Assembly (NCBI RefSeq): GCF_900143055.1
Contig: NZ_FRCW01000004.1
Location: 248,001 to 312,000, forward strand
Source of the DNA: Fibrobacter sp. UWR3
GTDB taxonomy: Bacteria; Fibrobacterota; Fibrobacteria; Fibrobacterales; Fibrobacteraceae
Length of the DNA stretch: 64,000 nt
Direction: 5' to 3'
In this document: in pieces, positions 1 through 64,000 of the stretch
Layout of the letters: each line of letters opens with the position of its first letter
How positions within the stretch are numbered: the stretch's first letter is position 1
Notes under the pieces: generated by a model
What the model was told of the DNA's origin: nothing
Seen by the model: the letters and a program-made list of their open reading frames with translations, nothing else
The model's database searches: none
Made by a program: the position numbers and the translations under genes

Positions 1-65
1 TTAGGGGCGTGGCTCTTCACGCAGTCTTTTTCAACGTAGATATCCGTGGGCACGTAGAAACGCAT
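1..65 (-). CDS. Partial gene, possible iron-containing alcohol dehydrogenase N-terminus
   Basis: Only the first 21 codons are in the window; the reading frame runs off the left edge without a stop. The peptide begins MRFYVPTDIYVEKDCV, which resembles the start of iron-containing alcohol dehydrogenases (typically M-R/K-F-x-x-P-T-x-I/V-x-F-G-K-D). That resemblance rests on about 15 residues, so the assignment is tentative. It lies 21 bp downstream of a small gene on the same strand. Confidence 0.35.
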   Translation of the reverse strand, partial: MRFYVPTDIYVEKDCVKSHAP

Positions 66-86
66 AGAAAATACATTTCCTGATTA

Positions 87-266
87 TTATAATCCGAGTC
101 CTTCGATTATTGAGCGAACAGATGACTCGTCAGTAATTTCCACTTTGGCAAGAATGATTTTTATTCCATCAATGTTTTTTGTTCGGACGAATTCATCAAA
201 TTGGTTCATAAAACCGCCGAGATATAGCCGTTCGTTTACCGTCATGCCTTTATATTTTTCAGTCAT
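87..266 (-). CDS. Small hypothetical protein (59 aa)
   Basis: A 59-codon frame starts at ATG 266 (MTEKYKGMTVNERLYLGG) and ends at TAA 87. It is acidic/hydrophilic with no membrane segment or signal peptide. I do not recognise the family; the sequence 'MTVNERLYLGGFMNQFDEFV' looks like small proteins often encoded next to metabolic genes or toxin-antitoxin loci, but nothing decisive is visible. It is co-directional with the partial gene at the left edge, 21 bp apart, so the two may be co-transcribed. No strong Shine-Dalgarno is seen (a GCGGA lies 9-13 bases upstream). Confidence 0.5.
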   Translation of the reverse strand: MTEKYKGMTVNERLYLGGFMNQFDEFVRTKNIDGIKIILAKVEITDESSVRSIIEGLGL

Positions 267-358
267 TCAATCATCCGCTTTAAAACTATAAGTCTTGTCT
301 TGAATATACAAATCTTGTCGTTCGAACACCTGTCACGGTTCCAGAACGACTTGATTGA

Positions 359-1054
359 CTAAGGCTTAATTACTTCTTGCTGTAGCTGGTAGAGCTTATT
401 CCCCTGTTCTACACAGGGGCGTAATACGCGCAACCAGGTTACCATAATCCCAATAATCGAGGCACACATTGCAAAACAGCCGGGCCTGGTGGCTACAATC
501 CCTTCATACGCCACAATGTTGGCGAGGAGAAGGAAGATGACGAAAAGAACCAAGTCGCGCCTGGCCACGGGAGTGTATTGAATGCCGAGCACGTCTAGCA
601 GCTTCTGCTGCCGCCGCGCGATATCCCACAAAATAAAGATGCCAATAAGATACCCGATATCAGGAATAGCCGCGCACAAGATTGCAATGGTCGGGGAAAA
701 AGTTGTCTTGGTGAGGCAACGCAGGTTCGTCAAGGCATGGTCGAGCCACGATGGCCAGTAAATGGAAAACAGCACCCCCATAAGTGCGCCTATGACCGAA
801 GAAGCGATTATTAGAACTATATTCACTATCGTCAAATAGTAGAGATAGTAGAGAAACCGAGCGGTATCTGCATCATTCCCGTCTGCGTTCGCCATATAGC
901 CAGCAATCTCCATGGCGATAATGCATAGCACTATGCATACAACAATAAGGATAAGCCAAAGTTTCAAGAAGAACATGGTGCGGGCGCCTCGCCGGGAATT
1001 GTCTTCCAGACGCTTGCTATCTGAACTTGTATTTTTTGGTTGCAACGACGGCAT
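359..1054 (-). CDS. Hypothetical multi-pass membrane protein
   Basis: 231 aa with about five hydrophobic helices (roughly residues 28-53, 66-98, 120-143, 166-186 and 192-210) and short polar loops, so an inner-membrane protein. No enzyme motif is recognised. Two starts are possible: ATG 1054, which lies only about 8 bases after a TATATT -10-like element and would be nearly leaderless, or ATG 976 (MFFLKLW), which places the first helix at the N-terminus and has a purine-rich GGCGAGG upstream. The charged 26-residue N-terminal extension of the longer form argues mildly for the shorter one. Unknown function. Confidence 0.6.
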   Translation of the reverse strand: MPSLQPKNTSSDSKRLEDNSRRGARTMFFLKLWLILIVVCIVLCIIAMEIAGYMANADGNDADTARFLYYLYYLTIVNIVLIIASSVIGALMGVLFSIYWPSWLDHALTNLRCLTKTTFSPTIAILCAAIPDIGYLIGIFILWDIARRQQKLLDVLGIQYTPVARRDLVLFVIFLLLANIVAYEGIVATRPGCFAMCASIIGIMVTWLRVLRPCVEQGNKLYQLQQEVIKP

Positions 1055-1068
1055 TGAAAAAAATATAA

Positions 1069-1647
1069 TTACGGGTACTTCGCTCCGGGGATGTCCTTGA
1101 GGATTTCTTTCCAGAAATCGCGGAATTCCTTTTCGGTGACGGGGCCGCCAGCGCTGAGTAGGCGGTAGTGCTCGCCTTGCCAGACGTAATCGACGGGGGA
1201 GGAGTCAAAGCCGTTGTGGGTGTAAAATTCGCGACGGCGGTTCCTGAGTTCGAGTTCTTCTGTGTCCTTGGAATCTTCTTCGACTTCGATATCGACGACG
1301 ATGCGCGTGTCGGGGTGTTGCCTGCGGATGGCCTGCAGGATTTGTGAACCGTACCCACGGCTGCGCAGCTCTGGAACGACTGCGAAATAAACGATGTTCG
1401 TGATGCTCCCGTGCGTGATGGAGTTCGAGAACCCGCAGAACATGGGGGTCGCGGCAATTTTTTTCCCGACTTCAGCGTGATTCTCGCCTTCCTCCTTGTC
1501 GAAAAACGCCCAAAATTCCCGCTTGATTTTATCGTCGAGTAAATGCTTTATCGGGATGCGTTCGTTCGCCGGGAACGCCGATTCGTACAGCGCCTTGACC
1601 TGCGGCAACCACGGAGATTTCTTTGTGATGTCGAAAAACTGGAGCAT
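1069..1647 (-). CDS. GNAT-family N-acetyltransferase
   Basis: 192 aa cytoplasmic protein. The acetyl-CoA binding motif A is visible as VVPELRSRGYGSQIL (the R/Q-x-x-G-x-G/A loop) preceded by a beta strand ITNIVYFAV, as in GNAT enzymes. The N-terminal half has the usual variable substrate-binding region ending in HAEVGKKIAATPMFCGF. A C-terminal segment (REFYTHNGFDSSPVDYVWQG) matches the F-Y-x-x-x-G-F motif B region. Substrate cannot be told. It lies directly upstream of the membrane protein gene, 14 bp gap, same strand. Confidence 0.8.
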   Translation of the reverse strand: MLQFFDITKKSPWLPQVKALYESAFPANERIPIKHLLDDKIKREFWAFFDKEEGENHAEVGKKIAATPMFCGFSNSITHGSITNIVYFAVVPELRSRGYGSQILQAIRRQHPDTRIVVDIEVEEDSKDTEELELRNRRREFYTHNGFDSSPVDYVWQGEHYRLLSAGGPVTEKEFRDFWKEILKDIPGAKYP

Positions 1648-1728
1648 CCGCAGAAAGAATAGGATAATGTAGTTCGCTCGTCAAGTAGGGGAGTGCGCTT
1701 CGGAGCGTTTTAGTGTATATTTTCTCTC

Positions 1729-2439
1729 ATGAAATCGTTTGAAAATAAAGTGGTTGTGGTGACGGGCGGGGCGCGCGGGATTGGCGCTGCCGTCGTGAGT
1801 GAATTCGAGAAAGAGGGCGCGAAGGTCGCCTACATCGACATTCGCGAGAATCCCTGCTTTGTGGGGGACTTGTCGAAGAAGGATGTGCTCGAAAAATTCG
1901 CGCAGTTCGTTATCGAAAAGTACGGGCGCGTGGATGTGCTGGTAAACAACGCGCTTCCGCTGATGAAGGGCATTGACGAGTGCAGCTACGAAGAATTCAG
2001 CTATGCGCTGGCCGTGGGCGTGACGGCCCCGTTCTACCTCGCGAAACTTTTCGCACCGCATTTTGGGTCGGGTGCAAGTATTATAAACATTTCCTCGAGT
2101 CGCGACCGCATGAGCCAACCGCAAACGGAAAGCTATACGGCGGCGAAGGGCGGGATTGCGGCTCTTACGCATGCACTTGCTGTGAGTTTTGCTGGTCGCG
2201 TGCGCGTGAATTCCATTTCGCCGGGCTGGATCGATACGGATTTCAAAACCTACGAAGGCCCCGATGCCACGCAGCAGCCCGCAGGCCGCGTCGGTAACCC
2301 GCTCGACATCGCGAACATGGTGCTTTATCTCGCGAGCGACAAGGCCGGCTTCATCACCGGTGAAAACATCTGCATCGACGGTGGCATGACCCGCCAGATG
2401 ATTTACCACAACGACTGCGGCTGGAAATTCGAAGGATAA
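1729..2439 (+). CDS. Short-chain dehydrogenase/reductase (SDR)
   Basis: 236 aa classical SDR. Residues 8-19 hold the nucleotide-binding TGGARGIG (TGxxxGxG), VNNAL matches the NNAG motif, and the catalytic triad is in INISSSRDRMSQPQ (Ser) followed by YTAAK (Tyr-x-x-x-Lys). The C-terminus carries the usual SPGWIDT and ENICIDGG motifs. It should be a cytoplasmic NAD(P)-dependent oxidoreductase on an alcohol/ketone; the substrate is not deducible. It is divergent from the GNAT gene, with TATATT about 20 bases before the ATG and little room for a leader. The following FISUMP lipoprotein is separated by 79 bp. Confidence 0.88.
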   Translation: MKSFENKVVVVTGGARGIGAAVVSEFEKEGAKVAYIDIRENPCFVGDLSKKDVLEKFAQFVIEKYGRVDVLVNNALPLMKGIDECSYEEFSYALAVGVTAPFYLAKLFAPHFGSGASIINISSSRDRMSQPQTESYTAAKGGIAALTHALAVSFAGRVRVNSISPGWIDTDFKTYEGPDATQQPAGRVGNPLDIANMVLYLASDKAGFITGENICIDGGMTRQMIYHNDCGWKFEG

Positions 2440-2518
2440 AGCCGCACTTTCTGGACAAGTGGGGTAAGAATGGTTATATTTTTATTAAATAACAGGCCGT
2501 TGAGGCGAAGGGGGACTT

Positions 2519-3670
2519 ATGAAAAAAATATTTGCAGCGTTAGGCATTGTGACATTTGCTGTTGTCGGGTGCGACGACAGTTCATCCGCATCGTCGAATG
2601 ATGATCCGGGAGTTGAATCGTCTTCTTCCAGCGTCACACTGCAGTCGAGCAGTTCCGTGCGGTCATCATCCTCGGCTCCGGTCGAGGATCTGTCCAGCAG
2701 CAGTGAAAAGGCGAAGTCTTCGTCCTCGAAAAATGAAGAGTCGTCGAGTTCGGTGAAGTCGAGTAGTTCTTCATCCGTCATTCTGAGCGCAAGCGAAGAA
2801 TCCAGTAGTAGTTTGGCAGAGTCCTCGTCTAGCGTCGCGGAGTCGTCTTCTTCAGTCGTCACACCGCAGTCGAGCTCCTGCTCGACAAGCGTGTCCAGCA
2901 GCTCTGCTGATGTGCAGTCAAGTTTTAGCGAAATTGAGTCAAGTTCCAGTAGTAGCGAGGTGAAGTTGTCTAGCTCCTCGGATGGCTTTGATTGGAACTT
3001 GCCGAAAGAAGCGTATTTGAATCCCGAAATAGAGTATGATACTATAATAGATTCTCGCGATGGCAAGGTTTACAAGACTGTGGAAATTGGCGACCAGATC
3101 TGGATGGCGGAGAATCTGAATTACTATGATGACTCGGATTTAAGTGTGAAGGAAAAAAGTTGGTGTTATGGGAAGAACGATAATGGGGATAGCACAACCT
3201 GCGATGTAGCTGGGCGACTGTACACTTGGGCTGCAGCTATAGATTCAGCCAGGCTCTATGCGGATAAGTCATTGGTTTGCGGATATGGTATAGCCTGCGC
3301 CTTGCCTGATACGGTGTACGGAATTTGTCCGTCAGGCTGGCATTTGCCTAACAAGGCGGAATGGGAAGCTTTGTTCTCGGCTGTGGGCGGCAAATCGACT
3401 GCGGGTACGGTTCTTAAGTCGCAGATGGGTTGGACGAAAAACGGCAACGGAACGGACTCCTTTGGTTTTTCTGCCTTGCCTGTTGGCTTCAGGGCCGACA
3501 ATAGCCAATTCTACGGCGATGATGAAGACGCTTACTTCTGGAGTTCTACGATGAAGATGGACGTTAGAAACACGCCGTACTCCATGAGCGTGTACTACGA
3601 TGAGAAATCTGCGTACATGAATTTCGACATGAAATTCTCGTTCTCCGTCCGTTGTCTCAAGAACAATTAA
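2519..3670 (+). CDS. FISUMP-domain lipoprotein with Ser-rich linker
   Basis: 383 aa. A lipoprotein signal MKKIFAALGIVTFAVVGC gives the lipidated Cys at 18. Residues 20-155 are a low-complexity tether of Ser runs. The C-terminal FISUMP domain (about 175-383) shows the family's hallmarks: DSRDGKVYKTVEIGDQIWM, MAENLNY, GRLYTWAAA, CPSGWHLPNKAEWE, GFSALPVGF, YFWSST and a final SVRCLKNN. The family is almost confined to Fibrobacter and is presumed surface-exposed; its biochemical role is unknown. ATG 2519 follows AAGGGGGAC. A dispersed palindrome is read in frame in the linker at 2777-2803 (see finding). Paralogous to the gene at 5805. Confidence 0.92.
   Translation: MKKIFAALGIVTFAVVGCDDSSSASSNDDPGVESSSSSVTLQSSSSVRSSSSAPVEDLSSSSEKAKSSSSKNEESSSSVKSSSSSSVILSASEESSSSLAESSSSVAESSSSVVTPQSSSCSTSVSSSSADVQSSFSEIESSSSSSEVKLSSSSDGFDWNLPKEAYLNPEIEYDTIIDSRDGKVYKTVEIGDQIWMAENLNYYDDSDLSVKEKSWCYGKNDNGDSTTCDVAGRLYTWAAAIDSARLYADKSLVCGYGIACALPDTVYGICPSGWHLPNKAEWEALFSAVGGKSTAGTVLKSQMGWTKNGNGTDSFGFSALPVGFRADNSQFYGDDEDAYFWSSTMKMDVRNTPYSMSVYYDEKSAYMNFDMKFSFSVRCLKNN
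2777..2803. repeat. Palindromic dispersed repeat inside CDS (CTGAGCG family)
   Basis: GTCATTCTGAGCG...CGAAGAATC, the core of the 'GTCATCCTGAGCGA...CGAAGGATC' family that is intergenic at 62193-62228. Here it is translated as VILSASEES in the Ser-rich linker of the FISUMP lipoprotein. Confidence 0.7.
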
Positions 3671-3673
3671 CGA

Positions 3674-4270
3674 ATGAAAAGCCTTGTCCTTTATGTGCAC
3701 GGGAAAGGCGGAAACGCCGACGAGGCTCTTCATTACAAAAGTTTGTTCCCTGATGCCGATGTTCTCGGGTTCGATTACAAGGCGGAAACCCCGTGGGATG
3801 CCAAGAAGGAATTCCCGGTTTATTTTGATTTCGTCGCTGCGGGCTACGGCGAAGTGACCCTTATAGCAAATAGCATCGGGGCGTTCTTTTCGATGAATGC
3901 GCTGGCCGATAAGCCCGTCAAACAGGCGTACTTTATTTCGCCGATAGTCAACATGGAAAAGCTGATTTGCGACATGATGGCGTGGACGGGAGTCTCCGAA
4001 GAGGAACTCCGCGAAAAGAAAACGGTGCCGACGAGTTTCGGCGAAACGCTTTCGTGGGAATACCTGTGCTACGTGCGTGAAAATCCGATTGAATGGCGCA
4101 TCCCGACAAAGATTCTGTACGGCTCGAACGACAACCTGTCCTCGCTCGAAACGATGCGCGAATTCGCCCAGAAAATCGGCGCCCCCTTGACCATAATGGA
4201 CGGCGGCGAACATTGGTTCCACACCGCCGAGCAGATGGTTTTTCTGGATAAGTGGATGCTAAATTGCTAA
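3674..4270 (+). CDS. Small alpha/beta hydrolase
   Basis: 198 aa, no signal peptide. N-terminal LYVHGKGGN is the oxyanion-hole HG motif; the nucleophile elbow is ANSIGAF (N-S-x-G, variant of GxSxG); a C-terminal GGEHWFH supplies the catalytic His and LYGSNDN the Asp region. These mark a serine hydrolase of the YqiA/RBBP9-like small alpha/beta hydrolases. Substrate unknown. It starts 3 bp after the FISUMP stop and so is probably translated from the same transcript, though no strong Shine-Dalgarno is visible. Confidence 0.75.
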   Translation: MKSLVLYVHGKGGNADEALHYKSLFPDADVLGFDYKAETPWDAKKEFPVYFDFVAAGYGEVTLIANSIGAFFSMNALADKPVKQAYFISPIVNMEKLICDMMAWTGVSEEELREKKTVPTSFGETLSWEYLCYVRENPIEWRIPTKILYGSNDNLSSLETMREFAQKIGAPLTIMDGGEHWFHTAEQMVFLDKWMLNC

Positions 4271-4384
4271 AAAAAACACGATTTTGGTCTTATTGGTGCA
4301 AAAAATGTGAGTTTTGTTGCATTATTCGTATGAAAAATGCAGAAATAGTTGCAAAATTGATATGAATAATGTAGTTTTTGGAGC

Positions 4385-5698
4385 GTGGAACGAGAAATAC
4401 TGAAAAATTTCATAGAATGGATGTCTGAGCCAGGGCGTAAGCCGCTGGTGGTGACCGGGGTGCGTCAGTGCGGAAAAACCTACGCAATCAAGGATTTTGG
4501 GAACCGATTTTTTGAAAATCTGGCGTATTTCAATTTCGAGGGAAATACTGCCCTGCAGTCCATCTTCGAGTACGATTTCGGTGTCACTCGCATTGTTATG
4601 GAACTGGAGCGCTATTCTAAGCAGAAAATTACGGATGGGAAAACGCTTGTCTTTTTCGACGAAATCCAGGCGTGCCCCAAGGCCATAACGAGCCTCAAGT
4701 ATTTCTGCGAAGATCGTTCCGGGCTTCATGTGATTGCCGCTGGATCTCTCCTGGGAGTGGTTATCCGCAAGTCGGAAATTTCTTTCCCCGTGGGGAAGGT
4801 GGAACGCCTGCAGATGTTCCCCATGAGTTTTGAGGAATTCTTGATGGCGATTGATGACGGCCGGTCCTTGCTCGAAGGTCTTTCGAACTATGACCTGCGT
4901 CGTGCGCTACCGGAAATGTACACCATTCCGTTACAGAATTATCTAAAACTTTATTATGTTGTCGGCGGTATGCCCGCTGCGGTAGCGTCGTTTGTACAGG
5001 AAAATGATTTTGAAAAAGTGGACCGAATCCTGAAGAACATTCTCTTGGATTATGGAGACGATTTTTCGAAGCATGCTCCGCCGTCGGATATTCCGAAACT
5101 TGGGCTTATCTGGGATTCCGTCCCCAAGCAACTGGCAAAAGACAACAACAAGTTCATGTTCTCGCATGTGAAGGCGGGCAAGCGTGCTGCTGATTTGGAA
5201 GATGCGCTGCAATGGCTTTTTAATGCGGGACTTTTGCACAAACTAGAATGTGTGACGAATGCGGAACTGCCGCTATCGAACAATGCCAACGGCACGGTTT
5301 TCAAGGTCTATATGAGCGATGTCGGGTTACTGCGCGTGAAGTCTGGAATTGACGCCAGCACGATTCTTGAAGAAACACCGCTGTACGCAACTTTCAAGGG
5401 TGCGTTTACGGAAAACTATGTAATGAATGAACTTGTGAAGCAGGGGCTGCACCCTTATTTCTGGCGGTCCGAGAACAAGGCTGAACTCGATTTTCTGATT
5501 GAGATTAAAAACGAGTTGATGCCGATCGAAGTCAAGGCGGAAGAGCACACGAAAGCGAAAAGCTATGGAGTCTTTTGCAAGAGGTTTTCGCCTAAGAAAG
5601 GATTTGTACTTTCGCAAAAGAATATCGCCGTGACGAATGACGGACAAACGGAAACACTGCATTTGCCGCTTTACCTGTGCGGAAAGATGTTCCGTTGA
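4385..5698 (+). CDS. AAA_14 / DUF4143 ATP-binding protein
   Basis: 437 aa, starts with GTG 4385 (MEREILKNFIEWM), just after TTTTTGGAGC; no in-frame ATG fits better. Walker A is VTGVRQCGKTYAI (residues 20-33), Walker B is TLVFFDEIQACP, and sensor region IAAGSLLGV follows, all typical of AAA_14. The C-terminal half is the DUF4143 region with a PD-(D/E)xK-like core: FWRSENKAELDFLIE followed by PIEVKAEEH. Such proteins are widespread in anaerobes, often in large paralog sets, and their role is not settled. An 8-bp inverted repeat (CATTATTC 4320-4327, GAATAATG 4364-4371) lies in front. Confidence 0.85.
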   Translation: MEREILKNFIEWMSEPGRKPLVVTGVRQCGKTYAIKDFGNRFFENLAYFNFEGNTALQSIFEYDFGVTRIVMELERYSKQKITDGKTLVFFDEIQACPKAITSLKYFCEDRSGLHVIAAGSLLGVVIRKSEISFPVGKVERLQMFPMSFEEFLMAIDDGRSLLEGLSNYDLRRALPEMYTIPLQNYLKLYYVVGGMPAAVASFVQENDFEKVDRILKNILLDYGDDFSKHAPPSDIPKLGLIWDSVPKQLAKDNNKFMFSHVKAGKRAADLEDALQWLFNAGLLHKLECVTNAELPLSNNANGTVFKVYMSDVGLLRVKSGIDASTILEETPLYATFKGAFTENYVMNELVKQGLHPYFWRSENKAELDFLIEIKNELMPIEVKAEEHTKAKSYGVFCKRFSPKKGFVLSQKNIAVTNDGQTETLHLPLYLCGKMFR

Positions 5699-5804
5699 CC
5701 GTGATGGACGGGCGGCTATTGTGTTGAAGCTTTGGCCTTGTTTTGTTGTTTCTAGGTGAAAATAAATTACATTTTCTTTAGATAAACATTGTTTGGAGGC
5801 GTTT

Positions 5805-6950
5805 ATGAAGAAGTTTCTTGTGCTGTTGTCCTGGAGCCGCAAGGCGGCGATAGGATCCATGCTTATTATGGCGTTTGCTGTTGTCGGGTGCGGTGATGAC
5901 GAGTCGTGGTCGCCTTCTGCTAGGGCGAATGATGATTCCTCCGAAGAGACTTCGTCGAGTAGTGAAAAGGCGAAGTCTTCGTCAAGCGACATACAGAGCG
6001 ACGCGAAACAATCTAGTTCTAGTGAAAAGACTGGGACGTCTAGTAGTGGCGTGAATGAAGATTCGTCGAGTTCGGTGAAGTCAGGTAGTTCCTCCTCCGT
6101 CATTCCGGGCAACGCCCCGGAATCTAGTAGTAGTTTGGCGAAGTCTTCGAGTTCAAACGCAAAGTCTAGTAGCAGTTCCGTTGAGGTTCAGCCTGCATCT
6201 AGCGAACCTGTGGCAAATTCTAGCAGCAGTGTAAGTGAGTTGTCGTCAAGTTCTTTAGATGGTTTTGATTGGAATTTGCCGAAAGAGGCTTATTTGAATC
6301 CTGAAATAGAGTATGATACTATAATAGACCCTCGCGATGGCAAGGTTTATAAGACTGTGAAGATTGGCGATCAGGTATGGATGGCCGAAAATTTGAACTT
6401 TGATCCTGGCCGGGGCAGTTCTAGCGATGCGAAATACGATTGGTCATGGTGCTATAATAATGAACCCAAGAATTGCGATGTGGCGGGTCGCTTTTACACT
6501 TGGGCTGCGGCAATCGATTCGGTAAAACTTGTAAAGAATTGGGGTCATTCGAAAAAATGCGGCTATGGCACGAACTGTAATTTGACTGAGAAGGTGCAGG
6601 GGGTTTGTCCGCCAAATTGGCACTTGCCGACCTATGACGAATGGGAAGCCTTGTTTGTCGCTGTGAGTGGTCAATCGGCTCTGGGCGAGGCTCTCAAGTC
6701 TCAGAGAGGTTGGGGGAAAAACGGGAATGGTGTGGATAGTTTCGGCTTTTCCGCGTTGCCTGCCGGCTACAGTTTGTCCGATTACCAATTCTATAGTACA
6801 GGCTTCTACGCATACTTCTGGAGTTCCACTGAGTTCATGGGCGCTACTCTTTCGTATGGTATGGAATTGAACAGCGGATCCGTGAATGCGTACTTGAACT
6901 ACCGCAACTACAGGTACTACGGGTTCTCTGTTCGTTGTCTCAAGGACTAG
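5805..6950 (+). CDS. FISUMP-domain lipoprotein with Ser-rich linker
   Basis: 381 aa from ATG 5805, which has TTGGAGG 5-11 bases upstream; an in-frame TTG at 5793 lies within that Shine-Dalgarno and is rejected. Signal peptide MKKFLVLLSWSRK then a hydrophobic stretch MLIMAFAVVGC gives the lipid-anchored Cys. Residues 30-150 are a Ser-rich tether; residues about 165-381 are one FISUMP domain with IDPRDGKVYKTVKIGDQVWM, GRFYTWAAA, CPPNWHLPTYDEWE, YFWSST and SVRCLKD. Strongly similar to the protein at 2519, including the DGFDWNLPKEAYLNP junction, so a recent duplication. Both linkers carry a repeat at the same site, but of different families. Confidence 0.92.
   Translation: MKKFLVLLSWSRKAAIGSMLIMAFAVVGCGDDESWSPSARANDDSSEETSSSSEKAKSSSSDIQSDAKQSSSSEKTGTSSSGVNEDSSSSVKSGSSSSVIPGNAPESSSSLAKSSSSNAKSSSSSVEVQPASSEPVANSSSSVSELSSSSLDGFDWNLPKEAYLNPEIEYDTIIDPRDGKVYKTVKIGDQVWMAENLNFDPGRGSSSDAKYDWSWCYNNEPKNCDVAGRFYTWAAAIDSVKLVKNWGHSKKCGYGTNCNLTEKVQGVCPPNWHLPTYDEWEALFVAVSGQSALGEALKSQRGWGKNGNGVDSFGFSALPAGYSLSDYQFYSTGFYAYFWSSTEFMGATLSYGMELNSGSVNAYLNYRNYRYYGFSVRCLKD
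6099..6124. repeat. Palindromic dispersed repeat inside CDS (CCGGGC family)
   Basis: GTCATTCCGGGC-AA-GCCCCGGAATC, the same family as the intergenic copy at 14091-14115. Translated in frame as VIPGNAPES in the linker of the second FISUMP lipoprotein. Confidence 0.7.
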
Positions 6951-7139
6951 CAGGGCGAATACGGATTGTAAAATTTTCTTCCGCCCCTTGCCAATTTTCT
7001 GAAACTTAGGTACATTAATGCCCGACGCGTCTCGCTATAGAAAGGTGAGATGCGTTCTTTTTTATCCTGAAATTTGGATTGAAGGGGACGCCTCTAACAA
7101 TAAACCGGTTGCGATCTGCGACCACAAAACGGAGGCTGT

Positions 7140-7358
7140 ATGGATAACAACATCGAAAAATGCAAAGAGGATTTCCCGTTTAGGGTTATATCCGAAACGC
7201 CAACTGGTGACGGCTTTGTTGATTGTGTTTGGGAGATGCCTGAGTGGGTTGTCGAAAAACTTGAGGCTGAAGCGAAAAAGCGGGAAATTACGGTTTCTGA
7301 ATTGGTAACGCTCATATTTAAAGCATGCTTGAAGGAGTATGGCAATAAAAATATTTAA
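7140..7358 (+). CDS. Small hypothetical protein (72 aa)
   Basis: 72 aa, ATG 7140 preceded by a good ACGGAGG Shine-Dalgarno. The C-terminal half (EKLEAEAKKREITVSELV) has the look of a short ribbon-helix-helix or antitoxin-like segment ('ITVSELVTLIF'), but the match is weak. It is 38 bp before a DUF4160 gene on the same strand and may belong to that small cassette. No known family assigned. Confidence 0.55.
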   Translation: MDNNIEKCKEDFPFRVISETPTGDGFVDCVWEMPEWVVEKLEAEAKKREITVSELVTLIFKACLKEYGNKNI

Positions 7359-7396
7359 CCTATTGACGGTTATTAAATAATAACCTATATTGAATT

Positions 7397-7636
7397 ATGC
7401 CGAAGATATTTGAAAAAGACGGTTTCTCTTTTTTCTTTTACATGAACGAGCATGAACCTGTTCACGTTCATGTGAGAAAGCAGGGGAAACTGGCTAAGTT
7501 TGAAATTGTAAATGGATGTGCCGAGCCGGTATTTGGAAAGTTATCAAATGCGGATATGGCAAAAGCAAAGGAATTAGCGACTGAAAACAGCGAACTTATC
7601 GTGAGAAAATGGTTCGAAACTTTCGGGTTGGGGTAA
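7397..7636 (+). CDS. DUF4160 domain protein
   Basis: 79 aa, a complete DUF4160 protein: MPKIFEKDGFSFFFYMNEHE, then PVHVHV and a central KFEIVNGCAEPVFGKLSN, ending in an alpha-helical tail. The conserved E-H-x-P-x-H-x-H-V signature is intact. DUF4160 genes are usually paired with DUF2442 genes, as here (2 bp apart), and the pairs behave like small mobile or toxin-antitoxin-like cassettes, though their activity is not established. Upstream lies an AT-rich stretch TTATTAAATAATAACCTATATTG that could be its promoter (-10 TATATT at 7384). Confidence 0.8.
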   Translation: MPKIFEKDGFSFFFYMNEHEPVHVHVRKQGKLAKFEIVNGCAEPVFGKLSNADMAKAKELATENSELIVRKWFETFGLG

Positions 7637-7638
7637 TT

Positions 7639-8061
7639 ATGAACGAAATTACGGAAAAAGATGTAAAAAGGCTTTGGGTTGAGAAAGACGCTGTTTGTGT
7701 CGAACTGAAAGACGGCCGAATCGGGCGGGAACTCATCCGAGATTACGAACCGCTGCGGAAGGCTACGCGAAAGCAGTTGGAGAACTGCCGCGTAGATTGC
7801 GATGGCGTGTGGTTTGACGATCTGGACGAGGGCTTGGAACTTTCGGGATTCTTTTCTCCGAAAAAGACAAATCCCATTGGCCGCATATTTTGGCTGTTTC
7901 CTGAACTGAACGCCTCGGCGTTTGCACGCCGATTGGGAATTCCTCAGCCCCTGTTCGCCGCATACATAAACGGAACGAAAAAACCCTCTTTGGCAAGAAA
8001 GAAACTCATTGACGAGGAATTGCGCCGTATCGGCAGGGAGCTGCTGAAAACCGTGGCGTAG
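7639..8061 (+). CDS. DUF2442 protein with C-terminal helix-turn-helix-like region
   Basis: 140 aa from ATG 7639, 2 bp after the DUF4160 stop, so translationally coupled. Residues 1-60 are DUF2442 (VKRLWVEKDAVCVELKDGR ... LENCRVDCDGVWFDDLDEG). The C-terminal 60 residues (LNASAFARRLGIPQPLFAAY and onwards) form a helix-turn-helix of the Xre-like type (A-x-x-L-G-I-x-x-x-x-x-x-x-I-x-G). This extended architecture is known for DUF2442 partners and suggests DNA binding and autoregulation of the pair. Confidence 0.78.
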   Translation: MNEITEKDVKRLWVEKDAVCVELKDGRIGRELIRDYEPLRKATRKQLENCRVDCDGVWFDDLDEGLELSGFFSPKKTNPIGRIFWLFPELNASAFARRLGIPQPLFAAYINGTKKPSLARKKLIDEELRRIGRELLKTVA

Positions 8062-8170
8062 TAGCTGAGGGGAAGCTATATTTACATGGGATAAATTAAG
8101 CTGTTGGGGCGAAGGATTTTTTTGAGAAAAAGCGTGATAAAATTGATGATATGGATAAGGGTTTGTTTTT

Positions 8171-8371
8171 ATGGGAAAATATCTTTGTAGTATGAAATAC
8201 AAAGCGGGTCCTTTCGGACGAAGAAATGGGCATTGGGAGTGGTCTCAACTTGTAATGCCTGGAGAATCGCCAGAAGAGGCGAAAGAAAATGCGCTTCATT
8301 ATATGAATGTGGGACAAGGTGGGGCGTATCATTTGGTCACTTGTGAATCAGTCAAAGAAATTACTCCATAA
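8171..8371 (+). CDS. Small hypothetical protein (66 aa)
   Basis: 66 aa with no recognised domain, Trp/Gly/His-rich N-terminal half (FGRRNGHWEWSQLV) and an acidic helix EESPEEAKENALHYM-like centre. Start ATG 8171; the upstream ATAAGGGTTTG is a weak Shine-Dalgarno. It could be a real small protein of the accessory block or a remnant truncated before the IS insertion site 40 bp downstream. Low certainty. Confidence 0.4.
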   Translation: MGKYLCSMKYKAGPFGRRNGHWEWSQLVMPGESPEEAKENALHYMNVGQGGAYHLVTCESVKEITP

Positions 8372-8411
8372 TAAAAGCCAGGCGTTGCGGGCTGGCGACT
8401 GAAGCCCGCAG

Positions 8412-8436
8412 TGAACTGACCCCAAAAAGTTGGACA
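8412..8436. repeat. IS3 right terminal inverted repeat
   Basis: 25 bp, TGAACTGACCCC followed by AAAAAGTTGGACA; pairs with 9809-9833 on the opposite strand (21/25). Confidence 0.88.
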
Positions 8437-8444
8437 TTTAAAAA

Positions 8445-9815
8445 TTAGGTTATATTCGCCCTATTTATTCGATATTGAACAGGACTCATCCCGTTTAATC
8501 GAGTTTTTATCCGTTCATTGTTGTAATAGTCGATGTATTTCACCAGCTCCTGTTTGAAGTGATTCATGTCCTTGAACCTGTTCGGGCAAAGTAGTTCGGA
8601 CTTCATTATCCCGAAGAAGTTCTCCATCATGGCATTGTCCAGGCAGTTGCCCTTGCGACTCATGCTTTGTACTATGTTGTGGTCTTTCAGTGACTTTTGG
8701 TAGTTGTAGTGCTGGTATTGCCAACCTTGATCCGAGTGCATCAGCAGTTTTTCCCATACACGGTGCTGTTCATACGCCTTGTCCAGCATGTCCATGACCA
8801 TTTTAAGGTCGGCATGGTCCGATATCGTGTAGCTTACGATTTCGCCATTGTACATATCCAATATTGGAGACAGGAAGCATTTTTCGGTCCCCACGGATAT
8901 CTGTGTCACGTCCGTAGTCCATTTCTGGTTCGGGCCGGTCGTAGAGAAGTCCCGGTTTACGATGTTCGGTGCAGTCGACCCGACTTGTCCCGCATACGAA
9001 CGATATTTGTTCTTTCTGCGGACGTTCTTCAGACCAAGGTCTCTCATGATCTTATAGACGGTCTTGTGATTGATCGTAAAGCCTTCTTTTTTCAGCTGCG
9101 ACGTTATTCGTCTATAACCGTAACGACCGGCATGTTCGGCGTGTATTTCCCTTATGCGTTTTCGAATACCGGAATATCGGTCTATCTGTTTGTTTTTGAC
9201 GTAGTAATAGAACGTTGAACGGGCCATCCCCTTGATGTCCAACAGGACGTCAAGCCTGTATTCATGCCTTAGGTCGTTGATGGCTTCCGCCCAGTCTCTT
9301 GTTTTCGGGCGTATTTTTCCTCGACCAAGGCTTTCACTTTTTTTAACAGCGCATTCTCCGCACGAAGACGATAGACCTCGTCCTCGAGTTTCTCCAACTC
9401 GGTCTGAGGCGTTTTCGCAGTCTTCTTCAGCCTTCCCATATCCGCGTCTTCTCGCCTTGCGCCTGTTCACGAACAGTTCCTCGTAACCGCCGTTCCGGAA
9501 CAAGTGAACCCAGTCTTTCAAGGTCGTTCTGTTGATGTTGTACTTTACGGTTACCTCGGCATAAGATAACGAATTTAGGACTATGTCGTCAACTGCCATT
9601 TTTCTCAATTCGTTCGACCCGCGATAGAAATTCTTCCTGGGTTCGCGCATGCAGCCGAGAATGTCATATTCCCTGCATACATGCCTGACATCGCGCCTGT
9701 CAAAGTTCGTAAGATGACATATTTCAGTAACCTTCAGTCCGTCCTTGTATAGTTTTGTGACCAATTCCCATTTTTTTCGATTGAAAGCCATAAATTCCTC
9801 AAAAGCTGTGTCCAA
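8445..9815 (-). CDS. IS3-family transposase, orfA/orfB joined by a frameshift
   Basis: One 456-aa frame. Residues 1-120 are the OrfA helix-turn-helix part (VTEICHLTNF, YAEVTVKYNINRTTLKDW). Residues 185-456 are OrfB: the HTH_21 region RYGYRRITSQL and the rve/DDE integrase core with D (WTTDVTQI), D (HSDQGWQYQ) and E (LDNAMMENFFG). Residues about 122-180 are not normal protein: the leucine-zipper part of OrfA lies in the other frame (ELEKLEDEVYRLRAENALL, stop at 9269) and contains the expected A7G slippage site (9344-9337). The OrfA frame is lost between 9441 and 9469, so an indel fused the HTH to OrfB. The coiled coil is missing from this product; activity is doubtful. Confidence 0.88.
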   Translation of the reverse strand: MDTAFEEFMAFNRKKWELVTKLYKDGLKVTEICHLTNFDRRDVRHVCREYDILGCMREPRKNFYRGSNELRKMAVDDIVLNSLSYAEVTVKYNINRTTLKDWVHLFRNGGYEELFVNRRKARRRGYGKAEEDCENASDRVGETRGRGLSSSCGECAVKKSESLGRGKIRPKTRDWAEAINDLRHEYRLDVLLDIKGMARSTFYYYVKNKQIDRYSGIRKRIREIHAEHAGRYGYRRITSQLKKEGFTINHKTVYKIMRDLGLKNVRRKNKYRSYAGQVGSTAPNIVNRDFSTTGPNQKWTTDVTQISVGTEKCFLSPILDMYNGEIVSYTISDHADLKMVMDMLDKAYEQHRVWEKLLMHSDQGWQYQHYNYQKSLKDHNIVQSMSRKGNCLDNAMMENFFGIMKSELLCPNRFKDMNHFKQELVKYIDYYNNERIKTRLNGMSPVQYRINRANIT

Positions 9816-9833
9816 CTTTCGGGGGTCACATCA
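9809..9833. repeat. IS3 left terminal inverted repeat
   Basis: 25 bp read on the minus strand as TGATGTGACCCC followed by CGAAAGTTGGACA; lies upstream of the transposase start. Confidence 0.88.
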
Positions 9834-10162
9834 CAGAGGGGGTGATGGAAGACGCAGGGAGATCCCCGCCAAGATGATAGCGGATCCCCGCCTTCGCGGG
9901 GATGACGAGAAGGTGTGCGGGGGTGACGAGAATGGGTGCGGGGATGACATGCGGCTGAAATCAGGGGGAGGCGTCCCCCTTCCTAATTCAGAGTTATGAG
10001 TTCGGATTTCAGAGTTGAATTTTTGAAAAATTTGAACTTCGAATGCCGAAGTTTTATGATAGTAGGCTGTAAAATCCGAAAATAACTCCGAATTCCGAAA
10101 TCTGAATTCCGAATTTACTACATTTGACCCCGGAAACATTCTAATTAACAGAGGTTCAAAAA
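9834..10162. repeat. Repeat-rich non-coding spacer between the IS and ilvC
   Basis: 329 bp without a credible gene. 9862-9958 is a cluster of the GATCCCCGCC...GCGGGGATGACGAG palindrome family (a full copy near 9892-9918 plus partial tandem pieces). 9977-10120 is AT-rich with many near-repeats of AATTCCGAAnT and its reverse (CAGAGTT..CGGATTTCAGAGTT against AACTCCGAATTCCGAAATC), and a perfect AACTTCG-aatgc-CGAAGTT hairpin at 10036-10054. The ilvC promoter should lie at the right end; a TTGACC is seen at 10124 but no convincing -10. Confidence 0.6.
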
Positions 10163-11641
10163 ATGAATTATTTCAATTCTATCCCTATGCGTCGCCAACT
10201 CGAAGAAATTGGCCACTGCCGTTTCATGGAACATTCTGAATTCAGCCGTGGTGTTGAAGCCCTCAAGGGCAAGAAGATCGTGTTCGTCGGTTGCGGTGCC
10301 CAGGGTCTCCATCAGGGTCTTGACCTGCGCGATAGCGGCCTCGACGTCTCTTACACGCTCCGCAAGGAAGCCATCGAACAGAAGCGCCAGTCCTGGAAGA
10401 ACGCTACCGAAAACGGCTTCAAGGTCGGTACCTACGAAGAAATGATTCCGGATGCAGACCTCGTTTGCAACCTCACACCGGACAAGCAGCACCACAACGT
10501 GATCCCGGCCATCATGAAGCTCATGAAGAAGGGCGCCGCCCTCTCTTACAGCCACGGCTTCAACATCGTGGAAGAAGGCCAGGAAATCCGCAAGGACATC
10601 ACGGTGATCATGGTCGCCCCGAAGGGCCCGGGTTCCGAAGTCCGTAGCGAATACGTTCGCGGTTTCGGTATGCCCTGCCTTATCGCTGTGCACCCGGAAA
10701 ACGACCCCGAAGGTAAGGGTTGGGACTACGCCAAGGCTTACGCCGCTGGCCTCCATGCCGACCGTCCGGGCGTTCTCGAAAGCTCTTTCGTTGCCGAAGT
10801 GAAGTCCGACCTCATGGGCGAACAGACCATCCTTTGCGGTATGCTCCAGACCGGCACGATCCTCTGCTACGACAAAATGGTGAAGGATTTCGGCGTTGAA
10901 CCGGCTTACGCGGTCAAGCTGCTCCAGTACGGCTGGGAAACCATTTCCGAAGCCCTGAAGCACGGCGGCATCACCAACATGATGGACCGTCTCTCCAACC
11001 CGGCCAAGATCCGCGCCACGGAACTCGCCGAAAAGATGAAGAAGATCATGAAGCCGCTCTACTGCGAACACCAGGACAACATCATCTCCGGCAAGTTCTC
11101 CAGCACCATGATGGTGGACTGGGAAGCCGGCGACAAGGATTTGCTCAAGTGGCGTGCCGAAACGGGCGAACTCGAATTCGAAAAGGTCGAAGCTACCGAC
11201 AAGGTGATCACCGAACAGGAATACTTCGACCGCGGCGTTCTCATGACCGCCATGATCAAGGCCGGTGTGGAACTCGCTTTCGAAACCATGTGCTCCGTGG
11301 GCATCAAGCCGATGAGCGCCTACTACGAATCTCTCCACGAGACTCCGCTTATCGCCAACCTCATCGCTCGTAAGAAGTTGTACGAAATGAACCGCGTGAT
11401 CAGCGATACCGCCGAATACGGTTGCTACCTGTTCGCCAACAAGTGCGTGCCTCTGCTCGCCGACTTCATGAAGAACGAAGTGAAGAAGGACGACATCGGC
11501 GCTATCTACGGCGAAGGCAAGACCACCGCTGTGGATAACGAAGAGCTGATCAGGGTGAACAAGAACATCCGTCAGCATCCGGTGGAAGAAGTCGGAGCGT
11601 GGCTGCGTGAACGCATGTCCGGCATGACGAAAGTTGTCTAA
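10163..11641 (+). CDS. ilvC: Ketol-acid reductoisomerase (class II, long form)
   Basis: 492 aa, the length of the E. coli-type class II enzyme. It converts 2-acetolactate or 2-aceto-2-hydroxybutyrate to the dihydroxy acid in valine/isoleucine synthesis, with NADPH and Mg2+, in the cytoplasm. The Rossmann motif is [20 protein letters not shown]; the KARI-specific [10 protein letters not shown] and [11 protein letters not shown] segments follow, and duplicated C-terminal KARI domains ([29 protein letters not shown]-like) are complete. Shine-Dalgarno CAGAGG precedes ATG 10163. It stands alone; codon use is the most biased of the window (highly expressed). Its last codons KVV-stop lie inside a 102-bp dispersed repeat. 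Confidence 0.97.
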
Positions 11642-11732
11642 GCTTCGTCTAGCTTCGTTCTCGACCCTCTCGCTGTACTAGTTGTACAGCTTCGGGGTCT
11701 GCGGCCTCGCTATACTCGCTTATACGACTTTC
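11631..11732. repeat. 102-bp dispersed repeat at the ilvC 3' end
   Basis: Copy 1 of an element also at 42354-42457. It is bounded by AAGTTGTCTA and TATACGACTT, which are near inverted ends, and contains the near-invariant CTTCGTCTA, CTTCGTTCTC, a TGTAC-TAGTT-GTACA hairpin and GGGGTCTGCGGCCTCG. It supplies the last two codons and the stop of ilvC. Confidence 0.75.
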
Positions 11733-11776
11733 GGAAAGAAGTGTATATGTGATTGTCGCAAACGATAAATTTTTAA

Positions 11777-11806
11777 AAGTCCGTCGCAGTAATGCGGCGG
11801 GCTTTT
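11777..11806 (+). terminator. Rho-independent terminator after ilvC
   Basis: GTCCGTCGC-AGTAAT-GCGGCGGGC stem-loop followed by TTTTT. The rest of the ilvC-aprA spacer (11807-11921) holds a second hairpin GGGAGGG-GCTTG-CCCTCCC at 11877-11898 and nothing else recognisable. Confidence 0.8.
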
Positions 11807-11921
11807 TGATTGCAAAAATTTATTGCGCCGAATAGGCGCCCACGAAGAAACTTGTTTCGAGTGTCGGGAGGGTTTTAGGGAGGGGCTTGCCCTCCCTAGT
11901 CGTTTGTTTGATGGGCTTTTC

Positions 11922-11990
11922 TTATAGAAAAAATCGATAACTCCGCATAAAAACATTGTATTGGACGGGGTGAAAATCGCGTTCTATATT
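11922..11990 (+). promoter_or_regulatory. Sulfur box 1: 69-bp conserved operator/promoter of aprAB-cysDN
   Basis: First of seven copies of the same 69-bp element (TTATAGAAAAAA, YYGATAAYTC, CGCATAA, then GTATTGGAC). -35 TTGGAC is at 11961-11966 and -10 TATATT at 11985-11990, spacer 18 bp. The upstream part contains the imperfect inverted repeat YYGATA...TATTGG. Same geometry at 16747, 22677, 25911, 28798, 31408 and 36996. Confidence 0.85.
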
Positions 11991-12020
11991 TGGCAGCACC
12001 AAAAGTTGTACGGAGATGCT

Positions 12021-13763
12021 GTGAAGATAGAACGGCTTAAAACGGATTTGTTGATTATAGGCGGCGGGACGGCCGGCTGTTATGCCGCTATTACTGCCGC
12101 GTCAAATGCCGCGGAAAATAAAGGCGCTGACCTCAAAATTCTAGTCGTCGAGAAGGCGAACATCAAGCGGAGCGGCTGCCTCGCGGCGGGCGTGAACGCG
12201 CTGAATGCCTACATTACCGAGGGGCGCACGCCTAGGGATTACGTGGAATACGCGAAGAAGGATGCCGACGGAATCGTGCGCGAGGATTTGCTCTATTCCA
12301 TCTCCGAGAAGTTCAACGAGGTCGCCGCGCACTTGGAAAAGCTCGGGCTTGTCATCTTGAAGGACAAGGACGGCAAGTATGTGACGCGCGGGAACCGCAA
12401 CATCAAAATCAACGGCGAGAACATCAAGCCGATTCTGGCTGCGGCAGTCGCGAAGGCGCCGAACGTTCAGGTGCTGAACCACGTGAACATTTTCGATTTT
12501 TCCGTTCACGACAACAGGATTGACGGCGCGTTCGGTTTCGGGATAGAGAACGATACTTTTTACGCCATCGAGGCGCGCGCGGTCATTGTCGCGACGGGCG
12601 GTGCCGCCGGGCTTTACCGCCCGAACAATCCGGGATTTTCGCGGCATAAGATGTGGTACCCGCCGTTCAATACGGGTGCGGGTTATGCCATGGGTATCCG
12701 TCACGGTGCCGAGATGACGACTTTCGAGATGCGTTTTATTGCGCTCCGTTGCAAGGATACGATTGCTCCGACGGGCACGCTCGCGCAGGGCGTGGGTGCG
12801 AAGCAGGTAAATGCGCTTGGAGAAGTTTACGAGACGAAGTACGGGATTTCTACCTCCGAACGCGTGTACGGCACGGTGGCCGAAAATCTGGAAGGTCGCG
12901 GGCCGTGCTACCTGCGCACCGTTGGGATTACGCCCGAGCAGGAAGAATCGCTTTTGAAGGCTTACCTGAACATGGCGCCGTCGCAGACGATTCGCTGGAT
13001 TGAAAACGACACGCCGTCGAAGGCGAATGTGGAAATCGAAGGTACGGAACCCTATATCGTGGGCGGCCACACCGCAAGCGGTTACTGGGTCGATACCAAG
13101 CGCGCGACGACCATCGAAGGGCTCTATGCCGCTGGTGACGTTGCCGGTGGTGCCCCGCAAAAGTACGTGACGGGCGCGCTTGCCGAAGGTGAGATTGCGG
13201 CGAAGAGTGCCGTGGAGTATGTAAAGGGTTTGTCGGCCCTTCGGCAAGCTCAGGGAACTGACGCGCCGGGCGTGAACCCGCTGGGGAAAATTTTGGAAGA
13301 GGAGGTTGCAGAACATGTCGCAGAAATCGAGATATTCCTCAATAACAAGAACGGCGCGGACACCGCTGAAAGTCTTGAAGAAGCAATGCAAACGGCTATG
13401 GACACTTATGCAGGCGGCATCAAGACAGGCTATCGTTATAGCGAAAATCAGCTAGCGATTGCCCTCAGGGAAATAGAAAATATCGAGTCTCGTGTGAGTG
13501 GCCTGCATGCAGACGATTTGCAAGAAGTCATGTACATCTACGAGCTCAAGGAACGCCTGACGGTCTGCAAGAGCGTGATTGCGCACCTGGCCGCACGTCA
13601 CGAAACCCGTTGGCACAGTTTTGCCGAAAACACCGACTATCCCGAAAAAGACAACGAACGTTTCCGCAAGTACGTGAATTCCCGTCTCGAAAATGGACAA
13701 ATTAAAATCATCTTGCGCGAACTCACCGCAGAAGGGCAAAGGAACTATGAGCATCATCATTGA
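12021..13763 (+). CDS. aprA: Adenylylsulfate (APS) reductase, alpha subunit
   Basis: 580 aa flavoprotein that, with AprB, reduces APS to sulfite and AMP; here it sits with cysDN and so is assimilatory. FAD-binding TDLLIIGGGTAGCYAA is at the N-terminus, then the fumarate reductase/AprA fold with KANIKRSGCLAAGVNALNAY, VIVATGGAAGLY and the C-terminal GLYAAGDVAGGAPQKYVTG. GTG 12021 is chosen because it has GGAGA 5-9 bases upstream and lies 30 bp after the -10; a TTG at 11961 is inside the -35. It overlaps aprB by 17 bp. A dispersed repeat is translated in frame as ALRQAQGT near residue 410. Confidence 0.9.
   Translation: MKIERLKTDLLIIGGGTAGCYAAITAASNAAENKGADLKILVVEKANIKRSGCLAAGVNALNAYITEGRTPRDYVEYAKKDADGIVREDLLYSISEKFNEVAAHLEKLGLVILKDKDGKYVTRGNRNIKINGENIKPILAAAVAKAPNVQVLNHVNIFDFSVHDNRIDGAFGFGIENDTFYAIEARAVIVATGGAAGLYRPNNPGFSRHKMWYPPFNTGAGYAMGIRHGAEMTTFEMRFIALRCKDTIAPTGTLAQGVGAKQVNALGEVYETKYGISTSERVYGTVAENLEGRGPCYLRTVGITPEQEESLLKAYLNMAPSQTIRWIENDTPSKANVEIEGTEPYIVGGHTASGYWVDTKRATTIEGLYAAGDVAGGAPQKYVTGALAEGEIAAKSAVEYVKGLSALRQAQGTDAPGVNPLGKILEEEVAEHVAEIEIFLNNKNGADTAESLEEAMQTAMDTYAGGIKTGYRYSENQLAIALREIENIESRVSGLHADDLQEVMYIYELKERLTVCKSVIAHLAARHETRWHSFAENTDYPEKDNERFRKYVNSRLENGQIKIILRELTAEGQRNYEHHH
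13234..13258. repeat. Dispersed repeat inside aprA (CGGCAAGCTCAGGG family)
   Basis: CGGCCCTTCGGCAAGCTCAGG, also at 35857-35882 and 42534-42559 between genes. Read in frame as SALRQAQG in AprA. Confidence 0.75.
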
Positions 13764-14073
13764 TCAAGGCAAGTGCATTGGTTGCAGGCGCTGCCACGAC
13801 GTTTGCCCCGGCACGTTAATCAAGATAAACGAGAACAAGAAAGCGTTTATCAAGTACCCCAAGGACTGCTGGGGTTGTACCTCGTGCATCAAGGAATGCC
13901 CGGTTCATGCCATCAGCTTCTTCCTCGGCGAAGACATCGGCGGCAAGGGCTGCAAGGTACACACCGAAAAAGTCAAGGGCGAAAAGAACGATATCGTGCA
14001 GTGGTTTTTTGAACTGAATGACGGAAGCGTCAAGACGATCGATATCGACCCCAAGGAATCAAATAAGTATTAA
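13747..14073 (+). CDS. aprB: APS reductase, beta (ferredoxin) subunit
   Basis: 108 aa iron-sulfur protein with two 4Fe-4S motifs, CIGCRRCHDVCP (residues 9-20) and CWGCTSCIKECP (39-50), and a C-terminal tail that in AprB wraps around AprA. It passes electrons to the FAD of AprA. ATG 13747 overlaps the end of aprA by 17 bp; a longer upstream frame would only be aprA's shadow. The tail DIDPKESNKY is shorter than in dissimilatory AprB. Confidence 0.9.
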   Translation: MSIIIDQGKCIGCRRCHDVCPGTLIKINENKKAFIKYPKDCWGCTSCIKECPVHAISFFLGEDIGGKGCKVHTEKVKGEKNDIVQWFFELNDGSVKTIDIDPKESNKY

Positions 14074-14090
14074 AAGAATTCACAACAATC

Positions 14091-14115
14091 GTCATTCCGG
14101 GCTTGGCCCGGAATC
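14091..14115. repeat. Palindromic dispersed repeat (CCGGGC family)
   Basis: GTCATTCCGGGC-TTG-GCCCGGAATC between aprB and cysD. Confidence 0.75.
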
Positions 14116-14131
14116 TTAATGGAGATTTAAT

Positions 14132-15030
<899 letters not shown>

Positions 15031-15031
<1 letters not shown>

Positions 15032-16716
15032 TGAAAGGCTTGTTGAAGTTTATTACATGCGGCAGTGTGGACGATGGAAAATCCACGCTCATCGGCCACA
15101 TCCTTTATGATTCTAAGCTGCTTTACGCCGACCAGGAAAAGGCTCTGGAACTCGACAGTAAGGTGGGTAGCCGCAGCGGAAAAATTGACTATTCCCTTTT
15201 GCTCGACGGCTTGATGGCCGAACGCGAACAGGGCATTACCATTGACGTGGCGTATCGCTATTTCACGACGGATCGCCGCAGCTTTATTGTGGCGGACACC
15301 CCGGGGCACGAGGAATACACCCGCAACATGGCGGTGGGCGCCTCGTTTGCGGACCTCTCCGTGATTCTCGTGGATGCTTCGCAAGGCGTGCTGGTGCAGA
15401 CCCGCAGACACGCTCGCATCTGCAAGCTCATGGGCATCCGTTACTTTGTCTTTGCGGTCAACAAGATGGATCTTGTGGGCTACAGCAAGGAACGTTTCGA
15501 AGAAATTCTCGCGCAAATCAACGAACTGTCCGCCGAACTTTCGCTTCACAGTGTTTACGTGATTCCGCTTTCGGCTACCGAAGGCGACAACGTGACTGTG
15601 AAATCCAAGAACATCGCATGGTACTCGGGCAAGGCCCTCCTGGATTATCTTGAAACCATTGATATCGACGACGCACAAACTGAAGCAGGTTTCTACCTGC
15701 CCGTGCAGCGCGTATGCCGTCCGGATCGCACTTTCCGCGGGTTCCAGGGGCAAATCGAAGCGGGCGCAATCCGCGTGGGCGATACGGTTACAAGCCTTCC
15801 GAGCAACGAGAAGGCGACCGTCAAGGGAATCCTGCGCGGCGACAAGAATGCGGAAGAGGCTCACGCCGGTGAACCTGTCACCATCTCGCTTGACCGCGAG
15901 GTGGACGTGTCTAGAGGCTGCGTGCTTGCAAAAGACGTGGACATCGGTAGTTACAAGAAAATCAAGGCTTCGCTCCTGTGGATGGACGATGAACCGCTTT
16001 CGCTCGGCAAGGACTTTCTTGTAAAACTCGGGACGAAGACGATTCCCGGAATCATAAATAAAATTGATTATTCCGTCGATATTAATAACGGAAAACATAT
16101 CAATTCCGATGCGCTTGAAAAGAACGGCATTGCCGTAGTCGAGATTGTGTTTGCTGAAGCCATTGTCGTTGACCTTTTCGAGAAGCACAAGACTTTGGGT
16201 GAACTCATTCTGATTGACCGCGTGACCCATGCGACATCGGCTTGTGGCGTGGTAGAAGGCCTTTACGAAAGGCAGGCTGCTGCAGGCGAAAAGGCTGAAT
16301 TCGTGCAGGGCGAACGCCACGGTCGTGGAGAAATCTTTGAAGAGTTTTTCTACGATACGGCGACACTCTCTGTCGTAAAGCAACAGCCCGTAAAGCAGCA
16401 CTACACCATAGGCGATGAAATCCCGACAGTGGGGGAGAGCTACCGCTATCCCGACGATTTCGACATCATCATCTTGCGTGACAGCGTTGCCGTGAAGGTG
16501 CGCGATAGGCGCATTTCCGAAATTACGGAAGCGGGCGCATACCTTTACGATGGCTTCCCGGTCATCAACGGGCGCGGCTTTGAAATCAAGGTCAACTCCG
16601 ACGAGGATGTGTCTCGCTTGCTTCGCGAATACGCCGAAGCGGGTGAAATTGGTCGCGAGGAATTCTTCAAGAAGTGGACAGTTTTTGACACGTACAGGAA
16701 GGTTGTGATAAAGTAA
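15031..16716 (+). CDS. cysN: Sulfate adenylyltransferase subunit 1 with C-terminal extension
   Basis: 561 aa GTPase subunit driving APS synthesis. G1 is GSVDDGKSTLIG, G3 DTPGHE, G4 NKMD; the EF-Tu-like domains 2 and 3 follow and end near residue 415 (VTHATSACGVVEG). About 145 more residues follow (from GEKAEFVQGERH to the KVVIK terminus). This tail has no Walker A, so it is not an APS kinase as in CysNC; absence of APS kinase fits the use of APS, not PAPS, by AprAB. The tail's function is unknown. ATG 15031 overlaps the cysD stop. Confidence 0.93.
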
Positions 16717-16721
16717 AATAT

Positions 16722-16748
16722 AAGGTCCCCTAGCGGGGACCTTTTTTT
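16722..16748 (+). terminator. Terminator of the apr-cys operon
   Basis: GGTCCCC-TAGC-GGGGACC followed by T7. The T-run merges directly into sulfur box 2. Confidence 0.9.
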
Positions 16749-16815
16749 ATAGCAAAAACCGATAACTCCGCATAAAATTAAAGTATTGGACAAGGAAAAA
16801 AATGCCTTCTATATT
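16747..16815 (+). promoter_or_regulatory. Sulfur box 2: promoter of the porin gene
   Basis: Same 69-bp element: ccGATAACTC, CGCATAA, TTGGAC at 16786-16791, 18-bp spacer, TATATT at 16810-16815. Confidence 0.85.
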
Positions 16816-16863
16816 TGTGCGCACAAAAAAACAAAACAATAACCATAACCAAGGAGTTTAAGA

Positions 16864-18135
16864 ATGAACCAGAATTTTACAAAGCTCGCCGCCGCTGCGG
16901 TTATTACGACTTCCCTTTTCGTCTCCAACGTTTTCGCCCAGGATGCTGCCCCTGCAGCAGAAGCACCTGTGGCCGCTGCCCCCGCGGCTGAAGCCCAGGC
17001 AGCAGAAGCCCCGGCTGCCGCACCTGCCGTCGAAACTCCCGTGGCCGAAGCCCCCGCTGCAGAGGCTCCGGCAGCAAGCGCTCCCGTAGCAGAAGCGCCT
17101 GCAGAAGCCGCCCCTGTTGCAGCCCCTGTGGCTGAAGCCCCGAAGGCAGAAGCTGCCGCGCCCGAAAAAGCGAAAGAAGAACCCGCTTTCAAACTCACCG
17201 GTAACGTGCAGGCGCAGGCCATCAAGGCCGTTTATGATAACGATGCCGACAACACGCTCGACAATTCCTTCTTGCGTGCAAACATCGGCGGAAAATACAC
17301 TTCCGGCGATTTCGAGGCGGTAATCAACATTCGTATCTTCTCTCCGGCCTTTGGCAACAAGGTCAAGGACGGTGACGGCAAGAACTTCAGCTTCGACAAG
17401 ATCAGCGCCGATACCTACTACGCCAAGTACAAGTGGAATACTGATTTCGGCGATTTCAGTGCGCAATTCGGTCGCTTCCGTACGGACTGGACTGTTGCCG
17501 GTAACTTCGGTACCTACGTGGACGTGCACCTGGACAAGCGCGGATTCCTTGCCCGCGATTACCAGCACGACGCTCTCGGCTTCGGCTTCGACAAGGGAAT
17601 TTCTAGCTTCAGCCTGTTGCTCGGTACTTACGATAACAAGTTCGATACCGGTTACCTCCGCGCTGAAGAAACCGTGAAACTCGGCGATGCGAAAATCAGC
17701 GCCGCCTACCGTGGAAACCTTCTCGATCCGATTCAGCACACGGCAGAAGTCTCGCACCGCATTGCAGGCCGCGCAAGCTACTATTTCGCGAAGAATCTCG
17801 GCCTCTACGGCGAAGTTGCCTACATCACCACGGGTGATGGCGAAAACCTCTCGGCAGCAAATGCCATCAAGTCTGAATACGCCCAGGGTACCGACTACGT
17901 TCCGTTCTTCGTGGGTGTGGAAATCCCGACTGCGGGCATCTTGAACAGCCTCTATGCGGAACTTGAATACGTTGGCGACCGTGACGAAATCCAGGCCGGT
18001 GCCGATGAACTCGCCTGGACGGTGAGCCTCATCAAGAAATTCGGCAAGCACAGCAAAATTCAGTTGAGCGCCTACAGTGAAAAGGAACTCTCTGATGTTG
18101 CCATTGCTGCCCGCTTTACCGCAAGCATCCAGTAA
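16864..18135 (+). CDS. Sulfur-regulated outer-membrane porin-like protein
   Basis: 423 aa. Signal peptide MNQNFTKLAAAAVITTSLFV to about residue 25, then a 75-residue Ala/Pro/Glu tract of AAPAAEAPVA-type repeats, possibly a periplasmic or peptidoglycan-spanning spacer. From residue 105 alternating amphipathic strands (FKLTGNVQAQAIK, DFSAQFGRFRTDWT, KISAAYRGNLL, FTASIQ-terminus) look like a 12-18-strand porin barrel ending in an aromatic/polar terminal strand. Carried by sulfur box 2 and terminated at 18150, so a single-gene sulfur-responsive unit; I infer it is a channel for sulfate or organosulfur compounds. ATG 16864 has AAGGAG upstream. Leader and N-terminus resemble those of sbp. Confidence 0.75.
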   Translation: MNQNFTKLAAAAVITTSLFVSNVFAQDAAPAAEAPVAAAPAAEAQAAEAPAAAPAVETPVAEAPAAEAPAASAPVAEAPAEAAPVAAPVAEAPKAEAAAPEKAKEEPAFKLTGNVQAQAIKAVYDNDADNTLDNSFLRANIGGKYTSGDFEAVINIRIFSPAFGNKVKDGDGKNFSFDKISADTYYAKYKWNTDFGDFSAQFGRFRTDWTVAGNFGTYVDVHLDKRGFLARDYQHDALGFGFDKGISSFSLLLGTYDNKFDTGYLRAEETVKLGDAKISAAYRGNLLDPIQHTAEVSHRIAGRASYYFAKNLGLYGEVAYITTGDGENLSAANAIKSEYAQGTDYVPFFVGVEIPTAGILNSLYAELEYVGDRDEIQAGADELAWTVSLIKKFGKHSKIQLSAYSEKELSDVAIAARFTASIQ

Positions 18136-18149
18136 TTACATCTCCAAAA

Positions 18150-18190
18150 CCTTCCCCTGGCGTAACCCGCGCCGGGGGTCTTTTTTTATT
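18150..18190 (+). terminator. Terminator of the porin gene
   Basis: CCCCTGGCG-taacccg-CGCCGGGGG stem followed by TCTTTTTTT. Confidence 0.85.
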
Positions 18191-18219
18191 TGCAATGCCT
18201 TAAAAGGGCAGCAATGTAG

Positions 18220-18507
18220 GCTTTGGCGTAGCGCGATGAAGTCCTTGACCTCGAAAAGAACGGCATTCGCATTATCCAGATTGACGAAGCTGCTCTCCGC
18301 GAAAAGTTGCCACTCCGCAAGAGCGACTGGCACAAGGAATACCTCGACTGGGCGATTCCCACATTCCGCCTGGTGCATGCGAAGGTGCCGCAAGAAAACG
18401 TGTGGGTAAACCCCGATTGTGGCCTCAAGACCCGCGGCGAAATCGAAACCACGGCAAGCCTCAAGAATCTCGTGGCGGCAGCAAAGAAATTGCGCAACGA
18501 AAAGTAA
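18220..18507 (+). pseudogene. metE: metE remnant (cobalamin-independent methionine synthase C-terminus)
   Basis: A single frame reads ALA-stop-RDEVLDLEKNGIR, then QIDEAALREKLPLRKSDWH, and later NVWVNPDCGLKTRG and LKNLVAAAKKLRNEK before TAA 18507. These are hallmark segments of the MetE catalytic C-terminus. There is no start, a TAG (18229-18231) replaces the expected Leu codon in the ALALRDEV segment, and about 80 residues, including the HxC zinc-ligand region, are missing between AIPTFRLVHA and KVPQENVWVNP. So it is a decayed fragment, internally deleted. 18508-18570 holds nothing recognisable. Confidence 0.85.
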
Positions 18508-18570
18508 GTCGCTTTTGCATTTCGACTCGCAAAACACGTCCTCGACGTTATTAAACGCCAAGGGCGTTCT

Positions 18571-19995
18571 TTACTTACAGAGCAATGCGAAAGCCTGCAC
18601 CGCCTTTTGCACATTCCTCTTATCCACCGAGGAATAGTTAATGACGAACTTGTGCACAGAGGGCTGCGCTTCGAAATAGTATTCCGAAAGGGCCTTGATG
18701 TTAACGCCTTTTTGGCGCAGCTGCCTGCAAAAATCGGAATCAGAACATTTTATCGACGCTTCCAAAATAAAGTGCAGACCGGCATCTTCTTCATAAATGC
18801 GAACAACGCTTGAAAGCCTGCTTTTTCTTATTGCCGATAGCAGTGCGTCGCGCTTGGCGCGGTAAAGGTTACGCATGCGGTTGATGTGAGTCTCGTAATA
18901 CCCCAAGTCGATGAATTTAGCCATGACGTACTGGTCCAGATTCGATACGGAACAAGAGTAGAACGAAAGTTTCTGATGAAATTTTTCGACAAGATGCGGC
19001 GGGAGCACCATATAACTAAGCCTAATCGCAGATGTCATCGTTTTGGAGAATGTATTCAGGTAAATCACCTTCTCAGAAACATCGATGTTTTGCAACGCAG
19101 GAATAGGCTTTCCTGTCATGCGAAATTCGCTGTCATAATCATCTTCTACAATGTAGCGTCTCGGCGATTCAGTAGCCCAGCTGAGCAGGCGGTAACGCTC
19201 GCCAATGGGCATCACCTTTCCTGTCGGAAAATGATGGGCAGGGGAAATATGCATCACGTCAACGCCGAAATCTGCGACCGAGTCCACAAAGTTATCGTTC
19301 AGAATAGGGACGTGACGAACTTTGACACCGTATTGGCTATACAGCTTCGATATTTTGCTCCAACCAGGGTCTTCTACGCCATAGCACTTGTCAAATCCGA
19401 GCAATTGTACTAGCAAGCCATAAAGGTAATCAGTTCCGGCGCCAATGACAATCTGTTCGGGCGATACCTGGATATTTCTGAATTCGCGGAGCATGCGGGC
19501 TATGGCTCGGCGAAGTTCCAGCGAACCCATTCCCGGAGAAACTTGCAGCAAATCATTTTGCCTTTCGCAAAGGACCTCGCGAGTGATTTTTGCCCAAGTG
19601 GTAAAGGGGAACGCCTCGATATCGGAACCGTTACTTGCAAAGTCGGCAATGTATTTCGGGTTGATATGTTCTGACTCGTCGGTGAGTTCTGCGCGGAGCC
19701 TGCGGGTACGCGGCATCTTGCGTTTGCGTTGAGCACGAGGTTCCGCTGTTGCGTTGATGTCTGCAACAAAGAAGCCTTTTTTAGGGAGCGAGTAAATGTA
19801 GCCTTCGGCCAAGAGCTGTGCGTAAGCGTTTTCAACGGTCACAACGCTAACGCCAAGATTCTGCGCGAGGTTACGTTTGGAAGGGAGCTGTTCTCCGGCA
19901 AGGACGTTTCCGCTTACGATATCTTTTTTGATGCATTGGTAAAGGTAATGGTAAAGACTGTTTGCTCCCGCCTTGGACATATCGTAAGTGAACAT
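18571..19995 (-). CDS. pdxR: MocR/PdxR-type transcriptional regulator
   Basis: 474 aa. N-terminal GntR winged helix (residues 8-75: LYHYLYQCIKKDIVSG, LPSKRNLAQNLGVSVVTVEN) fused to a fold-type I aminotransferase domain with PLP-lysine in YLNTFSKTMT. MocR regulators of this arrangement bind PLP and control the adjacent PLP synthase genes; the divergent pdxST supports PdxR. The start MFTYDMSKAG at ATG 19995 gives the GntR domain a normal N-terminus; the 42 upstream codons are AT-rich leader containing the operator repeats. Confidence 0.88.
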   Translation of the reverse strand: MFTYDMSKAGANSLYHYLYQCIKKDIVSGNVLAGEQLPSKRNLAQNLGVSVVTVENAYAQLLAEGYIYSLPKKGFFVADINATAEPRAQRKRKMPRTRRLRAELTDESEHINPKYIADFASNGSDIEAFPFTTWAKITREVLCERQNDLLQVSPGMGSLELRRAIARMLREFRNIQVSPEQIVIGAGTDYLYGLLVQLLGFDKCYGVEDPGWSKISKLYSQYGVKVRHVPILNDNFVDSVADFGVDVMHISPAHHFPTGKVMPIGERYRLLSWATESPRRYIVEDDYDSEFRMTGKPIPALQNIDVSEKVIYLNTFSKTMTSAIRLSYMVLPPHLVEKFHQKLSFYSCSVSNLDQYVMAKFIDLGYYETHINRMRNLYRAKRDALLSAIRKSRLSSVVRIYEEDAGLHFILEASIKCSDSDFCRQLRQKGVNIKALSEYYFEAQPSVHKFVINYSSVDKRNVQKAVQAFALLCK

Positions 19996-19997
19996 GA

Positions 19998-20043
19998 AAC
20001 TGACCTTATTAATATTGCTAATCTGATATTTAACTGACCTTAT
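19998..20043. promoter_or_regulatory. Direct repeats between pdxR and pdxS (candidate PdxR operator)
   Basis: AACTGACCTTAT occurs at 19998-20009 and again at 20032-20043, 34 bp apart; a half copy AACTGA follows at 20058. Tandem direct repeats at a fixed spacing are how MocR regulators bind divergent promoters. Confidence 0.65.
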
Positions 20044-20135
20044 AAAAATAGTAAAAAACTGAATATTGTGCAGGCCAAGCGAATGTTTTAAATTACAGCC
20101 TGAAATTAAACCATTCCACAACCAAGGAGATTTAT

Positions 20136-21014
20136 ATGGCTGACCAGAATCGTTACGAACTCAACAAAAACCTAGCCCAAATGCTCAAGGGTGGCGTCAT
20201 TATGGATGTGACAACCCCCGAACAAGCCAAAATTGCCGAAGCCGCTGGGGCCGCCGCCGTGATGGCCCTGGAACGCATTCCGGCCGATATCCGTGCCGCG
20301 GGCGGTGTATCGCGCATGAGCGACCCCAAGATGATTAAGGGTATTCAGGATGCCGTCTCAATCCCGGTGATGGCCAAATGCCGTATCGGTCATTTTGCCG
20401 AAGCGCAAATTTTACAGGCCATCGAGATCGACTACATCGACGAAAGCGAAGTGCTTTCTCCTGCCGACGACATTTTCCACATCAACAAGCGCGAATTTGA
20501 CGTTCCGTTCGTGTGCGGCGCGAAGGATTTGGGCGAAGCGCTGCGCCGTATCGAAGAAGGCGCATCGATGATCCGTACCAAGGGCGAGCCGGGTACGGGC
20601 GACATCGTCCAGGCCGTACGACACATGCGCCTGATGAACCAGGAAATCGCCCGCATTTCGAGCATGCGCGAAGATGAACTCTTTAACCGTGCCAAGGAAC
20701 TCCAAGTGTCGTACGACCTGGTGCGCTTCGTTCACGACCACAAGAAACTCCCCGTGGTGAACTTCGCTGCCGGTGGTGTTGCCACCCCCGCCGATGCCGC
20801 CCTCATGATGCAACTCGGTGCCGAAGGCGTTTTCGTAGGCTCCGGAATTTTCAAGTCCGGCAACCCCGCCAAGCGTGCCGCAGCCATTGTGCAGGCAGTT
20901 ACCAATTACACCGATGCAAAGCTTATCGCCAAGCTCTCTGAAGACTTGGGCGAAGCCATGGTCGGTATCAACGAACAGGAAATCGCGCTGCTGATGGCCG
21001 AAAGGGGAAAGTAA
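20136..21014 (+). CDS. pdxS: Pyridoxal 5'-phosphate synthase, lyase subunit
   Basis: 292 aa TIM-barrel that condenses ribulose/ribose 5-phosphate, glyceraldehyde 3-phosphate and ammonia to PLP. Highly conserved signatures are all present: [60 protein letters not shown] and GEPGTGD. Active-site lysines in VMAKCR and MIRTKGEP are intact. Shine-Dalgarno AAGGAG precedes ATG 20136; overlaps pdxT by 1 bp (TAATG). PLP is the cofactor of MetY, SerC and the desulfurase in this window. Confidence 0.97.
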
Positions 21015-21616
21015 TGGGAATTAACAAACCGCAAATTGGCGTGCTAGCTGTGCAGGGGGCATTCATCGAACATGAACGCATTCTGCAATCACTCGGCGCC
21101 GAAGTATTTGAAATCAGGCAGTTACGCGACCTTGACCGCCATTTAGACGGTCTCGTACTCCCCGGTGGAGAAAGTACCGTGCAAGGGAAGCTTCTCCACG
21201 ATTTGGGGCTTTTCGAGCCTCTTCGAAAAAAGATTGTCGAAGGCCTGCCTGTGCTTGCAACATGTGCCGGCGCAATCCTCCTTGCCGAAAAAATTGCAGG
21301 CGAAAACAAGGCGCATCTCGCGACGCTCCCCGCGATTATCCGCCGCAATGCCTACGGTCGGCAACTCGGCAGCTTCTTTACGGAAAACGAAGTCGCGCAC
21401 GTCGGAAAAGTTCCGCAGACTTTTATTCGCGCGCCCTTCTTTGAATCGGTCGGCGAAGGCGTCGAAGTCCTTTCGCGTACGGCAAGTTCGAATACTGCAG
21501 ATGCTCCCGAGCAAATCGTTGCCGTTCGCTACAAGAACCAGATTGCACTTTCGTTCCATCCGGAACTCAATAGCGACACGAGCATTCACCGGTATTTCTT
21601 GAAGTTAGTGGGATGA
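21014..21616 (+). CDS. pdxT: Pyridoxal 5'-phosphate synthase, glutaminase subunit
   Basis: 200 aa class I glutamine amidotransferase that delivers ammonia to PdxS. IGVLAVQGAFIEH at the N-terminus, LPGGEST, nucleophile Cys in LATCAGAILL, and the His-Glu pair in LSFHPEL are visible. ATG 21014 overlaps the pdxS stop. Its 3' end overlaps the convergent bioB by 12 bp. Confidence 0.96.
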   Translation: MGINKPQIGVLAVQGAFIEHERILQSLGAEVFEIRQLRDLDRHLDGLVLPGGESTVQGKLLHDLGLFEPLRKKIVEGLPVLATCAGAILLAEKIAGENKAHLATLPAIIRRNAYGRQLGSFFTENEVAHVGKVPQTFIRAPFFESVGEGVEVLSRTASSNTADAPEQIVAVRYKNQIALSFHPELNSDTSIHRYFLKLVG

Positions 21617-22555
21617 TTCGCTTTCTACTTGCCAAGTGAAGCCTGCCGCCTCGATGGTGCGGAATGTTTCTTCGAGGCTCTGGCCGCCTTCGGTGAGGTA
21701 GCCCGAGGCAAAAATAGAATCAGCGATTTTGAAGAGCGTCTTCTCGTGTCCCTTGAAATACACTTCGCGGCCGGCGGCGCAGCGGATATCCGATTTCGGG
21801 AGCATCAGGCGCGCAAGGCAAAGCACCTTGATGCAGTATTCGGGCGTCAGCGCCGAAATATCACGCTTCGCTAGGCGCGTGCCTTCTACCGGCAGCAAGA
21901 AATTGATGGGCACCGAGTCCGGATTAATCTCCAGCAATTCGAAAAGCATGTCCACCACATCTTCGGGCGTTTCGCCCATGCCGATGATGCCGCCGGAGCA
22001 AATTTCGAAACCGAGGCCCTTCAGCATTTTCAGGTTGTCGATTCGTTCTTGGTAAGTGTGCGTGGTGCAGATGCTCGGGTAAAAACGACGGCTGCTGTTC
22101 AGGTTGTGATTGATGCGGTTCAACCCAGCTTCTTTAAGAATCAACGCCTGCTTTTCGGTAAGGAATCCGATGGAGCAACAGATTTGCGTGTCGTTCTTTT
22201 TCATCTTGCGGATGCGTTCGGCAAGTTTTTCGATGTCGTCGTCCGCAAAACGGATGCCGCTGAGCCCGATGCAGTGCCTCGCCAAATGCATTTCGTCAAC
22301 GAGGTCGTTGTCGCCATAGAGTTTTTTATCCTCTACATAGCGGTACTTTTCAATAGGTGCCTCGGAGTCGCGCGACTGGGCGCAATAGGCGCAGTTCTGC
22401 GTGCAGTTTCCGCTGCGGACATTGGTGAGCAACTGGATGCTGACGCGGTTTCCTTTATACTTTGTACGCAATTTATATGCATTTTCAACAAGCGCAGGCA
22501 AGAGTTCTGCATTGGTATTCAGAATATTAAGAGCTTCTTCGCGGGTTAAAGACAT
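21605..22555 (-). CDS. bioB: Biotin synthase
   Basis: 316 aa radical-SAM enzyme inserting sulfur into dethiobiotin. The 4Fe-4S/SAM motif is NCTQNCAYCAQS (CxxxCxxC), followed by YSGGIIGMGET-type glycine motifs (EICSGGIIGMGETPEDVVDM) and the C-terminal Cys/Arg-containing IRCAAGREVYFKGHE. Transcribed alone toward pdxT; convergent with overlapping 3' ends. No sulfur box precedes it, although it consumes sulfur. Confidence 0.95.
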   Translation of the reverse strand: MSLTREEALNILNTNAELLPALVENAYKLRTKYKGNRVSIQLLTNVRSGNCTQNCAYCAQSRDSEAPIEKYRYVEDKKLYGDNDLVDEMHLARHCIGLSGIRFADDDIEKLAERIRKMKKNDTQICCSIGFLTEKQALILKEAGLNRINHNLNSSRRFYPSICTTHTYQERIDNLKMLKGLGFEICSGGIIGMGETPEDVVDMLFELLEINPDSVPINFLLPVEGTRLAKRDISALTPEYCIKVLCLARLMLPKSDIRCAAGREVYFKGHEKTLFKIADSIFASGYLTEGGQSLEETFRTIEAAGFTWQVESESSH

Positions 22556-22676
22556 TTTAATCCAAATAAAAAAGATGATGCTATAAAATACAAATCGGGT
22601 TTACGCGGCACAATATCCGGTGTTATACTATTTTCTTATACCTGCCGATAGCAAAAGGCTATTTTGCGTTTGGCAC

Positions 22677-22745
22677 TTATAAAAAAAACCGATAATACCG
22701 CATAAGAATTAAGTATTGGACAATGGCAAAAACGGATTCTATATT
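22677..22745 (+). promoter_or_regulatory. Sulfur box 3: promoter of sbp
   Basis: 69-bp element with CCGATAATAC, CGCATAAG, TTGGAC 22716-22721, 18-bp spacer, TATATT 22740-22745. Confidence 0.85.
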
Positions 22746-22797
22746 TCGCCGCACAAAAGAACAACAAACAAAAACAATAAACAAGCGAGGTATAAGA

Positions 22798-23847
22798 ATG
22801 AATCAGAATTTTGTCAAGTCCGCCGTTGCGGCAACCCTCCTGATTGCGGGAACTATCGGGTTTAGCGCATGCTCTTCTTCTGACGAACAGAAGGGCGAAG
22901 CATCCGCCAAGAAGGTCGAAAAGCAGACGCTCACCAACGTGTCTTACGACCCGACCCGCGAACTCTACGCGAACTACAACGAAGTCTTCAAGAAGCACTG
23001 GAAAGAAAAGACCGGTGGCGAAGTGGAAATCACGCAGTCTCACGGCGGTTCCGGCAAGCAGGCCCTGGAAGTGGCCAACGGTCTTGAAGCTGACGTGGTG
23101 ACGCTCGCCCTTGAATTCGACGTGAACGCCGTGCGCGACGCGGGCCTCATCGAAGACGGCTGGGTCAAGGAATTCCCGCTGAACAGCTCCCCGTACACAT
23201 CCACCATTGTGTTCCTGGTCCGCAAGGGCAACCCGAAGGGACTCAAGGATTGGGGCGATCTCGTGAAGCCGGGCATTGGCATCATCACGCCGAATCCGAA
23301 AACTTCCGGTGGCGCGCGCTGGAACTACCTTGCCGCCTGGGCATGGGCCGAGAACCAGTATAACGGCGACCAGGAAAAGGCGAAGGATTTCGTGAAGAAA
23401 CTTTACGCCAACGTTCTCGTGCTTGCCTCGGGTGCTCGCGGCTCCACCACGACCTTTATCGAAAACGGTCAGGGCGACGTGTTGCTCTCCTGGGAAAACG
23501 AAGCGTTCCTCGCTCTCAAGGACTACCCGAACGACTACGAAATCGTAATCCCGAGCATCAGCATCCTGGCTGAGCCCTCTGTTGCCATCGTGGACAAGGT
23601 GGTTGACAAGCGCGGTACCCGCGAACTTGCCACCGAATACCTGAGCTACCTCTATAGCGACGAGGGCCAGCACATTGCCGCGAAGAATCATTACCGCCCC
23701 TCCAACAAGGAGATTCTCGCCCAGTACAAGGAATTCGACCCGAACGTGAACCTGTTCAGCATCGAACGTTTCGGCGGCTGGGACAAGGCGCAAAAGACGC
23801 ACTTCTCCAACGGCGGCATCTTCGACCAGATTTACGAAAAGAAGTAA
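22798..23847 (+). CDS. sbp: Sulfate-binding lipoprotein of the ABC transporter
   Basis: 349 aa. Signal [18 protein letters not shown] ends in a lipobox GFSAC, so the protein is a lipid-anchored periplasmic binding protein. Family signatures: [54 protein letters not shown] and YRPSN, all typical of Sbp/CysP sulfate/thiosulfate binding. The start is ATG 22798, with AGCGAGGT upstream; an ATG at 22723 is between -35 and -10 and is rejected. It is separated from cysTWA by two other genes but shares the same promoter type. Confidence 0.95.
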
Positions 23848-23854
23848 GCCAAGT

Positions 23855-23888
23855 TGTCATTCTGGAGCCTCAAAGAGGCGATAGAATC
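23855..23888. repeat. Dispersed repeat (CTGGAGC family)
   Basis: TGTCATTCTGGAGC...GGCGATAGAATC downstream of sbp; the same family is read in frame inside the LysE gene at 62553-62594. Confidence 0.7.
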
Positions 23889-23908
23889 TAGAGCCAAATT
23901 GTCATAGC

Positions 23909-23943
23909 AAAAATCCTCGCTCTCCGGAGCGGGGATTTTTTTT
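23909..23943 (+). terminator. Terminator downstream of sbp
   Basis: AAATCCTCGC-TCTCCGG-AGCGGGGATTT followed by a long T-run. Confidence 0.88.
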
Positions 23944-23956
23944 GTATATTTACCCA

Positions 23957-24183
23957 TATAGCAGTCAATCCCGCTGACAGCGATAAATTCCGGGCGGGTA
24001 GTTCAACTCTCTGCTTGACGCCGTTCTCCCTTTGCTGGCGCGACATGCCTGCGATTCGAGGACAGGAACCCTATGGGGAGGCCGGCCCCTGGCGATCAAC
24101 GTAGAGCACCCCCACGTTTTGTGGGATTCCCAATCTGTCATCAACAGGTTTGTGAACCGGTGTTCTGCGTTTCTACACTCATG
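23957..24183 (+). ncRNA. Structured leader or small RNA, unassigned
   Basis: About 225 bp without a credible gene. A TATATT element at 23945-23950 right after the terminator could start a transcript near 23957. Several strong hairpins follow: GGGG-AGGCCGG-CCCC (24074-24088), CCCAC-GTTTT-GTGGG (24111-24125), GGTT-TGTG-AACC (24148-24159), and TGACAG (23974) can pair with CTGTCA (24135). GC content is high and the region is not repetitive. It may be an independent RNA (6S-like size) or the 5' leader of the nuclease gene; I could not match it to a known family. Confidence 0.35.
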
Positions 24184-24218
24184 CTCCTGTTTACAAACTT
24201 CAATAAATTAAACAGGAG
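24184..24218 (+). promoter_or_regulatory. Hairpin sequestering the Shine-Dalgarno of the Rpn-type gene
   Basis: CTCCTGTTTA (24184-24193) is the perfect reverse complement of TAAACAGGAG (24209-24218), with a 15-nt loop. The 3' arm contains the AGGAG Shine-Dalgarno of the gene starting at 24224, so the folded mRNA hides the ribosome site. Confidence 0.75.
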
Positions 24219-24223
24219 ATTCT

Positions 24224-25258
24224 ATGAATCGCACTCAACATTTGGCTATGCTCGAGGCCATGAAAATCGACAAGAAGAACCTGCTCAAGTACCAGCAGAT
24301 TTACAAGTACGCCTACCTCCTGAGTGACGGTGTTTTCAAGATTGTTTTCGCCGAGGAAAAAGACCACACGCTGCTCATTTCGCTGGTGAACGCGATGCTC
24401 GACCTGCACGACGGTGACGCCATCAAGTCCATCACGCTCGAAATGCAGGAGTATCCCGGCATTTTCAGCAAGAAGGACTGCATTCTCGACATCATCGGCA
24501 CGACCAACGCAGGCGAAAAGATCCTGGTTGAGGTCCAGCAGAAAAAGGACAAGTTCTTCAGGGATCGCGTGCAGTATTACCTTTCCCGCGTCATTGAGAA
24601 CCAGGTCCATGTGAACGAAAAATACGAACTGCCGCGCATCTATTTTCTGGGCCTCCTTGATTTCGAAATGTTCCCGGAAGAACCCGCCGAATACATCCAT
24701 CACGTGGACGAAATGTGCCATGGCAAGAAGTTCTTCCCGAAAATTCAGAAGGTTTTCGTTGAAATCGACAAGTTTTTCGAGCTTGAAAACGCTGGGACTA
24801 CCCATGACGACAATTCCGAGGCGGCACAGTGGCTGCGTGCCCTCAAGGCGATTATCAAGGAGGAACCCGCTCCCGAGAAGATTTTGCAGAATGAAACTTT
24901 TCAGCACTTGATTAATTCTGTGAAATTGATTAACTTTGCAGAAGAACTTTTTAACGCCGAGGTAAAGAACATGACGGACTTGCGTGCTGAACACGAAGAA
25001 GGACTCGCCGAAGGGCGTGAGCTCGGTCAAGCCGAAGGTCGTGAACAGGGCCTTTCCGAAGGCCGTGAACAGGGTCTTTCCGAAGGTCGTGAGCAGGGGC
25101 TTTCCGAAGGGCGTGAGCTCGGTCAAGCCGAAGGCGAACTCAAGAGGGCTCGCGAAATAGCGGCAAAGATGCTCGCCAAGAACAAGCCTGTCGAAGAAAT
25201 CGTGGAATTTACGGGGCTCACGGAATCCGAGATTCACGCGATTGAATCAACCCCCTAG
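24224..25258 (+). CDS. Rpn-family PD-(D/E)xK nuclease/putative transposase
   Basis: 344 aa. N-terminal FKIVFAEEKDHTLLISLVNA and DIIGTTNAGEKILVEVQQKK show the PD-(D/E)xK core (D ... E-V-Q-Q-K) of the Rpn/PDDEXK_2 'transposase-like' family, followed by the typical FLGLLDFEMFP and HHVDEM segments. The C-terminus has about five copies of an 8-residue repeat of the form EGREQGLS/EGRELGQA (24-nt DNA repeats, 25009-25137) and ends in a helical EIVEFTGLTESEIHAIE tail, as usual. Rpn proteins are DNases linked to recombination. Translation appears to be controlled by the hairpin at 24184-24218. Confidence 0.88.
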   Translation: MNRTQHLAMLEAMKIDKKNLLKYQQIYKYAYLLSDGVFKIVFAEEKDHTLLISLVNAMLDLHDGDAIKSITLEMQEYPGIFSKKDCILDIIGTTNAGEKILVEVQQKKDKFFRDRVQYYLSRVIENQVHVNEKYELPRIYFLGLLDFEMFPEEPAEYIHHVDEMCHGKKFFPKIQKVFVEIDKFFELENAGTTHDDNSEAAQWLRALKAIIKEEPAPEKILQNETFQHLINSVKLINFAEELFNAEVKNMTDLRAEHEEGLAEGRELGQAEGREQGLSEGREQGLSEGREQGLSEGRELGQAEGELKRAREIAAKMLAKNKPVEEIVEFTGLTESEIHAIESTP

Positions 25259-25280
25259 GAGTTGACAACTTCCAAACGAT

Positions 25281-25847
25281 TTAGGCGTTCCCTGCCAGGC
25301 CGATTTCGGCGGCGTGTTCACGCATGCCCTCGATGCAGATGGCGGCAACATCCTTCACGTCCATGCCGAGCAGGGTGCAGCCTTTCAAAATGTAGTCGCG
25401 ATTGCATTTGGCGGCGAATTTCTTGTCCTTGAACTTCTTCATAAAACTTTTCACTTCGAGGTCCAGAATGCCGTTGGGGCGCATTCTCGCGCAGGCCTGG
25501 ATGATTCCGGTGAGTTCGTCCACGGTGAACAGACTCTTTTCCATGTTGGTCTTGGGTTCCACCTGGTTCACGATTTCAAAACCGTGCGCCAAAATGGCAC
25601 GCACGTCTTCTTCGGAGACGCCCTGCGCGAGCAGTTCCTTTTCGGTGTGCTGCAGGTGCTCTTCGGGGAATTCTTGGTAGTCGTAATCGTGCAGGTAGCC
25701 TACAGCCTGCCAATGTTCAACGTCTTCGCCGAAGTGTTTGGCCATGGCGCCCATGGCGTAGCATACGTTGAGGGAATGGATGACCAGCGATTCTTCGGTT
25801 ACGTGGCCCTTGTTGATTTCTTTTGCGCGTTCAAGTGTCAAGCTCAT
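25281..25847 (-). CDS. HD-domain phosphohydrolase-like protein
   Basis: 188 aa. The HD metal-binding signature is visible as HSLNVCYAMGAMAKHFG, then GYLHDYDYQEFPEEH (HD pair) and a distal D (LFTVDELTGII). This resembles small HDIG/HD hydrolases often annotated as hydrolases of nucleotides. Substrate unknown. ATG 25847 has AGGCATT-type upstream bases; the gene is convergent with the Rpn gene and divergent from cysT, so it separates sbp from cysTWA. Confidence 0.78.
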   Translation of the reverse strand: MSLTLERAKEINKGHVTEESLVIHSLNVCYAMGAMAKHFGEDVEHWQAVGYLHDYDYQEFPEEHLQHTEKELLAQGVSEEDVRAILAHGFEIVNQVEPKTNMEKSLFTVDELTGIIQACARMRPNGILDLEVKSFMKKFKDKKFAAKCNRDYILKGCTLLGMDVKDVAAICIEGMREHAAEIGLAGNA

Positions 25848-25910
25848 CTAATGCCTCCAAATTTTCAGTGGTAATATAAATATTTTCGCATGTCGGTTAC
25901 ACCCTGTTTG

Positions 25911-25979
25911 TTATAGAAAAAATTGATAATTCAGCATAATTATTAAGTATTGGACACGCGTGAAATCCCGTTCTATATT
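25911..25979 (+). promoter_or_regulatory. Sulfur box 4: promoter of cysTWA
   Basis: 69-bp element with TTGATAATTC, AGCATAA, TTGGAC 25950-25955, 18-bp spacer, TATATT 25974-25979. Only about 11 bp separate the -10 from the cysT start codon. Confidence 0.85.
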
Positions 25980-25990
25980 TGGCGACGCTT

Positions 25991-26821
25991 ATGAAAAGAA
26001 AGAGTGTTGTCATACCGGGCTTCGGCCTTACAACAGGGGTGACCCTGGCGATTTTGAGCGTGGTGGTGTTGATTCCGCTTGCTTCGCTGGTCGTGTTTTC
26101 GGCCCAGATGAGTGCGAGCGAGATTATCGACGTCATCACGCGGCCGCGCGTACTGTCTAGTTTTAAAGTGAGTTTCTTGACGGCTTTTGTCGCCTCGCTT
26201 ATCAATGCGGTGATGGGCGTGATTCTCGCCTGGGTGCTGGTGCGTTACACGTTCCCGCTCAAGCGCATCGTGGACGGAACGATTGAGCTCCCGTTTGCGC
26301 TCCCTACGGCGGTGGCGGGCATCGCGCTTACGGCGCTCACTGCGGATACGGGCCTTATAGGCGGCTTTTTCGCAAATTTCGGCATCAAGATTGCGTTCAC
26401 GCGCATCGGCATTACGGTGGCGCTGGTGTTTATCGGCATCCCGTTCGTGGTACGCGCGGTGCAGCCGGTGCTCGAAAAACTGGATCCCGCCTACGAAGAG
26501 GCCGCGGGTGTGCTGGGCGCAAGTCGCACGCGGATTTTCTGGAAGGTAATAGTGCCGGAACTGATTCCCGCCATCTTTACGGGGTTCGGGCTCGCTTTCG
26601 GGCGCTGCCTCGGCGAATATGGTAGCGTCGTGTTTATCGCTGGCAACATGCCCTTCGAAACCGAAATCGCACCGCTCATCATTATGTCGGAACTCCAGGA
26701 ATACGACTATTCCAGCGCGACGACAATCGCCCTCGTGATGCTGGTGGCGTCGTTCATCACGCTGTTCCTGGTGAACGTGGTGCAGAACAGGAACGCCAAG
26801 ATTCTCAAAGGAGGTAGCTAA
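25991..26821 (+). CDS. cysT: Sulfate ABC transporter permease CysT (CysU)
   Basis: 276 aa with six predicted helices; the EAA-type loop with which the ATPase interacts is EEAAGVLGASRTRIFWKVIVPELIP. Other CysT features: LPFALPTAVAGIALTAL and GRCLGEYGSVVFIAGNMP. ATG 25991 is the first in-frame ATG and lies 11 bp after the -10 hexamer with no Shine-Dalgarno, so it may be read from a leaderless or nearly leaderless mRNA; a TTG at 25979 lies in the -10. Overlaps cysW (TAATG). Confidence 0.93.
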   Translation: MKRKSVVIPGFGLTTGVTLAILSVVVLIPLASLVVFSAQMSASEIIDVITRPRVLSSFKVSFLTAFVASLINAVMGVILAWVLVRYTFPLKRIVDGTIELPFALPTAVAGIALTALTADTGLIGGFFANFGIKIAFTRIGITVALVFIGIPFVVRAVQPVLEKLDPAYEEAAGVLGASRTRIFWKVIVPELIPAIFTGFGLAFGRCLGEYGSVVFIAGNMPFETEIAPLIIMSELQEYDYSSATTIALVMLVASFITLFLVNVVQNRNAKILKGGS

Positions 26822-27663
26822 TGAGTGCAGTTACGCAGAGCGGGCTACATCGCGATACGAAAGGCTCAAAACTTGTCAGGTATTCACTGATCGGCATTAG
26901 TCTACTTTTCGTCTTCTTGATGCTTATTCTCCCGCTGATTACGGTGATTACCGAAGCGTTCAAGCAGGGCTTTGCGGTGTACAGCAAGGCGGTTGCCGAC
27001 GATTACACCATCAAGGCGATACTCCTTACGCTAGAGGCCTCGTTCTTCGCGGTCGCCATCAACACGATTTTTGGTTTGTGTGCCGCCTGGAGCCTCACGA
27101 AGTTCAAGTTCAAGGGGAAAAAGATTCTCGCGACGCTCATTGACTTGCCGGTGACGGTTTCGCCGATTATCGCGGGCCTGATTTTCTTGCTCACGTTTGG
27201 CCGTCAGAGCCCGATTTTCCCGCTGTTGCAGGATGCCGATATCAAGATTGTCTTTGCGGTGCCGGGAATTGTGCTTGCGACGATTTTCGTGACGTTCCCG
27301 TTCATTTCGCGTGAATTGATTCCGGTGCTGGAATCGCAGGGAACCGACGAGGAGGAGGCCGCGGCGCTGATGGGTGCGAAGGGTTTTACGATTTTTAGGC
27401 GCATCACCTTCCCGCATATCAAGTGGGCGTTCCTTTACGGCGTCGTGCTCTGCGCGGCCCGTGCCATGGGCGAATTCGGTGCGGTGTCTGTCATTTCGGG
27501 CCACTTGCGCGGAAAGACCAACACGCTCCCGCTCCATGTGGAAATCCTTTTTAACGAGTTCCAGTACGTGCCTGCGTTTGCGGTGGCGTCGATACTGGTG
27601 ATGCTTGCCATTCTCATTCTAGTTGCAAGAAGCGTCATTGAACATAAGGGAAGAAAGAAATAG
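26821..27663 (+). CDS. cysW: Sulfate ABC transporter permease CysW
   Basis: 280 aa inner-membrane permease with six helices. Conserved CysW segments are DLPVTVSPIIAGLIFLLTFG, the EAA loop EEEAAALMGAKGFTIFRRITFP, and GEFGAVSVISGHLRGKTNTL. Pairs with CysT to form the channel. ATG overlaps the cysT stop, Shine-Dalgarno AAAGGAGG lies inside cysT. Confidence 0.95.
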   Translation: MSAVTQSGLHRDTKGSKLVRYSLIGISLLFVFLMLILPLITVITEAFKQGFAVYSKAVADDYTIKAILLTLEASFFAVAINTIFGLCAAWSLTKFKFKGKKILATLIDLPVTVSPIIAGLIFLLTFGRQSPIFPLLQDADIKIVFAVPGIVLATIFVTFPFISRELIPVLESQGTDEEEAAALMGAKGFTIFRRITFPHIKWAFLYGVVLCAARAMGEFGAVSVISGHLRGKTNTLPLHVEILFNEFQYVPAFAVASILVMLAILILVARSVIEHKGRKK

Positions 27664-27675
27664 CCTTGAAAATTA

Positions 27676-27700
27676 GATCCCCGCCTGCGCGGGGATGACG
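27676..27700. repeat. Palindromic dispersed repeat (CCCCGC family)
   Basis: GATCCCCGCC-TGC-GCGGGGATGAC between cysW and cysA. Confidence 0.75.
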
Positions 27701-27720
27701 ATTGTGAAATAGGAGATTTT

Positions 27721-28779
27721 ATGTACGTCGAACTCAAACATATCAACAAGCATTTCGGAAATTTCAAGGCCTCGGACGATGTGACTGTCGGCATCGAGAA
27801 GGGGAAACTCATTGGCCTTTTGGGCCCGAGCGGTTCGGGCAAGACGACGATTCTCCGCATGATTGCAGGGCTCGAGAACCCGGACAGCGGCGAAATCATT
27901 ATCGACGGGAAAGTCATCAACGATGTGCCCGCGAGCAAGCGCGGCATCGGGTTCGTGTTCCAGAGTTACGCATTGTTCCGCTACATGACCGTCTTTGATA
28001 ACGTGGCTTTTGGCCTCAAGATTGCGAAGAAACCCGCAAATGAAATCAAGGAACGTGTCCACGAACTCTTGGAACTGGTGGGCCTTTCGGGTCTTGAAAA
28101 GCGTTACCCGAGCGAACTTTCGGGCGGACAGCGTCAGCGTGTGGCCTTTGCGCGTGCGCTTGCTCCGAACCCGCAGCTCCTTTTGCTTGACGAACCTTTT
28201 GCGGCAATCGACGCGAAGGTGCGACAGGAATTGCGCAGTTGGCTCAAGGGTATGATCCAGAAGCTCGGCGTCACGAGCATCTTCGTGACCCACGACCAGG
28301 ACGAAGCCATTGAGGTGGCCGACGAAATCATCATCACTAACCGGGGCCGCATCGAGCAGGTGGGCACGCCTTACGAGGTCTACAGCAACCCGAAAACCGC
28401 CTTTACGGCATCGTTCTTCGGGCAGCCCAGCATTTTCAAGGACTATAGTAATTTCCGTCGCTTTGACATCCTCGAAAATGCGGAAAACGCGATTGTGCGC
28501 CCGGAATTTGTGAAGGTCACCAAGAAAACCGAAGTGCAGAAGTACAAGAATTCTGCAGAAGAAGGCATCGTGGAAGAAGTGGATTTTCGCGGTTATGGTA
28601 TCGAACTGCGCGTCCGCGTGAACGGGGTCTTGCTTACGGCGCGTCGCTCATTCGATCAGCCGAGAATCGAGGTAGGCGAGAAGGTGGACGTGTTCATCTA
28701 CCGCATGTTCGTGACCCAGGGCGATACCGCGACCTTGCTCGAAAACAAGTCGCTGCGTGAGCCGGTGGTGGTGATTTAA
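27721..28779 (+). CDS. cysA: Sulfate ABC transporter ATP-binding protein
   Basis: 352 aa. Walker A GLLGPSGSGKTTILRMI, signature SELSGGQRQRVAFARAL, Walker B LLLLDEPFAAIDAK and switch His in FVTHDQDEA are complete. The C-terminal ~120 residues form the TOBE/regulatory domain of CysA. Energises CysTW-mediated sulfate import with Sbp. Shine-Dalgarno ATAGGAGAT precedes ATG 27721. Confidence 0.96.
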   Translation: MYVELKHINKHFGNFKASDDVTVGIEKGKLIGLLGPSGSGKTTILRMIAGLENPDSGEIIIDGKVINDVPASKRGIGFVFQSYALFRYMTVFDNVAFGLKIAKKPANEIKERVHELLELVGLSGLEKRYPSELSGGQRQRVAFARALAPNPQLLLLDEPFAAIDAKVRQELRSWLKGMIQKLGVTSIFVTHDQDEAIEVADEIIITNRGRIEQVGTPYEVYSNPKTAFTASFFGQPSIFKDYSNFRRFDILENAENAIVRPEFVKVTKKTEVQKYKNSAEEGIVEEVDFRGYGIELRVRVNGVLLTARRSFDQPRIEVGEKVDVFIYRMFVTQGDTATLLENKSLREPVVVI

Positions 28780-28797
28780 CGAACGGATGCGGCTTTG

Positions 28798-28866
28798 TTA
28801 TAGAAAAAACTGATAATTCCGCATAAAAATTAAGTATTGGACGGGGTTGAAATCCCGTTCTATATT
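28798..28866 (+). promoter_or_regulatory. Sulfur box 5: promoter of metY-sir-JAMM
   Basis: 69-bp element with CTGATAATTC, CGCATAA, TTGGAC 28837-28842, 18-bp spacer, TATATT 28861-28866. Confidence 0.87.
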
Positions 28867-28902
28867 TGGCTGCGGATAAAAAAATGTACGGAGACATGCT
28901 GA

Positions 28903-30129
28903 ATGGAATTTAATACTGCTTTATTGCACCAGAATTTTGGTAGTGACCGATGTAGCGGTTCTACGCTTGCGCCCATTTACCAGGTGAGCGCCTTTTCACA
29001 GGATTCCGCCGAAAAACTCGAAGCCGTGTTCAACAACAAGGCTCCGGGTTTTGCGTATACGCGCATCGCGAACCCCACGAACGATTCTTTTGAACGTCGC
29101 ATCGCATCGCTCGAGAAGGGGATCGGCGCGGTGGCCTGCTCTTCGGGCATGGCCGCGGTGACTATCTCGCTTTTGAACATTTTGCACGCGGGCGACGAGG
29201 TGATTGCGAGTGCCGGGCTTTTTGGCGGTACAATCGACCTGTTCCATGACCTGGAAGCGTTCGGCATCACGACGCGGTTCGTTACCGAAGTGACCGCCGA
29301 AAGCGTCCGCGAACAGCTGAACGAAAGGACGAAGGCGGTGTTTACCGAACTTATCGGGAACCCGAAACTGAATGTCGTTGACTTGAAGGCCGTAGCGGAT
29401 GCCGCGCACGAGGGTGGTGTCCCGTTTATCGTCGATAGCACGACGGCTACGCCGTACCTTGTGCATCCCTTCGATTTCGGCGCGGATATCGTGGTGCATT
29501 CGTCTTCGAAGTACATTAACGGCAGCGGTTCTGCGATTAGCGGCCTCATTGTCGATAGCGGGAACTTCCCCTGGGATTACGCCCGCTACAAGGGCCTCGA
29601 GGAATACAGGCGTTTTGGCAAGTTCGCCTACATTGCGAAATTGCGCAACGGAATCTGGCGCAACGTGGGTTGCTGCGTTGCTCCCCAGACATCTTTCCTA
29701 AATTCGCTCGGGCTCGAGACTCTCGGCCTGCGCATGGATCGCCTTTGCAGCAATGCACTGCAACTCTCGGAATTTTTGCAGGGCTTTGATGACATTTCTG
29801 TCAACTATCCGGCCCTGAAAAGCAGCCCCTATTACGACCTTGTGCAGAAGCAGCTTGGCGGCAGGGGAGGCGCGATCCTCACGATTGACGCGGGCACGAA
29901 GGAAAGGGCGTTCAAGTTGATTAACGGGCTCAAGTACGCCACCATCGCCACCAATATCGGGGATATCCGCACGCTGGTAATACACCCGGAAAGTACCATC
30001 TTTACGCATAGTTCCAGGGAACAGAAGGAACATGCGGGAATTTTCGAAGGGACTATCCGCGTGAGCATCGGTATCGAGAATATCGAGGATCTGAAGGAAG
30101 ATTTCGAACAAGCGATTAAGAAGATTTAA
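28903..30129 (+). CDS. metY: O-acetylhomoserine sulfhydrylase-type PLP enzyme
   Basis: 408 aa Cys/Met-metabolism PLP enzyme. N-terminal STLAPIYQVSAFSQDSAEKL, substrate Tyr/Arg in YTRIANPTND, the glycine loop SSGMAAVT and the PLP-Lys in HSSSKYINGSG are visible; the C-terminal HPESTIFTHSS and EGTIRVSIGIEN motif is typical of the family. By homology it makes homocysteine from O-acetylhomoserine; its neighbours (sulfite reductase, JAMM protease, E1, carriers) match the Wolinella route where a protein thiocarboxylate, not free sulfide, is the donor. ATG 28903 behind a TACGGAGA leader shared with other sulfur units. Confidence 0.9.
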   Translation: MEFNTALLHQNFGSDRCSGSTLAPIYQVSAFSQDSAEKLEAVFNNKAPGFAYTRIANPTNDSFERRIASLEKGIGAVACSSGMAAVTISLLNILHAGDEVIASAGLFGGTIDLFHDLEAFGITTRFVTEVTAESVREQLNERTKAVFTELIGNPKLNVVDLKAVADAAHEGGVPFIVDSTTATPYLVHPFDFGADIVVHSSSKYINGSGSAISGLIVDSGNFPWDYARYKGLEEYRRFGKFAYIAKLRNGIWRNVGCCVAPQTSFLNSLGLETLGLRMDRLCSNALQLSEFLQGFDDISVNYPALKSSPYYDLVQKQLGGRGGAILTIDAGTKERAFKLINGLKYATIATNIGDIRTLVIHPESTIFTHSSREQKEHAGIFEGTIRVSIGIENIEDLKEDFEQAIKKI

Positions 30130-30132
30130 ACG

Positions 30133-30157
30133 GAGATGCCCGCCTTCTCGGGCATGA
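30133..30157. repeat. Palindromic dispersed repeat (GCCCGC family)
   Basis: GAGATGCCCGC-CTTCTC-GGGCATGAA just after the metY stop. Confidence 0.65.
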
Positions 30158-30178
30158 AAAAAACGGAGACACAAAAAT

Positions 30179-31036
30179 ATGGCAACGGATTATGCAACTC
30201 TTAAAAAGGGCGGTTGGATGCGCCAGAAGCAGAAGAACAACTTCTCGCTGCGGGTGCGCGTCGTGGGCGGAAACCTGACCGCCACCCAGCTCGCTAAAAT
30301 CGCGGAAGTCGCCGACAAGTACGGTGAAGGCTACGCCCATTTGACCTCCAGGCAGAGCGTCGAAATCCCGTTCATCAAACTCGAAAACGTGGAAGACGTG
30401 AAGGCTGCTTTGGCCGAAGGTGGTGTGGAACCGGGCGTTTGCGGCCCCCGCGTGCGTACCATCACGGCGTGCCAGGGCGAAGCTGTTTGCCCCAGCGGGT
30501 GTATCGACACCTACGCGCTCGCAAAGGAACTCGACGACCGCTATTTTGCCCGCGAACTCCCGCACAAGTTCAAGTTCGGCGTGACCGGTTGCCAGAACAA
30601 CTGCCTCAAGGCCGAAGAAAACGACGTGGGCATCAAGGGTGCCATCAAGGTCAAGTGGCTCGAGGACAAGTGCATCGGCTGCGGGCTCTGCGCAAAGACT
30701 TGCCGCAAGGGCGCCATCAAGGTCGAAAACAAGAAGGTCATCTTCGACGAATCGCAGTGCAACTTCTGCGGTCGATGCTACAAGTCCTGCCCCACGGATG
30801 CCTGGGAAGATACCCACGGCTACATTGTGTCCTTCGGCGGTCTTTTCGGCAACAACATCAACAAGGGCGAAACGATTATCCCCTTCATCGAAGACAAGCA
30901 AAAGTTGCTCGATATCTGCGATGCGGCCATCACGTTCTTCGCCGAGAACGCGAAGCCTGGTGAACGCTTCAAGTACACCATTGACCGCATCGGTCGCGAC
31001 GTCTTTGCGAAGAAAATTCTGGAAGCGAGTGTCTAG
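30179..31036 (+). CDS. Monomeric siroheme sulfite reductase (ferredoxin-type)
   Basis: 285 aa, smaller than the 550-600 aa plant-type enzyme. N-terminal siroheme half has TSRQSVEIPF and the cluster/siroheme Cys motifs ACQGEAVCPSGC (C-x5-C) and GVTGCQNNCLKAEENDVGIKG (C-x3-C). A two-cluster ferredoxin domain follows: CIGCGLCAKTCRKG and CNFCGRCYKSCPTDAW. This is the low-molecular-weight assimilatory sulfite reductase layout, related to AsrC/DsrAB subunits. It reduces sulfite to sulfide for carrier loading. ATG 30179 follows an ACGGAGA Shine-Dalgarno, 49 bp after metY. Confidence 0.88.
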   Translation: MATDYATLKKGGWMRQKQKNNFSLRVRVVGGNLTATQLAKIAEVADKYGEGYAHLTSRQSVEIPFIKLENVEDVKAALAEGGVEPGVCGPRVRTITACQGEAVCPSGCIDTYALAKELDDRYFARELPHKFKFGVTGCQNNCLKAEENDVGIKGAIKVKWLEDKCIGCGLCAKTCRKGAIKVENKKVIFDESQCNFCGRCYKSCPTDAWEDTHGYIVSFGGLFGNNINKGETIIPFIEDKQKLLDICDAAITFFAENAKPGERFKYTIDRIGRDVFAKKILEASV

Positions 31037-31045
31037 CGTTAAGAA

Positions 31046-31423
31046 ATGAGCTGGCGGCAACGTATTGCAGAAGAGGCCCGGCAAAGTTATCCGCACGAAT
31101 GTTGCGGGATTTTGCTCGGGAAAAACGCCCCGGATGGCAAGTTCGAGGTGACGGAAATACGTGCTTTGCCTAACCGGATTCAGGGAGAGGGGAGAGGGAC
31201 GCATTTCGAGGCGGACCCTCTCTTTCTTTACCAGGTGGAGCGGGAAATCGAAGGAAGCGGGCTTGAAATCGTCGGTTTTTACCACTCGCACCCCGATTAT
31301 GAGGCGGTCCCGTCCAGGGAAGATGCCAAAAATATGGTCCCTGGGCTTGTTTACGTGATAGTTTCCGTGACAAGGGAGGGGGTTACCGACATCAGAAGTT
31401 ATAGGCGTTATAAAAAAATCTGA
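31046..31423 (+). CDS. JAMM/Mov34 metalloprotease, HcyD-like (copy 1)
   Basis: 125 aa zinc metalloprotease. The catalytic Glu is in YPHECCGILLG and the zinc signature is FYHSHPDYEAVPSREDAKN (H-x-H-x7-S-x2-D), intact. Small JAMM proteins of this kind trim or cut after the di-glycine of ubiquitin-like sulfur carriers and release the product in the HcyS (Met) and CysO (Cys) pathways. It starts 9 bp after the sulfite reductase and is in the metY unit, so likely the protease of that pathway. Its last codons lie inside sulfur box 6. Confidence 0.88.
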   Translation: MSWRQRIAEEARQSYPHECCGILLGKNAPDGKFEVTEIRALPNRIQGEGRGTHFEADPLFLYQVEREIEGSGLEIVGFYHSHPDYEAVPSREDAKNMVPGLVYVIVSVTREGVTDIRSYRRYKKI

Positions 31424-31476
31424 TAATTCTGCATAAAAATTAAGTATTGGACATAGGCAAAATCCGGTTCTATATT
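31408..31476 (+). promoter_or_regulatory. Sulfur box 6: promoter of the carrier-E1-rhodanese/encapsulin unit
   Basis: 69-bp element that begins inside the JAMM coding end (the A-rich part encodes Tyr-Lys-Lys-Ile-stop). CTGATAATTC, TGCATAA, TTGGAC 31447-31452, 18-bp spacer, TATATT 31471-31476. Confidence 0.87.
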
Positions 31477-31542
31477 TCGCGTTGAAAATAATCTGATTGA
31501 TTATTTTGTTTAAAATTCCACTTTTCTTGTACGGAGGAAAAA

Positions 31543-33021
31543 GTGAAAATATACATCTCGGCTACCCTTAGAAATTTTTTTGGTAGAAATGCGCGGATAG
31601 AGATTCCCGCGAGTACGGTCAGGAAGGCTCTCGCCATCCTTTTGGACATGTATCCGGATGCCAAGAACGTCCTTTACGATGATGGTGGCAAGCTCCGGAA
31701 CTTTATTCAGATTTATGTCAACGGCAAGAACCTGACGGTGGAAACCCTCTGGGAAACGCCGCTTCCCGAAGAAACGGAAATCCTGTTGTTGCCTGCGATT
31801 GCGGGCGGATCGCCTGTTGAAGAAGCGGAGAGCGCTGCGGTCGAAAGTCTCATTTCGGACGAGAGGCGCAAGGAAGTTTCCTTCGATGACAACGAGGTGG
31901 AACGCTTCGGCAAGCACCTAATGCTTAAGGAAATCGGCGTGAAGGGCCAGAAACGCATCAAGGCGGCCAAGGTCGTTGTCGCGGGTGCGGGCGCACTCGG
32001 GTCGCCTGTAATCCAGTACCTAGCCGCGGCGGGTGTCGGGACCATCAAGGTCATCGATTTCAACGAGGTCTCGCTCGAAAACCTGCAGAGCCAGGTACTT
32101 CACGGTTCCCGCGATATCAAGCGCCCGAAAGTCGCCTCCGCCAAGGACAAGGTAAAAAACATCAACAGGAATATCGAATTTATCGCCGAAAAGGTGCAGC
32201 TAGATTCTTCGAATATTCTGGAACAGATTGACGGTTACGATTTGGTGGTCGACTGCTCTGACAACTACAAGGCGCGCTACCTCATTAACGATGCGTGTGC
32301 GCTGCACGGCATTCCCGTCGTGTTCGGCGCGATTTACCAGTTCGAAGGCCAGGTGGGCATTTTCAATCTGGATGGCGGCCCGTGCTACCGTTGCCAATTC
32401 CCGTCGCCTCCGCCGGCAGGGCTCATTCCTTCCTGTTCCGAAGGTGGCGCGATTAGCCCGCTTCCGGGTATTGTGGGGAGCATCCAGGCCAACGAAGCGC
32501 TCAAGCTGATTCTCGGTATCGGCGAGCACCTGAACGGAAAACTTTTGCATGTCGATAGCCTGTACCTGACTTCGCGAATCTTGAAGGTGGAGCGCAACAG
32601 GAACTGCCCTATTTGCGGGAGCAACCCGACGATTACCGATGTCGAGGAAATCGATTACGATGAACTTTGTGGGCTCAAGACCGAAAACGAAATTCCGGTG
32701 GAGGGCTTTACTCCCGAAGAACTCGCGAAGAAGATTGACAATGGCGACCCGATGACTATCGTGGATGTGCGTGAGCCGCATGAACGCGCGATTTTGCGCT
32801 TCCCGAACGCCATCGTGATTCCCATCGGGCAGCTGGCCCGCAGGCAAAAAGAACTGGACCCGAACAAGGATACGGTTTTCATCTGCAAGCAGGGCAAACG
32901 CAGCATTCTCGCCATCAACACCTTGCGCGAAGCGGGCTACACGGGGCCGCTTTACAACCTGAAGGGCGGCGTCGATGCCATGAAGGATATCATGTTCTCG
33001 CACGAAGGCGCATGGCTGTAA
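31543..33021 (+). CDS. Fusion protein: MoaD/ThiS-like carrier, E1 (ThiF/MoeB) and rhodanese
   Basis: 492 aa. Residues 1-90 are a beta-grasp ubiquitin-like carrier (MKIYISATLRNFFGR, FIQIYVNGKNL) ending in LLLPAIAGG at about 82-90, so its GG is internal and followed by SPVEEAES. Residues 118-365 are an E1-like adenylyltransferase: HLMLKEIGVKGQKR, VVAGAGALGSPVIQYLAAAG, DNYKARYLINDAC, zinc Cys pairs CYRC and CPIC. Residues 385-492 are a rhodanese with DVREPHER and active-site Cys in FICKQGKRS. GTG 31543 has TACGGAGG upstream. It starts the unit leading to the encapsulin; GG release presumably needs the upstream JAMM protease. Confidence 0.9.
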   Translation: MKIYISATLRNFFGRNARIEIPASTVRKALAILLDMYPDAKNVLYDDGGKLRNFIQIYVNGKNLTVETLWETPLPEETEILLLPAIAGGSPVEEAESAAVESLISDERRKEVSFDDNEVERFGKHLMLKEIGVKGQKRIKAAKVVVAGAGALGSPVIQYLAAAGVGTIKVIDFNEVSLENLQSQVLHGSRDIKRPKVASAKDKVKNINRNIEFIAEKVQLDSSNILEQIDGYDLVVDCSDNYKARYLINDACALHGIPVVFGAIYQFEGQVGIFNLDGGPCYRCQFPSPPPAGLIPSCSEGGAISPLPGIVGSIQANEALKLILGIGEHLNGKLLHVDSLYLTSRILKVERNRNCPICGSNPTITDVEEIDYDELCGLKTENEIPVEGFTPEELAKKIDNGDPMTIVDVREPHERAILRFPNAIVIPIGQLARRQKELDPNKDTVFICKQGKRSILAINTLREAGYTGPLYNLKGGVDAMKDIMFSHEGAWL

Positions 33022-33073
33022 AATTTTTTCTCGCAAAATCCTATAGAACTAATAGGAATTCAAAAATCTGCAC

Positions 33074-33107
33074 AGGATCCTATCGGCCTTCGGCCTCCAG
33101 GATGACA
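33074..33107. repeat. Dispersed repeat (CCTATCGGCC family)
   Basis: AGGATCCTATCGGCC-TTC-GGCCTCCAGGATGACA between the fusion gene and the encapsulin gene; palindromic core GGCC-TTC-GGCC. Confidence 0.6.
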
Positions 33108-33146
33108 GGGTGCAACACTTAACTCAAACCCAAGAGGTAAACCACT

Positions 33147-34112
33147 ATGGCAAATGAAGCTACAGAAAAGAAAACCGGCATCAATGCGCTTGGCGCAAAG
33201 GCTGCCTACAACCTGGCGAACGTCACCAAGACCAAGCCGCAATTTGGTGCGCTGACTCCCAAGTGGCTCACCAAGTTCCTTGAATTCAAGGGTCTCGAAA
33301 CGGGCCTGTTCCGTGTGAACAAGGTCGTGGAAGGCGAAACCCCGCTCGATGTTCTTTGCAGCCAGACCAAGAAAACCGACATTATTCCGGAAGGCTATGT
33401 CGAATACGAAACCGAACCGCGCGAATACAAGCTCAATTCCATCTCTACGATTATCAACGTGAACACGGCCATCGAAGATGTTTACAGCTCTCCGTACGAC
33501 CAAGTTCAGGAACAGCTCGGCCTTGCCATCGAATCGCTTCGCGAACGTCAGGAAAGTCAGCTCATCAACAACGACGATTACGGTCTGCTGAAGAACGTGG
33601 CTGATTCCCAGCGTATCCAGCCGCTCCGCGCCGACGGCCGCCCCACACCGGACGATCTCGACGAACTCATTTCGAAGGTCTGGAAGGAACCGTCCTTCTT
33701 CCTCGCTCACCCGCGTGCCATTGCCGCATTCGAACGCGAATGCACCCGCCGTGGCGTGCCGCCTGTTGTTGTCGATATCGCCGGTGGCAAGTTCCTCACC
33801 TGGCGCGGAATTCCTCTGGTCCCGACCGATAAGCTCCTCGTGGACGGCGTGAAGAACCCGAAGTCCCAGGGCGGCAAGACCAATATCTTGCTCGTGCGTA
33901 CTGGCGAAGCCAAGCGTGGCGTGATTGGCCTCTTCCAGGCCGGTCTCAAGAACGAACACTCTCGTGGCCTTTCCGTGCGCTTCCGCGGCATCGACAACAA
34001 GGGCGTTGCTTCTTACCTGCTTTCCCTGTACTGCTCTGCGGCTATCCTTGCCGACGACGCCATTGCAGTCCTTGAAGACGTAGAGGTTGGCGAATACTAT
34101 GATTACGAATAA
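33147..34112 (+). CDS. Family 2A encapsulin shell protein (SrpI-like)
   Basis: 321 aa HK97-fold nanocompartment shell. Recognisable family 2A segments are INALGAKAAYNLANVTKTKP, NDDYGLLKNV, SKVWKEPSFFLAHPRAIAAF, CTRRGVPPVVV and FLTWRGIPLVPTDKL. Family 2A shells enclose a cysteine desulfurase and are linked to sulfur starvation and storage (cyanobacterial SrpI is sulfur-regulated). Here the next gene is that desulfurase and the one after is serine acetyltransferase, the classical partners. Transcription from sulfur box 6. Shine-Dalgarno AAGAGGTAA before ATG 33147; its 3' end overlaps the desulfurase by 14 bp. Confidence 0.88.
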   Translation: MANEATEKKTGINALGAKAAYNLANVTKTKPQFGALTPKWLTKFLEFKGLETGLFRVNKVVEGETPLDVLCSQTKKTDIIPEGYVEYETEPREYKLNSISTIINVNTAIEDVYSSPYDQVQEQLGLAIESLRERQESQLINNDDYGLLKNVADSQRIQPLRADGRPTPDDLDELISKVWKEPSFFLAHPRAIAAFERECTRRGVPPVVVDIAGGKFLTWRGIPLVPTDKLLVDGVKNPKSQGGKTNILLVRTGEAKRGVIGLFQAGLKNEHSRGLSVRFRGIDNKGVASYLLSLYCSAAILADDAIAVLEDVEVGEYYDYE

Positions 34113-35844
34113 TCCAGATACCAGATCGCTGGAAGAGCTCGCCGGAGTTCCCAATGCGGCTGAACTGGAGCAGTTGGCGAATGAGTACTTTCCCGACTTG
34201 ACGGACAGTGCTTATGCTGCAACTCCCGCAGCACCCGAAGTGCAGAACGCTTCTGCGGCTCAGGGAGTGAGTGCTGCCCAAGGGGCAGCTGCCATCAGCC
34301 AGACTCCCGCATTCGACTGGGAACATCCGTTTGCGACCTATGGCGACCAGCCGACTTCTTCGGCTCCGTTTGCCTATGGCGGCAATTCCACCGATACCTG
34401 GCTCAATACGGTTGAAGCCCCTGCGGTTCCCGAAGCGGAATTTTTGTCGCAGTTCGGCGATGTCCCGGCAGCGCCCGCGCCTGCAACGGGGTATTCTCCG
34501 AAGGTCCTTTCCAAGACTCAGGCGGCAGAAAACGCTCGCCCGATAGACGCTCCGACTTCTCTCGGAGGCGATTCCGTGAACAAGGCCGGCAACGCTAACA
34601 GCGGCTCCAATTCCCGCAACGAATCCATCCGCATCGGTTCCAAGAACCTTGCGCAAATCCGTAGCGACTTCCCGATTCTTTCGAAGCAGATAAACGGGCA
34701 TCCTCTCGTTTGGCTCGATAACGGTGCAACGACGCAGCGCCCGCAAGTGGTGATTGACCGCCTCAAGTACTACTACGAAAACGAGAACTCCAACGTGCAC
34801 CGTGGCGCCCATACGCTTGCGGCTGCATCGACGGATGCCTACGAAAACGCCCGTAACATCGTGCGTGACTTTATCGGGGCCCCGTCTTCGCAGGAAATCG
34901 TATTCGTACGCGGTACCACCGAGGCCATCAACCTGGTGGCCAACGCTTACGTGAAGCCGACGCTCCAGCCGGGTGACGAAATCATTGTCTCCATCCTGGA
35001 ACACCACGCGAACATCGTGCCGTGGCAGCTCATTGCCGAAGAAACGGGCGCCATCATCAAGGTGATTCCGTGTGATTCTACCGGCCAGCTCAAATTGCAC
35101 GATTACGAGGCTCTGTTCACGAAGCGCACCAAGTTTGTTTCTGTGACTCACGTTTCGAACGTACTCGGTACGGTCACCCCGATCGAGGAACTCATCGCGA
35201 TTGCCCACAGGCACGGCGTGAGAATCCTCATTGACGGCGCGCAGTCCATCGCTCACATTCCGGTGAATGTTTCCGCCCTCGACGCAGACTTCTTCGTGTT
35301 CTCCGGACACAAGGTGTTTGCTCCGACCGGTATCGGCGTCGTTTACGGCAAGAAGGAATTGCTCGAAGCGGCCCGCCCGTACCATGGCGGTGGCAACATG
35401 ATTGCTGACGTGACCTTCGAGCGCACCATCTACAACGGAATCCCGAACAAGTTCGAAGCGGGAACCGGAAGCATCGCCGACGCTGTTGGCCTCGGTGCGG
35501 CCCTCCAGTACCTCTCCGAAATCGGGATGCCCTGCGTGTTCCGCTGGGAACATGAACTGCTGCAGTATGGCCTCAAGGAACTTAAGACCGTCAAGGGTCT
35601 GCACCTTGTAGGTACGGCGCTCAACAAGGCTTCTGCTCTCGCCTTCAAGCTCGACGGATATTCCGACGAAGAAGTGGGCAAGAGGCTCGACGCCTACGGT
35701 GTTGCCGTGCGTACAGGTCACCACTGCGCACAGCCGATACTCAGGCATTTCGGTTACGAAAGTACCGTTCGCCCGACGCTTGCGCTGTACAACTCTCCGG
35801 ACGACATCGACGCTCTTGTGAGGGCGCTGAAGACGTTCGCATAG
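34099..35844 (+). CDS. Encapsulated cysteine desulfurase (SufS-type) with long cargo N-terminus
   Basis: 581 aa. Residues 1-180 are a disordered Pro/Ala-rich extension with short motifs repeated in spirit (SLEELAGVPN, EQLANEYFPDL, AEFLSQFGDVP), as in encapsulin cargo desulfurases. The catalytic part (about 185-581) is a class II SufS enzyme: WLDNGATTQRPQ, NVHRGAHTLA, PLP-Lys in FVFSGHKVFAPTG, and the sulfur-accepting Cys in VRTGHHCAQP. It converts cysteine to alanine and enzyme persulfide. Start: ATG 34099 overlaps the shell stop; a TTG 12 bp upstream is an alternative. Translational coupling to the shell fits co-assembly. Confidence 0.9.
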   Translation: MITNNPDTRSLEELAGVPNAAELEQLANEYFPDLTDSAYAATPAAPEVQNASAAQGVSAAQGAAAISQTPAFDWEHPFATYGDQPTSSAPFAYGGNSTDTWLNTVEAPAVPEAEFLSQFGDVPAAPAPATGYSPKVLSKTQAAENARPIDAPTSLGGDSVNKAGNANSGSNSRNESIRIGSKNLAQIRSDFPILSKQINGHPLVWLDNGATTQRPQVVIDRLKYYYENENSNVHRGAHTLAAASTDAYENARNIVRDFIGAPSSQEIVFVRGTTEAINLVANAYVKPTLQPGDEIIVSILEHHANIVPWQLIAEETGAIIKVIPCDSTGQLKLHDYEALFTKRTKFVSVTHVSNVLGTVTPIEELIAIAHRHGVRILIDGAQSIAHIPVNVSALDADFFVFSGHKVFAPTGIGVVYGKKELLEAARPYHGGGNMIADVTFERTIYNGIPNKFEAGTGSIADAVGLGAALQYLSEIGMPCVFRWEHELLQYGLKELKTVKGLHLVGTALNKASALAFKLDGYSDEEVGKRLDAYGVAVRTGHHCAQPILRHFGYESTVRPTLALYNSPDDIDALVRALKTFA

Positions 35845-35856
35845 GTTAGACTAAGA

Positions 35857-35912
35857 CGGCCCTTCGGCAGGCTCAGGGACCTAAACAAGTTCACTGAGCT
35901 TGTCGAAGTGAA
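35857..35912. repeat. Composite dispersed repeat
   Basis: CGGCCCTTCGGCAGGCTCAGGG followed by TTCACTGAGCTTGTCGAAGTG, an inverted pair (GGCAGGCTCAG / CTGAGCTTGTC). The first half is the family inserted in aprA. Confidence 0.7.
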
Positions 35913-35943
35913 CGCCGTAATTCTCTTTCAACAAATTTGACTC

Positions 35944-36903
35944 ATGCACGAACTTATCCAGGAATCAGAAGTCGAAAAAGCTGTCCAGACGATTTTTGCC
36001 GATTACAATCGCGGCAAGCATATCGACAACATTGACATCTATAATCGACCCGACCAGGCCGAGATTCAGACGATTTTGCAGAACCTGATCCGTGTGGTTT
36101 ATCCCGGACATTTCAGGGACCGCTCGCACAAGATTTACAACCCGAAGAATAGCTTCGCGGTCATTATCGAAGATACTTTTTACCACCTCCACAAGCAGGT
36201 GGCCATCGCGCTTGATTATTGCAAGCTCCGTGGTACCATGACTTCGGACGAGCGCAAGATTGAAAGCTACCGTATCTGCAAGGAATTTTTCGCGAAGATT
36301 CCTTGGATTCGCGAATGTCTTGAAACCGATTTGCATGCCGCTTTTGATGGCGACCCTGCAGCCGGCTGCCTCGACGAAATTATCCTTGCGTATCCGGGCC
36401 TTATGGCGACAACCATCTTTCGCATTGCCCATGAACTTTACCTTTTGCATGTTCCGGTTCTCCCGCGGCTCATGACTGAGTATGCGCATTCCAAGACGGG
36501 AATTGACATCCATCCGGGTGCATCCATCGGCAAGTACTTCTTTATCGATCACGGTACGGGCATTGTGATTGGCGAAACTGCGGTTATTGGCAATAACGTG
36601 AAGATTTACCAGGGCGTGACTCTCGGTGCGCTCTCGACGCGCGGGGGTCAGCGCCTCTCCGGCAAAAAACGTCATCCGACCATTCAAGACAACGTAACTA
36701 TTTACGCGAACGCATCCATTCTAGGCGGCGATACGGTTGTAGGCGAAAATGCCATTATCGGTGGCAGTGCCTTCATCACGAGTTCTGTCGCGCCCAATAC
36801 CCGCGTGAGCATGAAGAGCCTTGAAATGGACTACGTTTCTACCGATAAGCAACACAAGACGGAAGAAATTACCCAGAGCGAGGAGTGGTACTACATTATT
36901 TAG
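35944..36903 (+). CDS. Serine O-acetyltransferase (EpsC-type)
   Basis: 319 aa, longer than CysE (273), matching the EpsC/SAT group. The N-terminal alpha region (1-180) precedes left-handed beta-helix hexapeptides: TGIDIHPGASIGKYFFIDHG, GIVIGETAVIGNNVKIYQG, VTLGALSTRGGQ, VTIYANASILGGDTVVGENA. It acetylates serine to O-acetylserine, the cysteine-synthase substrate. Family 2A encapsulin operons frequently contain this gene. ATG 35944 is 99 bp after the desulfurase; the spacer is a dispersed repeat. Confidence 0.92.
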   Translation: MHELIQESEVEKAVQTIFADYNRGKHIDNIDIYNRPDQAEIQTILQNLIRVVYPGHFRDRSHKIYNPKNSFAVIIEDTFYHLHKQVAIALDYCKLRGTMTSDERKIESYRICKEFFAKIPWIRECLETDLHAAFDGDPAAGCLDEIILAYPGLMATTIFRIAHELYLLHVPVLPRLMTEYAHSKTGIDIHPGASIGKYFFIDHGTGIVIGETAVIGNNVKIYQGVTLGALSTRGGQRLSGKKRHPTIQDNVTIYANASILGGDTVVGENAIIGGSAFITSSVAPNTRVSMKSLEMDYVSTDKQHKTEEITQSEEWYYII

Positions 36904-36995
36904 ACGAAAGATCGCTCGCAAACTCGCTACAGACGAAAGATTAATGTGCTCTGAATTAATTTAACGTCATCAAAAAATCACAGGATGGCAACTTG

Positions 36996-37064
36996 CTATA
37001 GAAAAAACCGATAATTCAGCATAAAAACAATGTATTGGACGCGTGCGAAAACGCGTTCTATATT
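36996..37064 (+). promoter_or_regulatory. Sulfur box 7: promoter of tusA-hcyS-hcyF-hcyD
   Basis: 69-bp element with CCGATAATTC, AGCATAA, TTGGAC 37035-37040, 18-bp spacer, TATATT 37059-37064. 36904-36995 before it carries no gene. Confidence 0.86.
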
Positions 37065-37102
37065 TGGGCCAGATTAAAACAACAATGTACGGAGAAACAA
37101 CA

Positions 37103-37348
37103 ATGGCAGAAATAAAAATCGACGATACCATCGACATTACCGATGTCGTGTGCCCGACTACTTTCGTGAAGGCGAAGGTCGCCCTCGAGGAACTGGAAGA
37201 AGGCCAAATCCTTTCTATCCGCCTGAACGACGGCGAACCGGTGCAGAACGTGCCGCGCAGCATCAAGGAAGAGGGTCACGAAATCTTGAAACTTGACGAC
37301 AACCAGGACGGAACCTACACGCTCATCGTGAAGAAGGTCGGCGACTAA
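37103..37348 (+). CDS. tusA: TusA-family sulfur carrier
   Basis: 81 aa SirA/TusA fold. DITDVVCPTTFVKAKVALEE carries the conserved Cys of the CPxP motif (here CPTT, the second Pro is not kept) at the start of the first helix, followed by ILSIRLNDGEPVQNVP and a last strand YTLIVKKVG. TusA relays persulfide sulfur to downstream acceptors. ATG 37103 has ACGGAGA upstream; longer in-frame starts lie in the promoter. Confidence 0.85.
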   Translation: MAEIKIDDTIDITDVVCPTTFVKAKVALEELEEGQILSIRLNDGEPVQNVPRSIKEEGHEILKLDDNQDGTYTLIVKKVGD

Positions 37349-37362
37349 CCAAGGAGTATAAA

Positions 37363-37569
37363 ATGATTATTACTGTTGCAGGAAACAAGAAAGAATACAA
37401 GGACGGCCTCACCGTCGCAGAACTGATTGAAGCCGAGAAAATTGACAACCCGCTTTACGTGACGGTTTCGGTGAACGAGGAATTTGTTGAGGGCGGAACG
37501 TTTGACAAGGCCGTGCTCAAGGACGGCGACAGCGTCGAGTTCCTCTACTTCATGGGAGGTGGCTGTTAA
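37363..37569 (+). CDS. hcyS: HcyS/ThiS-like sulfur carrier with GGGC terminus
   Basis: 68 aa beta-grasp protein (MIITVAGNKKEYKDGLTVAE ... VEFLYFMGGGC). In ThiS/MoaD the C-terminal Gly-Gly is adenylated and made a thiocarboxylate; here the chain ends GG-Gly-Cys, so at least one residue, the Cys, must be removed first. In Wolinella HcyS an extra Ala is removed by the JAMM protease HcyD; the same pair is encoded here. Shine-Dalgarno CAAGGAG, ATG 37363, 14 bp after tusA; overlaps the next gene by 1 bp (TAATG). Confidence 0.87.
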   Translation: MIITVAGNKKEYKDGLTVAELIEAEKIDNPLYVTVSVNEEFVEGGTFDKAVLKDGDSVEFLYFMGGGC

Positions 37570-38378
37570 TGGCTTTTACTAACGAACAGCTGGAGCGCTA
37601 TTCGCGCCACATCATCTTGAAAGAGGTGGGCGCGAAGGGCCAGAAGAAGCTCCTGAACGCAAAAGTTCTCGTGATTGGCGCGGGTGGCCTCGGCGCTCCC
37701 GTGGCGATGTACCTTGCTGCAGCAGGCGTGGGCACGATAGGCATTGCCGATGCCGACGTGGTTGACCTTTCCAATTTGCAACGCCAGATTATCCATGCGA
37801 CGGCCGATGTGGGCAAGCCCAAGGTGCAGTCCGCGAAAGAGACGATGGAAGCGATGAACCCCGACGTGAAAGTGGTTACGTACCACACCTTCGTCACCAG
37901 CGACAACATCCTCGACCTCATCAAGGACTACGATTTCATCATCGACGGCACCGACAATTTCCCGGCGAAGTTCCTCATCAACGACGCTTGCGTGATGGCG
38001 AAGAAACCTTTCTCCCATGCGGGCATCATCCGCTTCCAGGGCCAGCTCATGACGTATGTTCCGGGCCAGGGCCCCTGCTACCGCTGCGTGTTCAAGGAGC
38101 CGCCTCCGAAAGATGCCGTGCCGACATGCAAGCAGGCGGGCGTGATTGGCGCTATGGGCGGCGTTATCGGTAGCTTGCAGGCGATGGAAACCGTCAAGTA
38201 CATTCTCGGCGTGGGCAATTTGCTCACGGGCTACTTGCTCACTTACAATGCGCTCACGATGGAATTCCGCAAGGTGAAACTCCCGACGCATACCGAAGAC
38301 TGCGCCGTGTGCGGCACGCACCCGACCATCACCCAGCTCATCGACTACGAACAGGCGGTTTGCGATTTGAAGCATTAA
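37569..38378 (+). CDS. hcyF: HcyF-like E1 adenylyltransferase (ThiF/MoeB family)
   Basis: 269 aa. RYSRHIILKEVGAKGQKKL at the start, nucleotide loop VIGAGGLGAPVAMYLAAAG, DNFPAKFLINDAC, zinc pairs CYRC and CAVC, and the catalytic Cys region PTCKQAGVIGAMGGVIGSLQ are all present; no rhodanese domain. It should adenylate the HcyS C-terminus for thiocarboxylate formation. ATG overlaps the hcyS stop. Confidence 0.92.
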   Translation: MAFTNEQLERYSRHIILKEVGAKGQKKLLNAKVLVIGAGGLGAPVAMYLAAAGVGTIGIADADVVDLSNLQRQIIHATADVGKPKVQSAKETMEAMNPDVKVVTYHTFVTSDNILDLIKDYDFIIDGTDNFPAKFLINDACVMAKKPFSHAGIIRFQGQLMTYVPGQGPCYRCVFKEPPPKDAVPTCKQAGVIGAMGGVIGSLQAMETVKYILGVGNLLTGYLLTYNALTMEFRKVKLPTHTEDCAVCGTHPTITQLIDYEQAVCDLKH

Positions 38379-38387
38379 ACCTTTGTT

Positions 38388-38418
38388 GTCATGCCCGCGT
38401 AGGCGGGCATCTCCCCTA
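38388..38418. repeat. Palindromic dispersed repeat (GCCCGC family)
   Basis: TGTCATGCCCGCG-TA-GGCGGGCATCTCC between hcyF and hcyD, followed at 38468-38503 by a related CCGCCCGGTCAAGCCGGGGATGACATTGGAG. Confidence 0.7.
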
Positions 38419-38511
38419 AAAAAGATCCCCACCTTGGTGGCCATGCGCACTAAACAACAAGTTGTTAAGTGCTGTCCGCCCGGTCAAGCCGGGGATGACA
38501 TTGGAGAAAAA

Positions 38512-38922
38512 ATGATTTCCATTTCAAAAGACAACTACGAAAAAATCCTCGCGCATGCCGAAAAGAACCTGCCCGAAGAGGCCTGCGGGCTGATTGCGGG
38601 GCGCATCGAAGGTAGCGACAAGCATATCGAGAAGGTCTACCTGCTCACGAATATCGACCATTCGAACGAGCATTTTTCGCTGGACCCCAAGGAACAGCTT
38701 GCCGCCATCAAGGACATGCGTGCAAACGGCCTCTCGCCGCTGGGCAACTGGCATTCTCATCCGGAATCCCCTTCGCGCCCGTCGGAAGAAGACAAGCGCC
38801 TTGCCTACGATAGCAGGGCGAGCTACTTGATTCTTTCGCTCATGGACCGCGAACATCCGGTGCTCAATTCCTTCCACATTGAGGGCGATACCGCCACGAA
38901 CGAAGGGCTTGTAATCGCCTAA
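38512..38922 (+). CDS. hcyD: HcyD-like JAMM/Mov34 metalloprotease (copy 2)
   Basis: 136 aa from ATG 38512, which has TTGGAGA 6-12 bases upstream; the upstream in-frame codons are repeat DNA. Catalytic Glu in LPEEACGLIAG; zinc signature NWHSHPESPSRPSEEDKRLAY (H-x-H-x7-S-x2-D). Expected to trim HcyS and release homocysteine (or cysteine) from the carrier. Sequence differs clearly from copy 1 at 31046, so it is not a recent duplicate. Last gene of the box 7 unit. Confidence 0.9.
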   Translation: MISISKDNYEKILAHAEKNLPEEACGLIAGRIEGSDKHIEKVYLLTNIDHSNEHFSLDPKEQLAAIKDMRANGLSPLGNWHSHPESPSRPSEEDKRLAYDSRASYLILSLMDREHPVLNSFHIEGDTATNEGLVIA

Positions 38923-38938
38923 AGATCTCCGTACAACG

Positions 38939-38985
38939 GTGCCTCCGGGGCTTATGTGAAATTCCTGCCCTGGAGGCACTTTTGC
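38939..38985 (+). terminator. Terminator of the tusA-hcy unit
   Basis: GTGCCTCC...GGAGGCAC stem with inner GGGGC/GCCC pairing, followed by TTTT. 38986-39127 carries only the AT-rich promoter of the glycanase (TATATTATAG near 39075). Confidence 0.85.
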
Positions 38986-39127
38986 GTTTTTAGTGCAAAA
39001 ATGGTATTTTTGCGTTGTTTTGCCTAACAACGGCTTTTTCTGCGCGATAAGTGAAATCGAACCGCCCTTATCTATATTATAGCCGGGTTTGTTATGGATA
39101 GGTTAAATCAACTCTTGGGAGAACGAA

Positions 39128-40762
39128 ATGAAAAACCTGTCCGTATTATCGGTCGCCTTGCTGTGCGCTTCCATGGCCACCGCGGCGGAAAATTCAATCT
39201 ACACCGGCACATTCTTCGACGATAGCGGAGCCTACTTTGGCCCCGACTGCGAAAAGGATGGCACGCAATCTACGGGCGCCTACTACACGGGCGATTACAC
39301 GAGCCCGTTCAAGACGTTCCTCGGCAAGACTGACGAAGACATACAGAATAAGCTTGACGAACTCTGGAATCACTATTTTGGCGGGCAGAATGACAAGACC
39401 GTGTATTACGAAGACAACGACGGCGGCTACATTGTCGATATAAACAACAACGACATCCGCTCCGAGGGCATGAGCTACGGCATGATGATTGCCGTGCAGA
39501 CCAACCACAAGGAACAGTTCGGCAAACTCTGGAACTGGGCCAAGAAACACATGTGGAGCAATCCTGCCACGGGCGGAAGCGGCTATTTCGCGTGGCAGGC
39601 AAACCGCGACGGTTCCGTGCGCGATTGGGGCAACGCTCCCGACGGCGAAATCTACTTCATGATGGCGCTTTTGTTTGCGGCCAACCGCTGGGACGACGCT
39701 CAATACATGAAGGACGCACAGAGCATCTTGAAGGCCTGCTGGAAAGGCAACGGCCAATCCCTGTACAGCGAACAGTCCTTCATTGCTACGTTCCAGCCGA
39801 GCGACGGCAACAACACCTGGGGCGACGCCTCTTACAGTTTGCCCGCATTCGTGGACCTGTTCAGCCGCTGGTCCGACACCAACACCGACAAGTGGAAAAA
39901 GGCGACGAAGGCCACCCGCGACCACATCTACAATTCCGCAAACCCGCAGTCGGGCCTGTGCAGCGACTACAGCAACTTCGACGGGACTCCGCACTACGCC
40001 TTTAGCGACAATTCTACGAAATACGCGTTTGATGCCATCCGTTGCCCCATGAACTACGGCATGGACAGCTACCTGTTCGGCGTGGATATGGAACGCCAGA
40101 CGAAAATCGCGAAGGTGATTACCGACTTCTTCGAAAAGGACGGGTACAGGCACGGGCATTTCAACTGGGACGGCACCAACGGATACGGCGATTTCACCAT
40201 CGGCCAGGCGGGTGCGAATGCGGTTGCTACCTATGCCCTGCTTGAAGAAGAGGGCTACAAGGATTTGGTGAAGAAGGTGCTGCAGAAGGCCTGGGATTCC
40301 AAGCCCATCGTCGGTAGCCAGCGTTACTACGACGGCCTGGTGCATTACCTCGCCATGCTCCATCTCACCGGCAACTTCAAGATTTGGAAGAAGAAGCCCG
40401 AGATCGAGAAAAAGACGGCAGAGGGTGAATACAACGGCGTGAGTTATGAAAACGACACCACGTTTCACGCTTTTGAATCGTGCAAGCTCTACGAGGTGGC
40501 GGTGACTGCGAAGAAGGTTGCTCCGGGTCCGGACGCAATTTCAAATGCACTTAACTTTAATACTGACATAAAGATACGTGCACATGCAAATTCCATCTTT
40601 ATCGAGAATGCGCCTGCCGGTTCCAGGTTCACGGTTTCCGACCTCAACGGTCGCGTGCTTGTGAAATCAAGAACGCAGTCCGCGATGCACGAAGTGCGTA
40701 TCGAAAACAGGGGAGCGCTGCTCGTGATTGTCGGTAACAGGGCGTACAAAGTCGTGAAATAA
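39128..40762 (+). CDS. GH8 glycoside hydrolase, secreted, Rex-like
   Basis: 544 aa. Signal peptide MKNLSVLSVALLCASMATAA. The GH8 (alpha/alpha)6 barrel spans about 25-395: catalytic Glu113 in RSEGMSYGMM and Asp172 in APDGEIYFMMALLFA; this APDGE motif is typical of reducing-end xylose-releasing exo-oligoxylanases (Rex) rather than of endoglucanases. Residues 470-544 form a C-terminal tail (FTVSDLNGRVLVKSRTQ ... VGNRAYKVVK) with the look of the Fibrobacter/T9SS-like sorting domain. Predicted extracellular or surface-bound xylo-oligosaccharide or related glucan hydrolase. Shine-Dalgarno TTGGGAGA. Confidence 0.9.
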   Translation: MKNLSVLSVALLCASMATAAENSIYTGTFFDDSGAYFGPDCEKDGTQSTGAYYTGDYTSPFKTFLGKTDEDIQNKLDELWNHYFGGQNDKTVYYEDNDGGYIVDINNNDIRSEGMSYGMMIAVQTNHKEQFGKLWNWAKKHMWSNPATGGSGYFAWQANRDGSVRDWGNAPDGEIYFMMALLFAANRWDDAQYMKDAQSILKACWKGNGQSLYSEQSFIATFQPSDGNNTWGDASYSLPAFVDLFSRWSDTNTDKWKKATKATRDHIYNSANPQSGLCSDYSNFDGTPHYAFSDNSTKYAFDAIRCPMNYGMDSYLFGVDMERQTKIAKVITDFFEKDGYRHGHFNWDGTNGYGDFTIGQAGANAVATYALLEEEGYKDLVKKVLQKAWDSKPIVGSQRYYDGLVHYLAMLHLTGNFKIWKKKPEIEKKTAEGEYNGVSYENDTTFHAFESCKLYEVAVTAKKVAPGPDAISNALNFNTDIKIRAHANSIFIENAPAGSRFTVSDLNGRVLVKSRTQSAMHEVRIENRGALLVIVGNRAYKVVK

Positions 40763-40786
40763 ATTTTCTTGACCGCGTGTTTTTGC

Positions 40787-40830
40787 TTCGGGGCAGGCAT
40801 CGTGTTTGCCCCGAAAAATTTTTTATTTTT
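40787..40830 (+). terminator. Terminator after the GH8 gene
   Basis: TTCGGGGCA-GGCATCGTGTT-TGCCCCGAA followed by a T-rich stretch. Confidence 0.85.
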
Positions 40831-40867
40831 GGGATGTTGAATTTTAATTTTGAATCGGTAGAAAAAG

Positions 40868-42352
40868 ATGTTTAAAGTAGGTTTTGATAACGAAGCGTAC
40901 CTCAAGACGCAGTCCGAAAAAATTGCCGAACGCATCGCGAAGTTCGGCGGAAAACTTTACCTGGAATTTGGCGGAAAACTGTTTGATGACCATCACGCAT
41001 CCCGCGTGTTGCCTGGCTTCGCGCCCGACAGTAAAATCCGCATGCTCGAAAAAATCAAGGACAAGGCCGAAGTCATTATCGCCATTAATGCGGGTGACAT
41101 CGAAAAGAACAAGGTCCGCGGCGACCTCGGTATTACCTACGACCAGGACGTGCTCCGCCTGATTGACGCGTTCCGCGGTTATGGCCTCTACGTGAGCTCT
41201 GTGGTGCTGACCCGCTGGCAGGAACAGCCGAGTGCCGTTGCCTACCAGAAGAAGCTGGAAGGACTGGGACTCAAGGTTTACCGCCACTACCCGATTGCGG
41301 GTTACCCGAGCAATATTCCTTTGGTTGTAAGCGACGACGGTTACGGCAAGAACGAGTTTGTCGAAACGACTCGCGAACTTGTGGTGGTGACGGCTCCCGG
41401 CCCCGGGAGTGGAAAGATGGCCGTGTGCCTCTCGCAGATTTATCACGAGAACAAGCGTGGCATCAAGGCGGGCTACGCGAAGTTTGAGACGTTCCCCATC
41501 TGGAACATCCCGCTCAAGCATCCGGTGAACCTCGCGTACGAGGCGGCGACCGCCGACCTGAACGACGTGAACATGATTGACCCGTTCCATCTGGAAGCTT
41601 ACGGACAAACTACCATCAACTACAACCGCGACGTGGAAATTTTCCCGGTGCTGAACGCGCTGTTTACGCGCATTCTGGGAGAATCTCCGTACAAAAGCCC
41701 TACGGACATGGGCGTGAACATGGCGGGCAACTGCATTATCGACGATGAAGCTGTTTGCGAGGCCGCCAAGCAGGAAATCATCCGCCGCTACTATAACACG
41801 CTCTGCGACGTGCGCAAGGGCAATGCGGAAAAGGACCAGATTTACAAGCAGGAACTCATCATGGAGCAGGCGCAGATTAGCACTGCCGACCGCCCCGTGA
41901 TTGCGGCTGCCGTGGAACGCGCGCAGTTGACCGAAGGTCCCGCGGTCGCCATCCAGCTGAACGACGGTGCAATCATCTCGGCGAAGACCTCTTCGCTGTT
42001 GGGTGCATCTTCTGCCATGCTGCTTGACGCACTCAAGCATCTTGCGGGTATCCCCGACGAAGTGCGCCTGCTTTCGCCGATGGTCATCGAGCCGATTCAG
42101 AATCTGAAGACGAAACAGCTTGGCCACAGGAATCCGCGCTTGCACATGGACGAGGCCCTCGTGGCGCTCTCTGTGTGTGCCCTCACGGACTACAACGCGA
42201 AAATCGCCCTAGAGAAGTTGCCGGAACTCCGCCACTGCGAAGTGCATTCCAGCGTTATCCTCTCGCAGGTCGATGTGGGCGTGTTCCGCCGCCTGGGCGT
42301 GAACCTCACGACGGAACCGAATTATCAGTCCGGCAACCTTTACCATGGATAA
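40868..42352 (+). CDS. DUF1846 domain protein
   Basis: 494 aa, full-length DUF1846 family: FKVGFDNEAYLKTQSEKIAE, FGGKLYLEFGGKLFDDHHAS, LPGFAPDSKI, YPIAGYPSNIPLVVSDDGYG, VVVTAPGPGSGKMAVCLSQI and YKSPTDMGVNMAG. The PGPGSGKMA segment resembles a P-loop. The family is common in anaerobic Firmicutes and Fibrobacter; function unresolved. Monocistronic between two terminators. Confidence 0.92.
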   Translation: MFKVGFDNEAYLKTQSEKIAERIAKFGGKLYLEFGGKLFDDHHASRVLPGFAPDSKIRMLEKIKDKAEVIIAINAGDIEKNKVRGDLGITYDQDVLRLIDAFRGYGLYVSSVVLTRWQEQPSAVAYQKKLEGLGLKVYRHYPIAGYPSNIPLVVSDDGYGKNEFVETTRELVVVTAPGPGSGKMAVCLSQIYHENKRGIKAGYAKFETFPIWNIPLKHPVNLAYEAATADLNDVNMIDPFHLEAYGQTTINYNRDVEIFPVLNALFTRILGESPYKSPTDMGVNMAGNCIIDDEAVCEAAKQEIIRRYYNTLCDVRKGNAEKDQIYKQELIMEQAQISTADRPVIAAAVERAQLTEGPAVAIQLNDGAIISAKTSSLLGASSAMLLDALKHLAGIPDEVRLLSPMVIEPIQNLKTKQLGHRNPRLHMDEALVALSVCALTDYNAKIALEKLPELRHCEVHSSVILSQVDVGVFRRLGVNLTTEPNYQSGNLYHG

Positions 42353-42353
42353 A

Positions 42354-42457
42354 AAGTCGTCTAGACTTCGTCTAACTTCGTTCTCAACCCAACTCGCCGT
42401 ACCAGTTGTACGGCTTCGGGGTCTGCGGCCTCGTTATACTCGTCTATACGACTTTTT
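42354..42457. repeat. 102-bp class dispersed repeat after the DUF1846 gene
   Basis: Copy 2 of the element at 11631-11732: AAGTCGTCTAGACTTCGTC, CTTCGTTCTC, CCGTACC-AGTT-GTACGG hairpin, GGGGTCTGCGGCCTCG, TATACGACTT. About 85% identical by eye. Starts 2 bp after the stop codon. Confidence 0.78.
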
Positions 42458-42492
42458 AATGACTTTTCTCTAGTTGGTGCGAAGATTTGAAA

Positions 42493-42522
42493 AAAATGCC
42501 GCGATTGAATCGCGGTCTTTTT
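42493..42522 (+). terminator. Terminator downstream of the DUF1846 gene
   Basis: CCGCGAT-TGA-ATCGCGG followed by TCTTTTT. Between this and 42560 lies another CTCGGCAAGCTCGGGG dispersed repeat. Confidence 0.85.
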
Positions 42523-42560
42523 GATGTTTGCGGTGCGGCCCCTCGGCAAGCTCGGGGACC

Positions 42561-42599
42561 TTATTTGACGGATGCAGTCAGCAGTTTTGTTGTGAGCTG
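42561..42599 (-). pseudogene. htpG 3'-end remnant (last 12 codons)
   Basis: On the minus strand the 39 bp reads QLTTKLLTASVK-stop; the intact htpG at 46316 ends YVSAITKLLTASVK-stop. The adjacent segment 42600-42651 is a hairpin CGCCCGGT-atta-ACCGGGCG and non-coding. Confidence 0.7.
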
Positions 42600-42651
42600 C
42601 AAGCGCCCGGTATTAACCGGGCGTGGCAACGAGAGCGAGGCCTAACGGGAT

Positions 42652-42879
42652 TTACTTGCCAGCGGCTTGGCCGAGCAGTCGTGTGGCTGCTGCCACATAC
42701 TCAGCCGGGTTCGGGAGCGGAGAACCTTCGGCAAGCAGAGCCTGACCGTAGAGGGCCTTCGGCCAATCGCCCAGGTCTTCCTTCGCGGAGGCGTTCAGCG
42801 CGAACAGGAACACAGCAATGAATGCGATTGCTGTTTTCTTGAAATATTTGGACAAATTAGTTACCGCCGTTTCGTGCAA
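42652..42879 (-). CDS. Chimeric small protein: signal peptide fused to an HtpG C-terminal tail
   Basis: 75 aa. Residues 1-32 (YFKKTAIAFIAVFLFALNASA) look like a signal peptide with an A-x-A site; residues 33-75 (KEDLGDWPKALYGQALLAEG, then SPLPNPAEYVAA) are the C-terminal tail of HtpG, with 86 bp about 93% identical to htpG (42701-42786 vs 46362-46447). The start ATG 42879 lies inside the end of znuB (22-bp overlap), so it could be coupled to it. It may be expressed or be a decayed insertion junction. Confidence 0.5.
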   Translation of the reverse strand: MHETAVTNLSKYFKKTAIAFIAVFLFALNASAKEDLGDWPKALYGQALLAEGSPLPNPAEYVAAATRLLGQAAGK

Positions 42880-43717
42880 TACCTATCAGGTAGAATAGAC
42901 CGAAAACTACGATATCCGCCGCCACGATGGTCGAACCCACGGGAGTTCCGGCGAGAATAGCGACTACGATGCCGATAAGCGAGCAAATCACGGATATGGT
43001 GGCCGCAGCGACCGTTACCGAGAAAAAGCTCTTGAATACGCGCATGGCCGAAAGTGCCGGGAAAACCACGAGGGCCGATACCAAAAGCGCACCCACAAGG
43101 TTCATGGCGAGTACGATAATCGTTGCGACGATGACCGCAATCAGCAGGTTGAAAAGCGCAGTGTTGACGCCTGTGGCTCGTGCGAAATTCTCGTCGAACG
43201 TGATGGAGAAAATCTTGTTGTAGAAGAGGACGAAGCAGAAAAGAACCACGCACGAGAGCGCTATGCACAGGATGACCTCTTCCAGTTTCAGCGTGAGGAT
43301 GGACGTGGAACCGAAAAGCGTGGTGCACACGTCGCCCGAGATGTTTGCCGAAGTGGAAAATATGTTCATCAGCAGGTAGCCGATGGCAAGCGCACCGACC
43401 GATACCATGGCGACGGCGGCATCGCCCTTGATGCGAGCGTTTTTCCCGGTGCAGAGCAGGAGTACTGCCACGGCTATGGTTACCGGCAAGATGATGAGCA
43501 TGTTGTTTGTCACCTTGAGTACTGCTGCAATGGCAAGTGCGCCGAATGCGACGTGCGAAAGGCCGTCGCCGATATAGGAGTAGCGCTTGAGTACGAGGGT
43601 AACGCCCAGCAGCGACGAACAGAGCGATACGAGTACGCCTACGATAATCGCGTAGCGCACGAAGGGAAAGTCCAGGTAGAAAAGAAGCGTATCAATTGGC
43701 ATACCGTACATTGTCAT
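42857..43717 (-). CDS. znuB: Zinc ABC transporter permease
   Basis: 286 aa, ABC-3 family, about eight helices. Typical segments are VGVLVSLCSSLLGVTLVLKR, YSYIGDGLSHVAFGALAIA and ALLVSALVVFPALSAMRVFKS, TPVGSTIVAADIVVF. Imports zinc with ZnuC and ZnuA. Starts at 43717 or at the internal ATG 43702 (MPIDTLLFY); the region before it is a GGGGATGACA dispersed repeat, so the start is uncertain by 5 codons. Last main gene of the zur-znuACB unit. Confidence 0.9.
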   Translation of the reverse strand: MTMYGMPIDTLLFYLDFPFVRYAIIVGVLVSLCSSLLGVTLVLKRYSYIGDGLSHVAFGALAIAAVLKVTNNMLIILPVTIAVAVLLLCTGKNARIKGDAAVAMVSVGALAIGYLLMNIFSTSANISGDVCTTLFGSTSILTLKLEEVILCIALSCVVLFCFVLFYNKIFSITFDENFARATGVNTALFNLLIAVIVATIIVLAMNLVGALLVSALVVFPALSAMRVFKSFFSVTVAAATISVICSLIGIVVAILAGTPVGSTIVAADIVVFGLFYLIGIARNGGN

Positions 43718-43742
43718 CCCCGCGAATGCGGGGATCTCCTTG
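43712..43742. repeat. Palindromic dispersed repeat (CCCCGC family) at the znuB start
   Basis: TGTCATCCCCGC-GAAT-GCGGGGATCTCC; its end overlaps the first codons of znuB. Confidence 0.75.
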
Positions 43743-43752
43743 ACTTGAGGTT

Positions 43753-44409
43753 TTATCTTCCTTTAACTGATATTTGGTCGAAGTTCATCACGCGGGTAGC
43801 ATCGTCCAGGGCGGAGTCCACGTCGTGCGTGACCATCACGATGGTCATGCCCTTCTTGTGTAGGTCATTGATGACGCGGTACATCGTTTCCGTAGATTCG
43901 GGATCGAGTCCCGTCACCGGTTCGTCGAGAAGCAATAAGCGTTCGGCAGCACAGAGGGCCCGGGCCAAAAGCACGCGCTGCTTTTGGCCCCCCGAAAGCT
44001 CGCGGAAGCACGACTTGCGCAAGCTTTCGGTGCGGGTGAGCGCCATGCATTCCATGGCGCGCTCCCGCTGGGCCCGTCCATAAAACGGCAGCAGGCGGAA
44101 CTTGCCCTGGAATGCGGAAAGAACGATTTCTTCCACCGATGCGGGAAAATCCCTCTGGACTAGCGTCATCTGCGGCAGGTAACCGATTTCACTGCGCTTG
44201 AGCCCTTCGCAGAGTTCGATATCTCCGGACTTGGGCTTGAGCAAGCCTGCGATTCCACGGAGGAACGTTGTCTTGCCGGAACCGTTGCGTCCGATGATGC
44301 AGAGGTAGTCCCCGACATTCACGTCGTAATCCAAGTCGCGGACCAGGTCCTTGCTTCCGTAGCCGAGCGTCAGCTGGCGGCATTTGATCAGAGGGATTAT
44401 TTCGTTCAT
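43753..44409 (-). CDS. znuC: Zinc ABC transporter ATP-binding protein
   Basis: 218 aa. Walker A IIGRNGSGKTTFLRGI, signature ELSGGQKQRVLLARAL, Walker B LLLLDEPVTGLDP and switch His MVTHDVD complete. A Q-loop lies at YLPQMTLVQRD. It starts 1 bp after the znuA stop; coupled. Confidence 0.94.
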   Translation of the reverse strand: MNEIIPLIKCRQLTLGYGSKDLVRDLDYDVNVGDYLCIIGRNGSGKTTFLRGIAGLLKPKSGDIELCEGLKRSEIGYLPQMTLVQRDFPASVEEIVLSAFQGKFRLLPFYGRAQRERAMECMALTRTESLRKSCFRELSGGQKQRVLLARALCAAERLLLLDEPVTGLDPESTETMYRVINDLHKKGMTIVMVTHDVDSALDDATRVMNFDQISVKGR

Positions 44410-44410
44410 G

Positions 44411-45439
44411 TTATTTTAAAGCCTTTTTCAATACTTCCAGATTGTCGCGCATGATGGAGAGGTAATCGACGCCGGCCTTTATCTGTTCGTCCGTCACCGA
44501 CTGCATCGAATTGAGCGTCAAGACCTGCGCGTTCTTGGAGTTCTTGCTCGCATCGAGAATCGCCCGGGCGATTTTCCCGTCGCTGCCGTCGATAGTCAAA
44601 ATGGCGGGGAGCGCAAGCGAATCCATCTTGTTCGCAAGGAAGGTTACAGTCTCGAAACTCGCTTCGCTCTCGGCGGAACAGCCGGCAAATGCGGCATAGT
44701 ACTTAATGCCATAATCGTCCACCAGATAGCGAAACGGGAAACGGTCGCCGAACAGGATAGTTTCGTGGGTCGCCTCGGCAACGGCATCGGCATATTCGTC
44801 GTCAATTTCGTTCAGCTTGACAGTATAGTCAGCTGCGTTCGATCTGTATGTTTCGGCATTTGCGGTGTCGATTTTGACCAGGGCTTTGACGATGTCCACG
44901 CCAACCAGGTATTTGGCCGCTACCAGCGAAAGCCAGATGTGCTCGTCGTTCTCGACTTCTTCGTGGTGATGATGCTCGGAGGTCGCCTCGGCAGGCTCGG
45001 TGACCTTGGCATGCTCATGATGTTCCTCTACCTGCATGCCCTCCACGACTTCTTCTTCCTTGATGCGGTCGCCGAGAGCCTTCATCAGGTTCAGCGCGAC
45101 GCGCCCTTCCTTCGGGGTAGCCGCAAGTGCCTTCTCAATCCATTCGTCAGACTCGCCGCCCACGTAAACGACAAGGTCGGCCTTGGCGATGGTCGCAATG
45201 TCCTTGGCCGAGGGCTTGTAGCTGTGAAGGTCGGTGCCGTTCTTGATGAGCAGTTTCAGGTCAACTGCATCGGCACGCTCGCCAATCACGTTCTTCAACC
45301 AGTCGTACTGCGGGTAGATGGTTGCGACGACGGAAATCTTTTTCGGTGCGGAATCCTTTTTCCCGGATTCCGTGTTGCATGCGGTCAGCATGAACGCTAA
45401 CGCGAAAAACGATATTGCAATGGATGCAACTTTTTTCAT
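44411..45439 (-). CDS. znuA: Zinc-binding periplasmic lipoprotein
   Basis: 342 aa cluster 9 binding protein. Signal with lipobox FMLTAC (MKKVASIAISFFALAFMLTA). The metal-binding His of DLHSYKPSAKD, a His-rich loop (EEHHEHAK ... SEHHHHEEVENDEH, residues 137-168), HIWLS and the distal FGDRFPFRYLV and FETVTFL segments are family hallmarks; the His-rich loop is typical for zinc rather than manganese. ATG 45439 has AAGGACC upstream. Confidence 0.92.
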   Translation of the reverse strand: MKKVASIAISFFALAFMLTACNTESGKKDSAPKKISVVATIYPQYDWLKNVIGERADAVDLKLLIKNGTDLHSYKPSAKDIATIAKADLVVYVGGESDEWIEKALAATPKEGRVALNLMKALGDRIKEEEVVEGMQVEEHHEHAKVTEPAEATSEHHHHEEVENDEHIWLSLVAAKYLVGVDIVKALVKIDTANAETYRSNAADYTVKLNEIDDEYADAVAEATHETILFGDRFPFRYLVDDYGIKYYAAFAGCSAESEASFETVTFLANKMDSLALPAILTIDGSDGKIARAILDASKNSKNAQVLTLNSMQSVTDEQIKAGVDYLSIMRDNLEVLKKALK

Positions 45440-45523
45440 ATAAAGGTCCTTGTCCGTATGGACAAATGTTGTTGATGTTGTTATGCGGCTTTGTACCGCT
45501 CGTCGTCTTGGGTGCGACGCACT

Positions 45524-45790
45524 TCAATTCAACAACAGGACCTTTTGCGAAACAAGAGTGGCTCGGCACGTATCGAGAACCTTGATGCGGGGGAGCCTGA
45601 AAAACACGCAGCAGAGCGCGATTTCAAAAGGTGCGACGACCATTTCCATGCAGACCGTAATCAGTTCCAGACAGCGATGGATATGGTGACAGACGTGGCA
45701 ATGTTCGCCGTGGCAATGGTGTTCCAGGTGGCGTGACACGTAGAGCGACGCCATGACAACCAGAAGCCTGTCGAACAGGGCCTTAAACAT
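45524..45790 (-). CDS. Small His/Cys-rich protein between zur and znuA
   Basis: 88 aa with a striking cluster HLEHHCHGEHCHVCHHIHRC (residues 22-41), followed by a hydrophobic helix and a Cys-rich tail. Start ATG 45790 overlaps the end of zur by 8 bp, so it is in the same transcript as the zinc regulator. The cluster could bind zinc (chaperone or buffer). I know no characterised homologue. Confidence 0.65.
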   Translation of the reverse strand: MFKALFDRLLVVMASLYVSRHLEHHCHGEHCHVCHHIHRCLELITVCMEMVVAPFEIALCCVFFRLPRIKVLDTCRATLVSQKVLLLN

Positions 45791-46241
45791 GGTGCATACG
45801 ACTCCGCGGGAGGGGCTTCTTCGCGGCTATGGAGCATCCGGCGCAGCGCCCGAGCAGAACCGACTGCTGCTGGTCCAGTTCAAAGCCGCTTACGCGCTGT
45901 ACCGAAAGTTGCAGCATCTTGAGTGCGGGGCCTTCCAGGTGGAAAAACTTGCCGCATTCCTTGCACACGAGGTGCATTTTCTCCTGGCACTTGCTCGGGC
46001 CCGTGTAGCGGTACTGGAGTTCCTTGTTCTCTTCGGCCCCGACAATCTGGACGATACCCGCTTTTTCGAGACGGGCGAGGTTCCTGTAGATGGTGCTCAG
46101 GGAAACGGAGCGCAGGTCCTGGGCAATGTCGGAGGCCTTGAAAATCCGGTCAGGATTCTTGACCATGAAGTCCATGATGACTTGTCGCGTTTTCGTCTTG
46201 TATTCTAATTTGCAAATCATTCGCAAATTTAAATTTAACAA
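45783..46241 (-). CDS. zur: Fur-family regulator, probably Zur
   Basis: 152 aa (or 145 aa from the internal ATG 46220, MICKLEYKTKTRQVIMDFM). Winged helix with FKASDIAQDLRSVSLSTIYRNLARLEKAGIVQ, then the metal-binding domain with CKECGKFFHLE and CAGC zinc-structural Cys pairs and a Fur-like H-L-V. Next to znuACB, so Zur rather than Fur or PerR. Start uncertain: both ATGs are within a palindrome. Confidence 0.88.
   Translation of the reverse strand: MLNLNLRMICKLEYKTKTRQVIMDFMVKNPDRIFKASDIAQDLRSVSLSTIYRNLARLEKAGIVQIVGAEENKELQYRYTGPSKCQEKMHLVCKECGKFFHLEGPALKMLQLSVQRVSGFELDQQQSVLLGRCAGCSIAAKKPLPRSRMHHV
46207..46229. promoter_or_regulatory. Palindrome at the zur start (candidate Zur operator)
   Basis: AATTTGC-aaatcattc-GCAAATT, a perfect 7-bp inverted repeat with 9-bp spacer, overlapping the first codons of zur; a typical size for a Fur-family operator. 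Confidence 0.5.
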
Positions 46242-46262
46242 AAAGTGGGTGCGTTGTCAACG

Positions 46263-46290
46263 AAAAAGCCTGCGAATGGGCCGCAGGCTT
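46263..46290 (-). terminator. Terminator of htpG
   Basis: On the minus strand GAAGCCTGCG-GCCCATT-CGCAGGCTTTTTC. Confidence 0.85.
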
Positions 46291-46315
46291 CTCGTAAATG
46301 TGGTTGTATTTAGCG

Positions 46316-48202
46316 TCACTTCACACTTGCTGTCAGCAATTTTGTAATCGCACTGACGTATTCAGCCGGGTTCGGAAGCGGAGAACCTTCGGCAAGCAGA
46401 GCCTGACCGTAGAGGGCCTTCGGCCAGTCACCCAAATCTTCCTTCGCTTCGACCTTCTTCTTGAGCATTTCGCAAATCGGGTGCGTCGGGTTGATTTCCA
46501 GAATGCGCTTGGACTTCGGCAAGTTCTTCTGGCCCATGGCCTTCATCATGCGTTCCATCTGGGCGCTCATGGCGTCTTCGCTCGTCACGAGGCAGCAGGG
46601 GCTATCCTTCAGGCGGCTAGACACGCGGACTTCCTTGATGTCTTCGTCCAAGACTTTCTGCAGGTTTTCGCAGAGGCCCTTAAAGATTCCCTTGTTGGCT
46701 TCTTCGGCCTTCTTTTCGTCTTCGGTCTTTTCGAAATCCACGTCGCCGCGGGCGATGTCGTGGAACTTCTTGTCGCCGAATTCGGTGAGGCTCGACATCA
46801 TGAATTCATCGATGCCGTCGCTCATGAGCAACACCTCGTAGCCCTTGGCCTTGAAAGCTTCGAGCATCGGGTTGGACTTCACGGCGTTCTTGTCGCCGAT
46901 GAGGTAGTAGATTTCCTTCTGGCCTTCCGGCATGCGCTTCACGTATTCGTCAAGGCCCACGAGAGCGTCGCCCTCCGTCTTGGTGCTTTCGAAGCGGAGC
47001 AGCTTCTTGAGTTCGTCAAGATGTTCCCAGTTCATGTAGAAGCCTTCCTTCAAGACCATGCCGAGTTCGCGCCACCAGGCGTTGTACTTCGCGGCATCCT
47101 TGTCGGCCATGTTCTGCAAGGTGTCGAGCACTTTCTTGATGACGTGCTTGCGGATGTTGGTGATAATCTTGTTGTTCTGCAAGATTTCGCGGGACACGTT
47201 CAGCGGCAAGTCTTCGCTATCTACCACGCCGCGCACAAAACGGAGCCAAGGCGGCAGCAGGTCCTTGCAGTCGTCCATGATAAAGACTTTCTTCACGTAG
47301 AGCTTGAGTCCGTGCAGTGCATCGTTGTGCCAGATGTTGAACGGGGCCTTGGACGGAATGTACACGAGGCTCCAGAATTCCTGGGAACCTTCGGCGTGGC
47401 TGTGGCTCCAAGCGGCCGGTTCGTCGGCTTCGTGGCTGATGACGTTGTAGAAGTCCTTGTACTGTTCTTCGGTGACTTCCTTTTCGCTCTGGCGCCACAA
47501 TGCCTGCTTTTCGTTCAAACGTTCTTCGGGCTTTTCTTCGAGTTCGCCCTTGTCGTTCTTCGTTGCTTCGGGGTGGAAGTAAATGCCGTAGCTCACGAAG
47601 CCGCTGTACTTCTGGACGATGTCCTTGATTTTCCATTCGCTTGCGAAGTCTTCGGCGTCTTCGTCGTCCTTCAGGTACAAAGTAATCTTGGTGCCCACCT
47701 TGTCGCGCGGGGCTTCGGAAATCTCGAATTCGCCCGTGCCTTCGGAAGACCACAGGTAACCCTGAGTTTCGCCGGCCTTAAGGGTCAAAACTTCGACCTT
47801 CTTTGCGACCATGAACACGGAGTAGAAGCCCACACCGAACTGACCGATGAGATCGACTCTGCCCTTGTCGCTTTCCTTCAAATTCTTGATGAAGTTCTTG
47901 GTGCCGCTACGGGCGATGGTGCCCAGGCAGTTGATCAAGTCGTCCTTGTTCATGCCGATACCGTTGTCTTCCACAACGATGCGCTTGCCTTCCTTGTTCA
48001 CCGAGATGTCGATGCGCAGCTGCGTGCCCTGCGGCAAGAGTTCTGCGTTTGAAAGCGAGAGGAAACGGCGCTTGTCCAGTGCGTCCGCCGCGTTGGAAAC
48101 GAGTTCGCGGAGGAAGATTTCCTTGTTGCTGTAAAGGGAGTTGATCATCAAGTTCAGCATGTCGCGAACTTCGGTCTGGAATTCCATCTTCTCTGTTGCC
48201 AT
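46316..48202 (-). CDS. htpG: Chaperone HtpG (Hsp90)
   Basis: 628 aa. GHKL ATP-binding N-domain (LRELVSNAADALDKRRFL, VEDNGIGMNKDDLINCLGTIA, GQFGVGFYSVFMVA), middle domain (RGVVDSEDLPLNVSREILQ) and C-terminal dimer domain are complete. The last 12 residues (AITKLLTASVK) and about 86 bp of coding sequence are duplicated near 42.6-42.8 kb. Shine-Dalgarno AAGGACG before ATG 48202. Confidence 0.97.
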   Translation of the reverse strand: MATEKMEFQTEVRDMLNLMINSLYSNKEIFLRELVSNAADALDKRRFLSLSNAELLPQGTQLRIDISVNKEGKRIVVEDNGIGMNKDDLINCLGTIARSGTKNFIKNLKESDKGRVDLIGQFGVGFYSVFMVAKKVEVLTLKAGETQGYLWSSEGTGEFEISEAPRDKVGTKITLYLKDDEDAEDFASEWKIKDIVQKYSGFVSYGIYFHPEATKNDKGELEEKPEERLNEKQALWRQSEKEVTEEQYKDFYNVISHEADEPAAWSHSHAEGSQEFWSLVYIPSKAPFNIWHNDALHGLKLYVKKVFIMDDCKDLLPPWLRFVRGVVDSEDLPLNVSREILQNNKIITNIRKHVIKKVLDTLQNMADKDAAKYNAWWRELGMVLKEGFYMNWEHLDELKKLLRFESTKTEGDALVGLDEYVKRMPEGQKEIYYLIGDKNAVKSNPMLEAFKAKGYEVLLMSDGIDEFMMSSLTEFGDKKFHDIARGDVDFEKTEDEKKAEEANKGIFKGLCENLQKVLDEDIKEVRVSSRLKDSPCCLVTSEDAMSAQMERMMKAMGQKNLPKSKRILEINPTHPICEMLKKKVEAKEDLGDWPKALYGQALLAEGSPLPNPAEYVSAITKLLTASVK

Positions 48203-48221
48203 TTTACGTCCTTTTCCTTTT

Positions 48222-48250
48222 TGTCATTCCCGCGCAGGCGGGAATCTCCG
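48222..48250. repeat. Palindromic dispersed repeat (TCCCGC family) upstream of htpG
   Basis: TGTCATTCCCGC-GCA-GGCGGGAATCTCC; the rest of 48203-48480 has a further composite repeat (GACAAGCTCACCAACCGTGG ... TGAGTTTGCCGAAGTG, 48361-48427) and an AT-rich promoter TATATTATATTTC. Confidence 0.7.
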
Positions 48251-48480
48251 TTATGTTTAATTTTCGAGCGGTTTAGACTGTCAAAATGTTTCAAAATGAA
48301 ACAAATTGACGGCCCAGCCTTGTTTTCGCTATAGTAATTGCAAGAACCGTGCCAATGGTTTGACAAGCTCACCAACCGTGGTTCGACATAAGGTCGCTGA
48401 GCCGGTGCGCTGAGTTTGCCGAAGTGCACCAATATATTATATTTCGGAAAAGCCTGCTTTTTGGGGCTAAAAGGAGATTT

Positions 48481-49023
48481 ATGAAAAAGGCGTTCTTGAA
48501 CATGTTTATCCTGTCGCTGGCAGTAGCGTTCTGTGCCTGCGACGATTCCGCGTCGGGTTCTCCCGAAAACGGGGGCGACTCGGGTAAAACTGCGGAATCG
48601 AAGGGGAGTTTTCCTGCAGGCGGTGACTCGGATTTTTACTGCGAAGCGACCATCGGTGTTGATTCCGACGGCAAAAACTGGAGCCAGATAAAGTTGAATA
48701 TCCCGAACTACAAGGGGTTTGTGGAACGGATCGTGTTCGACGATGCGGGTAACGGCTCGCAGTACTATGAAGAGTCCTATTTCAAGATATCGCCGATGGA
48801 TAAGGCCGAGATGTGTTTGGAATTCGAACAGGCGCTGCGGGAAGACCTTGCAGATAAAAATGTTACCGATTCCTATTGTGGCGAAGGCGTTTCGTATTTC
48901 GTGATTGAGTTTGAAAAAGTCAAGCTGGAACGACTCGCGTCATATGCGGAATCCTTCAGGGAAGACTGCGAAGATTACGAGCGTGACTGGGAAGAGGGCG
49001 AGTACACCCGCTACCAGAAATAA
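48481..49023 (+). CDS. Small secreted lipoprotein, hypothetical
   Basis: 180 aa. Signal MKKAFLNMFILSLAVAFCAC, then a Ser/Gly-rich acidic stretch (CDDSASGSPENGGDSG) and a charged globular part with several Cys (YCEATIGVDSDG, MCLEFEQALRED, EDCEDYERDW). No known domain. Typical of Fibrobacter small lipoproteins. ATG 48481 behind AAAAGGAGATTT. Confidence 0.75.
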   Translation: MKKAFLNMFILSLAVAFCACDDSASGSPENGGDSGKTAESKGSFPAGGDSDFYCEATIGVDSDGKNWSQIKLNIPNYKGFVERIVFDDAGNGSQYYEESYFKISPMDKAEMCLEFEQALREDLADKNVTDSYCGEGVSYFVIEFEKVKLERLASYAESFREDCEDYERDWEEGEYTRYQK

Positions 49024-49050
49024 ATTACGTTCAAGATAAAGTAAGTTACG

Positions 49051-49941
49051 TTACTTCAGGTAAATCCTTTGCTCGTCGCTTAGCATTAGGATGACGGGGA
49101 GTGCCGGTGCAGCGAAGGTTCTGCCTTCGAGGTTTCCGCTCTTTAGCAGCTGGCCGTTCAGGCTGAACGCCTTGTATTGGGCGTTAGGCTTGGCGCCTGC
49201 AATCAGGTAGCGGCTTTGGCCGAGTTTCGCGAAGCTGATTCTTGCCTGTGATAGTCCCGGGATTGCGGGGGAGGCTGTCGTGGATTCGGGCGGAAACTTG
49301 ATGTCCGGGCACGTGTTCAGCGTGTCGAGAAGGATGGTGAATTCTCCGGCAACGGTCGCAAGTGCGAGAGGCATGTCAACCATATCGACGTCTTTCCCGC
49401 CGTTTCTTCCTCTCAGCTCGGGCGGATTGAATTCACAGCCGGAGTAACCCAATTCTTTGCAGTAGAACTTCTGGCACAAATCAAATACATGGTTCACGAG
49501 GGAATCTGCCTGTTCCGCCGTACCCTTGAATACGCCCGCCTTCTGCAGGCGCGGAAATTCGTCCTTGTACACGTCTTTGTGGTTCACGCTGAAAAGCGAA
49601 TCGACGCGTGAGCTCTCGTCTTCGGAATAGGAAACTCGTGCTACCTTGACCACCTTCTCGGTGACAATCACGATCATGGTGGAATCCAGGGCGGACCTGT
49701 ATACCCATGCCGTATCGGTGCCGGAGGCGTTCTTGACCGCGGGCTCGCGCTGGCTCATCTTGGAGAGGTCCAGGTAGTCGCCTTCGAACAGGTAGAGCGC
49801 TGTCGCCGGGTAGCCCATGTAGACGTCGGTGCTGCCGCCCCCGCCCTGATGGTGGGTGACGTTGCATTCCGCCGCATGTAGGCTTGTGGTTAAGGCGCCT
49901 GCGCAAAACGCGCCCGCAAATAGAAATTTGGTGAATTTCAT
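49051..49941 (-). CDS. Secreted protein with C-terminal sorting-like tail, hypothetical
   Basis: 296 aa. Signal peptide MKFTKFLFAGAFCAGALTT. The middle contains NVTHHQGGGGSTDVYMGYP, Cys-containing CELGY-type loops (CQKFYCKELGYSGCEFNPPE); the C-terminus (YKAFSLNGQLLKSGNLEGRTF ... VILMLSDEQRIYLK) resembles the LNG-type tail at the end of the GH8 enzyme. No catalytic motif recognised. Confidence 0.7.
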   Translation of the reverse strand: MKFTKFLFAGAFCAGALTTSLHAAECNVTHHQGGGGSTDVYMGYPATALYLFEGDYLDLSKMSQREPAVKNASGTDTAWVYRSALDSTMIVIVTEKVVKVARVSYSEDESSRVDSLFSVNHKDVYKDEFPRLQKAGVFKGTAEQADSLVNHVFDLCQKFYCKELGYSGCEFNPPELRGRNGGKDVDMVDMPLALATVAGEFTILLDTLNTCPDIKFPPESTTASPAIPGLSQARISFAKLGQSRYLIAGAKPNAQYKAFSLNGQLLKSGNLEGRTFAAPALPVILMLSDEQRIYLK

Positions 49942-49977
49942 GATTTATTCTCCTTTCTTGATATTGTAATAATAACA

Positions 49978-50013
49978 CAAAAAGAGGCGCCCTGTCAAGA
50001 GCACCTCTTTTTA
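49978..50013. terminator. Symmetric terminator between serC and the secreted protein gene
   Basis: AAAAAGAGG-cgccctgtcaagagca-CCTCTTTTT. Functions for serC on the minus strand. Confidence 0.75.
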
Positions 50014-50032
50014 AAATGGATGGTCTGGCCGC

Positions 50033-51139
50033 TTAGCCGAGTACCTTCTTCTCGAAGTCGCCGAGGCAGTCCACGAGAGCCTGAACGCCTTCGACCGGCA
50101 TCGCGTTGTAGATGGATGCGCGGAAGCCACCCACGGAGCGGTGACCCTTGAGCTGCTGGAGGCCGCGAGCCTTCGCGAATTCGAGGAATTCCTTGGCGAG
50201 ATCGTCAGCCTTGTCGGCAGCGACCACGTCCTTGTTGAACACGAACGGGACGTTCATGATGGAGCGGTCTTCCTTGGCAGCGGTACCGACGAACACCTTG
50301 GAGTTGTCGAGGGCGCTGTAGAGGAGAGCTGCCTTGGAGCGGTTCACCTTTTCGATAGCTTCCACGCCACCGAATTCCTTGAGCCACTTGAGCGTGCGGT
50401 TCATCACGTACACGGCAAATACCGGCGGAGTGTTGAACATGTTCTTCGCGTCGATGTGGGTCTGGAAGTTCAGCATGGTCGGGATGGTGCGGTTCACCTT
50501 GCCGAGCAAGTCCTTGCGGATGATGGTCACGGTCACGCCAGCGCAGCTGATGTTCTTCTGGGCGCCGCCGTACACAACGCCGAAGTCAGAAACGTTGATT
50601 TTCCTTGCGAGGAAGTCGGAGCTCACGTCGGCCATGAGGAAGCCGGACTTCGGCTTCGGGAAGCTCTGCCATTCCGTACCGTAGATGGTGTTGTTGGCAG
50701 TCACGTGGAGGTACGTGGCGTTGTCGCTCATCTTCAGGTTCTTGTCGATGTGGTTGTACACATCAGCCTTAGTGTCGCAGGCGACGTTCACGTTACCGAA
50801 CAGCTTGGCTTCCTTGCAGGCCTTGTTGGCCCAAACGCCGGTCAGCGCGTAGTCGGCCGTTGCGTTCTGGTCGAGGAAGTTCATCGGGAGCATGCAGAAC
50901 AGGAGTGAACAACCACCACCGAGGAAGACGATGTCGTAGTTCTCGGGAATGCCCATCAAGTCGCGGAGGAACTGTTCGGTTTCGGCGAACATGTTTTCGA
51001 TCGGCTTTGAACGGTGACTCATGGAGAGAATGCTGATGCCGCTGTTCGCGTAGTCGATGCATGCAGCAGATGCTTCCTTGAGTGCTTGTTCGGGCAGGAC
51101 GGACGGGCCTGCGCTAAAGTTATAGACCTTATTTGCCAT
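50033..51139 (-). CDS. serC: Phosphoserine aminotransferase
   Basis: 368 aa PLP enzyme of serine synthesis (3-phosphohydroxypyruvate to phosphoserine). VYNFSAGPSVLPEQALKEA, MSHRSKPIENMF, PLP-Lys in VVYGGAQKNISCAG and the C-terminal GHRSVGGFRASIYNAMP are diagnostic. Provides serine for the acetyltransferase in the sulfur island, although it has no sulfur box. Shine-Dalgarno AAGGAAC before ATG 51139. Confidence 0.97.
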   Translation of the reverse strand: MANKVYNFSAGPSVLPEQALKEASAACIDYANSGISILSMSHRSKPIENMFAETEQFLRDLMGIPENYDIVFLGGGCSLLFCMLPMNFLDQNATADYALTGVWANKACKEAKLFGNVNVACDTKADVYNHIDKNLKMSDNATYLHVTANNTIYGTEWQSFPKPKSGFLMADVSSDFLARKINVSDFGVVYGGAQKNISCAGVTVTIIRKDLLGKVNRTIPTMLNFQTHIDAKNMFNTPPVFAVYVMNRTLKWLKEFGGVEAIEKVNRSKAALLYSALDNSKVFVGTAAKEDRSIMNVPFVFNKDVVAADKADDLAKEFLEFAKARGLQQLKGHRSVGGFRASIYNAMPVEGVQALVDCLGDFEKKVLG

Positions 51140-51243
51140 GGTTGTGTTCCTTTTTGTTTTGCCGGGGAACGTCCCGGACTATAAATTTACGGGCGTAAAA
51201 ATAGCAAATTGCGCCCTGCTCGGCAATGGTCTACGGGTGCTAC

Positions 51244-52008
51244 CTATCGCCTCGTTTTTCCCTTTATCTCTATTTGTGAAATTGTCGCGGCTACGGCAGA
51301 AACGCCCCCGATGAAAGCCGCGATAAAAGCCCCGCAGAACAGGTATAGCGGCAAGGAATAGATGGCGCCGTTCGCAATAGCCAGGTACTTCAGCTCGCTC
51401 GTGCCCTTGAGGCTGTCTTTGACGGAGTAACGCCAGCGCTCGAAGGTGTAGTCCATGAAGCCGCTCCCGAAGTAGTAGGCGTTGATGATGAAAATCAGGC
51501 AAATCGAGATTACGCTCCCGACGACGGGAATCAGGTTCAGGAGGAGGCAGAGTGCGGTCAGCAGCAGTTGCTTTGCCGTGTTCCGGAGGGCGATGAGGAG
51601 TGCTCTCCAGATGTCCTTCAGGGTCTGCTTCGCGTCGAACGGGAACTCGTTGCCGGTGAGGATGGTTTCGGCCTTTTCTGAAAGCATCGTGTAGATGGGC
51701 GACATCAAGACGTTCACGATGGTGCCGCCGATGAAAATGAAGACGATGAAGAATATGATGGGGAGGACTATCTTGATGGCGACCATGCCGGCCTGTATCC
51801 AGCTGTTCATGTTCTCGGTGTGCCGCTCGATGATGCCGTTAATCCAGTCCCCGATGCCGACTCCGGAGAATAGGAGCGCGACAACCACGATGATGTTAAG
51901 GACGACGGGCAGCGCCAGGTACTTGGTGAGTTTGTTTGTCCATATCAGACGGAGCGCCTTTGGGTATGCGGCGAGTCCGCTTACAATCTGTTCCTTTATT
52001 CGATTCAT
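51244..52008 (-). CDS. EI24/CysZ-like membrane protein
   Basis: 254 aa with four or more helices (ALPVVLNIIVVVALLFSG, IVLPIIFFIVFIFIGGTIVN, LLLTALCLLLNLIPVVGSV, SLPLYLFCGAFIAAFIGG). Recognised as EI24 (PF07264) by LIPVVGSVISICLIFIINAYYF and YTFERWRYSVKDS. Family members include the sulfate permease CysZ; but others are of unknown role, and no sulfur box precedes this gene. So CysZ activity is only possible. Confidence 0.7.
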   Translation of the reverse strand: MNRIKEQIVSGLAAYPKALRLIWTNKLTKYLALPVVLNIIVVVALLFSGVGIGDWINGIIERHTENMNSWIQAGMVAIKIVLPIIFFIVFIFIGGTIVNVLMSPIYTMLSEKAETILTGNEFPFDAKQTLKDIWRALLIALRNTAKQLLLTALCLLLNLIPVVGSVISICLIFIINAYYFGSGFMDYTFERWRYSVKDSLKGTSELKYLAIANGAIYSLPLYLFCGAFIAAFIGGVSAVAATISQIEIKGKTRR

Positions 52009-52029
52009 TCCTTGATTTTTCCCTTATAA

Positions 52030-52055
52030 AAAATGCCCCGCGATGCGGGGCGAAA
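52030..52055 (-). terminator. Terminator of the degenerate HD gene
   Basis: On the minus strand GCCCCGC-ATC-GCGGGGC followed by ATTTTTTATAAGG. Confidence 0.85.
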
Positions 52056-52071
52056 CGGTGTTGTTTGGGGT

Positions 52072-52596
52072 CTACACGCCGAGGGCTTCGATGGCGGCCT
52101 TGTACTTCTTGAGGCGGAACTTCGTCTTGAGTTCGCGTCGTTCCTGCCTGTGGATGTACTTGTCTTCCATGAGCACGTTCAAGATGGCGCTCTTGGCTTT
52201 TGCTGCGATGGGATTGTCCTTGAGGGTTTCCACGAAGCGCACAAAGTCCTTCTCGCGGGCGTCGTAAGTTGCGTCTTCTGCGGGTACGCCCTTTTCCATG
52301 AGCCTGCAGCTGTACTCGTCAATCCAGCCCTGGTTTTTGTGGTAGGTCATCTTCTGGATAAGTTCGACCATGTCTGCCGGAACGCCCATCGCGATGACTT
52401 CTTCGGGGGTCTTCTTGGTGGCGCCCGTAATCAGGTCCTGCAGAATCGCAAGAACCTGTACGTCTTCGGATTCGCCCTTGTTCTTGAGGTAATCCGCAAC
52501 GTTCTGGAGAAAGTCAATGTAGGGGCCGCCGGCCTTGTCCTTCTGGTCTTTGTGGACTTCGGCGGCAATCTTGTAGGCGTCTGCGTAAGAGAGCAT
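52072..52596 (-). CDS. SpoT-like HD-domain relative with degenerate active site
   Basis: 174 aa from ATG 52596 behind AAGGAA. The helical layout ('YADAYKIAAEVHKDQKDKAG', then DVQVLAILQDLITGATKKTP) follows the HD part of RelA/SpoT-type hydrolases (H-x-x-Q-x-D-K-A-G; L-H-D-V-V-E-D), but the H-D pair of the second motif is replaced by LQDLITG. A pppGpp hydrolase activity is therefore doubtful; an inactive or divergent phosphohydrolase is more likely. The upstream part of the open frame (28 codons) has no ribosome site. Confidence 0.6.
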   Translation of the reverse strand: MLSYADAYKIAAEVHKDQKDKAGGPYIDFLQNVADYLKNKGESEDVQVLAILQDLITGATKKTPEEVIAMGVPADMVELIQKMTYHKNQGWIDEYSCRLMEKGVPAEDATYDAREKDFVRFVETLKDNPIAAKAKSAILNVLMEDKYIHRQERRELKTKFRLKKYKAAIEALGV

Positions 52597-52702
52597 GTTT
52601 GTTCCTTGTGATAAAAAACTTGTTTGCCCGGTGGGCTCTAGCACAATATATATAAAATGAACCGGAGAGTTTGTTGCATTATCGTCCAAAATGGAATGAT
52701 TG

Positions 52703-53074
52703 TCAGATTTCTTCCATTTTTAGCGGTTTGCCGGAGAACGTCTTCACGTAAATCTCGTTCGTGATGTAATCCTTCCAGTTTTCGGGGGTCTTGCCCGTAT
52801 TGACGAACTTGCAGATGTCGGCGATGGCGCCCGCGAGGCCTCCGCTTTCTTGCAGGGGCTTGTTTTCTGTAGACCTGGACCGGCACAGGCTGAGGGCGGT
52901 CCCGAGCACGTTCACGTTGCGGAGTTGCTTGATTTCGGTCGCGAGTTCCGTGTGTACGGTTTCCGTGCTGGCTACGGCGGTTGCAATCTTTGCAAGCGCC
53001 TCGGCCTGGGCTTCCAGTGCGCGGGTCTGTGCCTGAATCGTTTGCAGGAGTCTCTCGAATTGTTCGTCGGTCAT
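52703..53074 (-). CDS. Hypothetical coiled-coil protein (123 aa)
   Basis: 123 aa. Residues 1-55 form an amphipathic coiled coil (FERLLQTIQAQTRALEAQAE), the rest is hydrophilic. No signal, no membrane helix. ATG 53074 has AAAAGGAC upstream. Function not recognised. Confidence 0.6.
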   Translation of the reverse strand: MTDEQFERLLQTIQAQTRALEAQAEALAKIATAVASTETVHTELATEIKQLRNVNVLGTALSLCRSRSTENKPLQESGGLAGAIADICKFVNTGKTPENWKDYITNEIYVKTFSGKPLKMEEI

Positions 53075-53170
53075 TTGAATGTCCTTTTTGGGGAGTTTCC
53101 TTTCTTAATATAGCATAAAAAGAAAGTTTGTGCACAAACTGGGTGAAATTTTCTATATTGTGCGCGACTT

Positions 53171-53244
53171 GCTCGCGTAGCTCAGTTGGATAGAGCAGCT
53201 GCCTTCTAAGCAGCGGGTCGTGGGTTCGACTCCCGCCGTGAGTA
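53171..53244 (+). tRNA. tRNA-Arg (anticodon TCT)
   Basis: 74 nt. Acceptor GCTCGCG/CGTGAGT (one G-U), D-arm GCTC...GAGC, anticodon stem GCTGC/GCAGC with loop CTTCTAA (TCT, reads AGA/AGG), T-arm GTGGG-TTCGACT-CCCGC, discriminator A. CCA is not encoded. Confidence 0.93.
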
Positions 53245-53287
53245 TAAAAACCTTGGGCGCCATTTGGCGTCCAGGGTTTTTATTTTT
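53245..53287 (+). terminator. Terminator after tRNA-Arg
   Basis: AAAAACC-TTGGGCGCC-ATTT-GGCGTCCAGGG-TTTTTATTTTT. Confidence 0.85.
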
Positions 53288-53290
53288 GCG

Positions 53291-53496
53291 GGTGGTCGAA
53301 CCCACGAGCGGGCGAGTGTGGGTTCGACTACGGCAGAAGGCGAGTGATGCGACGGCGAACTTGTTCGCCGGCATATCCGAGCCGAAGCCGGAGCTGCTAC
53401 GCGAAGCGGAGCAGCCTCCCGCCGTGAGTCCCCTCAATTTATTTTCGAGCCCAAGCAATAACTGCTCGGCTTTGCCGAGCAGCCTCCCGCCGTGAA
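53291..53496. repeat. Accumulated 3'-fragments of tRNA-Arg
   Basis: GGTTCGA/TCGAACC and CTCCCGCCGTGA pieces of the tRNA T-arm/acceptor recur: inverted GGTCGAACCCACGAG (53294-53308), GTGTGGGTTCGACTACGG (53316-53333), CTCCCGCCGTGAGT (53416-53429) and CTCCCGCCGTGA (53484-53495). The last two are each preceded by AGCAGC as part of GAGCAGCCTCCCGCCGTGA. Confidence 0.7.
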
Positions 53497-53505
53497 AAAT
53501 CCGGC

Positions 53506-54048
53506 TTATTTCTTTATCTTGTTCAGCATCGTCCGCAGGTGGTTGATGTGCGACTCGTCCATGCTCTCGTAGCGGTAGAACGTGCCGTCAGGCATCACGA
53601 GGTAGAGCACCGGCACGTAGCCGTTGCCGTAGAGCGGGCCGAATTTCTGCGAGCCGTCCTGGAATACCGGAATGACCACTTTAAACTGGTCGATGAACAT
53701 GCGGATGTCGTTCTTCTTGATGTTCCCGCCAATAGCGATTGCGATACCCGTGACTCCTGCCGCCTCGTATTCCTTCATGATGGCCTGCACTTCGGGCATG
53801 TGCTTCTGGCAGTGCGGGCACTTGGGACTGAAGTAGTATATCATCAGCGGGCGCTTGGCAAAGTGACTAAAGAGAATGCCCGGGTCGCTCACTCCGGAGA
53901 GCGGCAGGCTGAAATCCATCTTGATGGCGGTCCCCGCGGAATCCTTCATGAGGGGCACGTCTGCCATCTGCGGTTCGGGGGCTAGCTGGGCCAGCGACAT
54001 GGTGGCGGTCAAAGTCAATAATGTCAAAATACGTTTTGCGAATCGCAT
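53506..54048 (-). CDS. Thioredoxin-like TlpA/ResA-type exported protein
   Basis: 180 aa from ATG 54048 (Shine-Dalgarno CAGGAG). Signal peptide MRFAKRILTLLTLTATMSLA. Thioredoxin fold with YYFSPKCPHCQKHMPEVQA, so a CPHC redox site, and the cis-Pro region NGYVPVLYLVMPDG. Likely a periplasmic thiol-disulfide oxidoreductase or a peroxiredoxin-like reductase. It starts downstream of tRNA-Arg fragments on the opposite strand. Confidence 0.85.
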   Translation of the reverse strand: MRFAKRILTLLTLTATMSLAQLAPEPQMADVPLMKDSAGTAIKMDFSLPLSGVSDPGILFSHFAKRPLMIYYFSPKCPHCQKHMPEVQAIMKEYEAAGVTGIAIAIGGNIKKNDIRMFIDQFKVVIPVFQDGSQKFGPLYGNGYVPVLYLVMPDGTFYRYESMDESHINHLRTMLNKIKK

Positions 54049-54239
54049 AGATACTCCTGAAAATCGTTTGGCCGGTATGAACGGCCTTTCACGCCTTGTA
54101 AAATACCAAAAAATGGCGTGAAAAGTGTCATGAAAACGCAAAATTTCGCGTTTTTGTCGCAAAAAGGGAATTTTAATCACATTTTTGGTGGGGGTAGGTG
54201 GAAAAAATATATAATTGAACAGAGGTAAAGGATTTTGTT

Positions 54240-55367
54240 ATGAAGAATAGGCTTCTTTTCATCTTGGTAGCACTTTTGGCGGTCTCTGGTTTTGCGGAGA
54301 CGCAAGGAACCTTGGTCGATAAACGTGACGGGAAAAAATATAAGACTGTGAAGATTGGCGACCAGACCTGGATGGCGGAGAACCTGAATTACGAGGTGCA
54401 GGATAGCTATTGCTATAATGACGACGAATCAAATTGCAAAAAGCATGGCCGTTTGTACTCTTGGAAGGCTGCGCTATATGCTTGCCCTGTAGGTTGGCAT
54501 TTGCCGGGCAATATTGATTTTAAAACATTGTACGAATCTGCCGGCGGTAAACAGGTCGCAGGCAAAAAATTAAAGAACAAGGAAGGCTGGAACAATAACG
54601 GCAACGGCACGGATGATTTTGGGTTCTCGGCGCTCTCTGCTGGCGCAAAGGACAACAGTGGGCGTTACATCGTTGAGGGCTACCTCACGCTCTTCTGGGG
54701 TTCTATGGAGAAAGATTGCGACAAAGCGTTCGGCTTGCTGTTGAACTTTGGCGCCGACAGTGTGAACCTGGAATCCGGCAGTAAGGACTTCAGGTGGTCG
54801 GTCCGTTGTATAAAGGACGAAACTGTTGTTCCTGCAACCGAAGTGACCGTGGACTCGGTGACTGATTCTCGCGATGGTCAAACCTACAAGACTCTTAAAA
54901 TCGGTACGCAGACTTGGATGGCGAAGAACCTGAACTACAAAGCGGACTCTAGCTTCTGCTATGACAAAGAGGAAAGCAACTGTGCCAAGTACGGTCGCTT
55001 TTATAAATGGGATGATGCGTTAAGGGCTTGTCCGAGCGGTTGGCACTTGCCGAGTAAGGCGGAATTTGAAACATTGATCGGATCTGTTGGCGATAAACAG
55101 TTCGCAGGCAGATATTTAAAGTCCAAGGAAGGCTGGAGCTATAGCGGCAACGGCACGGATGCTTTCGGGTTCTCGGTACTCCCTGCCGGCATCAGGGGCC
55201 ACAGCGGGAATTACGGCTACGAGGGCGACTACGCGTTCTTCTGGAGTTCGGTTGAGAACAATAGCAGCAACGCGTACTACATGAGCTTGAGCTGCTTCGG
55301 CCTCAATGCGTCCCTGGGCGACACCGGTAAGAACATCGCGCTCACGGTGCGTTGTGTGAAGGACTAG
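54240..55367 (+). CDS. Secreted protein with two tandem FISUMP domains
   Basis: 375 aa. Signal peptide MKNRLLFILVALLAVSGFA with no lipobox and no Ser linker. Two complete FISUMP domains: residues about 22-185 (DKRDGKKYKTVKIGDQTWM, CPVGWHLPGN, FWGSM, SVRCIKD) and 205-375 (DSRDGQTYKTLKIGTQTWM, CPSGWHLPSKAEFE, FFWSSV, TVRCVKD). The duplication is internal to the gene. Unlike the other four FISUMP proteins it is probably released or periplasmic, not lipid-anchored. ATG 54240 follows AGAGGTAAAGG. Confidence 0.88.
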   Translation: MKNRLLFILVALLAVSGFAETQGTLVDKRDGKKYKTVKIGDQTWMAENLNYEVQDSYCYNDDESNCKKHGRLYSWKAALYACPVGWHLPGNIDFKTLYESAGGKQVAGKKLKNKEGWNNNGNGTDDFGFSALSAGAKDNSGRYIVEGYLTLFWGSMEKDCDKAFGLLLNFGADSVNLESGSKDFRWSVRCIKDETVVPATEVTVDSVTDSRDGQTYKTLKIGTQTWMAKNLNYKADSSFCYDKEESNCAKYGRFYKWDDALRACPSGWHLPSKAEFETLIGSVGDKQFAGRYLKSKEGWSYSGNGTDAFGFSVLPAGIRGHSGNYGYEGDYAFFWSSVENNSSNAYYMSLSCFGLNASLGDTGKNIALTVRCVKD

Positions 55368-55404
55368 GATCACTATTTCGCTGGGCATCGCTATCGCTCT
55401 TCCT

Positions 55405-55621
55405 ATCGGAATAGCGAGATGGACGCCATTCCTGTCGGAATCGCAGGCGCTCATCCCATCGGAATAGCGAGATTGACAAAAGTTTCACGGTGTTCAACTT
55501 TTGCCCTACGGGTTACGCCTGGCGGCGTAATCTCTAAATCGCCTAAATTCACTGCGTTCAAATGGCGATTTAGTCGAACTCACGACTACGTCGCTCGTCC
55601 TGAATCTCTCGCTATTCCGGA
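55405..55621. repeat. Accumulated 3'-fragments of tRNA-Pro
   Basis: ATCGGAATAGCGAGAT at 55405-55420 and 55458-55473, the T-arm piece TCGAACTCACGAC at 55574-55586, and an inverted copy TCTCGCTATTCCG at 55606-55618, all downstream (3') of tRNA-Pro at 55663-55736. 55368-55404 and 55474-55572 otherwise have nothing recognisable. Confidence 0.75.
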
Positions 55622-55623
55622 TA

Positions 55624-55661
55624 TAAAAAGAAAACCACCCAGGAGGGTGGTTTTTCTTTTT
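55624..55661 (-). terminator. Terminator of tRNA-Pro
   Basis: AAAACCACCC-AGGA-GGGTGGTTTT flanked by A- and T-runs on both sides; symmetric. Confidence 0.88.
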
Positions 55662-55662
55662 A

Positions 55663-55736
55663 TCGGAATAGCGAGATTCGAACTCACGACCTCTTGCTCC
55701 CGAAGCAAGCGCTCTACCAGGCTGAGCTATATTCCG
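55663..55736 (-). tRNA. tRNA-Pro (anticodon CGG)
   Basis: 74 nt on the minus strand. Acceptor CGGAATA/TATTCCG, anticodon stem CTTGC/GCAAG with loop TTCGGGA (CGG), T-arm TTCGAAT, discriminator A. CCA not encoded. Confidence 0.93.
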
Positions 55737-55817
55737 GTTTTGTGGGCACAATTATAGATAAAAAGTGCGGGTTTTCAAAGGGGTAGGGGGCGAAAAATTT
55801 GTAAAAATACCCAAAAT

Positions 55818-56309
55818 TTACTTCTTTCGGGCGTTTTTCTTGGCCTTTTTGGGGTCGGGGCGTGCGGGGGCGTCGCTTTGGGCGGGTTTCCCGAGGACCA
55901 TGATGCTCGAACCTGCGTTGTCGGGTTCGACCTTGTACAGGCGGATGCGGTGGTTCCATTCGGACCTAACCTTGCGGTCAATGATGCGCTTGACGTTCCC
56001 GTAGCTCGGGTTTCCGCCGCCGTGGATGACCCTCAGGACCTTGAGGCCCGCGATGTTTAGGTCATCGATGCGCCGCTCGACGGCCTCTGCGGCTTCGTCT
56101 GCGGTCATGCCGTGCAGGTCGATTTCGTCTTCGGGCATGGGGAGGTCCCAGGCCGCGGGGTTGCGGCGCATCTTGCGCCCGCGCGCAAGGCGGGCGGGGC
56201 GCATCACGGCGGCATTCTCCGCATCGACGCGCATCTGCTCGTCCTTGTCTTCCATGCGGTGGTTCATAATCCACTGCATCTGGAATTCTTCTTCTGCGTT
56301 CAGGGGCAT
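55818..56309 (-). CDS. Smr-domain protein
   Basis: 163 aa, start ATG 56309 (MPLNAEEEFQMQWI; Shine-Dalgarno GAGGAT). The Smr nuclease-like domain occupies residues 75-150: IDLHGMTADEAAEAVERRI (LDLHG motif), VIHGGGNPSYGNVKR (the H-G-x-G motif, here HGGG) and RSEWNH. N-terminal half contains RRNPAAWDLPMPEDE. Basic Lys/Arg tail. Stand-alone Smr proteins are linked to DNA/RNA nicking in ribosome rescue or recombination. Confidence 0.82.
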   Translation of the reverse strand: MPLNAEEEFQMQWIMNHRMEDKDEQMRVDAENAAVMRPARLARGRKMRRNPAAWDLPMPEDEIDLHGMTADEAAEAVERRIDDLNIAGLKVLRVIHGGGNPSYGNVKRIIDRKVRSEWNHRIRLYKVEPDNAGSSIMVLGKPAQSDAPARPDPKKAKKNARKK

Positions 56310-56510
56310 CTCAAATCCTCGGACACAAATATAGGCATTTATAGCCATCGATAAACAGATTTAATTTAGAATATAAACTTTTGATAATTGTAATAAGCGG
56401 CTATTACCAGGGAGGCGTTGGCCAAGGATGGGGAGGGTGCAGGGAGGGGCCCGTGCGGCCTTCGCAACTCCGAGCTGGGGCCCCGCCCGCAAGAATTTTA
56501 TACCTTCCCG

Positions 56511-57545
56511 TTAGGGATGGGTAATAAAATTCCCGTGGTAGTTCCAGCTCCACTGGTCGGGGTGCTCCGCTATCCAGCGCTCCGTCTCGCGGGCAATGTC
56601 CTTCACGAGGGCGCTTTCTCCGGCCTGGCTTGCGTCCTTGCTGGCAACGGTCTCGTCGTATTTAGGCGGGTAGTAGTTTTCGAACCGGATGACGATGCTC
56701 CCTTCGGGGTACTTGCTGTCGCGGGAGGGCGAGCCGTGCATTTCTGTCCAGGTGCGGAAGGTGACGATGCCCGCTCCCATCCGGTTGATTTTCTCGATGA
56801 GCCGCAGGTAGAGCGTGGTTTGTCGGCCGAACAGTTCGACGGTATTTCCCTTCGTGTTCTTCCCCTGGTCATAGACCATCGCGAGGATTCCCTTGGTGCG
56901 GAAGAGTTCGCGGATGAGCCTGCCGGTCTCTTCGGGGTGGTATTCTGTGAGGTGCGGGTCGCTGCGGAGTTCTGCAAGTACGTCGCGGAAGGCGGCATCC
57001 CCGACGGAATCGGTGATGAGGTGCACGTGCTCGCTGTAGCGGCAGAGCACGCGGTGCATGAGTTCGAATGACCCCTGGTGGATGCTGATGCCTGCGATGG
57101 GGGCGCCTTTTTTTGCGCATTCAGCGACGGCGTCCTTGATGATGCCCTCGTTCTCGAACACGATGCGGCGTTCCACGCTCTTGAAGCGGGCGAGGCCGCG
57201 GTAAGAATCCAGCGCGTTCCAGAAGATGCCGCGGAACATGTCGCGTGCAGTCACTTTCTGCAAGGGGCCGGCGCAGTTTAAAATAGAAGGAGCGCTGTTT
57301 AACACCCGCGCACAGTTTAATTCCGACGCTGTACTGTTTAATCCCGGCGCACGGTCTTCATCTTGCGCTGCCAAATACTCCCTAGCCGCATCCAGATGCT
57401 TTACGACACGACCGTAAGCGCGCTCGGTGTGGAGCGCCTTGTAGACAGGGAATGCGATGGCGAAAAGGAACGAGTAGAAAAAGTCCGGCAGCCGCAGCAG
57501 GATGTTGAACAATAATTTATATGTAATTACCTTGAACTTGTACAT
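56511..57545 (-). CDS. Lipid A/LpxL-type acyltransferase with an inserted repeat tract
   Basis: 344 aa membrane-anchored acyltransferase (HtrB/LpxL family). An N-terminal hydrophobic helix (LLFNILLRLPDFFYSFLF) is followed by the catalytic HQGSFELMHRVL (H-x4-E) and the downstream RTKGILAMVYDQG and FGRQTTLY motifs. Residues about 66-90 (APGLNSTASELNCARVLNS) are an in-frame insertion of four ~18-20-bp repeats that is not part of the family. The acyltransferase adds an acyl chain to a lipid A-like or ornithine-lipid precursor; substrate unclear. Confidence 0.85.
   Translation of the reverse strand: MYKFKVITYKLLFNILLRLPDFFYSFLFAIAFPVYKALHTERAYGRVVKHLDAAREYLAAQDEDRAPGLNSTASELNCARVLNSAPSILNCAGPLQKVTARDMFRGIFWNALDSYRGLARFKSVERRIVFENEGIIKDAVAECAKKGAPIAGISIHQGSFELMHRVLCRYSEHVHLITDSVGDAAFRDVLAELRSDPHLTEYHPEETGRLIRELFRTKGILAMVYDQGKNTKGNTVELFGRQTTLYLRLIEKINRMGAGIVTFRTWTEMHGSPSRDSKYPEGSIVIRFENYYPPKYDETVASKDASQAGESALVKDIARETERWIAEHPDQWSWNYHGNFITHP
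57271..57350. repeat. Imperfect minisatellite in the acyltransferase gene
   Basis: Four tandem units of the form GCnCAGTTTAAtnCCGnCGC (18-24 bp): GCGCAGTTTAAAATAG, GCGCTGTTTAACACCC, CACAGTTTAATTCCGAC and GTACTGTTTAATCCCGGC. In frame. Confidence 0.7.
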
Positions 57546-57572
57546 GGGGTCGCGGCGCCTGCCGATCAGGAA

Positions 57573-58907
57573 TTACGCGTCCTCGAATTCCAGGATATTC
57601 CTTCCGAGTTCGCGCTCGAACACGCGTCGCGAAAGGCCTTCGCCTGCATAGCTGATTGTGGGCGAGACCTCGTAGAGCTTGCCGGGCTTCACCTCGACAT
57701 GCGCCTTCACGAGCCATTCGCGGTGGAGCTTGCCGATCATGGTGCGGGCCGTTTTCGGGCTGTCCGTGCCTTCCGCGTTCTTGACCGGGCTAAATTCCTC
57801 CTCGCGGATGACACCGAAGGGAAGCATGGTGCCGAGCTGCGGGAAAGCATCGAACAAAAACTGCTCGAACTTGAAGCAGTTCTCGATGCCGCAAACCGTC
57901 TTGCGGGCCGTGTGCCACGGGAGTTTGCCAGTCTGCAACTTACGCAGGGCCGAGACTTTGAACAAATGAATGGCGAGGTTCCCGCCGTCAAATACCAGGC
58001 TTCCGTCCGGATTTGTCATGTCGCGGTATTCTTCGGGCAAGTCGCTGTATTCGACCACGCCGGGCTTGTTGTTCTGGAAGGCGAAAATGCCCACGCGTTC
58101 CTGCGCGTTCGCCTTGTGAACGACCTTCGATGCGCTGGCCATCATCCCGTTGTCGGCGAGAGCCCCGATGAATGCGGGGTCGCAGATGCGGCAGAGCGCG
58201 TTGTCGACGCTGTAGAGGAACACGTATTCTATACCCTTCTCGACGAGCCATGCGAGCGAACCGCTCTGGGCAAGCGCGCGGAAGCACCCGCCGTTGCCAT
58301 CGGGTACGAGAGCGAGCCTGTCGCCGTCGAGCACGGCCTTGCCATCGGGCGTAAGCGCGCAGATGGTTCCCTGCTCAAAAAAGCGGATGTTGTCGCGGTC
58401 CATCCCGAAGAAGTTGTGTTCGGTAAAGAAGTTGACGGTCGCCTCGTGGTTCAGCGGGCTCGTCATAATGCACCACGGAATCGGGTGGCCTACGCGAGCC
58501 GCGAGGTTCTGCAAGCGCTCCGCCTGCAGTTGGAACAAACTCTTGTGGCTCGGGAGCCCGATATCGAACATTCCCTTCGGGCCGTCGAACCCGAGGCGCG
58601 AACCCTGGCCGCCCGCGACGAGGAACGCCGCCACCTTGCCCTTCCCGAGCAGCATCTCTCCGATTTCTTTCCAGTAGTCGTATTTCAGGTTGTCTTCCGC
58701 AATCCGGAAAGGCATGGGCTTCAGGTCGGCAGATACGTTGTCCGCCTTGCTCGCGCTTGACTTTTCGGCGTAGAGAGCCTTCAGTTCTTCCCAGTCCTGG
58801 CTTAGAATGTCGCGTTCGAGGAGCTTGCGTGCATCCCCGGAGAGTGTTTCAAGGTGCGCCGCCAGTTCCTGCTGGCCGGTCGCGTTCAGAGTCTCGATAA
58901 TATCCAT
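57573..58907 (-). CDS. UDP-sugar pyrophosphorylase (UDPGP/UAP1 family)
   Basis: 444 aa uridylyltransferase of the eukaryotic-like UDPGP family. Nucleotide-binding motif VAGGQGSRLGFDGPKGMFD, LPSHKSLFQLQAERL, then PWCIMTSPLNHEATVNFF, and the UTP-contact region LALVPDGNGGCFRAL. The C-terminal KVVHKANAQERVGIF is also typical. It makes UDP-GlcNAc or UDP-glucose from UTP and sugar phosphate. ATG 58907. Near mraY, an envelope context. Confidence 0.9.
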   Translation of the reverse strand: MDIIETLNATGQQELAAHLETLSGDARKLLERDILSQDWEELKALYAEKSSASKADNVSADLKPMPFRIAEDNLKYDYWKEIGEMLLGKGKVAAFLVAGGQGSRLGFDGPKGMFDIGLPSHKSLFQLQAERLQNLAARVGHPIPWCIMTSPLNHEATVNFFTEHNFFGMDRDNIRFFEQGTICALTPDGKAVLDGDRLALVPDGNGGCFRALAQSGSLAWLVEKGIEYVFLYSVDNALCRICDPAFIGALADNGMMASASKVVHKANAQERVGIFAFQNNKPGVVEYSDLPEEYRDMTNPDGSLVFDGGNLAIHLFKVSALRKLQTGKLPWHTARKTVCGIENCFKFEQFLFDAFPQLGTMLPFGVIREEEFSPVKNAEGTDSPKTARTMIGKLHREWLVKAHVEVKPGKLYEVSPTISYAGEGLSRRVFERELGRNILEFEDA

Positions 58908-58980
58908 GCGTCTTAATATAGAAATATCAGTTCCGTCCTTTTTTTCTATCTTAGACTTGAATACCTAATTAGGAGGAAAT

Positions 58981-59688
58981 ATGAAGTGGTTACTTTGTGC
59001 CTTGTTGTGTGCAACTATGTTTGTTGCCTGCGGTGACAGCGATAGCGAATTCATCTCGCGCCCGGACGGAAAGATCTCGTCTTCAAGTGTCTCGCCGGAA
59101 TCGAGCAGTAGAGAATTTGGACCTTGCAAGACGGAGACCGAAGACAATTGCGAATATGGAACGGTGACGGATCGTGGTGGCAAAATTTACAAGACCGTAA
59201 AAATAGGCAATCTGTGGTGGATGGCCGAAAATCTCAGCAATGATGTGGGCCTCTGTTTTAACGATTCCGCAGAATATTGTGCCAAGTATGGAGCTCTTTA
59301 CACTTGGGCTAGTGCAAAGTTTGACTGCCCTACGGATTGGCGTTTGCCGACAAAATCTGAATTTGAAAATCTTATTGAAATGGTTGGTGGCGATTCCGTT
59401 GCTATTACGGTGCTTAGGTCTAGTACCGGCTGGAAAGATGGTGAAAACGGCACTGATGCTTATGGTTTTTCTGCTCTTCCTGCAGGAATGAGAAACGTAA
59501 AAAGGTACCACAACGTTGATACTGAGTACTTTAGCGATAATCTTACCTGTTTTTGGAGTTCTACAGAGTTTGATGATTATTACCAGAACCAGGCGTACTT
59601 TTTTTACCTAGATAAAGGCCATGCTTTTGTGAGTGAGGAATACAAACCTTTCTACTTATCCGTCCGCTGTGTCAATGACAAAATTTGA
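58981..59688 (+). CDS. FISUMP-domain lipoprotein (short form)
   Basis: 235 aa. MKWLLCALLCATMFVACGDS gives the lipobox FVAC. A short Ser linker (SSSVSPESSS, ~residues 32-44) then one FISUMP domain: VTDRGGKIYKTVKIGNLWWM, GALYTWASA, CPTDWRLPTKSEFE, FWSSTEF and a final SVRCVNDKI. The shortest FISUMP protein of the window. Shine-Dalgarno TAGGAGGAA. Confidence 0.9.
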   Translation: MKWLLCALLCATMFVACGDSDSEFISRPDGKISSSSVSPESSSREFGPCKTETEDNCEYGTVTDRGGKIYKTVKIGNLWWMAENLSNDVGLCFNDSAEYCAKYGALYTWASAKFDCPTDWRLPTKSEFENLIEMVGGDSVAITVLRSSTGWKDGENGTDAYGFSALPAGMRNVKRYHNVDTEYFSDNLTCFWSSTEFDDYYQNQAYFFYLDKGHAFVSEEYKPFYLSVRCVNDKI

Positions 59689-59698
59689 GAGGAGATTT

Positions 59699-60508
59699 AT
59701 GAAACATTCGGCTTTTTTTTACGTTTTGTTCGCATTGTCGCTTGCATTCCTTTTCGCCTGCAGTGACGATGATTCGGACACATTCCTTGTAAGGGGTGAT
59801 TACAGGTCTTATCAGGACGACGAAGACGATTTTTCCTCCAGTTCCGCGTATTCATCAAGTTCTGCACGTTCCTCGTCTAGCAGCGAACAGCGCAGTTCGT
59901 CAAGTTCGGATGCATGGCTTGATACCATTCCGTACGTGTCTCCGTGTCGTGATGAAGAAGATGATAACTGCAAGTACGGCATCTTGGCGGATGAACGCGA
60001 CGGGCAGAGTTACCGCACGGTTGATATCGGTGAGCAGACCTGGATGGCGGAAAACTTGAACTATGCTTCAGAAAGCAGCAAATGCTACAACGATAGTCTA
60101 GAATATTGCGACCTTTATGGTCGTCTTTACTCGTGGGCAGATGCTATGGAAGTTTGTCCCTCTGGCTGGCATTTGCCGAGTCTGGATGAATGGAAAATTC
60201 TGTATACCTATGCGGGAGGAATTTATACGTCCGCTTCGAAACTTAGGACGACTTCCGGCTGGATGAATCCCGATGCTGAAGGAACTGACGACTATGGCTT
60301 TTCCGTTTTGCCTGCCGGAGCCTTCAGGGATCTGCATGGTAGTGGATTCAGGGATTTATATGAATCTGCGATTTTCTGGACATCGACAGATTATGCCTAT
60401 AGTGAGCTGGACGTGTACGATATATGCTTTGATAAACGTGACAAAATGGTTGATGGCCATAGCCAAAAAACGAGAAACTTGTTGTCCGTCCGTTGCCTTA
60501 AAAATTAA
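59699..60508 (+). CDS. FISUMP-domain lipoprotein
   Basis: 269 aa from ATG 59699 (MKHSAFFYVLFALSLAFLFAC); upstream in-frame codons are inside the previous gene. Lipobox LFAC, then a Ser-rich tether (residues 45-80) and a FISUMP domain with DERDGQSYRTVDIGEQTWM, GRLYSWADA, CPSGWHLPSLDEWK and SVRCLKN. It starts 10 bp after the previous FISUMP stop behind GAGGAGA, so the two are co-transcribed. Confidence 0.9.
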   Translation: MKHSAFFYVLFALSLAFLFACSDDDSDTFLVRGDYRSYQDDEDDFSSSSAYSSSSARSSSSSEQRSSSSSDAWLDTIPYVSPCRDEEDDNCKYGILADERDGQSYRTVDIGEQTWMAENLNYASESSKCYNDSLEYCDLYGRLYSWADAMEVCPSGWHLPSLDEWKILYTYAGGIYTSASKLRTTSGWMNPDAEGTDDYGFSVLPAGAFRDLHGSGFRDLYESAIFWTSTDYAYSELDVYDICFDKRDKMVDGHSQKTRNLLSVRCLKN

Positions 60509-60525
60509 TAGTGAGGCGGCCCAAA

Positions 60526-61674
60526 TTACCTTAATCCGAAGAATATCACCATGCTCACGATGAGCGCGAAGATGCTTATCAGGTGCATGCGCCACACGAT
60601 TTTCGAGTTCATCAGGGGCTTGCTCGGGAAGCGGCCTTCCCACTTTTTCTGGTAGTGGTGGTGGAGCGGCGCGCAAAGGAAAATGCGCTTGCCCGTGCCG
60701 GTTGTTTTTTTGGTGAACTTGAACCAGAGAATCTGGAGCAGCACCGAGCAGGCCTCGGCGATGATGATGATGCAGACGATGGGGAGGAACAGCCCCGCCT
60801 GCACCAAGATGAACATGATGCCGATGGTGGCGCCGAAGCCCACGGAACCCGCGTCGCCCATGTAGATTTCGGCGGGAGGGCTGTTGAACCACAGGTAGGC
60901 GAGCAGTGCGCCCGCGATGGCCATGGCGATGGGGAATAGCTCATCGCAGCCGGGCAGGTACGGCACGTGCAGGTAGGTACTGAAGATGAAGTTGCCGCTC
61001 ACGTAGGCGACAAGCCCTACGAAAATCATGCTGGTAAGGATGGGCACGGAAACGAGGCTGTCGAGACCGTCGGTAAAGTTCGTCCCGTTCGCGCTGGCCG
61101 CGATGACGAACGTCATGAAGGCGACAAAAATCCAGTTGGGGAGGTGCAGCTGGAACACGTCGATGGGGCAGAAGGGGATGGTCAGGTCGCCCTTGAGCTC
61201 GGGGATGAACTTGTAGCAGAAAATCGCGACGATAAGGCTGAACAGGAAGTAGAGGAACAGGCGCAGGCTGCTGGAGATGCCGTCGGCCTTGTCCATGTAG
61301 TCGGCGGCCTTGAGCTTGCCGAGCTTGATGAGGCGTTTGGCGCGGACCTTCGCGATGTCGTCGATGGCGCCCACGGCGGAGAAGGCCGCGAGAATCACGA
61401 GCGTCGAAATGGTGTAGCCGTTCATCTTGCAGACGAGGAGCGAAACCACCTCGACCACCACCACCAGGAGGAGCCCGCCCATGATGGGTGGGGACTTGGT
61501 CTTGCCGTCCTTGTCGAAGTCGCTGGTGGCGTCGAGCCCCTGCAGCAGGCGGATGTACTTGGGCATGAAGAACAGCACGAGGATGATGGAGAGCATGGCG
61601 GCCGAGCCTGCGCGGAAGAGACGGCCATCGAAAATGTCCATGCTGGTAACGTGATAAAGCCAATGACAGAGCAT
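60526..61674 (-). CDS. mraY: Phospho-N-acetylmuramoyl-pentapeptide transferase
   Basis: 382 aa polytopic membrane enzyme (about ten helices) forming lipid I. Motifs: TKSPPIMGG (D-x-x-K-T-P-T-M-G-G class), DDIAKV (D-D-x-x-K), NGTNFTDGLDSL (N-x-T-D-G-L-D), FNSPPAEIYMGDAGSVGFG (the catalytic F-N-x-x-P-A-E-x-F-M-G-D-x-G-S) and APLHHHYQKKW. Located here away from the mur-fts cluster. It has an unusually Val/Leu-rich loop between TM1 and TM2. Confidence 0.95.
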   Translation of the reverse strand: MLCHWLYHVTSMDIFDGRLFRAGSAAMLSIILVLFFMPKYIRLLQGLDATSDFDKDGKTKSPPIMGGLLLVVVVEVVSLLVCKMNGYTISTLVILAAFSAVGAIDDIAKVRAKRLIKLGKLKAADYMDKADGISSSLRLFLYFLFSLIVAIFCYKFIPELKGDLTIPFCPIDVFQLHLPNWIFVAFMTFVIAASANGTNFTDGLDSLVSVPILTSMIFVGLVAYVSGNFIFSTYLHVPYLPGCDELFPIAMAIAGALLAYLWFNSPPAEIYMGDAGSVGFGATIGIMFILVQAGLFLPIVCIIIIAEACSVLLQILWFKFTKKTTGTGKRIFLCAPLHHHYQKKWEGRFPSKPLMNSKIVWRMHLISIFALIVSMVIFFGLR

Positions 61675-61797
61675 AGTTATAAAAATCTCGGGGCTAGATT
61701 CCCGTTAGGTTTAAAGTTTCGGGTCCCATACACCGCAAAGATAAAATATTGTGCCCCTGTTGGCATTGGACGGCCCGAAATTTCTACATTATGGGGC

Positions 61798-62181
61798 ATG
61801 AGTGAATTGCGTATCGATTGCCCCCATTGCGGAGCCACCTTCAACGTCATGCTGGACGGGGAGCCCTCGTCCATGATGGTCTTTGCCTGTGCCAAGTGCA
61901 AGACCCCGCTGATGCACATGGCCGGAGTGACTTCGGAACTGGACCGGGAGGAGTTTGCGCGCCTCCGCGAACGCCTGAACCGCGTGCTGAGCGCCGTCAT
62001 GAAGCGCGAGGGCGAGGTAAGCGAGGTCGCTGCGTCCCTCAAGAAGCTCGTGGATGAGTCGAACGCCCGTGCCGAGGAGCGCGAGTCCGAATCCGCTGTC
62101 GCGATATCCGACGAGGCGCTAGCGGAACTGCAGAAGGGCCTCGACGAGATGGATGTGGACAGCTTCCTGGAAAAATTGTAA
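61798..62181 (+). CDS. Zinc-ribbon coiled-coil protein
   Basis: 127 aa from ATG 61798 (MSELRIDCPHCGATFNVMLDGE). Cys pairs CPHC and CAKC (residues 8-11 and 32-35) form a zinc ribbon; the remainder is a long coiled coil (REEFARLRERLNRVLSAVMK, then EVAASLKKLVDE). It lacks known catalytic motifs; a scaffold or regulator is plausible. Divergent from mraY. Confidence 0.7.
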   Translation: MSELRIDCPHCGATFNVMLDGEPSSMMVFACAKCKTPLMHMAGVTSELDREEFARLRERLNRVLSAVMKREGEVSEVAASLKKLVDESNARAEERESESAVAISDEALAELQKGLDEMDVDSFLEKL

Positions 62182-62192
62182 AGTCTCCGTTG

Positions 62193-62228
62193 TGTCATCC
62201 TGAGCGAGCGTAGCGAGTCGAAGGATCT
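62193..62228. repeat. Palindromic dispersed repeat upstream of the LysE gene
   Basis: TGTCATCCTGAGCGAGCG-TAG-CGAGTCGAAGGATCT. Its AAGGATCT end lies 7-14 bases before the ATG 62235 and may serve as its Shine-Dalgarno. Confidence 0.7.
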
Positions 62229-62234
62229 ACTTAG

Positions 62235-62939
62235 ATGTTTAACTTTTTCATAGCAGCCCTCGTGGTGGCGCTTGCCCCCGGCCCCGACAACCTGTTTGTG
62301 CTTGCCCAGAGCGCAACCCACGGCGCACGGGCGGGCTTTAGCGTGATTTGCGGGCTGTGCACGGGCATCTGCGTGCAGACGGCGCTCCTGATTGTGGGGG
62401 TGTCAGCGCTGATTGCGGCTAGCCCGGTTGCGTTCTTCGTGCTGCAGTGCTGCGGGGCGGCATACCTGCTCTACCTTGCATACAAGAGTTTTCAGGTCCG
62501 TGCCGGCGTCGTGAAACTTGACGCGGGCTCGGAAGGTGCGGATTCCGGCGAATGTCATTCTGGAGCGAGCCCGGAGGGCGATGCGATAGAATCCAAGAGC
62601 GGCGAAGCTGTTGTGGGTGGGGAAGGCGCGGGCCTCCCGTTCCGCAGGCTCTACCTGCGCGGCATCATCATGAACCTCACGAACCCGAAGGCGGTACTTT
62701 TCGCGCTCTCGTTTATCCCGCCGGCGGTCGACATGAGCCGTGACATGAGCCCGTCACTCCAGATGGTAGTTCTTGGTGCGGAATTCGTGACGGCGACCTT
62801 TATCGTGTTCGGCTCCATCGCGCTACTTGCGGGTGCCGTGAAGAAGTTTATGCTCAATAGCCCGAAGGCGAACCGCAACCTCAACTGGTTTAGCGGCTGC
62901 GTGTTTGTCGCCCTCGCCATTGCGCTGTTCGCGCTCTAA
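62235..62939 (+). CDS. LysE/RhtB-family exporter
   Basis: 234 aa, six helices. N-terminal LVVALAPGPDNLFVLAQSAT with the P-G-P-x-x motif, GFSVICGLCTGICVQTALLI, then the central cytoplasmic loop (residues 88-130), then GIIMNLTNPKAVLFALSFIP (N-P-K-x-x-x-F). Exports amino acids or similar; substrate unknown. The loop includes an in-frame dispersed repeat (62553-62594), translated ECHSGASPEGDAIESK, so it is longer than usual. Confidence 0.85.
   Translation: MFNFFIAALVVALAPGPDNLFVLAQSATHGARAGFSVICGLCTGICVQTALLIVGVSALIAASPVAFFVLQCCGAAYLLYLAYKSFQVRAGVVKLDAGSEGADSGECHSGASPEGDAIESKSGEAVVGGEGAGLPFRRLYLRGIIMNLTNPKAVLFALSFIPPAVDMSRDMSPSLQMVVLGAEFVTATFIVFGSIALLAGAVKKFMLNSPKANRNLNWFSGCVFVALAIALFAL
62553..62594. 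repeat. Dispersed repeat inside the LysE gene (CTGGAGC family)
   Basis: TGTCATTCTGGAGC...GGCGATGCGATAGAATCC, same family as at 23855-23888. In frame in the loop between helices 3 and 4. Confidence 0.7.
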
Positions 62940-62942
62940 CGG

Positions 62943-63018
62943 TCATCCCCGCTATACGATACTTGGCAACTTGTTGCCATAGTAGAGTTATCCTCTTTGG
63001 GGAGAAGGCGGGGATCTC
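62943..63018. repeat. Dispersed palindrome interrupted by a second hairpin
   Basis: TCATCCCCGC and GCGGGGATCTCC are the two halves of the common palindrome but are split by about 55 bp that carry a GGCAAC-TTG-TTGCC hairpin. Confidence 0.6.
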
Positions 63019-63021
63019 CAT

Positions 63022-63984
63022 TTAGGTGAGTTGCTTCTGCACCAATTCGAGAATCTTTTCAATCGTCACTTCGGGCGCGTCGCTGGTATCGCCGCCGGCG
63101 GCACGGGTGTGGCCGCCACCGCCGAATTCGCGGGCAATCGCGTTCACGTCCACGATGTAGTTGCTGCGCAGGCTAATCTTGTACTTGCCGTTCACCGGGT
63201 ACAGGAACAGGGCCACTTCGGTGCCACCGACTTCCCGCACGGTGTCGATGACGTTGCTGAGTTCCACGGGCGTGACGCCGAAACGTTCCATGTCTTCGGG
63301 GGTGATGTGGGCGTAGACCACTTTACCGCCGAGCCCGAGTTTGCAGTTTTCCATCACGAACCCGGTCACGAGCGTCTGCTTGTAGGTGCGCGTGTAGTAC
63401 GTCTCGTTCACGATTTTTGCGAAGTCGATTCCCTTCTCGATCAAATCGCCGACCACCTGCATGGTGCGCTTGCCCGTGCTGCTGAACTTGAACGCGCCCG
63501 TGTCGTGCACTATGCCCAGGTACAGGCTGTTCGCGGTCTCGCGCCCGACCTTCGCCTTGTCGATGTTCACGTACACCACCTCGCAAGCGGAACTCGCCTC
63601 GGGTTCCACGAGGTTCAGGGTGCACAGGTTCAGCGGGTTAGAAATATGGTGGTCGATGTTTATCGTTTTTTTCGCGGCACGGATGCATTCCGCGCCGTTC
63701 GCCCCCACGCGCTCGAAACTCGGGGTGTCCATGAGGAAGGCGAGGTCGTAGGGTTGCCCGCCGTTGCATTCTGCGGTGTAGGCCTCGCGCGCATCGCTTG
63801 CCCCGCGCAGAATCCGGTAGCTCTCGGGGAACTTTTCGAGGAACAGGTCCGCGCGGATTCCCGGGAAGTTGTCGCGGATGTAGTTGTAGATTGCCGTGGT
63901 GCTGCCCACGCAGTCGCCGTCGGGCCTCACGTGCCCGAAAATCGCCACCGTCTTCGCTTCGCCCAGGAATTCGTCAATCGTCAT
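63022..63984 (-). CDS. DHH-family phosphoesterase (NrnA-like)
   Basis: 320 aa from ATG 63984 (MTIDEFLGEAKTVAIF; Shine-Dalgarno AAAAAGG); the ORF extends 2 codons further to a TTG. Motif I FGHVRPDGDCVGST (H-x-x-x-D-x-D), motif II LMDTPSFERVG, motif III INIDHHISN, and the C-terminal DHHA1 GGGGHTRAAGG are complete. Such proteins are oligoribonuclease/pAp phosphatases (NrnA) acting on short RNAs and 3',5'-pAp. Since APS is reduced here without PAPS, pAp from other routes or nanoRNA is the likelier substrate. Confidence 0.9.
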   Translation of the reverse strand: MTIDEFLGEAKTVAIFGHVRPDGDCVGSTTAIYNYIRDNFPGIRADLFLEKFPESYRILRGASDAREAYTAECNGGQPYDLAFLMDTPSFERVGANGAECIRAAKKTINIDHHISNPLNLCTLNLVEPEASSACEVVYVNIDKAKVGRETANSLYLGIVHDTGAFKFSSTGKRTMQVVGDLIEKGIDFAKIVNETYYTRTYKQTLVTGFVMENCKLGLGGKVVYAHITPEDMERFGVTPVELSNVIDTVREVGGTEVALFLYPVNGKYKISLRSNYIVDVNAIAREFGGGGHTRAAGGDTSDAPEVTIEKILELVQKQLT

Positions 63985-64000
63985 GTTCAATCCTTTTTGC

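What the first reader, a model, noticed from the sequence alone, without database searches (positions are those of the whole stretch)
24184..24223. Perfect hairpin hides the ribosome site of an Rpn-type nuclease gene
CTCCTGTTTA and TAAACAGGAG pair over 10 bp, loop 15 nt, with the Shine-Dalgarno AGGAG inside the 3' arm. Transposase genes such as IS10 use such fold-back to avoid expression by read-through. Here it would keep a DNA-cutting protein silent unless the stem is opened, e.g. by temperature, a small RNA or a ribosome.
Basis: seen in the sequence. Interest (0 to 1): 0.65.

Follow-up and report, generated by a model that had tools for sequence, protein, structure and literature searches.

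The report
Shared RNA leader on toxin genes
The hairpin over the ribosome site is real, but it is only the end of a roughly 270-base folded RNA leader, not catalogued in Rfam, that Fibrobacter relatives carry in front of many different toxin and nuclease genes, probably to hold those genes' translation under one shared control.

Summary
The hairpin is exactly as described (24184-24193 pairs with 24209-24218, 10 bp, loop 15) and covers the AGGAG of an Rpn/PDDEXK_2 gene. It is the last piece of a larger leader (about 23958-24223). A covariance model of the leader's core (four helices) finds about 105 copies in 44 of 80 genomes of the genus, plus copies in two sister genera. Nothing convincing turned up elsewhere (phylum sample, Rfam, plasmids, phages). 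On 94 distinct copies 92% of cells pair and 22 of 29 pairs change on both sides; slid controls collapse. A promoter-like box precedes most copies. Where assigned, the gene behind is mostly a nuclease or toxin-antitoxin type: Rpn (two Pfam families), YhcG/DUF1016, Gp49+HTH, Ntox50, AlbA_2, ORF6N. A 3' domain adds two helices that compete with the core and with the SD hairpin, so the leader looks built to switch. The SD hairpin is kept before several unrelated genes with compensatory changes. Best reading: a new lineage-specific cis-regulatory RNA, riboswitch-like in layout, repressing translation of mobile toxin/defence genes. The trigger, the direction of switching and expression are untested.

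The parts
23945..23950 (+). Promoter-like -10 box TATATT of the leader; in this copy the -35 position falls in the preceding terminator hairpin and is not a good match
   Evidence: Same box (TATATT, or TGTGTATCTT in a divergent subtype), usually with a TTGC/TTGACA-like element upstream, lies a near-constant distance before the first helix in most of 101 copies
23970..23998 (+). P1: 23970-23974 pairs 23994-23998 (CCCGC/GCGGG)
   Evidence: All 5 pairs show changes on both sides over 94 distinct copies, 84% paired
24009..24106 (+). P2, long-range core helix: 24009-24022 pairs 24091-24106 (14 bp with two bulges), includes an invariant G-U pair
   Evidence: 95% of cells paired, 8 of 14 pairs with two-sided changes, 4 never vary
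24023..24063 (+). P3: 24023-24028 pairs 24058-24063, variable inner part
   Evidence: 5 of 6 pairs with two-sided changes, 87% paired
24075..24089 (+). P4: GGGG 24075-24078 pairs CCCC 24086-24089
   Evidence: 4 of 4 pairs with two-sided changes, 98% paired
24101..24168 (+). P7: GUAGAGCACC 24101-24110 pairs GGUGUUCUGC 24159-24168; uses the same bases as the outer 6 bp of P2
   Evidence: Duplex clearly better than with shuffled downstream sequence in 47 of 60 long leaders (mean over the 60: -13.2 vs -7.8 kcal/mol)
24111..24125 (+). P5 hairpin CCCAC/GUGGG inside the P7 domain
   Evidence: Predicted by folding; stem re-formed with other bases in relatives by eye
24135..24147 (+). P6 hairpin CUGU/ACAG
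   Evidence: CUGU/ACAG in one group, CAGU/ACUG in another
24148..24198 (+). P8: GUUUGUGAAC 24148-24157 pairs GUUUACAAAC 24189-24198; pseudoknotted with P7 and sharing 24189-24193 with the SD hairpin
   Evidence: Cognate duplex mean -13.8 vs -11.9 kcal/mol for swapped partners in 45 leaders, 0 of 5000 permutations as good; shuffled -7.8
24184..24218 (+). SD-sequestering hairpin named in the finding; SD AGGAG 24214-24218
24224..25258 (+). Rpn-family gene (PDDEXK_2 nuclease, 344 aa)
24971..25258 (+). Candidate internal start for an RpnS-like intragenic antitoxin (in-frame ATG after GAGGTAAAGAAC)
   Evidence: In frame, SD-like GAGG before it; the Met is kept in most, not all, of the Rpn relatives; RpnS known in E. 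coli (PMC10327210)
23941..25285 (+). Approximate inserted unit: leader plus rpn gene; edges approximate
   Evidence: In genome G029 the same terminator is followed directly by the next gene, without leader or rpn (L129 vs L126)

Best explanation
The region is a cis-regulatory leader RNA of a new, lineage-specific class, used by Fibrobacteraceae in front of mobile toxin, nuclease and toxin-antitoxin genes. Transcription starts just before P1; the conserved core (P1-P4) folds first and acts as a sensor or binding site for a shared factor; the 3' domain is the expression platform. P7 competes with the outer part of P2, and P8 competes with the SD hairpin, so the state of the core can be passed on to the ribosome site. 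By default the SD hairpin forms and translation of the Rpn toxin is low; when P7/P8 form as a pseudoknot the 5' arm of the hairpin is taken away and the SD is freed. Shown by sequence: the core fold, P7, P8, the SD hairpin, and the association with these gene types. Inferred: transcription, default OFF state, direction of the switch. Unknown: the ligand, protein or signal.
For: Multi-copy leader upstream of different genes, same strand. Covariance model finds copies in 44/80 genomes of the genus and in two sister genera only. Core covariation: 22/29 pairs two-sided, 92% paired, slid controls 28-46% (first alignment). Promoter-like box at near-fixed distance before P1. Of 85 assigned copies: 50 PDDEXK_2 Rpn, 6 Transposase_31 Rpn, 1 Rpn-like, 5 DUF1016/YhcG, 5 Gp49, 6 small ORF with a following GNAT-like gene, 4 Ntox50 or like it, 3 ORF6N, 2 metallophosphoesterase, 2 PIN-like, 1 AlbA_2 (Pfam; YhcG is PADLOC candidate PDC-S02). 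P7 in 47/60 long leaders, P8 cognate pairing, SD hairpin in 24 leaders in two versions that differ by three compensatory pairs. In several leaders where the core's 3' tail departs from CACC it matches the SD instead: GUUCC/AGGAA (L120, L008), CUCC/GGAG (L074), CUCU/AGAG (L105). Leader plus gene sit as one unit against an empty site.
Against: No expression data. P2 versus P7 and P8 versus SD hairpin are competing pairings on paper; in the minimum-energy fold P7 and the SD hairpin are both present, the conserved core is 6-9 kcal/mol less stable, and P8 forced is 12 kcal/mol worse in the 3' domain without pseudoknot terms. The SD hairpin in this form is absent from many family members. P8 strands are near-palindromic, which favours pairing by itself. 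Start codons were taken by N-terminal motif, not measured; 16 of 101 copies were left unassigned. Six of ten PDDEXK_2 hits in the own genome lack the leader.
Confidence: 0.62

Rival explanations
1. The core is a stand-alone small RNA or RNA antitoxin that binds the toxin or its mRNA, as the RNA RCd22 does for AbiF; the hairpin is an added brake.
For: The RNA lies upstream of toxin-type genes and has its own promoter-like box; in the Gp49 group a second promoter-like sequence lies between core and gene, so there the core could act alone. AbiF/RCd22 is a published precedent (PMC12373285).
Against: One core serves many unrelated proteins, while RNA antitoxins are usually specific to their toxin. 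No terminator was seen after the core in the window, and in long leaders the conserved P7, P8 and SD hairpin tie it to the gene start.
Confidence: 0.18
2. It is a DNA element, for instance a recombination site or cassette end that carries these genes around, and only looks like RNA.
For: Cargo resembles integron and mobile cassette cargo; leader plus gene form one insertion against an empty site; copies are scattered and present or absent between close genomes.
Against: Ahead of the gene on the same strand with a promoter-like box at near-fixed distance; an invariant G-U pair and many G-U exchanges that are pairs only in RNA of this strand; RBS-directed pairings; one copy per unit, not flanking pairs, as far as seen.
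Confidence: 0.1
3. The finding as read: a simple SD hairpin that blocks translation from read-through transcripts, as in IS10.
For: Hairpin is real and stable.
Against: The predicted own promoter is upstream of the hairpin, so own transcripts carry it too; the hairpin sits at the end of a conserved leader.
Confidence: 0.07

Closest known systems
Translational riboswitches (general kind; own knowledge)
   Same: Structured 5' leader with conserved core, own promoter-like box, mutually exclusive helices and an SD sequestor
   Different: No ligand known; regulon is toxins and nucleases, not metabolism; seen in one bacterial family only; no Rfam match
AbiF RNA RCd22 of Clostridioides difficile (PMC12373285)
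   Same: Structured RNA encoded next to an abortive-infection toxin gene and reported to hold it down
   Different: RCd22 binds its one toxin; here one core sits before many protein families and is built into the gene's own leader
Rpn toxin-antitoxin systems (PMC10327210)
   Same: The gene is of this family and has a candidate internal RpnS start
   Different: In that paper's text a search for leader, hairpin and untranslated found nothing
IS10 transposase mRNA fold-back (own knowledge)
   Same: RBS hidden in a hairpin ahead of a gene annotated as transposase-like
   Different: IS10's hairpin forms only in transcripts from outside; here the own transcript would contain it

Membership tests
Riboswitch | Conserved structured core in the 5' leader supported by covariation | tested here: met
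   22 of 29 pairs two-sided over 94 copies, controls collapse
Riboswitch | Expression platform with mutually exclusive pairings reaching the RBS | tested here: inconclusive
   P2/P7 and P8/SD hairpin share bases; competition predicted, not measured
Riboswitch | Direct ligand binding that changes expression | not testable with these tools
   No ligand known
Any Rfam 15 family | Match above gathering score | tested here: not met
   No match over the leader in the window or in ten relatives
Type III-like RNA antitoxin | RNA specific to and binding its toxin | tested here: inconclusive
   Same core before many unrelated proteins argues against specificity; binding not testable
Rpn family nuclease (gene) | PDDEXK_2 / TIGR01784 domain above curated cut-off | tested here: met
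   125.6 bits vs 27.4; 76.6 vs 52.1
IS10-type read-through protection | Own transcript starts inside or after the 5' arm of the hairpin | tested here: inconclusive
   Sequence evidence points the other way: promoter-like box 234 nt upstream of the stem, same arrangement in most copies; no transcript mapping

The most novel reading that the evidence does not exclude
A new riboswitch class, or a leader sensed by one shared cellular factor, that controls a whole regulon of unrelated toxins, nucleases and toxin-antitoxin genes in Fibrobacteraceae, so that newly acquired toxin genes arrive already wired to one host signal, possibly one that reports phage attack or stress.
Probability: 0.35. Interest if true: 0.88.

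Novelty: new variant of a known kind. Interest (0 to 1): 0.7.

Why it matters
Structured leaders shared by many genes usually report one signal. Here the genes are toxins and nucleases of types linked to phage defence, whose triggers are mostly unknown. If the leader is a switch, finding what binds it would reveal a common trigger for a toxin regulon, and it would show that mobile toxin genes can travel together with their own RNA control unit.

Tried and rejected
Rfam in permissive mode on the leader: only chance-level matches, mostly over the preceding terminator. Pattern hits outside Fibrobacter (Deltaproteobacteria MAG L146, Ferrimonas L152, viral contig L164) gave no match to the covariance model and were dropped as chance. 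Plasmid and phage collections: no match. A simple P6/SD-arm anti-sequestor (AACAGG with CCUGUU) fits this copy but is not kept in the second hairpin version, so it was dropped for P8. Integron attC reading considered and set aside: no R'/R'' boxes of the right form by eye, and a promoter-like box at near-fixed distance. One paper search was rejected for its term format and not repeated.

Full report
The observation. The hairpin is in the sequence exactly as stated. The stem alone folds to -10.6 kcal/mol with z -5.2 against shuffles. It covers AGGAG five bases before the ATG of a 344-aa gene that matches PDDEXK_2 and the Rpn family TIGR01784 well above cut-off. Perfect 10-bp inverted repeats are commoner in this window than in simple simulations (10 versus 0-3), so the repeat alone would not be decisive.

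The hairpin belongs to something larger. A search with 331 bases covering the upstream region and gene start found 38 places in 20 of 61 related genomes. Reading them showed the same leader in front of different genes. I aligned 23 copies, saw four helices by eye, and tested them: 92% of cells pair, 11 pairs change on both sides, and sliding the partners by 1-3 columns drops pairing to 36-51%. A covariance model then found about 105 copies in 44 of 80 genomes of the genus, and further copies in two other genera of the same family, but none in the remaining genera of a 151-genome sample of the phylum. On 101 copies (94 distinct) the same structure has 22 of 29 pairs with two-sided changes and 92% pairing, against 28-46% for slid controls. 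This alignment is fitted to the model, which leans the counts towards the structure; the first, sequence-only alignment gave the same answer. One G-U pair in P2 is invariant in all copies, which points to RNA of this strand rather than DNA. RNAalifold found most of P2, part of P3 and P4 on its own, but not P1 as I drew it.

It is probably transcribed on its own. In most copies a TATATT (or TGTGTATCTT) box lies a near-constant distance before P1, often with a TTGC or TTGACA element about 17 bases further up. Copies without the box at that place mostly carry an insertion in the P1 loop that moves it away. In the window copy the -10 box is good (23945-23950) but the -35 lies in the terminator of the preceding solute-binding-protein gene. 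No other promoter-like site was found on the + strand between the leader and the gene.

What it sits in front of. Of 101 copies, 85 could be given a gene by its N-terminus: 50 PDDEXK_2-type Rpn, 6 Transposase_31 Rpn, 1 Rpn-like, 5 DUF1016/YhcG nucleases, 5 Gp49 toxins (followed by an HTH gene where checked), 6 a small unnamed ORF followed by a gene that looks GNAT-like, 4 Ntox50 or like it, 3 ORF6N, 2 metallophosphoesterase, 2 PIN-like, 1 AlbA_2. Domain names are from Pfam for representatives; 'GNAT-like' and 'PIN-like' are by eye only, since those proteins had no Pfam match. A SocA-like gene follows one of the unassigned copies. PADLOC lists the YhcG protein as candidate defence system PDC-S02. 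Rpn proteins are reported as phage-defence toxins held by an antitoxin made from inside the same gene (PMC10327210); the window gene has a plausible internal start at 24971. So the common theme is toxins, nucleases and their partners. Not every Rpn gene has the leader: the model finds none at six of ten PDDEXK_2 hits in the own genome.

Leader and gene move together. In genome G029 the solute-binding-protein gene with its terminator is followed directly by the HD-type gene; in the window the leader and rpn lie between them. The edges are approximate because the flanks have diverged.

The 3' domain. Downstream of the core, long leaders share further pairings. P7 joins the core's 3' end GUAGAGCACC to GGUGYUCURC; it beats shuffled sequence clearly in 47 of 60 long leaders, follows changes such as GUAGGG/CCCUAC in L111, and uses the same bases as the outer six pairs of P2. 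P8 joins GGUUUGYRARC to a strand before the gene; true partners pair better than swapped partners (0 of 5000 permutations). P7 and P8 interlock as a pseudoknot, and the 3' strand of P8 takes bases from the 5' arm of the SD hairpin: five of ten in the window copy, nearly all in the second hairpin version. The SD hairpin itself is present in 24 leaders, before Rpn (PDDEXK_2 and Transposase_31) and DUF1016 genes, as CUCCUGUUU/AAACAGGAG or UUCCGUUUG/CAAACGGA(G), which differ by three compensatory pairs. Some other leaders lack it but let the core's 3' tail match the SD directly (for example GUUCC with AGGAA), or, in the small-ORF group, let CCCCUGAC of the core match GUCAGGG next to the SD (by eye).

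How it most likely works. The core acts as a sensor; the outer part of P2 and P7 exclude each other, and P8 and the SD hairpin exclude each other at least in part. The default computed fold has P7 and the SD hairpin formed and so the toxin off. A change in the core would shift the pairings and free the SD. The direction of the switch and its trigger are inference. Energies without pseudoknot terms put the conserved core 6-9 kcal/mol above the default fold, which fits either a core that needs a partner to be stable or one that forms first during transcription.

Comparison with known things. It looks on paper like a translational riboswitch and shares with the AbiF RNA (PMC12373285) its place next to a toxin gene. 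It is not in Rfam 15, and searches of the paper library for structured RNAs in Fibrobacter or in front of Rpn or defence genes gave no description of it, though that library is incomplete. Membership in the riboswitch kind cannot be claimed without a ligand. I therefore call it a new variant of a known kind.

Noticed in passing
L007, L008, L012, L027, L076, L081-L090 and others, inside the P1 loop: About 20 leader copies carry a roughly 75-base insertion in the P1 loop with a palindrome GTTTCAAGCAAGCTTGAAAC and a GACGCC-GGCGTC stem; it looks like a REP-type repeat inserted at one favoured place.
   Followed up: partly
24971-25258: Candidate RpnS-like internal start in the rpn gene; just after it lie 24-base repeats (24995-25138) coding EGREQGLS-type units, variable in number between relatives.
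   Followed up: partly
L015, L020, L028, L080: In the Gp49/HTH group the core is followed by a TTGACATTATGTCAAAAATGACATATATT sequence and the ATG only 2 bases later, so perhaps a second promoter with a palindromic operator and a leaderless start.
   Followed up: no
L027 (genome G020 contig 13, 33328-34926): Two nearly identical leader copies 1449 bases apart in tandem, the first before a Transposase_31 Rpn gene.
   Followed up: no
L119 (G000 contig 1), L051: The DUF1016-type gene behind the own genome's second leader copy reads as an open frame of 394 aa, while the sister copy in L051 stops after 135 aa.
   Followed up: no
23840-25290: The stretch after the solute-binding-protein gene holds different genes in different species, a small site of gene turnover.
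   Followed up: partly
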